DNA of 23,166 bases from a virus. The notes below the pieces were generated by a model. It saw only the letters and a list, made by a program, of their open reading frames with translations. It did not search any database and was not told the DNA's origin. Below, piece by piece: positions 1 through 23,166 of the stretch. The stretch lies in the IMG/VR virus record IMGVR_UViG_3300047297_000107, positions 1 to 23,166 of that record; one strand, written 5' to 3'. The position numbers and the translations under genes are program-made. How positions within the stretch are numbered: the first letter of the stretch is position 1; the number at the start of each line of letters is the position of its first letter.

Positions 1-670
1 TGATCCACTCTTCCTTGAAGATGTCCGAACCCGCATTGGTAAAAGAAGCCATGTACTCTTGCTTAAAAGCGAAGGTACTAAGGGTTTTCTTAGCACTTTC
101 TATCTCTTTTTGGTCAATTAAAGGGTTATCAGCGGTCGTAAAGTGCCAACTCTTCCAATCAGGATCATCCTCGCTCTCACCTAGTTTAAAGGTGTCATAG
201 AACCAATTTCTGCCCTTTGGAGTGCCAATAAAGAGTGCTCTACCCCGTTTATCAGACAAACTGGCACGAATGACCTGTTCCCAAGCCTCAGGCTTAATGT
301 CGGCAACCTCGTCTAGTACGGCATAGGTCAAAGACACACCACGAAGGGTATCAGGTCTATCCGCACCACGAACGTATATCCTAGCCCCGTTTATCAGGGT
401 AATGTCTAAGTTGTTCACATGGGAAGACTGAATCACCTCTCTACCAAGGTCTAGCAATAAGTCCCAGATAATCTGTCTTGACTGTCCCATAGTAGGAGAA
501 ACGTAGAGAACCGCAGAGCCTTGTGGACACTTGAGTCCTTCAATAAGTAGGGTAACTGCCGCCATCCTACTCTTTCCACATCGACGCCCAGCAGCCACAA
601 CCTTGAATCTCGTTTTGTCGGCAAAAACTTGCTGTTGCCAGGGCAATAGAGAGAAATTAAGATCAGCCAT
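1..670 (-). CDS. terL: Terminase large subunit, N-terminal ATPase part (3' end outside the window)
   Basis: This is the motor ATPase that packages DNA into the prohead. The reading frame is open to the left edge, so only about 223 N-terminal residues are present. Residues 28-34 (GRRCGKS) form the Walker A loop. Residues 116-121 (YAVLDE) form Walker B with the catalytic Asp-Glu pair. IGTPKG near residue 150 fits the coupling motif III. The C-terminal RNase H-like nuclease lies outside the window. The ATG at 670 sits inside the last codons of the preceding small gene (ATGGCTGA, 8-base overlap), the usual terS-terL translational coupling. The identification is firm; the packaging type cannot be told from this part. 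Confidence 0.95.
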   Translation of the reverse strand, partial: MADLNFSLLPWQQQVFADKTRFKVVAAGRRCGKSRMAAVTLLIEGLKCPQGSAVLYVSPTMGQSRQIIWDLLLDLGREVIQSSHVNNLDITLINGARIYVRGADRPDTLRGVSLTYAVLDEVADIKPEAWEQVIRASLSDKRGRALFIGTPKGRNWFYDTFKLGESEDDPDWKSWHFTTADNPLIDQKEIESAKKTLSTFAFKQEYMASFTNAGSDIFKEEWI

Positions 671-1034
671 ATTTAGCCTCTACATCTTCAGGTTGTTCAG
701 TGTCTACTACCAGTGGTTCTTGCCCTAAACCAGTGATATTGATGGTTACGGCACTTCTCTGGCTCTTGTCTTTCTCAAACAAAGAAACAGGCAGAGTCCT
801 ATCTAAACACATCTTTAAAGCTACTAATTGATGAGGATGGTCATCATTAAGGGCTATCTCTATCACCTTCTGAGCCACATCCTTACCTCCACTCCTAATC
901 ATCAGCTCTTTAAGCTCCTTCAGACGTTGATGGTCTGTCTTAGGTAGTGTCATAGGAGGATTGTCAGCAAACCTCTGTATGGTCATCTTGACGCTTCCCT
1001 TTGGTCTTCCTCTTCCTCGTTTTAGAGCTTCCAT
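663..1034 (-). CDS. terS: Probable terminase small subunit
   Basis: This 123-residue protein lies directly upstream of terL and overlaps it by 8 bases. Small terminase subunits recognise the packaging site and regulate the large subunit. Residues 6-14 (RGRGRPKGS) form an AT-hook-like basic segment. A predicted helical middle region (KELKELMIRSGGKDVAQKVI) is followed by an acidic tail. A strong ribosome-binding site (AGGAGG, 4 bases before the ATG) supports the start. The call rests mainly on position, length and the DNA-binding-like N terminus, because small terminases diverge strongly. A general DNA-binding protein is the alternative. Confidence 0.7.
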   Translation of the reverse strand: MEALKRGRGRPKGSVKMTIQRFADNPPMTLPKTDHQRLKELKELMIRSGGKDVAQKVIEIALNDDHPHQLVALKMCLDRTLPVSLFEKDKSQRSAVTINITGLGQEPLVVDTEQPEDVEAKYG

Positions 1035-1136
1035 TTATCCTCCTTGGATGGTTTTAGCTTTTTCAGAATCTAGGAGGGTACACAAATATCTACCAACACA
1101 ACCTACCCCCTCCCCCCCTGTGTTTCCATACAGCAT
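1035..1136 (-). CDS. Possible 33-residue microprotein upstream of terS
   Basis: An ATG at 1136 opens a 33-codon frame that begins MLYGNTGGEG and stops exactly one base before the terS ATG (TAAATG). A GAGGG lies 8 bases before the start, and the stop-start junction would couple it to terS. It has two Cys and a Gly-rich first half; no family is recognised. The same AGGGTAAACCCTATG leader also precedes a nine-codon frame further upstream, so the start may be an accident of an operator repeat. An in-frame ATG at 1151 gives 38 residues but has no ribosome-binding site. Confidence 0.35.
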   Translation of the reverse strand: MLYGNTGGEGVGCVGRYLCTLLDSEKAKTIQGG

Positions 1137-1199
1137 AGGGTTTACCCTCATGTCTTTTTATACAGTACTGTCCAGGCATACAGTCATAGGGTTTACCCT
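1127..1199 (-). promoter_or_regulatory. Operator/promoter cluster before the terminase genes
   Basis: Two near-identical 22-23 base direct repeats (1127-1148 and 1177-1199, one-base indel) each end in the palindrome AGGGTTTACCCT. Between them lies a perfect 10-base palindrome ACAGTACTGT (1162-1171). On the minus strand this palindrome runs directly into a TATAAA -10-like hexamer (1157-1162). No good -35 hexamer is seen. The layout (one repeat over the -35 area, one just downstream of the -10) is typical of a repressor- or activator-controlled promoter. It would drive the terminase genes. This is inferred from sequence only. Confidence 0.5.
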
Positions 1200-1306
1200 T
1201 ACCTTGTCTAAATGCGAATGATTCTTATTTGCAATTAGAAGGGTGCGAGTTATCGATGCACCTTTATCGGGGTACTTGATCTAATGCTTGTCATTGTCTT
1301 ATTCCC

Positions 1307-1561
1307 TTATGTATTCCCTCTTACTGTTTCCCTTACTAGTTCACTTGAATTGGGGTTGTTTGTTGTTCCCGCCCTAATATTTAAAATACTCAACTCCATG
1401 CCTGGTCTAAACCCTTCATTGTGAGCATGACTGTATAAGTCTAATACGTTCTCAAAACCACGGCATAAATTACCCTTACCAGCCGCTAATAGAACCATTC
1501 GCTGGGGGTTTGTCAGTGTTCGCTGGAAATACTTAGTTGCAGGGTTTGAAGGTCTACCCAT
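1307..1561 (-). CDS. Small possible DNA-binding regulator
   Basis: This 84-residue protein begins MGRPSNPATKYFQ. A ribosome-binding site AAGGGG stands 5 bases before the ATG. The centre (GKGNLCRGFENVLDLYSHAHNEGF) resembles the helix-turn-helix half of short ribbon-helix-helix-like phage proteins, and the N-terminal GRP is AT-hook-like; both are weak resemblances. It is transcribed away from the plus-strand cassette, and the shared gap contains an inverted repeat (1599-1614). That makes it a candidate for the factor reading the TAGGG-CCCTA sites. No family could be named with confidence. Confidence 0.6.
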   Translation of the reverse strand: MGRPSNPATKYFQRTLTNPQRMVLLAAGKGNLCRGFENVLDLYSHAHNEGFRPGMELSILNIRAGTTNNPNSSELVRETVRGNT

Positions 1562-1686
1562 TGTTTCCCCTTAAATAATTTAAATAAATTGTACTTTATT
1601 AGGGTTTGTCCTAATAGTTTTTTCTTTTTTAGGCCATAAAATTCTTATACGTTCAATCGGAACGTGCAACAAATAGGCGTTACATC
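1562..1686. promoter_or_regulatory. Divergent control region with inverted repeat
   Basis: This AT-rich gap separates the minus-strand gene starting at 1561 from the plus-strand gene starting at 1687. The inverted repeat TTAGGGTTTGTCCTAA (1599-1614; 5-base arms, 6-base centre) matches the pattern seen at other unit ends. It is flanked by TTGTAC (1589-1594) and TAATAG (1612-1617), a poor -35/-10 pair with 17-base spacing. T-rich tracts follow. The plus-strand cassette is presumably transcribed from here. Confidence 0.45.
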
Positions 1687-1866
1687 ATGAAAATCACTGA
1701 GCAAAAAAACGGCAATTACACTACCTTTGAACGGGTAGCACACAATGGTTATTACATTGTCAAACTGTACAAACGGGGCGAATTGGCCGATAAGATCATG
1801 ACGGATACTTATCAGGCAGCAAGGGATTATTTGCGTTCTTTTAACCTTATCGCTAAAAACGGATAA
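1687..1866 (+). CDS. 59-residue unknown microprotein, first gene of the plus-strand cassette
   Basis: The ATG at 1687 opens a 59-codon frame (MKITEQKNGNYTTFERVAHN...) with charged, protein-like composition and several Tyr residues. The alternation of polar and hydrophobic residues suggests a small beta-rich fold ending in a helix (QAARDYLRSF). Its leader, AATAGGCGTTACATC just before the ATG, recurs in variant form before the genes at 2159 and 2664, which supports the start and the reality of the gene. The next gene begins 10 bases after its stop. No family is recognised. Confidence 0.65.
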   Translation: MKITEQKNGNYTTFERVAHNGYYIVKLYKRGELADKIMTDTYQAARDYLRSFNLIAKNG

Positions 1867-1876
1867 GGGGCAAACA

Positions 1877-2017
1877 ATGAAATATTTTGGCATTAACTAT
1901 TTTTGCAATCACAAACACCATGCGGATGCAATTTGGGCAAATGATCGTTATGAGCTGGAAAAGCAAATTTTGACCATGCACCCTAATGCAACAGCTATCT
2001 ACATTTGGCTACTCTAA
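1877..2017 (+). CDS. 46-residue unknown microprotein
   Basis: This frame begins MKYFGINYFCNHKHHADAIW and is rich in aromatic residues and His. The stop codon of the previous gene is fused to the ribosome-binding site (TAAGGGGCAAACAATG, 1864-1879). The same TAAGGGGC arrangement precedes the genes at 2028 and 3321. One Cys with nearby His residues (C10, H12, H14, H15) could bind metal, but this is a guess. No family is recognised. Confidence 0.6.
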   Translation: MKYFGINYFCNHKHHADAIWANDRYELEKQILTMHPNATAIYIWLL

Positions 2018-2027
2018 GGGGCTAAAA

Positions 2028-2123
2028 ATGTACGATCACTTTTTAGACTACGCTGCAGCCCTTGCAATAGCCCTTGTGCTTTGCATAGGTTTACTCTCTT
2101 ATTTTGACGTTTTGGTCAAATAA
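2028..2123 (+). CDS. 31-residue single-pass membrane microprotein
   Basis: This frame reads MYDHFLDYAAALAIALVLCI and continues to residue 31. Residues 8-25 are uniformly hydrophobic, so one membrane segment is expected, with a short charged C terminus. The start is fixed by TAAGGGGC, overlapping the previous stop and 5 bases before the ATG. The role is unknown. Small phage membrane peptides of this sort act in inhibition of host functions, superinfection exclusion or lysis control, but nothing here selects among these. Confidence 0.55.
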   Translation: MYDHFLDYAAALAIALVLCIGLLSYFDVLVK

Positions 2124-2158
2124 TCTCTTTTCTTTTTCTTTTTATCAATAGGTGTCAC

Positions 2159-2593
2159 ATGGGAAAATTATCAGTTCATGGTCAAGAGATCGGTCGCATT
2201 ACAGCGTTGACAAGCGTAAAAGCTTATTTCAGCGATGGGAAAATTCTAAAAAACATAGGTTTTGGTTGGAAATTACACGCAAAAGTAAAAGAGGGTATCG
2301 ATCCTAATTTTGCTTATGAAAAAGCGGTTACCCGTCAAAATGAATTTTTTAAAAGTAAACCAGCATTAAAAGAGTACAAAAAAGCTTTGCATTCGCTTGC
2401 TGGGGTGAATAAGCGATGGAAATTACATCAAACCATTACCCTCATGCATGACGATAGCGACGGGGTTTGGTCGGAATGTTGCAATGGTTACAGCGAAAAC
2501 GTACACGCTGACATCGATGAAATTTCCCAATTGTGCGCTTTATACGTTGAAGCTTTAAGCGAATCTAAAGAGTTAACCGCTGAAACCGCTTAA
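2159..2593 (+). CDS. Unknown 144-residue cassette protein
   Basis: This soluble, Lys-rich protein (MGKLSVHGQEIGRITALTSV...) has no recognisable family. The N-terminal third looks beta-rich (GRITALTSVKAYFSDGKILKN), followed by a helical middle (FAYEKAVTRQNEFF...LKEYKKALHSLAG) and an acidic C-terminal helix. A Cys pair (CC) sits near residue 105. The start is supported by the leader CAATAGGTGTCAC immediately before the ATG, one of three copies in the cassette. It is separated from the next gene by a perfect 8-base inverted repeat. Confidence 0.75.
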   Translation: MGKLSVHGQEIGRITALTSVKAYFSDGKILKNIGFGWKLHAKVKEGIDPNFAYEKAVTRQNEFFKSKPALKEYKKALHSLAGVNKRWKLHQTITLMHDDSDGVWSECCNGYSENVHADIDEISQLCALYVEALSESKELTAETA

Positions 2594-2610
2594 GGGTTTC
2601 CACTGATTTA

Positions 2611-2631
2611 CTAGGGGTTTCATACCCCTAG
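2611..2631 (+). promoter_or_regulatory. Inverted repeat between cassette genes (operator or weak terminator)
   Basis: CTAGGGGT and ACCCCTAG form a perfect 8-base inverted repeat around a 5-base centre. It matches the TAGGG-CCCTA pattern of the unit-end sites. A T6 run (2639-2644) follows after 7 bases on the plus strand, so a leaky terminator or attenuator is also possible. It sits 33 bases upstream of the GP88-like start. Confidence 0.5.
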
Positions 2632-2663
2632 AATTGTATTTTTTAACTGTCAATAGGCGTCAA

Positions 2664-3311
2664 ATGATCAAAATTTCAAATACTTCAAAATTAAACGCAC
2701 GTTCTTGGAGCTTGCAAGCCCTTGATACTTGCCCTGGCTCATGGGCTGCACCTGGTGAGCTTGTCGATGCCTGTAAGGGCTGCTATGCCACAACTGGAAA
2801 CTACAATTATCCAAACGTGAAAGCGCCTAGATTGTCTAATCGGGAAGACTGGCAACGGCTTGACTGGGTTTCCGATATGGTTACCGAACTAGATCAAGAC
2901 AGATACTTTCGCTGGTTTGATTCTGGAGACGTTTATACGTTAGGTTTAGCAGAAAAGATCCTAGAAGTTATGATTCAAACCCCTTGGGTTAATCACTGGC
3001 TGCCCACCCGTATGCATAAATTTCCCAAATTTGCTCACGTTTTCGCACAAATGGAAGCTTTGCCCAATGTAAAGGTTAGATTTTCCAGCGATTCTATTCA
3101 AGGGGAATATATCGAGGGTTTGCATGGATCAGTTATTGGCCCCGATGTATCTACATTTCAGGCTAGAGATGGGGTTAAATTATGCGAAGCATATGTTCAC
3201 GGCGGTAACTGTAACGGCTGTAGGGCTTGCTGGAGCAAAGATATTCCCTTGATTGCATACCCAGCGCATGGCCAAAAAATGGCACGGGTTATCAAGCTCA
3301 AGCAAATTTAA
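2664..3311 (+). CDS. GP88-like Cys-rich protein
   Basis: This 215-residue protein resembles the phage GP88 ('gene product 88') family, whose function is unknown. It has an N-terminal block MIKISNTSKLNARSWSLQAL followed by CPGS (C23) and ACKGCYA (C37, C40). A second Cys group lies at C174, C183, C186 and C189 (GNCNGCRACW). Seven Cys in two clusters suggest metal or iron-sulfur binding. FRWFDSGDVY near residue 82 resembles a conserved acidic active-site loop. An upstream in-frame ATG at 2634 lies only 3 bases beyond the inverted repeat and lacks a ribosome-binding site, whereas 2664 has the CAATAGGCGTCAA leader. It is the largest protein of the cassette. Confidence 0.65.
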   Translation: MIKISNTSKLNARSWSLQALDTCPGSWAAPGELVDACKGCYATTGNYNYPNVKAPRLSNREDWQRLDWVSDMVTELDQDRYFRWFDSGDVYTLGLAEKILEVMIQTPWVNHWLPTRMHKFPKFAHVFAQMEALPNVKVRFSSDSIQGEYIEGLHGSVIGPDVSTFQARDGVKLCEAYVHGGNCNGCRACWSKDIPLIAYPAHGQKMARVIKLKQI

Positions 3312-3320
3312 GGGGCGCTG

Positions 3321-3371
3321 ATGATCTATGCAATTGCAGCCCTAATCTTACGAATACTGACAAAACGCTAA
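3321..3371 (+). CDS. 16-residue hydrophobic peptide
   Basis: The frame MIYAIAALILRILTKR is preceded by TAAGGGGCGCTGATG, where the previous gene's stop is fused to the ribosome-binding site. Two other tiny genes in this cassette (1877 and 2028) have the same arrangement, which is the main reason to believe it. It has a hydrophobic core and a basic tail, like a membrane-active peptide. The intrinsic terminator begins 7 bases after its stop. Confidence 0.4.
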   Translation: MIYAIAALILRILTKR

Positions 3372-3377
3372 CCTTCT

Positions 3378-3400
3378 AACCCGCCATTGTGCGGGTTTTT
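3378..3400 (+). terminator. Intrinsic terminator of the plus-strand cassette
   Basis: AACCCGC and GCGGGTT pair perfectly over 7 bases around a 6-base loop, and the T-run extends beyond the stem. The T-run is on the plus strand only, so it ends the 1687-3371 unit before the convergent minus-strand operon. Confidence 0.85.
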
Positions 3401-3467
3401 CTTTGCCTGAAATAAGCCAAAAACCTTAAAACCTTATTGCACTATTTGCCTACCTCAAAAAAACGGC

Positions 3468-3770
3468 TTAAAAGGGGCTTAAATCGCCTCTGGTGGGTAT
3501 TTCCTCGCTTAGTTTGCGTATGGTTTCATTCAGTGCTGACAGTTCATCCATTTTATAGACGTTCCACAATCTGCGTTGACCATGTATTCCGTTTAAACTT
3601 CCACGATGACAATCTGCACAAAGTGGCATTGATGTAAACCATTGGCCTTGATTGATCTCATGGCATTCGCTAGGTGCTGATGCGTCACAAATAATGCACG
3701 ACATGGCCTTGATCCTAGCGATGTGTAATCTCTCGCTTGCTGTAGGTTTGGCCTTGTTTTTGCTTTGCAT
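3468..3770 (-). CDS. Ref-like HNH nuclease (RecA-dependent nuclease family)
   Basis: This 100-residue protein resembles phage P1 Ref, an HNH nuclease that cuts DNA targeted by RecA filaments. Evidence is the HIARIKAMSCIICD block (C25, C28), ECHEI (C36, H37) and CADCHRG...GIHG (C51, C54, H55, H63), which is a compact zinc-supported HNH core. The ATG at 3770 overlaps the upstream stop as TAATG and gives the short basic N terminus expected before the Cys motif. A GTG at 3824 would add 18 residues inside the upstream gene and seems less likely. It is the last gene of the early minus-strand operon. A general HNH endonuclease is the alternative. Confidence 0.65.
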   Translation of the reverse strand: MQSKNKAKPTASERLHIARIKAMSCIICDASAPSECHEINQGQWFTSMPLCADCHRGSLNGIHGQRRLWNVYKMDELSALNETIRKLSEEIPTRGDLSPF

Positions 3771-4093
3771 TACTGGGTTGCTTTTTGCTCTATACGGGCT
3801 GAGTATTGGGCGGTTCTCCAGCACTCTACCTTGGCTTGGGCTGCTGTCATTAGCCAGCGATAGCGTTCCTCTATTTCAACGGCTACCCTGATTCCTTCGA
3901 GTATTTCTACATATTCGGGGTGAGCATAAGCAAACGTGTCCTGCTTTCCCAGTACTTCAGTACCCGCAAGGCTTTTTAATTGTGCGTGTTTTGATCGCCT
4001 GAATTCCTCTAAGAACATACGATCAGACTTAGCCTTGGCATACAGTGGTGCTGTTTTTATGATGAACTCTATTGCAAGTGTAGGTTCGTTCAT
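3770..4093 (-). CDS. Conserved phage protein of unknown function
   Basis: This 107-residue protein begins MNEPTLAIEFIIKTAPLYAK and is largely helical. YAHPEYVEILEGIRVAVEIEERYRWLMTAAQAKVECWR looks like a long amphipathic helix or coiled-coil pair. Proteins of this pattern are, to my memory, common in early regions of proteobacterial phages and remain unnamed. It is linked by overlaps on both sides (ATGA with the upstream gene, TAATG with the Ref-like gene), so it is co-translated with the nuclease. A role in recombination or replication is possible from context only. Confidence 0.75.
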   Translation of the reverse strand: MNEPTLAIEFIIKTAPLYAKAKSDRMFLEEFRRSKHAQLKSLAGTEVLGKQDTFAYAHPEYVEILEGIRVAVEIEERYRWLMTAAQAKVECWRTAQYSARIEQKATQ

Positions 4094-4254
4094 TTGATAA
4101 ACCCTTCATAGTGTCGGTAAGTAGGGGCTACTTCATCTCTACCGCATCTCCTACCATGCTCGTTAGCCTCTTGCAAAGCCTGAAAAGCCCATTTGCAGTT
4201 AGTACATACCCAATAGGGCGGGTTGCCTGGTGCGTCTTTCTTTTGCTCAATCAT
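4090..4254 (-). CDS. 54-residue putative zinc-binding protein
   Basis: The frame opens at an ATG (4254) lying inside the upstream gene's last codons and ends with an ATGA overlap into the gene starting at 4093. YWVCTNCKWAF (C17, C20) and HGRRCGRD (H33, C37) could form a CCHC zinc site. The protein is hydrophilic. No family is recognised. Tight coupling on both sides is the best evidence that it is real. Confidence 0.65.
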   Translation of the reverse strand: MIEQKKDAPGNPPYWVCTNCKWAFQALQEANEHGRRCGRDEVAPTYRHYEGFIK

Positions 4255-4492
4255 AGGTAACGACCCTTTGTCGGATAGTTAAGGCGCAATCTTGCATAGT
4301 TTCTCTCTCTACTCGGGCAAATTGTGGTTGATCGGGCCACTCTAGGGTCATGTTTTCGACCAGTTTTGCGTCTTCCTCTCTCTGTTGTTTAGCAACTAGG
4401 ATAGCAAAGCGTTCAAGTGCTTTGGGGTGCGTTATGTGACAAGCTGGTAAATTAGCCTTTTGTGCCATTTTGTAAACTTCGTCTTTAGTCAT
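4247..4492 (-). CDS. Small helical phage protein, paralogue of its neighbour
   Basis: This 81-residue protein (MTKDEVYKMAQKANLPACHI) carries LERFAILVAKQQREEDAKLVE, a pattern frequent in short early phage proteins of unknown role. It aligns with the upstream gene at 4489-4695: EVYKMAQKA matches ELEKMAQQTA, and RFAILVAKQQREE matches AFAKLIAEHERNE. The start overlaps the upstream stop as ATGA. Tandem duplication followed by divergence is likely. Confidence 0.7.
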   Translation of the reverse strand: MTKDEVYKMAQKANLPACHITHPKALERFAILVAKQQREEDAKLVENMTLEWPDQPQFARVERETMQDCALTIRQRVVTYD

Positions 4493-4695
4493 GTTCTTTC
4501 CCTTATCAAGTCCATTTGAACGTAACCAGTTGAAGCATCCAAAATTTCAATTATTTCATTGCGTTCATGCTCTGCTATCAGTTTGGCAAAGGCTTGCAGT
4601 TGTTCGGTGTAAAACGAGTAAATGAATTCACCACTTGGATGAATCCCATAAGCGGCAGTCTGTTGTGCCATCTTTTCGAGTTCATCTAGTTTCAT
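4489..4695 (-). CDS. Small helical phage protein, paralogue of its neighbour
   Basis: This 68-residue protein begins MKLDELEKMAQQTAAYGIHP and contains LQAFAKLIAEHERNEIIEIL, the same helical pattern as the following gene. It overlaps the upstream gene by ATGA and the downstream one by ATGA. The Ala-Glu-Arg-rich second half suggests a helical hairpin that may dimerise. No function is known. Confidence 0.7.
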   Translation of the reverse strand: MKLDELEKMAQQTAAYGIHPSGEFIYSFYTEQLQAFAKLIAEHERNEIIEILDASTGYVQMDLIRERT

Positions 4696-4928
4696 ACATC
4701 CTCGGTCTTATAGTTGAGTTTGTGATTCTGAAAACGCATGGCCGCTTCAATATCCAGTTCTTTATAAGCCTCTTCTGACATACATCCAACAATGTCACGC
4801 CCTGAGTACCAGACTTCCTTCACAGACTCGTTATAGGTGGATTTGTCCTCGTCTATTTCGTATTCGTAAACTACTGTCACTACTTCGCTACCTTGACCAA
4901 TAGTTGTGTCAAATTCCCATGTATTCAT
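4692..4928 (-). CDS. Unknown acidic phage protein
   Basis: This 78-residue protein begins MNTWEFDTTIGQGSEVVTVV and is acidic and beta-rich in its first half (VVTVVYEYEIDEDKS). The ATG at 4928 has AAGGG 8 bases upstream. A GTG at 4937 abuts that ribosome-binding site and is an unlikely start. It is the first gene after the only sizeable gap in the minus-strand early operon, and the gap holds a TAGGG-CCCT site, so expression may restart here. Confidence 0.65.
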   Translation of the reverse strand: MNTWEFDTTIGQGSEVVTVVYEYEIDEDKSTYNESVKEVWYSGRDIVGCMSEEAYKELDIEAAMRFQNHKLNYKTEDV

Positions 4929-4997
4929 AATATTCACCCTTGTTAAAAATTTAATGTTATTCCTTTTGTGGAATGTTTTGAATAGGGATATACCCTT
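4929..4997 (-). promoter_or_regulatory. Intra-operon control gap with AGGG-ATATA-CCCT site
   Basis: The gap between rusA and the next gene contains AGGGATATACCCT (4984-4996), which overlaps the rusA stop and matches the operator-like pattern. It also contains a second short inverted repeat, ATTCC and GGAAT around 6 bases. An AT-rich stretch follows toward the downstream start. No clear promoter hexamers are visible. Confidence 0.4.
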
Positions 4998-5424
4998 AGT
5001 TTAGGCATTCCTTAACGCAAATATCAACGCCTGGCAGACTTGAATAAACCTTCGTAACGTGGATGTTTATGATCTGCGAATCGTCATGGTAGACAACCCC
5101 GTTCATGCCATCTTCTACGCTTTTTAGGATGTTACTTGCGTCAGGCTTCTTTGTTGGCTTCTCTGACCCATCAGAAATGGCTTGTAGTCTCTTTTTGGTT
5201 GCCGATGCAGGGATTGGCACTCGAATGTAAAGATACAGGCTCACAGGGGTTTCTAGCGGTTCTGAGCTACCCATTGCCTCTATTGCAGAATCTTTGATTA
5301 AGGTTTCATAGGTTCTTGTCTTTTCAGGGGTGTAAGTTTGCACAAAGTTGCCCCTCTTGACGTATCTAGCCCTTTGTTTGCCAACAGGGTTAGCGTCTAC
5401 TTTAAAATTCACCATAAAGGTCAT
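4996..5424 (-). CDS. rusA: RusA-family Holliday junction resolvase
   Basis: RusA is a small dimeric, Mg-dependent nuclease that resolves Holliday junctions and cleaves branched DNA before packaging. The 142 residues show the N-terminal KQRARYVKRG block (16-25) and the catalytic region KKPDASNILKSVEDGMNGVV followed by YHDDSQI. The DD pair (114-115) and K101 match the family. Position 97 is Ser where E. coli-type RusA has the second Asp of the D-x-D-N motif (D95, S97, N98). The ATG overlaps the upstream stop as ATGA; another Met at residue 4 is a possible start. The family call is firm, the activity less so. Confidence 0.88.
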   Translation of the reverse strand: MTFMVNFKVDANPVGKQRARYVKRGNFVQTYTPEKTRTYETLIKDSAIEAMGSSEPLETPVSLYLYIRVPIPASATKKRLQAISDGSEKPTKKPDASNILKSVEDGMNGVVYHDDSQIINIHVTKVYSSLPGVDICVKECLN

Positions 5425-5633
5425 AAAAGTGTTCCATTTTGCATTTGTTGCATATAAGCCCTGATGCGATCTCTCGCACCAGTTCCATAAATTCGTTCTG
5501 CTCTCTCAAGTCTGGCACGAATGAGATCACGATTCTTTGATGACTCCCAATTTCGATAAAGCTCTCTTGCCTCGGCTTGCTCAAGAATTACCCTATCGCT
5601 TGCACCTTGAATGTTTCTTCTACTCCAAGTCAC
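5421..5633 (-). CDS. 70-residue unknown helical protein
   Basis: The GTG at 5633 lies inside the last codons of the upstream gene, with GGAG 7 bases before it. The product (MTWSRRNIQGASDRVILEQA...) is highly charged and helical and ends QMQNGTLL with an ATGA overlap into rusA. This frame was chosen over a competing frame at 5402-5584 because it is coupled on both sides. It may be a small DNA-associated partner, but no family is recognised. Confidence 0.6.
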   Translation of the reverse strand: MTWSRRNIQGASDRVILEQAEARELYRNWESSKNRDLIRARLERAERIYGTGARDRIRAYMQQMQNGTLL

Positions 5634-5727
5634 CAGTTAACTCCAGTGCTTTGTTTATCAGATGTAGCGGAAAGGGGACTCCATCCTTTACTTTGTCCAA
5701 CAGTTTCATTGCGTCATAGTGAGACAT
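5620..5727 (-). CDS. 35-residue conserved-looking microprotein
   Basis: The frame MSHYDAMKLLDKVKDGVPFP and onward ends LINKALELTGDLE. It overlaps the upstream transporter gene by 14 bases and the downstream GTG-start gene by 14 bases. The compact pattern (Y-D-A-x-K-L-L-D, then P-L-x-L-I-N-K-A-L-x-L-T-G-D-L) looks like a real fold and resembles short proteins seen in other phages' early operons. Function is unknown. Confidence 0.6.
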   Translation of the reverse strand: MSHYDAMKLLDKVKDGVPFPLHLINKALELTGDLE

Positions 5728-6196
5728 TTTTTAGTTTCTTTTCTAAGACATAAGACCAAACTGCACCACCAGAAACCTTTGCAATGAACTGAAGCGCCAC
5801 AATTTCAGGCATCAAAACGCCAAACGCTATAGTTGGGAACAACAAAGAATCCACCGCAGCACCAGCAGTATTGGAGATGTTTGCTCGCTTAATCCATGCA
5901 CCTGTTGTTTTTACAAATACTGCCCAATCCACTAAAGCGGCAACCAAGAATGACACGGCAGAAGCTACTGCAATCATGCCTGCGGCAGGGTTCAGCAAAT
6001 AAGTTAAACCTCCAGTTCCGATAATCAAACACCCCATTTGCCAAGTTTTAAGACGTACATGAAGCCAATCTCTTAATGTCAGATCAAGTCCGATTAGAAA
6101 AAAGGCGTTTATTGGGCTAATTGATGGGCCAAAGGTTGCCACCAAAAGGTTTGCCAAGGTCATTGCCACGGCATAAATAATTAAAGCAAAAATCAT
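5714..6196 (-). CDS. VUT/YhhQ-family transporter, likely 7-deazaguanine (preQ0) importer
   Basis: This 160-residue integral membrane protein has about five or six hydrophobic segments (roughly 1-20, 30-41, 52-68, 72-95, 115-135, 136-150). The signature GPSISPINAFFLIGLDLTLRD (23-43) and later VDSLLFPTIAFG are typical of the VUT family. E. coli YhhQ of this family imports preQ0 and preQ1, queuosine precursors. The ATG at 6196 overlaps the dpdA-like stop (ATGA) with AGGAA 8 bases upstream. An earlier ATG at 6235 would force a 43-base overlap. Its place next to a DpdA-like gene supports substrate uptake for DNA modification. It is shorter than E. coli YhhQ, known to be about 220 residues. Confidence 0.75.
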   Translation of the reverse strand: MIFALIIYAVAMTLANLLVATFGPSISPINAFFLIGLDLTLRDWLHVRLKTWQMGCLIIGTGGLTYLLNPAAGMIAVASAVSFLVAALVDWAVFVKTTGAWIKRANISNTAGAAVDSLLFPTIAFGVLMPEIVALQFIAKVSGGAVWSYVLEKKLKNVSL

Positions 6197-6933
6197 AAAA
6201 GTGTTTCCTGTTCCATTGGTTGATAAAAATTCCATTTAGAAGGGGCATTAAATGCCTCGATCCTAGAACGCATGATTTGCGCCCTTGCTTCCTTGGTAGG
6301 CGGCAAATAATTGCCATGCTTCCAATGCACATCAATCCCCACATTTCTGCCAATATTGGTGCTATCGGCTGATGAAAATGGTAGTTTGGTAAAGATTGCA
6401 GGGTCTAGCATCCTCAAACCATGCAGTTTGCAAGCAGGTCTTCCCATGTCATCACAAATAACCCGCATTGCCTGGCTCATCTTGACCCACCAAAGAGATG
6501 TACCTACTGTAGAAAACTCTCCAGAACTGCCAATGCAGACCCGAACATAGGTGTTTGCCAGTTGTTCTAGTCTCTCAAGGGATTCGTGCATATGCCAAAC
6601 TGGTGCGCCAAACCACTTAGGCAATGGGCAGTCTTTCAGCAGGGCATCGTTGTTTGCCTCGTTTCCATCAATGACATCGGGAATAACTGCAAAGTCGCAA
6701 GAAGGGACTTTTTTAAGGTCTAGCGACCAATCGTAGAAAGGCTGCCAATCAGTAATTGGTTTACCTTGTCTCCAAGCAGAGAATGCTCCATTGTCTATGG
6801 CGAAGGACTGACAGACCTCGATAGCTGATGCAAGTTGGTCAGAATGAGCAAACGAAACAAACGCATGACCACCTTCTATTGCTTTGACTGCTACTGTGGC
6901 AGGAGTTATTGGTAAGCCGTGATAGTGGATCAC
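6193..6933 (-). CDS. dpdA: DpdA-like TGT-fold transglycosylase (DNA 7-deazaguanine insertion)
   Basis: This 246-residue protein looks like a compact tRNA-guanine-transglycosylase-fold enzyme of the DpdA type, which swaps guanine in DNA for a 7-deazaguanine. FAIDNGAFSAW (44-54) parallels the TGT DSGGFQ loop, giving D47 as general acid/base. FAVIPDVIDG (81-90) supplies acidic base-binding residues. KLHGLRMLD (169-177) is followed by SSADSTNIGRN (187-197), which parallels the nucleophile loop ending in R-N, so D190 is the likely nucleophile. The TGT zinc motif is not apparent. The GTG start has AAGGAG 6 bases upstream and overlaps the preceding stop (GTGA). The transporter gene follows directly. 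A different TGT-fold role is the alternative. Confidence 0.62.
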   Translation of the reverse strand: MIHYHGLPITPATVAVKAIEGGHAFVSFAHSDQLASAIEVCQSFAIDNGAFSAWRQGKPITDWQPFYDWSLDLKKVPSCDFAVIPDVIDGNEANNDALLKDCPLPKWFGAPVWHMHESLERLEQLANTYVRVCIGSSGEFSTVGTSLWWVKMSQAMRVICDDMGRPACKLHGLRMLDPAIFTKLPFSSADSTNIGRNVGIDVHWKHGNYLPPTKEARAQIMRSRIEAFNAPSKWNFYQPMEQETLL

Positions 6934-7295
6934 GTTTTGCTCCTTAATTGAGCCATAGCCTGTCGGATGTGTTCAGGCATTGGTACGGCTTTTTTTCTAT
7001 CAGCATCAATCTTTGCCAATGCAGGATCAATTTGTGCTTCAACTTTGATCCCGAAGCCTTCAGGAATCTCAGCCCCATCCCATCTCTGTTGGTTCAGGTA
7101 GACCAAAGGTGCGGGAATAAAAGCACCATCGTCTTTTCTCCAAGCATCGGTTGTTTTCATCCACTCTATGTGTTTGATGATCTGGTCTGCACAGGTTTCA
7201 CAGTAAAACTTCTTCCACTTAACCAAACAAGCAGACTTCCCGCCTTTTCTAAACGACTTAGGCCATGTTGCCCAAAACTTCTCAAAGTTGTCCAT
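6930..7295 (-). CDS. Helicase-loader-like replication protein
   Basis: This 121-residue protein has the pattern FEKFWATWPKSFRKGGKSAC, then WKKFY, ADQIIKHIEWMK, and FIPAPLVYLNQQRWDGAE. The same series is found at the C terminus of many phage replication-initiation and helicase-loading proteins, here standing alone. It would act in recruiting the replicative helicase at the origin. The ATG at 7295 has AAGG 6 bases upstream; the ATG at 7301 touches that site and is less likely. It heads the operon running to 3468, immediately downstream of the structured non-coding region. Confidence 0.62.
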   Translation of the reverse strand: MDNFEKFWATWPKSFRKGGKSACLVKWKKFYCETCADQIIKHIEWMKTTDAWRKDDGAFIPAPLVYLNQQRWDGAEIPEGFGIKVEAQIDPALAKIDADRKKAVPMPEHIRQAMAQLRSKT

Positions 7296-7319
7296 GTCCA
7301 TCCTTTTTTAAATGATCCA

Positions 7320-7718
7320 TAACAATAAACAACTTCCCCATATTTGTTAATCAGTACTTTCCCTATATATGCTAGTTCAGTTCAGTCGGGTTCGAATTGG
7401 CAAATACTCACCTAATCCTGAGTTAACAAGATTAGTGAGTACCTATGCTAGTTTCAGACAAGTCTGGGACATACATTGGGCTATACCTTACTGATTGCAT
7501 AGCTTGCAGGATTACACGCCTCAGAGCGTCCTGTCTGCCCGTTCCTGCATCCCTTTCGGGTCACTCATGTGGGCTTGGCTTGGGACAGTTCCCCCGTAGC
7601 CTCTCAACACAGTTACGGCGGCCTTACGAGCGGTCTACCTGTGTCCAGTCTCTTATGGCTAGGTTCTGAGTCCTACTTTATTTGCAACGAACTTTGGTCT
7701 GCAATCCAATCAGTCCCC
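7320..7718 (-). other. GC-rich non-coding stretch with many helices
   Basis: No convincing protein frame was found in these 400 bases on either strand. The middle is GC-rich for this genome (35 of 60 bases at 7561-7620). Complementary pairs include TGCAGGA/TCCTGCA (7505-7511 with 7543-7549) enclosing ACGC/GCGT (7516-7519 with 7526-7529). Others are ACACAG/CTGTGT (7607-7612 with 7639-7644) enclosed by a bulged 7-bp helix (7594-7601 with 7657-7663), GCTAT/ATAGC (7480-7484 with 7499-7503), and a CCC-GAAA-GGG tetraloop hairpin on the minus strand (7551-7560). It may be an extension of the RNA at 7719-7876, an independent large RNA, or an origin. Confidence 0.45.
7405..7441. repeat. Long inverted repeat upstream of the replication gene
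   Basis: The arms at 7405-7417 and 7430-7441 (TACTCACCTAATC against GATTAGTGAGTA) pair over 12 bases with one bulged C and a 12-base loop. No T-run follows on either strand, so an operator, an RNA 3' stem or an origin structure is more likely than a terminator. Confidence 0.55.
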
Positions 7719-7876
7719 AAAAGCAAAAACCCCATAAATCACTCTGTGGTCTTGGCTCTTGGCGAGAGCAACAACAAACGATTGAACGGAATCAAAAGTT
7801 CGCCTGTTGTCAGGCAAGACCACACAGAAATCTATGGGGTTCTCTATTCCGTTCATCGCCTGATGCCACTCAGACG
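7719..7876 (-). ncRNA. Candidate structured RNA: three-way junction with pseudoknot
   Basis: Arms at 7730-7754 and 7815-7839 form a 25-position stem with only two mismatches. Its 60-base loop starts with a flush hairpin GCTCT/AGAGC (7755-7769) and ends with a flush hairpin CCTG/CAGG (7803-7814), giving a three-way junction. The single strand between them carries TGAACGGAAT (7783-7792), perfectly complementary to ATTCCGTTCA (7846-7855) outside the stem: a 10-bp pseudoknot. Two stem pairs are G-U on the minus strand but would be C-A on the plus strand. That fixes the strand, as do the upstream promoter and the T5-GC-T4 tract after the stem (7719-7729). The transcript would be about 155 nt. No known RNA family is recognised. 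Confidence 0.6.
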
Positions 7877-7882
7877 ATTTGG

Positions 7883-7909
7883 ATTATACACAAAACAAAG
7901 AAGTGTCAA
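7883..7909 (-). promoter_or_regulatory. Sigma-70-type promoter of the structured RNA
   Basis: On the minus strand TTGACA (7904-7909) and TATAAT (7883-7888) are both perfect consensus hexamers with a 15-base spacer, shorter than the optimal 17. The start site would fall near 7876. It follows the stop of the winged-helix gene and points into the non-coding region. Confidence 0.7.
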
Positions 7910-7918
7910 GAAGTTTTT

Positions 7919-8281
7919 TCAAATAAATTGATTATTTGTGATTTCATTTGTTTTCGGTCTGCCAAACAAACGAATAGCTTGGTTGTTCATAGAAGCATAC
8001 TCAGCCTTAGAGAAGATGCCCTTGGCGTTTCTAATGTCAAACGGGGTTAGCAGATCACGAGGCTCTTCTACCTTTTCAGCCTCAATCATGTGTGGTGCTA
8101 GGGTGTACTGAGAAACCCATGACCGACCCATTTTAACTTTTCCAATTGTTAATTTTTTCTTGTAACTCATCTTGGTGCAACAAGCTGCAATGGACAATCT
8201 TGGTATACCTGTTAAATCCTCTATTTGGTAGGATGTAAGTGGGCCATTCTGTAAGGCTCTGATTACTGCTTCTTGGGTCAT
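7919..8281 (-). CDS. Winged-helix DNA-binding protein
   Basis: This 120-residue protein has an N-terminal winged-helix pattern: MTQEAVIRALQNGPLTSYQI leads into a helix-turn-helix (GIPRLSIAACCTKMSYKKKL) and a wing (KVKMGRSWVSQYTL). A linker and basic tail (RLFGRPKTNE) follow. Phage proteins with this N-terminal set-up are transcription regulators or replication-linked. It overlaps the upstream small gene by ATGA, and it lies between an operator-like divergent region and the RNA promoter, so regulation of either is plausible. Confidence 0.65.
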   Translation of the reverse strand: MTQEAVIRALQNGPLTSYQIEDLTGIPRLSIAACCTKMSYKKKLTIGKVKMGRSWVSQYTLAPHMIEAEKVEEPRDLLTPFDIRNAKGIFSKAEYASMNNQAIRLFGRPKTNEITNNQFI

Positions 8282-8457
8282 TTGTAAAGGTTCTCCAGGT
8301 TGATTGTTCGGTTTAGATGGAGTTCTAGCGTTCTGGCAAGCAAAGCCGTTACAGCCGCATCAAAGTCCTCTGGTTCGGTTGTATAAGCATCTGCCATTGT
8401 TTGAGCGTACCCATGCAAGGCTTCAGCGCATCGTTTTTCAAGTATTTCAGTTTTCAT
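8278..8457 (-). CDS. 59-residue unknown protein paired with the winged-helix gene
   Basis: This small acidic helical protein begins MKTEILEKRCAEALHGYAQT. The ATG at 8457 is preferred. An upstream TTG at 8487 lies inside the -10-like stretch of the divergent promoter region. The stop overlaps the winged-helix start (ATGA), so the two are co-translated. It is the first minus-strand gene left of the early divergent control region. No family is recognised. Confidence 0.55.
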   Translation of the reverse strand: MKTEILEKRCAEALHGYAQTMADAYTTEPEDFDAAVTALLARTLELHLNRTINLENLYK

Positions 8458-8483
8458 GCTCAGAATACTACTGTTGTTTTTAT

Positions 8484-8515
8484 ACAAAACAATAGGGGTT
8501 TATCCCTATATAAAA
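8484..8515. promoter_or_regulatory. Divergent early control region with TAGGG-CCCTA site
   Basis: The gap between the minus-strand gene at 8457 and the plus-strand gene at 8590 holds TAGGG and CCCTA arms (8493-8497 and 8504-8508) around GTTTAT. The right arm runs into TATATAAAA, a likely plus-strand -10. TTGTATAAAA on the minus strand is the likely -10 of the leftward unit. One operator could therefore control both directions. Confidence 0.5.
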
Positions 8516-8541
8516 GTGTAAAAAGGTGTGGCACATTATCG

Positions 8542-8569
8542 ATGTGGGCAGTAAAAAACCCACATTTTA
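8542..8569 (+). terminator. Leader hairpin, possible attenuator of the rightward early operon
   Basis: ATGTGGG (8542-8548) and CCCACAT (8559-8565) pair perfectly over 7 bases, with a 10-base A-rich loop and four T residues after the stem. It lies between the likely promoter and the first plus-strand start (8590), a position fitting attenuation or a transcript-stabilising hairpin. The T-run is short, so termination would be partial. Confidence 0.45.
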
Positions 8570-8589
8570 ATAAACCTACAGGAGTGAAT

Positions 8590-8778
8590 ATGAAGACATT
8601 GTTTGAACAGTACAGAGAGCAATTCTCTGACATCCTATATTGCTGTTACTGCTTAGAGCCAAAGGGCGAAAGTTATAGATGTTGCGATGAAAATCACTTT
8701 ATCGAGTTTAAAGACTTAGATATTGAGGAGCAAAAAGAAATCATCAATGCTGAGTTAGACGAAAATCAAAGGAGTTAA
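8590..8778 (+). CDS. Small Cys-rich early protein
   Basis: This 62-residue protein begins MKTLFEQYREQFSDILYCCY. It has a CCYC cluster followed by YRCCDENHF, so C18, C19, C21 and the later CC pair with His could bind zinc. The rest is acidic (EEQKEIINAELDENQRS). ACAGGAG lies 5 bases before the ATG, and the frame upstream of this ATG is not needed. It is the first gene of the recombination operon and is followed 1 base later by the annealing-protein gene. Function is unknown. Confidence 0.7.
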   Translation: MKTLFEQYREQFSDILYCCYCLEPKGESYRCCDENHFIEFKDLDIEEQKEIINAELDENQRS

Positions 8779-8779
8779 T

Positions 8780-9442
8780 ATGAGTACCTACACACAAGAC
8801 CCAAACCAACCAGGCACTTTGGTTGAGCGCAAAGACCTCATTGCAAAGTTGTTGACAAAGAACGTCAATGACCACGTTGAGAAAAAGAATGGTCTGAGTT
8901 ACCTATCATGGGCTTGGGCATGGGCAGAAGCCCTCAAAGCTGATGCAGACGCTACTTATCGGGTAGAGATGTTTGATGGCAAGTGCTTCATGGACATCAA
9001 CGGCACAGCAATGGTGTTCGTTACAGTCACCATGTTTAAAAAGCCAATGACTTGCCAGTTACCCGTGATGGACTATCGGAACAAAGCCATTCCCAATCCT
9101 GATGCTTTTGCGGTCAACACAGCAATCATGCGTTGCATGACCAAAGCCCTGGCACTACATGGACTCTCTCTGTACATCTATGCGGGTGAAGACCTCCCCG
9201 AAGAGGGCAGATCAGTCGTTATCACACCTACTCAGGGCGCAATGGATAATATTCCCCCAGAGGAAGTACAGTACTTGCAAGAGATGGCAGTCGAATTAAT
9301 TGCCACTTGTGAGCAAGGTGACCCCAAGGCAGCTTGGGTTAAGTTAGAGGGAGAGAACCTAGACGATCAACAAAAAATTGCTCTGTGGACACTCCTACCC
9401 AGTAAAGTGCGTTCAGCTTTGAAAAAGGCTAAGGAAATTTAA
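8780..9442 (+). CDS. Sak3/DUF1071-family single-strand annealing protein
   Basis: This 220-residue protein matches the DUF1071 (Sak3) group of Rad52-like phage annealing proteins, which pair complementary single strands in recombination-dependent replication. LSYLSWAWAWAEALKADADA (39-58) and then PNPDAFAVNTAIMRCMTKAL (about 105-124) with GLSLYIYAGEDLPE are the family hallmarks. The C-terminal part (after about 150) is a variable helical region. AAGGAG lies 5 bases before the ATG. An SSB-like gene follows one base after the stop, and RusA and a Ref-like nuclease lie in the other early operon. Confidence 0.85.
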   Translation: MSTYTQDPNQPGTLVERKDLIAKLLTKNVNDHVEKKNGLSYLSWAWAWAEALKADADATYRVEMFDGKCFMDINGTAMVFVTVTMFKKPMTCQLPVMDYRNKAIPNPDAFAVNTAIMRCMTKALALHGLSLYIYAGEDLPEEGRSVVITPTQGAMDNIPPEEVQYLQEMAVELIATCEQGDPKAAWVKLEGENLDDQQKIALWTLLPSKVRSALKKAKEI

Positions 9443-9443
9443 T

Positions 9444-9698
9444 ATGGACAATAAACAAAATCAACGGGACAACAGTGGGGTCTTGTTCAAATCCGACAAA
9501 ATTGAAAACGAAAGGTCTCCTCAGTACAAAGGAAATATTACAGTAGATGGCAAAGACTACTGGATTTCAGCTTGGATTAAGGAAGGAAAGTCAGGCAAGT
9601 TTATGGGCTTGGCAGTATCTCCTAAAGAGGAATACAAACCAAAGCCTTCTGAGCGTTCCAAAACAACAGGGTTTGATGACGAAACAATGCCCTTTTAA
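9444..9698 (+). CDS. SSB-like protein with acidic phenylalanine tip
   Basis: This 84-residue protein contains YKGNITVDGKDYWISAWIKE (28-47) and then GKFMGLAVSPKEE, a short beta-rich core like a reduced OB fold. It ends DDETMPF, close to the acidic C-terminal tip of bacterial SSB that recruits partners. It directly follows the annealing protein, the usual neighbour of single-strand binding proteins. The length is about half of a typical SSB, so it may bind single-stranded DNA or only mimic the interaction tail. AAGGAAA stands upstream of the ATG. Confidence 0.6.
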   Translation: MDNKQNQRDNSGVLFKSDKIENERSPQYKGNITVDGKDYWISAWIKEGKSGKFMGLAVSPKEEYKPKPSERSKTTGFDDETMPF

Positions 9699-9724
9699 GT
9701 TAATATAAACCCGAGGGGAACGTT

Positions 9725-9793
9725 GTGCAAAGAGTTTTCGAGCTTGCAGACGAGCAGTTAGTACCCTCACCAATAGGAGTGAATAATGAATGA
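9725..9793 (+). CDS. Possible 22-residue leader peptide
   Basis: A GTG at 9725 preceded by a strong GAGGGGA site opens the frame MQRVFELADEQLVPSPIGVN, which ends 8 bases inside the next gene. That overlap would couple translation to the winged-helix gene. The strong ribosome-binding site in an otherwise empty 87-base gap is the only evidence. Confidence 0.35.
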   Translation: MQRVFELADEQLVPSPIGVNNE

Positions 9794-10118
9794 TATTTTT
9801 GGCAGCATGAAGCAATCAATGGAGAGATTCTTTGGTACGCCAGCGTTTAAACTGGTTAGAAGAGAAGACCCTACAACGAGCCATCAGGCGGCTCAAGCAG
9901 TTGATACCACCAAGCTAGAAACAATGGTCTATGAGGCCATTAAAAGCCATCCAGAGGGGTGTATCTCAGACGACATACTTAGTATGTTCCCAAACTACCC
10001 ATATTCCTCAATAACAGCAAGGTATCGTGCTTTGTTAGACAAGGGATTTATTGAAGTTTCGGGTGTCAAACGAGGTCGGTTTGGCAGAAATCAACGAATT
10101 ATGAAGGCGACAAAATGA
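9786..10118 (+). CDS. Winged-helix phage protein
   Basis: This 110-residue protein has RREDPTTSHQAAQAVDTTKL (about 25-44) followed by MVYEAIKSHPEGCISDDILS and SSITARYRALLDKGFIEVSG, a winged-helix domain with recognition helix SSITARYRALLDKG. The basic C terminus KRGRFGRNQRIMKATK would contact DNA. This pattern recurs in early phage regions without an assigned role; control of transcription or replication is likely. AGGAG precedes the start. Confidence 0.7.
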   Translation: MNDIFGSMKQSMERFFGTPAFKLVRREDPTTSHQAAQAVDTTKLETMVYEAIKSHPEGCISDDILSMFPNYPYSSITARYRALLDKGFIEVSGVKRGRFGRNQRIMKATK

Positions 10119-10303
10119 TAGAACTACCACCATATTCCAAGATCAGCTACCCTTCAGTCCCTCTAAAAGACTTTAAATGGGAGTCAGGATCGGATGTCCA
10201 AGCCCTTTGGAGAAAGCATGGATGGACTCCACCCTCGGAGAATATGATTCCCCCACCACCGCCACCAGATAAGTATCAAGAGCCTCTTCGTAGGGTGAGA
10301 TAA
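10115..10303 (+). CDS. 62-residue unknown protein with poly-proline run
   Basis: The ATG overlaps the preceding stop (ATGA). The product begins MIELPPYSKISYPSVPLKDF and contains DVQALWRKHGWTPPSE and then a run of six prolines (PPPPPP) before a basic tail. The W-R-K-H-G-W-x-P-P-S-E motif resembles short unnamed early phage proteins. The proline run could slow ribosomes or form an interaction stalk. Confidence 0.65.
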   Translation: MIELPPYSKISYPSVPLKDFKWESGSDVQALWRKHGWTPPSENMIPPPPPPDKYQEPLRRVR

Positions 10304-10519
10304 ATGGGAATTATCAGAACATGGCTCAATGACCATGATTTCATTGATAGACCAGACCGAAACGAAGTGCTAGAGGAGGTCGCCAAGGAATTCGACAAAA
10401 TGAAATCCTTGGGTGACACAGCACAGAGTTTTGCCTCTTATGTGCGAAACATGAAAACCTGCCCTCCATGTTTGAATACTTGCGAACAAGGCAGAAACTG
10501 TCCTGCGAGGAACAAATGA
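10304..10519 (+). CDS. 71-residue unknown protein with Cys-rich tail
   Basis: The ATG directly follows the previous stop (TAAATG). The N-terminal two thirds are helical and charged (MGIIRTWLNDHDFIDRPDRN...). The tail CPPCLNTCEQGRNCPARNK has four Cys in C-x2-C-x3-C-x6-C spacing, suggesting zinc binding. It ends with an ATGA overlap into the next gene. No family is recognised. Confidence 0.65.
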   Translation: MGIIRTWLNDHDFIDRPDRNEVLEEVAKEFDKMKSLGDTAQSFASYVRNMKTCPPCLNTCEQGRNCPARNK

Positions 10520-11034
10520 CTAAAGAAATATTGAAACTCGCATTAGAGGCGTTGGAAGACTTGGGAATGAAGCATTATGAAAGTACAGGTGAAGTACTTT
10601 ACAAAGAGACATTCACCGCTATCAAAGAAGCCTTGGCCAACGAAGCCCTCGAAAAGATGGCAGAGAACGCCAGAGAGTTAGGGCTGGACTATGAGCCAGA
10701 GCAGGAGCCTGTGGCGTGGGAAGGTGGAGAAGGATGGGAATCATTGGCGTGGGAATTGTGCGCCGACGAAAACGGAGAGGATTCCTGCAACGAACTAATT
10801 TGGGAAGGCGGGCCAATTCCCGAGCCTTGGGGTGACCGTTGGATGAAATATGAGGAAGAAGCAAAACGATTGATTGCCCTTGTTCAGAAGCACACCACCC
10901 CACCACAGCGCAAGCCGCTGACGGATGAGGAGCTACAACCGATTGCTGACGAGTACCGCATTTTGTTTGGCAGTTGGGTGACAGACTTTGCCCGAGCCAT
11001 TGAAGCCAAACTCAAGGAGAAGAATAATGGATGA
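10516..11034 (+). CDS. Acidic phage protein with repeated modules, unknown
   Basis: This 172-residue protein begins MTKEILKLALEALEDLGMKH, is strongly acidic, and ends with PLTDEELQPIADEYR...FARAIEAKLKEKNNG. The head and tail modules (K-L-A-L-E-A-L and P-L-T-D-E-E...F-A-R-A-I-E) recur, as I recall, in many modular early proteins of proteobacterial phages. The middle is Trp- and Glu-rich. The ATG overlaps the previous stop (ATGA) with GAGGA 4 bases upstream. Its last bases carry one copy of a 21-base direct repeat that also supplies the next ribosome-binding site. Confidence 0.65.
   Translation: MTKEILKLALEALEDLGMKHYESTGEVLYKETFTAIKEALANEALEKMAENARELGLDYEPEQEPVAWEGGEGWESLAWELCADENGEDSCNELIWEGGPIPEPWGDRWMKYEEEAKRLIALVQKHTTPPQRKPLTDEELQPIADEYRILFGSWVTDFARAIEAKLKEKNNG
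11004..11024 (+). repeat. 21-base direct repeat, copy 1
   Basis: A perfect 21-base sequence containing AAACTCAAGGAGAAGAA occurs here and at 11328-11348. In this copy the AAGGAG is the ribosome-binding site of the gene at 11027. Confidence 0.9.
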
Positions 11035-11149
11035 CGGCTATTACTGCGTTATCTGTGGGCGGTACATCGAGGCCGTTGATGGTGTGGTGGTGCATGACAA
11101 CGTGCCGCACCCAGACATGGCGTTTGATGACGAGGAGAAGCCACAATGA
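11027..11149 (+). CDS. 40-residue putative zinc-binding protein
   Basis: This frame, MDDGYYCVICGRYIEAVDGV and on to residue 40, has C7-x2-C10 and later H24 and H28, a possible CCHH metal site. AAGGAG precedes the start, the gene overlaps the previous one by 8 bases and the next by ATGA. It resembles small zinc-ribbon-like proteins of phage early regions. Function is unknown. Confidence 0.65.
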   Translation: MDDGYYCVICGRYIEAVDGVVVHDNVPHPDMAFDDEEKPQ

Positions 11150-11355
11150 ATGAGCAACTGATGACACAAGAGGAGCTGGCATTCCGGTGGAAGATCAGCG
11201 AGGCGACACTGGAGCGCGACAGATCGCTCAAGCAGGGTGTTCGCTACCTCAAGATCGGCGGACTGATTCGTTACCGACCGCAAGATGTTCTTGAATATGA
11301 GGAGGCCTGTATGCACGAACCGAAAGCAGCCAAACTCAAGGAGAAGAACTCTTAG
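11146..11355 (+). CDS. AlpA/MerR-like helix-turn-helix protein
   Basis: This 69-residue protein carries LMTQEELAFRWKISEATLER (5-24) and then KQGVRYLKIGGLIRYRPQDVLEYE, the pattern of AlpA/excisionase-type HTH_17 domains, where a short helix-turn-helix is followed by a wing and a last helix. It could be an excisionase or a transcription regulator. GAGGAG lies 8 bases before the ATG. It ends the rightward operon, and its stop overlaps the endolysin stop on the other strand. The tail KAAKLKEKNS is encoded by the second copy of the direct repeat. Confidence 0.72.
   Translation: MNEQLMTQEELAFRWKISEATLERDRSLKQGVRYLKIGGLIRYRPQDVLEYEEACMHEPKAAKLKEKNS
11328..11348 (+). repeat. 21-base direct repeat, copy 2
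   Basis: Identical to 11004-11024, 324 bases away. Here the embedded AAGGAG has no downstream plus-strand gene, because the frame stops 5 bases later and the convergent endolysin begins. Confidence 0.9.
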
Positions 11356-11948
11356 GTCAGAACTGCTAGTGCGTGATTGATGTGTTTAATGCGATCCTCA
11401 AGACCAATAAATCCACCATTGATTTTTTTAGTTAAGGTTTTATAGTCTTGGGAATCTGCATACTGGTTTAACTTATGCGTATCCCAGAACCACCCTGCCG
11501 TGAGTGCAGCGTACTGTGGTGTAGCCACAAGATCAGGGTTTGCCCAGAAGTCAACACCTAGAGCCTTCCCTGCGTGAAAATAAGAGCTAGAGCCTGTCAA
11601 CTGTATACATCCTCTTCCTCGGAAACGCCACCCATCACCAGAGGCTTCATCTCTGTTACCCATACGATTTGAGTAAACAACATTGGCAATCAACTTAGGA
11701 TTTCGCTGACACGCTTGAGCCTTTTCAGCATCAAAGCGTTTGGGCCATGTTTTCATCAGACCAGCCGCAGAATAAGATAAACCCTCTTCGAGCATCTTAA
11801 AGTTCCCACACTCATGCCCACATTGACCAATAAAAGCCGCTTTTCTAAAGTTGCTTGATATGTCAAAGCGTTCAAAAGTGGCATTCAGGGCATCTACCCA
11901 CTGCTCACCAATATGAAGTTGTCGGAGTTGTTCTTTATTTACTGACAT
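11352..11948 (-). CDS. Endolysin, glycoside hydrolase family 19
   Basis: This 198-residue peptidoglycan glycosidase degrades the cell wall at lysis. GQCGHECGNFKMLEEGLSYS (41-60) gives the catalytic pair E46 and E54/E55, and GRGCIQLTG is the conserved substrate-cleft strand of GH19 lysozymes. There is no signal peptide or transmembrane start, so release depends on a holin. HEC replaces the more usual HES next to the catalytic Glu. The start overlaps the Rz stop by 14 bases, and the stop overlaps a convergent gene. Confidence 0.9.
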   Translation of the reverse strand: MSVNKEQLRQLHIGEQWVDALNATFERFDISSNFRKAAFIGQCGHECGNFKMLEEGLSYSAAGLMKTWPKRFDAEKAQACQRNPKLIANVVYSNRMGNRDEASGDGWRFRGRGCIQLTGSSSYFHAGKALGVDFWANPDLVATPQYAALTAGWFWDTHKLNQYADSQDYKTLTKKINGGFIGLEDRIKHINHALAVLT

Positions 11949-12432
11949 TTAGTAAATCTCTCATCTGGTTATACGAGTCCACACAAGCGTTCAAAGCGGC
12001 AGTATTCTTATCCCCTTGGGCGACTATTTCTGCGATGGCATCGATTGTTGCTCTTTCGGCATCAGAAGGTTCATTAGTCGGTCTGTCAGGTTGGCTGGTT
12101 GCTTTTGTATCTGCGATGGCAACGGAGGAATTTGTGGGGGCTTGTAAGTTACTGGTGGGGCAGAGGCGCAACTTGCCAGCACGATTGGCAACAGCAAGAG
12201 CAGTAGTTTTTTTGTTGATAGCATCATTGGCTTCCTGTAGTTTCAGAGATTGTTGATTAAGTTTCTCACCCATGTTTTGCTCGATCTGACGAGCCTCTTC
12301 ATTCTTTTTGGCAATGGCAATCTTCATGTCGCCATCACGCTCTAGCCACCCATAGTGGTGTCCAACTCGGTATGTACCAAAGAGAGATACCAAAACACCC
12401 ACAATGAGCCAAGGTAAAGGTATAGGTAACAT
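11935..12432 (-). CDS. Rz: Rz-like inner-membrane spanin
   Basis: This 165-residue protein has one N-terminal membrane segment (about 7-25, PWLIVGVLVSLFGTYRVG) and a long periplasmic helical region. GKLRLCP (about 85-91) matches the R-L-C motif common in Rz proteins. Spanins fuse the inner and outer membranes in the last step of lysis. The partner Rz1 gene lies entirely inside it in another frame. It overlaps the holin-like gene as TAATG and the endolysin by 14 bases. Confidence 0.88.
   Translation of the reverse strand: MLPIPLPWLIVGVLVSLFGTYRVGHHYGWLERDGDMKIAIAKKNEEARQIEQNMGEKLNQQSLKLQEANDAINKKTTALAVANRAGKLRLCPTSNLQAPTNSSVAIADTKATSQPDRPTNEPSDAERATIDAIAEIVAQGDKNTAALNACVDSYNQMRDLLNVSK
12024..12227 (-). 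CDS. Rz1: Rz1-like outer-membrane spanin lipoprotein, nested in Rz
   Basis: The 67-residue product has a Lys-containing N terminus, a Leu-rich signal and the lipobox VLASC, with C20 the lipidated residue. The mature part is Pro-rich (APPVTYKPPQIPPLPSQ), as in Rz1. The gene is fully embedded in Rz in a different frame, an architecture known from lambda-like phages. It pairs with Rz across the periplasm. Confidence 0.88.
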   Translation of the reverse strand: MMLSTKKLLLLLLPIVLASCASAPPVTYKPPQIPPLPSQIQKQPANLTDRLMNLLMPKEQQSMPSQK

Positions 12433-12941
12433 TATTCAGCCTCTTTTCTTGCTTGAGCCAATTCTTCACGCTCTTGGTCATCTTCTAGGTGTTCAGGAGG
12501 AGTAGTTGGTGGTGGGCCAGGTGTCCAAGATTCATCCAACTCTGGGTTCTTCCAAACAGGCATAGCACCAAAGGGTTGACTAGGTAAACCATACGCAGAT
12601 TGCGGAGGCGCATAGGATGAGTTAAAACCCCCTTGTGAGCCTTGATAACCCATTGGCTGACACATTGGTTGCGTTGGAGGATTAAACGCCCTAGAAGCAC
12701 TAGACATAGCCCGTTTACCAATAACTCCACCGATACCACCAACGATCAACAGAACAATGTCATTCAGCATCTTGGTATAGGCTTGGTCAATCGGGGCCAT
12801 ACTCTTTATAGGCTGAGTCACGAACGTGACAGAATAGAGCAAAGCACCAACAATAAACATGAGGATAAGTGTGACTGCAATCACGACAAACCCCCAAATC
12901 CTTACCTCTATCTCTTCAGTTGTTAGGTTTAACTTCGTCAA
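12432..12941 (-). CDS. Two-pass membrane protein, holin candidate
   Basis: This 169-residue protein has two membrane segments (about 16-40 and 60-78) and a long polar, Pro/Gln-rich C-terminal tail with acidic end. Two segments immediately upstream of Rz suit a holin, but the length exceeds that of typical holins. The start is a TTG inside the upstream lipoprotein gene, with GGAG 7 bases before it; no ATG or GTG is available before the first membrane segment. It ends in a TAATG overlap with Rz. Confidence 0.6.
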   Translation of the reverse strand: MTKLNLTTEEIEVRIWGFVVIAVTLILMFIVGALLYSVTFVTQPIKSMAPIDQAYTKMLNDIVLLIVGGIGGVIGKRAMSSASRAFNPPTQPMCQPMGYQGSQGGFNSSYAPPQSAYGLPSQPFGAMPVWKNPELDESWTPGPPPTTPPEHLEDDQEREELAQARKEAE

Positions 12942-13107
12942 CTTTTTTCTCCAAGATTGGTGCTACTAAGTATTCGGGGCAAGTCTGAGTGAATTGGCAT
13001 CTAGGTTTCTGGCAAGGTTCAGCATGAAAGTTATCTGGGTTCTGACAAAAATATCGGTACTTTTCCTCACAGCCAGTTAAAAGCAAAATAAGCAATAAAT
13101 ATCTCAT
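12916..13107 (-). CDS. Small Cys-rich lipoprotein
   Basis: The 63-residue product has the signal MRYLLLILLLTGC with lipobox LLTGC, so C13 would be lipidated. The mature part holds several Cys (CQNP, EPCQKPRC, QTCPEY) that could form disulfides in the periplasm. The start overlaps the upstream stop (ATGA). A lysis accessory or superinfection-exclusion role is possible; nothing decides between them. Confidence 0.7.
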   Translation of the reverse strand: MRYLLLILLLTGCEEKYRYFCQNPDNFHAEPCQKPRCQFTQTCPEYLVAPILEKKVDEVKPNN

Positions 13108-13259
13108 TTACCCAAACCAACCTTTCCCAGTAGGAGATTAACAATTTTGTCCGACAAATCGTCAGGTAAGAACTTCAGAAAACCTAAAAAGTAAAGCGCA
13201 ACACACCCGTAAACGAATATCTTGAGTGCTAAGTCAAAGGTCTTCTGGTACTCATTCAC
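13104..13259 (-). CDS. 51-residue single-pass membrane protein
   Basis: A GTG at 13259 overlaps the upstream stop (GTGA), and the gene ends with an ATGA overlap into the lipoprotein. The product begins MNEYQKTFDLALKIFVYGCV with a membrane segment at about 11-30 and an amphipathic C terminus (LPDDLSDKIVNLLLGKVGLG). Size and topology fit a pinholin- or holin-like protein, or an antiholin. Confidence 0.65.
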   Translation of the reverse strand: MNEYQKTFDLALKIFVYGCVALYFLGFLKFLPDDLSDKIVNLLLGKVGLGK

Positions 13260-13750
13260 CGCCCACACCTTTTAGTGGTTTCGCAAAAGTCCATCAACTC
13301 ATAGATACCAATAAACACCAATAAACATACAAAAGCAACACCACCAATGATGATTGCTAACTGTTGCATTTCTTCTTCTTCTTCTTTAGCCTTTTTCTCT
13401 GCCTTTGCTAAAGACCTTAGTTCTCTAGCATCATCTATGTCCATCTGGTCTTGGCGAGCTTTAATCTTGTTCCAAACGTCAATCTTGCCTGTAGTCATAA
13501 AGAGCATCTTCAACTCTTCTTCAAACGCCCTGGCTTGCTCAAGAGCCATCTCAATCTGGAGAGCAGTCCCCATGTTTGAGCCTTTGCTCTTCTTTGCCTC
13601 AATCAATGCCTTAGTAGCGGTACTCTTGGCATCGAACATCTTGCCAATCATCGGGGCAAGAGAACCTAAATCATTGGCGACCTTACTCGCCTTCTTAACC
13701 ATCGAAATAGCTTGCTGAATGCCAGCTAGTGCCGTCATCGGATCGATCAT
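13256..13750 (-). CDS. Helical protein with C-terminal membrane anchor
   Basis: This 164-residue protein begins MIDPMTALAGIQQAISMVKK. A long charged helical region (residues about 60-130, with EKKAKEEEEEM) suggests a coiled coil, followed by one membrane segment (about 130-153) and a short tail. The ATG at 13750 overlaps the upstream stop (ATGA) and follows AAGG; the ATG at 13765 lacks a ribosome-binding site. Its place between virion and lysis genes leaves the role open (virion membrane-interacting or lysis control). Confidence 0.65.
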   Translation of the reverse strand: MIDPMTALAGIQQAISMVKKASKVANDLGSLAPMIGKMFDAKSTATKALIEAKKSKGSNMGTALQIEMALEQARAFEEELKMLFMTTGKIDVWNKIKARQDQMDIDDARELRSLAKAEKKAKEEEEEMQQLAIIIGGVAFVCLLVFIGIYELMDFCETTKRCGR

Positions 13751-13935
13751 TTCACCTTCTCCCATTTGAGACAGATAACCCTTCGGTTATACACATCTCC
13801 AACCCAAGTCCATTTAACACATCGGTACTCTATGGTTGCCGCCATTAGACGATCACGGAAAACACCAAACAATAATATAGCTACAAAAAATGACAAAACA
13901 ACTGACACAAACCGCAGCAACAATTGCTTCGGCAT
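13747..13935 (-). CDS. 62-residue membrane-anchored protein
   Basis: The N-terminal membrane segment (MPKQLLLRFVSVVLSFFVAI..., about 5-25) is followed by a basic, Trp-rich tail (CVKWTWVGDVYNRRVICLKW) with two Cys. It opens 9 bases after the ejection-protein gene and overlaps the next by ATGA. It may be signal-anchored. No family is recognised. Confidence 0.55.
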   Translation of the reverse strand: MPKQLLLRFVSVVLSFFVAILLFGVFRDRLMAATIEYRCVKWTWVGDVYNRRVICLKWEKVK

Positions 13936-13944
13936 AGTCTCTCA

Positions 13945-16128
13945 TTACTCTGCCATAGTAAGTTGTGCATCCCCAACTTCTTTAGCCGCAGCGGGTACTG
14001 TAAAAGACTGAATAAATGCTGATCTAGTTGGAGCATCCATCAACTTCATCATTGAAGAAACAAACTCATTTGTTCTACCTTTAGGTATGCCAACAGTCAT
14101 AAACTGAGCCAAAGCACCTGGGTTCATCATCAACTCAGACATCTGCTTGTTGTAAGCCTCTGCATTACCTCTTTGTAAATATTCAACAGCCGCCTTCATT
14201 ACTGTATATGTTCTGTTCAAAAGTTGTGGTGCTTCTTTTAAAATTTCAGGGCCACCAACATCAAGCGCACCAACTTTTCTTGCAAGTTCTTTTGCTTTTG
14301 AATCCCGCTTTAGGTCTGCCAATACATTGTTAACGGCAGAAACCTCAGAGGGAGAAAGAACGTCAGACAACTTCTCAAACCTTGGAATGCCAGTTGATTT
14401 TTTAATTGTTCCTGCAGCGTTCTCAACAGCAGTAGCAAATTCACCAGCAGATTCCTTGCCCAAAGGAGTGTTTAAACTCTTAGACAAGTAGTCTCCAACT
14501 TCCATGCGGTTAAGTTTTTTACTGTAATCCGCATAAGAAGTAAGATATTTACTCCACAAGCCATCAGATGACTTATTTAATGACGCATCAATAAATTGCT
14601 TTGCATTACCCAAGGCTTTAGCTGCTTGTTGTGGGATTCCACCAGAAGCATATTGCTCACCAAGATTAAGCATTTTTGCAACATCTTGATTTGATATTTT
14701 CCTAATGTTTTCGTACACATCACGACTATTTAACAAACCATTTTCATCAGCCTTAGAAACAACTTTATCTCTAATGCCTTGCAAAACAGCTTTGCTTTGG
14801 TCAGATACAGTCCCACGAATAGCTTTGTCTAATTGATCTGTTAAATCGGATGCACGCAATGGAAAGAAGCCATTTTGCTCCAAGCTATTAAGTTGAAATT
14901 GTTTTAATTGAGCTTCACCACGCAACGTCCCTGCAAGTTCTTTATATGCCTTTGCACGACCTGTTGCTTCTGACGCAATATCACCCGCAGACAGCCAACC
15001 AGGTTGTCCTTTTGTTGCCACAGCTTGTTGGCGTGTTGCCGCTAAAGCTGTCATACCAGATGTTTGTTCAGCAGCAGCCAAGCTATTAAACTTATCTGAA
15101 ATCTCTTTTTCTAACTTGGTAAAGATAGGGCCTGCAAGATTCGTTTGTTCTAGTGCAGTTTCACGCATTGGTGTAGTAATGCCTTCCCGTTCAGCAATCA
15201 AAGCAGCTCTTTGTGCTTCAGTACCAGCAACAGATTGAATTTCTCTTGCTCTAGCCGCTTGTTGTTCTACCAAACGCTCTTGGAACTGACCTGCTACTTT
15301 TGCTTTACTAGCAAGTTTACTCTGTGCTGCCGCAAGTTCAACTGCAGAAGGAATATCAGAAATAGCTTGTGCCGCAGTTGGTCTTGAGCCACTTACTAAT
15401 TCTTTGGCATCACGCAATGCTTCAATAACTTTTGTTCTATCAGGGCCAGCAAGTTCATTTAACTGCTTTTGCATGAACTCTTGACGACCAGAAGGCGTAA
15501 GTCCTTTTAGGGTGTTTAAAAGACCACCAATAGCTTTTACACCACCCTCAACAACTGGCCCTAGTACAAAGCCTGTAGCCATTTGCTCTAGTTTGCGTTC
15601 ACCAAACTGTTCAACAGGTGCATTTACTGGTTGTAAGGCACTTAAAGCTGCACCAGTGCTACCAGATCGGGCTATGTTACTAACGATACCAGCACCAGCC
15701 AAAGGAGCTTGTGTCGCCCCAACCAAGCGGTTAACAGGGCTAATAACATTGCCAAGCGTCTGATATGGGTCAAAACCACTACTGCCAACTCTTGCTCGAC
15801 CTTCAGTAGTAGCTTTTTCAACATCGCTAACAAGTTGCGTAGCACCTTTTTTAATTTCGCCACCAAACAATCCTGTACTTGCTAATAGTTGATTAACTGC
15901 CAAAGCAGGATCAACTACCGCACCTTTAATCGTACGAGCAATAGGGCTACCAGCGCCAAACATCAATTCCGTGCTTGAAACAGGCGTTGTTTTTATACCA
16001 AGTTGGCTATAAAAAGTGTCTTTAGGTATGTCAGAGTAAAACTTTGAATGAAAAGCATCTGCCAACTGAGTATCAGTCATGTCTGAATACTGTGGATATT
16101 CTTTACGAATTTCAGCAATCGTAGCCAT
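13945..16128 (-). CDS. Internal virion / DNA ejection protein
   Basis: This 727-residue helical protein begins MATIAEIRKEYPQYSDMTDT, a start that, to my recollection, recurs in internal virion or ejection proteins of podovirus-like phages. The N-terminal 150 residues contain Gly/Ala-rich hydrophobic stretches that could insert in membranes. Residues about 200-420 are coiled-coil-like (Glu, Gln, Ala, Lys). Such proteins leave the capsid with the DNA and form a channel through the cell envelope. It has AAGGAG before the ATG and no enzymatic motif that I can see. Confidence 0.65.
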   Translation of the reverse strand: MATIAEIRKEYPQYSDMTDTQLADAFHSKFYSDIPKDTFYSQLGIKTTPVSSTELMFGAGSPIARTIKGAVVDPALAVNQLLASTGLFGGEIKKGATQLVSDVEKATTEGRARVGSSGFDPYQTLGNVISPVNRLVGATQAPLAGAGIVSNIARSGSTGAALSALQPVNAPVEQFGERKLEQMATGFVLGPVVEGGVKAIGGLLNTLKGLTPSGRQEFMQKQLNELAGPDRTKVIEALRDAKELVSGSRPTAAQAISDIPSAVELAAAQSKLASKAKVAGQFQERLVEQQAARAREIQSVAGTEAQRAALIAEREGITTPMRETALEQTNLAGPIFTKLEKEISDKFNSLAAAEQTSGMTALAATRQQAVATKGQPGWLSAGDIASEATGRAKAYKELAGTLRGEAQLKQFQLNSLEQNGFFPLRASDLTDQLDKAIRGTVSDQSKAVLQGIRDKVVSKADENGLLNSRDVYENIRKISNQDVAKMLNLGEQYASGGIPQQAAKALGNAKQFIDASLNKSSDGLWSKYLTSYADYSKKLNRMEVGDYLSKSLNTPLGKESAGEFATAVENAAGTIKKSTGIPRFEKLSDVLSPSEVSAVNNVLADLKRDSKAKELARKVGALDVGGPEILKEAPQLLNRTYTVMKAAVEYLQRGNAEAYNKQMSELMMNPGALAQFMTVGIPKGRTNEFVSSMMKLMDAPTRSAFIQSFTVPAAAKEVGDAQLTMAE

Positions 16129-16137
16129 AAAAACTCC

Positions 16138-17358
16138 TTAACGAATACCCAATGGGTCAGACTTATTCTTTGCAGGTTTAGCAGCTTCACCTTTAAGGTA
16201 ACGCCTTGATAGATTATCTAAGATTGCCAAGTTTGCTTCTTTTGTCATTCCTTCGCTACCAAGAGAATCCAAGTATGTTTTCAATTCAACATTTGAGTTG
16301 AGTTGTTGAGCACTCATGCCAGTAGCTTCTTTAACAGCATTTAACAACTGCAATCGGATGCTTTTTAGTTCATCACGTTTAGCTTGCTCTGAAGTACCAA
16401 ATACACGACCACCCATTTGACCAACAGTTCCTGTTTGCAAAGATGTAACTAAGTTTGCGAGTGGGCCTTTTGAGGTACTTGTTATTCCACCCATTTTGGC
16501 TAAATCTTTGACTAAGGTTTCTGCTGTAGAAATTGTATCGCCCAAAGCAAGTTGACCTTCTTCAACCTTTTCAGCTTTTTCTTGAGCTTTAAGAACTGCC
16601 GCACTTGGGCCTTTAAGAGATGCAGTTAATTCTGCTATGTCTCTCTTAGATTGTGCTTGCAATTGAGCAATTTGTAATGCAGTAGCGCCTTGAACACGAG
16701 CCGCTTCAATCTTGGCATCAGCCGCAGTTTTAGCCGCTTCAATCTTAGCCTGATTAGCCGCATCTGCTGTTGCCGTTCTAGCTTGTGTGGCTTCTGTTCT
16801 GCTTGCAGATGCCGTCAAAGCCGCAATAACTCTATCTGGTGAACCATACTTAGTTAATACAGAAAGCACATCATCTTGTGTTGAACCTTGAGGAAGTTTA
16901 GACAACTCATCACGCAACTTTGTTTCTTGGTCAATAGACAATTGAGTCTTAGCTGCTGTTGCCAAAGATGCTGCTTGTGCTGCCCGTCTTTGTTGTGTTT
17001 GAGCCATCTCACTCTGCGCTTGACGAGCATATTGAGCCAAAGCCATAGCACCCTGTTGGTCTCCAGCTTGAGCCAGCATTTGAGCGCCTTGCAAGATGGA
17101 CTCAGGATTGGTTTGGTCAATCTGTTGGGCAACAGAGTTACGAGTGCTGATTAACTTCAACTGAGGGTCTTCTATACCCATAGCACCCGCAAATCCACGA
17201 CCTAGCTGACCAACACTAGCCTGAAGTCCTGCTTGAGCCGCAGCACCAGGCGATAGTTGCGCCATCGAGATGCCACGATTTAAGTCTTGTTGGTACTGTT
17301 GGTTTTGATACATTTGTGGAGTCAAACCAAACAGACCCGCTACGATATTTTCTGCCAT
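16138..17358 (-). CDS. Ala/Gln-rich internal virion or tail-associated protein
   Basis: This 406-residue protein begins MAENIVAGLFGLTPQMYQNQ. It is very rich in Ala and Gln, with long helical repeats (TAADAANQAKIEAAKTAADA). The composition and the place between two large virion genes suggest an internal core or ejection partner, like the helical gp14-gp16 set of T7-like phages; no direct homology is claimed. AAGGA precedes the start. The gene is flanked by 9-base gaps on both sides. Confidence 0.6.
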   Translation of the reverse strand: MAENIVAGLFGLTPQMYQNQQYQQDLNRGISMAQLSPGAAAQAGLQASVGQLGRGFAGAMGIEDPQLKLISTRNSVAQQIDQTNPESILQGAQMLAQAGDQQGAMALAQYARQAQSEMAQTQQRRAAQAASLATAAKTQLSIDQETKLRDELSKLPQGSTQDDVLSVLTKYGSPDRVIAALTASASRTEATQARTATADAANQAKIEAAKTAADAKIEAARVQGATALQIAQLQAQSKRDIAELTASLKGPSAAVLKAQEKAEKVEEGQLALGDTISTAETLVKDLAKMGGITSTSKGPLANLVTSLQTGTVGQMGGRVFGTSEQAKRDELKSIRLQLLNAVKEATGMSAQQLNSNVELKTYLDSLGSEGMTKEANLAILDNLSRRYLKGEAAKPAKNKSDPLGIR

Positions 17359-17367
17359 GATGATTCC

Positions 17368-20300
17368 TTATAAGAACAAGCCGAGGTCTTGATTGCCATA
17401 AGCTAATCCAGTTCCAAATCCTGATGCACCTAAACCAGTTCCACTAAGCGCAGATTGAAGTCCACCACCAAACAAACCGCTTAATGACTGACCAACCATA
17501 GCATTAGGATTACCTGCGGCAGTCAAACCTTGAGCCAAAAGATTGCGTGTTGCATCAGCACTTGTTGCCAAACCTGCGCTGATCTGAGCGCCTTTTAAAC
17601 CTAGTTGACCAACATTAAACCCTGCTTGTGCGCCAAGTTGACCCAAGTTGATACCCATATCGTATGGTTTTTGTCCCAAAGTCTCCAAGGCTTGTGCTTG
17701 TCCCAAAGCAGTTGTGTAAGGTGCATAAGCGGCCTGTTGACCACCATAGTAGTTACCCATTGCCGTAGCACCCTGACCAAGCAATCCTGCACCAAACAAC
17801 ACATCCCTCTGACCTGCTTGTTGAGCATTAGCCGCCAATTGAGCCTCTTGAGCAGCTCTAGCGTTATACAAAGCCTGTAGTTCAGGAGTAGTAGCACCCA
17901 TAGTGCCACCTTGAGCCACAGAAAGACCGCCACGACCTTGTTGTTGGAGTTTGTTTTGCAGATTAGCAAGTTCCAACTCACGACCAGGTTGTAGCAAAGA
18001 CATCTGTTGATTCAGATAGTTCTGAGCAACTTGTTCAGGAGACTGAGCCAAGTATTGATTACCCAAACCAAATAGACGTTGTGCGCCTGTTTGAAGAGGA
18101 GCAAATTGTCCTTGTGCTTGTTCTACTTGTGTCAGACCTTGATTAGACAAAGCCATGAAACGATCTTGTTGGGCTTTTACATCAGGTGTTAAGTTATAAC
18201 CCGCACTAGATAATCTGCCAGTAGCAGGATCAAAGCCAAACTGAGATGTTCCAAACCTAGTTGTCATGCCAATAGGTCTAAACTGAGCCGCATCTTTAGC
18301 CGCTTTTGTCTCGGCATCAATCATGGCTTGCGCCCGTTGAGCCGCTTCCCTTGAAGTTTGCATCTGCAAGAGATTACCCGCAGTACCAAGACCGCCAGAG
18401 ATCAGATTGGCAGTAGAAGAACCCAATCCACCCAACAAACTTGACAGTCCCGCCGATCCTGCCGCATTGAGCAAAGGATTTGATGTCGATGCAGGGGTAG
18501 TTGCAGGTGTTGTTGCGGGTGCAGTTACTTGGGGTACTGTTAATGGTGTACTTGGTTGAATCAACGGAATAGTTGCCGCAGTCACATCAGTAATACTAGA
18601 TGGTCTTTCTCCAATAATAGTCTGAGTTGCCATAGACGGAGTAGCCAAGGCTGGTACTACTGCCGCAGCAACACTGGCAACCTCTTGTGCAGTAATTGGT
18701 CTGCCACTGTTGATGACTGTTTCAGCAATAGTAGTAGCTTGTGCAGGAGTTACGTTTGGTATGAGTGAAGTAACTGCACTTGCTATTTCTTGAGTTTGTG
18801 CAGCTTGGTTAGCAGTAATTGTTTGTTGTGCAATAGGTTGATTTACTGCCGTTACTGTACCTGCTAAAGCACTGACAAGTTCTTGATTTGTTATAGGTCT
18901 GTCACTGGTAATAATCTGTTCAGCAACAGTATTTGTAATGTTTGGTGAGATAGCAGATACGGCATCAACCAAATCAGAAACTTTTAAGTTCTGACCGCTT
19001 GAAACTATAACTTCCGCTTGAGTCTGTGCTTGTTGAGCAGTTACGTTTGGTACTGTAGCTATTACCGCATTAGCAATTTCTTGCGTAGAAGCTACTCTGT
19101 CTCCAGTAACTTGCACATTAGCCAAGTTAGAAGTTGTAGTAGGCGTAACTGTTGATACCAAAGCACTGACTACTGGCTGTATGGCATTAGAGTTTGAACT
19201 TGTGATAATCTGTTCTGCAACACTATTTGTAATGTTTGGCGAAACAGAAGAAACAGCACTTACCAAGTCATTAGTAGTTAAATTTTGACCACTTGAAATC
19301 AATACTTCTGCTTGTGTTTGAGCCTGTGAAACAGTGACATTAGGTACTGTCGCAAGAATCGCATTTGTAATTTCTTTAGTAGATGCCAATCTATCGCCTG
19401 TAACTTGCACATTTGCTAAGTTAGAGTTAACGGATGAAACTAAAGCACTAACTACTGGTTGAATAGCATCTGAATTTGAGCTAGTGATAATCTGTTCAGC
19501 AACAGTATTTGTAATATTGGGAGAAACAGCAGATACAGCACTTACAAGGTCACTTGTTGTTAAGTTCTGACCACTTGTAATCAAGACTTGTGCTTGATTT
19601 TGCGCTTGTTGAACAGTCACATTAGGTACTGTCGCAAGAATAGCATTTGTAATCTGTTGCGTAGATGCTAAATTATCTCCTGTTACGTTAACTGTACCTG
19701 CTTGGGTTGTTGGTGTAGATACAGAAGGAAGACCTGCAATAGTATTTGCAAGAGCTGTATTTGTTTCAGCACCAGACAACAAACCTTGCCCTGTAACTTG
19801 TAAATTTGCTAGGTTGGCGGGTGTTCCTACAGTAGAAGCAAGTTGACTATTAACTAAGTTTAATGTCGCTTGATCCACCATTTGAGGTTGAGTAGCACCA
19901 GTTACATTTACAGTTTCCGTAGTTGGAGTAGTTGCTACAGTAGTTGTAGGTGTGGTTTCTTGAGTAGTTGGTGTAGTAACCAAACCACTTAATAGACCAC
20001 CTGTACTTACAGCAGGAGTAGTTGTGCCAGTAACATTTACAGTTCCAGGTATTGGTAATGATGGGACAGGAGTGCCTGTTATAGAAGATATTGCTCTTTG
20101 AACAGTTATGTCGTTATAACCACCAGCCGTTAAAGTATCAGCAATTTGATTTGTTGATAAACCTTGGCTTGCTAAATTCTTGGCATCTTGAACAGCAAAC
20201 TGACGCTCTGTCAGTCCAACGTCAGCAGTAGAACCTGTAGCAAGATAGTTGTCTAATGTAGATGCGCCATAAGAAGCAGCACCACCAAGCAAAGCACCTT

Positions 20301-21558
20301 TAAGAATATCTTGTCCTGTGCCACCTGCTATTGCAGTTGTACCACCACCAATAGTCGCTCCAGTTAGACCTGCCAACGTAGAGCCAGTAGTGCCTGTTAA
20401 GCCTCCGAGAAGACCTGTGAGACCTGGCAAGCCAACAGTAGATGCTGCCAATCCAATGACAGGAGCAGCAGCAGCCAACAAACCTTTATCACCACCACCA
20501 GCAAAAGTACCTCTATCAATTACTTCACCAGTTTTAGGATTAAATGTTTCCCAATTAGCCGTATTGTTAGGGTCTACTCTTGTCTCATAAACAACTTGAG
20601 GAAGACCTGCAATCTTTGCTTCAATGTCATCGCCTTCAATGACAGTACCACGGGCAGTAGGAATTACATTAGCCGATGCTTTAGTGGTAGCAGAACTAAC
20701 AGCAGGAATTGTATCAACCAATGTTTGAGCAACGGCAGGACTAGCCGCAGCCTGAGTAATAATTGGAGGAGTTGTAGCTACAGTATTTGTCTGTTGTACT
20801 TGTGCAATAGCTTGCGGAGTGCTAGACGGAACTTCGTTCTTGAACTGAGATAAGGAATCAATAACAGCTTGGTTATAAATTGCTGTACCTTCTGCATTTG
20901 TATGCAAAGCGTCTACTAACAATTTCTTGTTTTGCAGAATCTCACCTTGTACACCTACCAAAGCAACATTTTTGTTTTCTTTAGCAATGTCAGTAAATAT
21001 CTGGTCAACTTTAGGGTCAAAGTTGTTATTGATTACATCGTCAATAGACTTAGCATAAGGTGATCCAGTAAGAACAACATTGACACCTTGATCGCCTAGC
21101 GTCTTAACAATCTCGCTAATATTGTCTTTAATAGTTCCTTTATCTACGCCTTGTAGAAAGTCAACTCCACCTGTTTGCAGGTAAACAGTAGAGTTAGGGT
21201 CAAACTGACCACCACCAGCTAAGAATGTATTGAGTTGAGTAAGAGTGTCAGCAGTGGTTGCACCACCCACAGCATAGTTAGATGTTGCTTGACCTGTAGC
21301 GGCTGTTAATTGTTCTGGCAATGCAGTATTAAGGCTATTCCAACTAGCACCCGCCAAGATATTGCCACTTAGCAAACCACCTGATTTACCACCTGTAGCG
21401 TTGGCTACATCTTCTGCTGAAATGCCATACTGACGCATCTGCGCTTGTGTACTAGCAGCATCTGGGCTTGTAGCAAGAAAATCACGAATGATTCCGTACA
21501 GGGTATCCGCAGAACCACCTGTATTAAGTTGGTAACGCAATGCGTCAGAAATAGCCAT
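17368..21558 (-). CDS. Giant virion protein with SGNH-hydrolase-like head and tandem repeats
   Basis: This 1396-residue protein has an N-terminal SGNH/GDSL-like domain (about 60-235). The nucleophile loop is GASW (S72, where GDS is usual). Block II is NYAVGGAT (94-101), block III is GGVD (130-133, where GGND is usual), and block V is DALH (D216, H219). A Gly/Ala-rich hydrophobic zone follows (about 360-450), then Thr-rich linkers with recurring V-T-G motifs, then tandem repeats (about 620-985). The C-terminal domain (from about 1027) is helical and Ala/Gln/Gly-rich, like internal or tail proteins of podophages. The enzyme part could trim host surface polysaccharide esters. Function is inferred from motifs only. 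Confidence 0.65.
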   Translation of the reverse strand: MAISDALRYQLNTGGSADTLYGIIRDFLATSPDAASTQAQMRQYGISAEDVANATGGKSGGLLSGNILAGASWNSLNTALPEQLTAATGQATSNYAVGGATTADTLTQLNTFLAGGGQFDPNSTVYLQTGGVDFLQGVDKGTIKDNISEIVKTLGDQGVNVVLTGSPYAKSIDDVINNNFDPKVDQIFTDIAKENKNVALVGVQGEILQNKKLLVDALHTNAEGTAIYNQAVIDSLSQFKNEVPSSTPQAIAQVQQTNTVATTPPIITQAAASPAVAQTLVDTIPAVSSATTKASANVIPTARGTVIEGDDIEAKIAGLPQVVYETRVDPNNTANWETFNPKTGEVIDRGTFAGGGDKGLLAAAAPVIGLAASTVGLPGLTGLLGGLTGTTGSTLAGLTGATIGGGTTAIAGGTGQDILKGALLGGAASYGASTLDNYLATGSTADVGLTERQFAVQDAKNLASQGLSTNQIADTLTAGGYNDITVQRAISSITGTPVPSLPIPGTVNVTGTTTPAVSTGGLLSGLVTTPTTQETTPTTTVATTPTTETVNVTGATQPQMVDQATLNLVNSQLASTVGTPANLANLQVTGQGLLSGAETNTALANTIAGLPSVSTPTTQAGTVNVTGDNLASTQQITNAILATVPNVTVQQAQNQAQVLITSGQNLTTSDLVSAVSAVSPNITNTVAEQIITSSNSDAIQPVVSALVSSVNSNLANVQVTGDRLASTKEITNAILATVPNVTVSQAQTQAEVLISSGQNLTTNDLVSAVSSVSPNITNSVAEQIITSSNSNAIQPVVSALVSTVTPTTTSNLANVQVTGDRVASTQEIANAVIATVPNVTAQQAQTQAEVIVSSGQNLKVSDLVDAVSAISPNITNTVAEQIITSDRPITNQELVSALAGTVTAVNQPIAQQTITANQAAQTQEIASAVTSLIPNVTPAQATTIAETVINSGRPITAQEVASVAAAVVPALATPSMATQTIIGERPSSITDVTAATIPLIQPSTPLTVPQVTAPATTPATTPASTSNPLLNAAGSAGLSSLLGGLGSSTANLISGGLGTAGNLLQMQTSREAAQRAQAMIDAETKAAKDAAQFRPIGMTTRFGTSQFGFDPATGRLSSAGYNLTPDVKAQQDRFMALSNQGLTQVEQAQGQFAPLQTGAQRLFGLGNQYLAQSPEQVAQNYLNQQMSLLQPGRELELANLQNKLQQQGRGGLSVAQGGTMGATTPELQALYNARAAQEAQLAANAQQAGQRDVLFGAGLLGQGATAMGNYYGGQQAAYAPYTTALGQAQALETLGQKPYDMGINLGQLGAQAGFNVGQLGLKGAQISAGLATSADATRNLLAQGLTAAGNPNAMVGQSLSGLFGGGLQSALSGTGLGASGFGTGLAYGNQDLGLFL
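18600..19700 (-). repeat. Tandem repeats of 94-98 codons inside the giant virion protein
   Basis: Three long units align, offset by 282 and 294 bases (anchor bases near 19045, 19339 and 19621). Each contains V-T-G-D-x-x-A-S-T, then ITNAILATVPNVT-type and DLVSAVSAVSPNIT-type halves. Each half follows one pattern of about 35-45 residues, and degenerate halves continue to about 18600. Synonymous differences between units show they are old and kept by selection on the protein. Confidence 0.8.
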
Positions 21559-21567
21559 GATTGCTCC

Positions 21568-22062
21568 TTATTGTGGCTCAACAGGCCAAGTAATTGTCCA
21601 AGGAAAGCCTTCTTGAGAAGGAATATCCCTCAATGTTTGGCAGTAATCTTTCCACTCTTGAGATGGTGTCATATCGCTACGAAATCTCCAATCAGTCTCA
21701 GATAACTTAGCATCCCTAGAAGCACGAACACTCTTAGCCTGTTCAGCATCCTTAGAAGCCTTATAAGCTACTTCTTGTTCAGCAGCAGTAGTAGTTATAC
21801 CATCTACCACTTGGTCAATAAAGACAGGGCCAAGAACATACTTGGTATACCACTTACCATCAACCTGCTCAACACCAGAGGCTTGAGAGTATTGGTAAAC
21901 AGTACCGCCTGTAGCTTGTGCGCCTTCAAAGACTACATCAGCACCCAAAGACTCTAAGACTTCAGTTGTTGTTGTCTCCCATGATGGGCCACCATTGGCT
22001 TTTGTGTATGCACGAAATTCTGCTTCGTACATGACTTGTCCATTATTTGTTCTGATTTGCAT
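21568..22062 (-). CDS. Tail assembly chaperone-like protein
   Basis: The 164-residue protein ends with AKLSETDWRFRSDMTPSQEW and then RDIPSQEGFPWTITWPVEP, the hallmark C terminus of the phage tail assembly chaperone family (Phage_tail_APC). Such proteins assist folding or trimerisation of tail fibres. The N-terminal half is a small beta domain (MQIRTNNGQVMYEAEFRAYT). The ATG at 22062 has GAGG 8 bases upstream; an upstream TTG (22080) overlaps the fibre gene and is unlikely. It lies right after the fibre-like gene, as usual. Confidence 0.78.
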   Translation of the reverse strand: MQIRTNNGQVMYEAEFRAYTKANGGPSWETTTTEVLESLGADVVFEGAQATGGTVYQYSQASGVEQVDGKWYTKYVLGPVFIDQVVDGITTTAAEQEVAYKASKDAEQAKSVRASRDAKLSETDWRFRSDMTPSQEWKDYCQTLRDIPSQEGFPWTITWPVEPQ

Positions 22063-22072
22063 TTTAATTACC

Positions 22073-23166
22073 TCAAGCAATTGCTAAAAATATGTAGGTT
22101 GCGCTACTGGTGTTGGCATTAGAACCAGACACCTCATTAACAACAAACCCTGTGCTGTCTGTGTCTAACCAATCTTCACCAGTGACTTCTGCATTTGTGT
22201 TATTTAATTCAAGGTAGGGGTCACTACCAGAAACAATACCTCGTGCAGAATCTGAAATCATCCAATCACCAGTTGAGTCTGTTCGCCTGATTAAGACAAA
22301 CCTAGCACCGCCAGTAAATCCACAGTTGATTGTTTGGCTAGAGCCATTGCCTGTGTAGCTTCCTACTTTAGAAACACCAGCGCAGGTTGCAAATAGGTAG
22401 GCGACATAGGTAACTGTATTGGCGTTAGTGTCTCCTGCGCTACCAACAGTAAAAACACTTGAAGTTGGCGCAACATATGTACTGTCATTTCCAAAATAAA
22501 TAGCTAAATTGGTTGTAGAAAATGCACCTGCTCCATTCAATTTACCGACTTGGCTTAAAGCAGTTGAAAGAACTCGCCACTCTTGTGACCCATTGTTTCG
22601 TGCTTTACATATCACCAACTCTGGCGCAACACCTAAATTGTGGGAAATTTGCCTGTTAGCACTACCCGTCCCTGTATAGCAAACCACATCCATAAACGAT
22701 GGAGCACGTCTCATTGCCCACCCAATGTACGTTGATGTTGAAGCACCATTGATCTCGTTTGTCCCACCGCCAGTAACGGGAAGACCAATTACATTTTGTG
22801 CGTTATTAAATGAAACAATGTTGTCAGAGTAACTTTGTTGAGCACCTGTGGTATCTGTTGCTAGAAATACACCACCCATTAAACGTGCATGGTTTAACGG
22901 GTCTCTACTTCCATCATTTCTGATTTTGATAATGTCCATATCTACAGGAAACCCTGCGCTAATATTTTGTGCCGCACCATTTGCACCAACATAAGCAATA
23001 GGACTAAACACACTAGTCCCACTTGTAGGCACTTTCATTGGGCCTCTACGAATGGCTATGTAGATATGGTCTGTGGATGTGCCTCCGTTATATGCAAAAC
23101 CTGTAGCGTTAAAACTTTTGCCAGTCTGCGTTACTTCTTCGTCTGACAAGTTAGGCCGTAGCAAAG
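22073..23166 (-). CDS. Tail fibre-like structural protein (5' end outside the window)
   Basis: At least 364 residues are present, open to the right edge. The protein is beta-rich, Ser/Thr/Asn/Gly-rich and has two similar halves with motifs such as YIAIRRGPMKVP, VCYTGTGSANRQISHNLG and GSYTGNGSSQTINCGF, then FLAIA at the end. The pattern matches the domain annotated DUF7483 in phage structural proteins, found in fibres and adhesion-associated proteins. The chaperone gene follows. Receptor binding is inferred. Confidence 0.7.
   Translation of the reverse strand, partial: LLRPNLSDEEVTQTGKSFNATGFAYNGGTSTDHIYIAIRRGPMKVPTSGTSVFSPIAYVGANGAAQNISAGFPVDMDIIKIRNDGSRDPLNHARLMGGVFLATDTTGAQQSYSDNIVSFNNAQNVIGLPVTGGGTNEINGASTSTYIGWAMRRAPSFMDVVCYTGTGSANRQISHNLGVAPELVICKARNNGSQEWRVLSTALSQVGKLNGAGAFSTTNLAIYFGNDSTYVAPTSSVFTVGSAGDTNANTVTYVAYLFATCAGVSKVGSYTGNGSSQTINCGFTGGARFVLIRRTDSTGDWMISDSARGIVSGSDPYLELNNTNAEVTGEDWLDTDSTGFVVNEVSGSNANTSSATYIFLAIA

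Follow-up and report, generated by a model that had tools for sequence, protein, structure and literature searches.

The minus strand of the 23,166-nt window, the whole stretch of viral DNA analysed here, encodes at positions 7719-7878 a structured RNA of ~160 nt (RNA-1) that is found in freshwater phages. It represents a new, strongly covarying RNA family with modular partners, and would remain so even as a plain structural RNA. Just behind its 5' hairpin lies a strand (s1) complementary to a second strand (s2) in the apical loop of the long stem, and the two have been exchanged between phages as matched pairs. On this basis we propose, with a probability of roughly 0.4, that RNA-1 is a conditional terminator with self-specific RNA pairing resembling CI control in phage P4; termination, read-through and pairing in trans are all inferred, and no expression data are available. 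Environmental phages carry the family widely, and the RNA-family library has no entry for it. Matched pairs that are exchanged inside an otherwise fixed RNA are what a recognition code should look like, a pattern that to our knowledge has so far been seen in plasmid copy control and in a few temperate phages. Were RNA-1 to act in trans, it would provide apparently lytic phages with RNA-based discrimination between self and non-self.

A structured RNA on the minus strand

The predicted minimum free energy of the element is −79.4 kcal/mol, compared with −46.8 ± 4.4 kcal/mol after shuffling (z = −7.5; 0/200 shuffles reach it). From 5' to 3' on the minus strand, a promoter is followed by a 5' hairpin, s1, the long stem enclosing hairpin 1, a CUUUUG linker, s2, a 13-nt linker and hairpin 2, and then by the 3' arm of the stem and a run of five U:

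7904-7909, minus strand: −35 element TTGACA (at least 4/6 matching in 88/112 homologues)
7883-7888, minus strand: −10 element TATAAT (at least 5/6 matching in 102/112 homologues)
7855-7878, minus strand: 5' hairpin of 9 bp (two-sided changes in 5/8 pairs)
7846-7855, minus strand: pseudoknot strand 1 (s1), hypervariable
7815-7841, minus strand: 5' arm of the long stem (99.3% of cells paired; 8 pairs with two-sided changes)
7803-7814, minus strand: inner hairpin 1, a variable junction arm of 4 bp (58.6% of cells paired)
7793-7798, minus strand: conserved CUUUUG linker preceding s2 (gene diversity 0.10)
7783-7792, minus strand: pseudoknot strand 2 (s2), hypervariable, complementary to s1 (46 variants in 113 sequences)
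7778-7782, minus strand: AAUCG extension of s2 that can pair with the 3' arm of the 5' hairpin (potential strand exchange)
7755-7769, minus strand: inner hairpin 2, GCUCUCGCCAAGAGC, 5 bp (its invariance stems partly from its use as a search pattern)
7728-7754, minus strand: 3' arm of the long stem, terminator-like
7725-7729, minus strand: U-tract (U5) abutting the stem (a run of at least 4 U in every aligned homologue)

The original prediction, made from the sequence of the window alone, had drawn a 25-position stem with two mismatches and two G-U pairs, and this stem holds both in the window and in the homologues. Twenty-three of the 25 positions (7815-7839 with 7730-7754) are paired, including the two G-U pairs, and the mismatches are U-U and G-G. 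Two extra A-U pairs (7840-7841 with 7728-7729) lengthen it, the first two U of the U-tract also serving as partners of the A-A at 7840-7841. Both hairpins predicted to lie flush with the long stem (7803-7814 and 7755-7769) are present in the window; in the homologues, hairpin 7803-7814 is not conserved as drawn, although an arm always stands in its place. The perfect 10-base pairing of 7846-7855 with 7783-7792 was correctly identified: its paired bases change together, and the core pseudoknot pairs occur as GC, CG, AU and UA. The overall design, a three-way junction with a pseudoknot, agrees with the homologues. Absent from the prediction were the 9-bp hairpin that starts the transcript and a further structured module directly after RNA-1; nor could one sequence reveal that the pseudoknot is the hypervariable part and the RNA one module of a larger non-coding locus.

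The predicted promoter and T-tract are likewise conserved. TTGACA and TATAAT, with a spacer of 15, form a σ70-type promoter, and nearly all −10 boxes in the 112 homologues stand at a single fixed distance from the 5' hairpin; transcription is expected to start near 7876. With the stem lying directly 5' of the U-tract and downstream of the promoter, the layout of an intrinsic terminator is present. The loop of the 5' hairpin, GUGGCA (7864-7869), is invariant across 108 homologues, and its UGGC could form a kissing contact with the GCCA of the hairpin 2 loop (CGCCA), an inference without support from covariation as these bases do not vary.

No Rfam 15 family reached its gathering threshold for the element, in keeping with the prediction that it belongs to no known family, and up to an E-value of 10 the only match was RsaE at 16 bits (threshold 79). 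A search for tRNAs and tmRNAs found none. Homologues were gathered from 159 phage contig stretches collected via neighbouring genes and with a 21-base core pattern, which listed more than 100 further matches; because this pattern covers hairpin 2 and a stretch of the 3' arm of the stem, their invariance is not used as evidence. More than 110 distinct homologues were found in IMG/VR phage contigs, and 113 distinct sequences of this RNA (class A) were read. BLAST searches of cultured phages and plasmids gave chance-level matches only, and pattern searches of ~85,000 GTDB genomes found no homologue, with 0 matches to the core pattern. The sole GTDB match to a looser pattern (L283) lies in GC-rich, ABC-transporter-like coding DNA, is not matched by the covariance model and was discarded as a chance match.

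Across 108 aligned homologues, 93.1% of cells form standard pairs, and the covariation score is 0.259 versus 0.103 for shuffled and 0.036-0.056 for slid alignments. Two-sided changes occur in 24 pairs (15.7 when shuffled). The minus-strand orientation is supported by the covariance model, which scores 186 bits on the minus and 45 bits on the plus strand, and by pairs that require G-U in one orientation. These two results, together with the promoter at a fixed place in front, also count against a coding sequence or a DNA-level dyad (operator or recombination site) mistaken for RNA. A 120-codon open frame on the plus strand does cross the region (7569-7931), but no frame is conserved: at most 46% of 112 homologues lack a stop codon in any one frame, and indels of 1-2 bases are frequent. 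The homologues have already refuted this reading, to which we attach almost no weight, and we consider the structure of the RNA settled with very little doubt.

Matched variation in the pseudoknot

While the frame of the RNA is almost unchanged, its pseudoknot strands are hypervariable, with a gene diversity of ~0.6 compared with 0.13-0.15 in the stem and 5' hairpin. Complementarity to s1 over the full length of s2 was observed in 89/113 sequences, versus 5.5 expected (maximum 12) with strands shuffled among phages. Among 25 locus pairs with flank divergence of at most 5%, not all of them independent, 13 carry the same variant, 10 differ at 4-5 of ~9 bases, two at two bases and none at one. 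Relatives within this limit show 6- to 18-fold more differences per site in s2 than in the flanks. Loci L192 and L231, for example, differ at 9/590 flank positions and at 5/8 positions of s2, and L027 and L041, whose scaffolds are identical, differ at 8/8 core positions, with 10% divergence at four-fold sites of rep. The unpaired linker between s1 and the stem is as diverse as s1 itself (0.66 versus 0.60) and is exchanged along with it, suggesting that pairs already matched travel on short recombination tracts. Over all pairs, pseudoknot diversity is about that of four-fold sites of rep, so that selection for diversity is suggested, not proven.

Pairing of s1 with s2 has a calculated energy of −10.3 kcal/mol for self and −2.3 kcal/mol for non-self combinations. 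The variants show no orthogonality beyond chance, 3.6% of non-self pairs being cross-reactive compared with 0.3% when letters are shuffled. Third copies of s1 and s2 in the phage loci are not in excess (20 and 20, versus 24 and 20 on permutation), indicating that the partner is the RNA itself. Covariation cannot separate pairing within one molecule from pairing between molecules.

The 3' extension of s2 (AAUCG and variants) covaries with the 3' arm of the 5' hairpin (−5.38 versus −4.43 kcal/mol shuffled; 0/200 reach it). All 103 of the 103 sequences tested could form an extended s1-s2 duplex of 13-17 bp that opens the 5' hairpin, as a strand exchange would require.

Sister phages carry a different 5' RNA, class B, in the same gap. 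Its 5' hairpin has a loop of GU and five variable bases that pairs with a strand lying within a long stem of terminator type, and the match is perfect in 28/28 sequences comprising 7 variants. The class A covariance model does not detect class B, and no homology across the classes was found; the same device is thus found in two RNAs that show no detectable similarity.

Genomic setting and possible functions

A small upstream gene and a replication-initiation-like gene (rep) border the 617-bp gap that contains RNA-1:

7919-8281, minus strand: small upstream gene, probably DNA-binding
7356-7715 (approximate), minus strand: RNA-2, delta type, second structured module (95-99% conserved in a dozen relatives)
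6930-7301, minus strand: replication-initiation-like gene, downstream (phrog_9474, E 1e-14)
6193-6933, minus strand: queuine tRNA-ribosyltransferase-like gene, after rep (phrog_887, E 2e-69)

In genome G002, the homologue of the upstream gene probably corresponds to the member showing weak MarR/HTH_5 matches. The queuine tRNA-ribosyltransferase-like gene possibly serves 7-deazaguanine DNA modification; some relatives have cytosine methylase genes in its place.

RNA-2 starts directly after the U-tract of RNA-1, and other phages carry other module types in its place. Directly after RNA-1 stands one of at least five such types: alpha, beta, gamma, delta or a single one. The beta module, at a minimum, occurs behind class A and class B alike, so that the whole is a self-standing non-coding locus. 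RNA-1 precedes the rep gene family in 91/116 loci. In two of them (L036 and L040) rep starts ~35 nt behind RNA-2, which leaves little room for another promoter, and the only promoter recognised is therefore probably separated from rep by the terminator-like stem. At nine loci RNA-1 lies instead behind the terminase large subunit gene (L166, L169, L178, L187, L229, L237, L250, L258 and L273), and eight of the nine, those read long enough, also contain alpha RNA-2. In the two terminase-side loci that were read (L166 and L169), the gene behind the RNA has its own promoter-like site, so replication control is not universal.

The phages are probably lytic. No tyrosine integrase was found in 20 records of relatives, several of 33-38 kb, although other routes to lysogeny were not systematically covered. 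One 36-kb genome encodes an SU10-like portal, a terminase, a Sak-type annealase and RusA, and neither an integrase nor a lysogeny gene appears among its reported families.

We envisage that the stem acts as a conditional terminator ahead of RNA-2 and also, for the majority of the phages, ahead of the replication operon. The s1-s2 pairing, extendable to 13-17 bp by opening the 5' hairpin, would set the ease with which the stem folds as the RNA is transcribed. Terminated copies would build up and expose their s2 (or s1) to transcripts newly made from the same variant, and the RNA would thereby gauge the copy number of its own phage and ignore phages of other variants, an RNA-level self-recognition as in the P4 CI RNA and plasmid copy control. 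Cross-talk during mixed infection would favour swapping the pair as a block. Sequence comparison lends this model its support, which may be drawn from the covarying helices and pseudoknot, the 46 variants, their replacement as blocks in near-identical backgrounds and the same logic in class B, and likewise from the covariation of s2 with the 5' hairpin, the energies of self and non-self pairing, the lack of a third copy, the promoter position and the RNA-2/rep layout. Against it, the variants found in nature exclude one another no better than random ones do, and the block pattern could arise from short-tract recombination with no selection involved. As neither an integrase (20 records) nor a lysogeny gene (36-kb genome) was found, lysogenic immunity of the P4 kind does not fit, and control of copy number or of co-infection would have to be meant instead.

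A serious contender, though not our preferred reading, is a plain structural pseudoknot: an intramolecular s1-s2 helix keeps the 5' domain docked on the long stem, any pairing sequence suffices, and the RNA acts via its conserved parts, e.g. by binding a host protein. The diversity would then be old neutral variation moved by short recombination tracts anchored in the conserved frame. Compensated variable helices are normal in structured RNAs, and this explanation accommodates the s1-stem linker that is as diverse as s1 and exchanged with it, the similarity of pseudoknot and four-fold rep diversity over all pairs, and the lack of excess orthogonality. By our estimate the fold is also possible in cis, since an 8-nt extended linker plus the helix width, with mostly 4-9 nt beside the stem, can span its 25 bp. 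It accounts less well for the far lower sequence variability of the other helices of the same RNA, for differences in s2 that exceed those in close flanks many-fold and never involve a single base, and for the same matched variability in class B; a static fold, moreover, does not need the 13-17 bp option that opens the 5' hairpin.

Self-assembly, in which s1 would pair with the s2 of a neighbouring molecule to build a phage-specific chain, ring or cage with RNA-2, seems improbable to us. A three-way-junction RNA with two complementary segments far apart and a large, ornate second module would suit it, as would the nine loci adjoining a terminase gene. There are also precedents, in that contacts of ROOL and GOLLD read as tertiary from covariation proved intermolecular (PMC12286853) and interlocking loops differ among the pRNAs of different phages (PMC5340915). 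However, there is no sequence match to Rfam families, RNA-1 normally sits in the replication region, its U-tract would cut it off from RNA-2, and pairing in cis is not excluded. Still less likely is an antisense regulator whose loop-exposed s2 pairs with a third RNA of phage or host and is merely masked by s1. The conserved CUUUUG and CAAUCG flanking a variable core do resemble a seed in a fixed frame, but the s1 and s2 copy counts in phage loci do not exceed permutation, a result that does not cover host targets. The ROOL/GOLLD work demonstrates that covariation cannot separate the structural reading from self-assembly (PMC12286853).

The conditional terminator finds its closest parallel in P4, where an untranslated leader before the replication genes has mutually complementary segments (seqA, CI and seqC) linked to transcription termination (PMC4825925). 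Here too the complementary segments lie within the leader of a replication operon in most loci, the nine terminase-side loci excepted. Unlike in P4, the terminator stem encloses s2, and action in trans is unproven. We do not file RNA-1 as a member of the CI family: it has no further target copies (P4 has seqA and seqC on either side), no tyrosine integrase was found in the 20 records of relatives, unlike in temperate P4, and it is not always before rep. In plasmid antisense control of the ColE1/IncB type, variable complementary loops beside a replication gene define who recognises whom; there the partner is transcribed from the opposite strand, whereas both pairing strands of RNA-1 are on one RNA. 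We regard as doubtful, with action in trans only inferred, a more general form of RNA self-recognition, in which at least two apparently unrelated RNA families, each a conserved frame with exchangeable matching strands, would let transcripts recognise only their own copies during infection and so control replication or coexistence without a protein specificity factor in apparently lytic phages.

Three other groups of phage RNAs share single traits with RNA-1. Rfam families include pRNA, ROOL and GOLLD. RNA-1 resembles the φ29-type pRNA as a phage three-way-junction RNA with complementary segments varying by phage, although its segments are much longer; it has no Rfam pRNA match, ends like a terminator and usually lies beside rep and not beside packaging genes. 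Complementary segments also differ between phages in φ29-type pRNA (PMC5340915). Short loop segments of the C4 antisense RNA of P1 and P7 set specificity between related phages (PMC12197685), and RNA-1 is similarly a folded phage RNA with variable segments that may set specificity; C4, however, pairs with ant mRNA, whereas the complement here lies within the same RNA, and Rfam gave no C4 match. ROOL and GOLLD are phage-borne, multi-domain RNAs with covarying long-range pairings and unknown function (PMC12286853). RNA-1 is also phage-borne with a covarying long-range pairing, but matches neither in sequence or structure, and is ~160 nt long and ends in a U-tract.

Further structured modules

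RNA-2 of the window contains a direct repeat, AACTAGCATA, in two copies with a spacing of 76:

7444-7453, minus strand: inner copy of the direct repeat in RNA-2
7368-7377, minus strand: outer copy of the direct repeat in RNA-2

A covarying direct repeat, X, to which these two copies correspond, was observed in alpha-type RNA-2 at 71 loci (e.g. L041, L166 and L272). It is 7-10 nt long with ~75-nt spacing and flanks the last RNA-2 hairpin in the form TGGCTCC-X ... CACC-X. Repeat X has 33 variants, with a mean shared run of 7.7 nt (4.5 nt when shuffled), and no consistent complement of the RNA-2 direct repeat was found. A tRNA-like reading of GGTTCGAATT (~7389, plus strand) was discarded, as no tRNA was called there.

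Gamma-type RNA-2 (GGCTAGGGGGCAGTTCCCGAAYAATC...), found in L212, L222 and L265, is a large structured RNA without an Rfam match, and in L222 it is followed by a hairpin leader of a further type, class C. Class C leaders (L082-L160) lie directly behind the homologue of the 7919-8281 gene and before other replication genes. The stem of their 5' hairpin is hypervariable yet paired, and conserved CUCCUGC...UUCCUU segments follow. Finally, a deletion in L025 (484-986) has removed s2, both hairpins and the RNA-1 terminator and fused the 5' part to RNA-2; this could be a read-through mutant or an assembly error.
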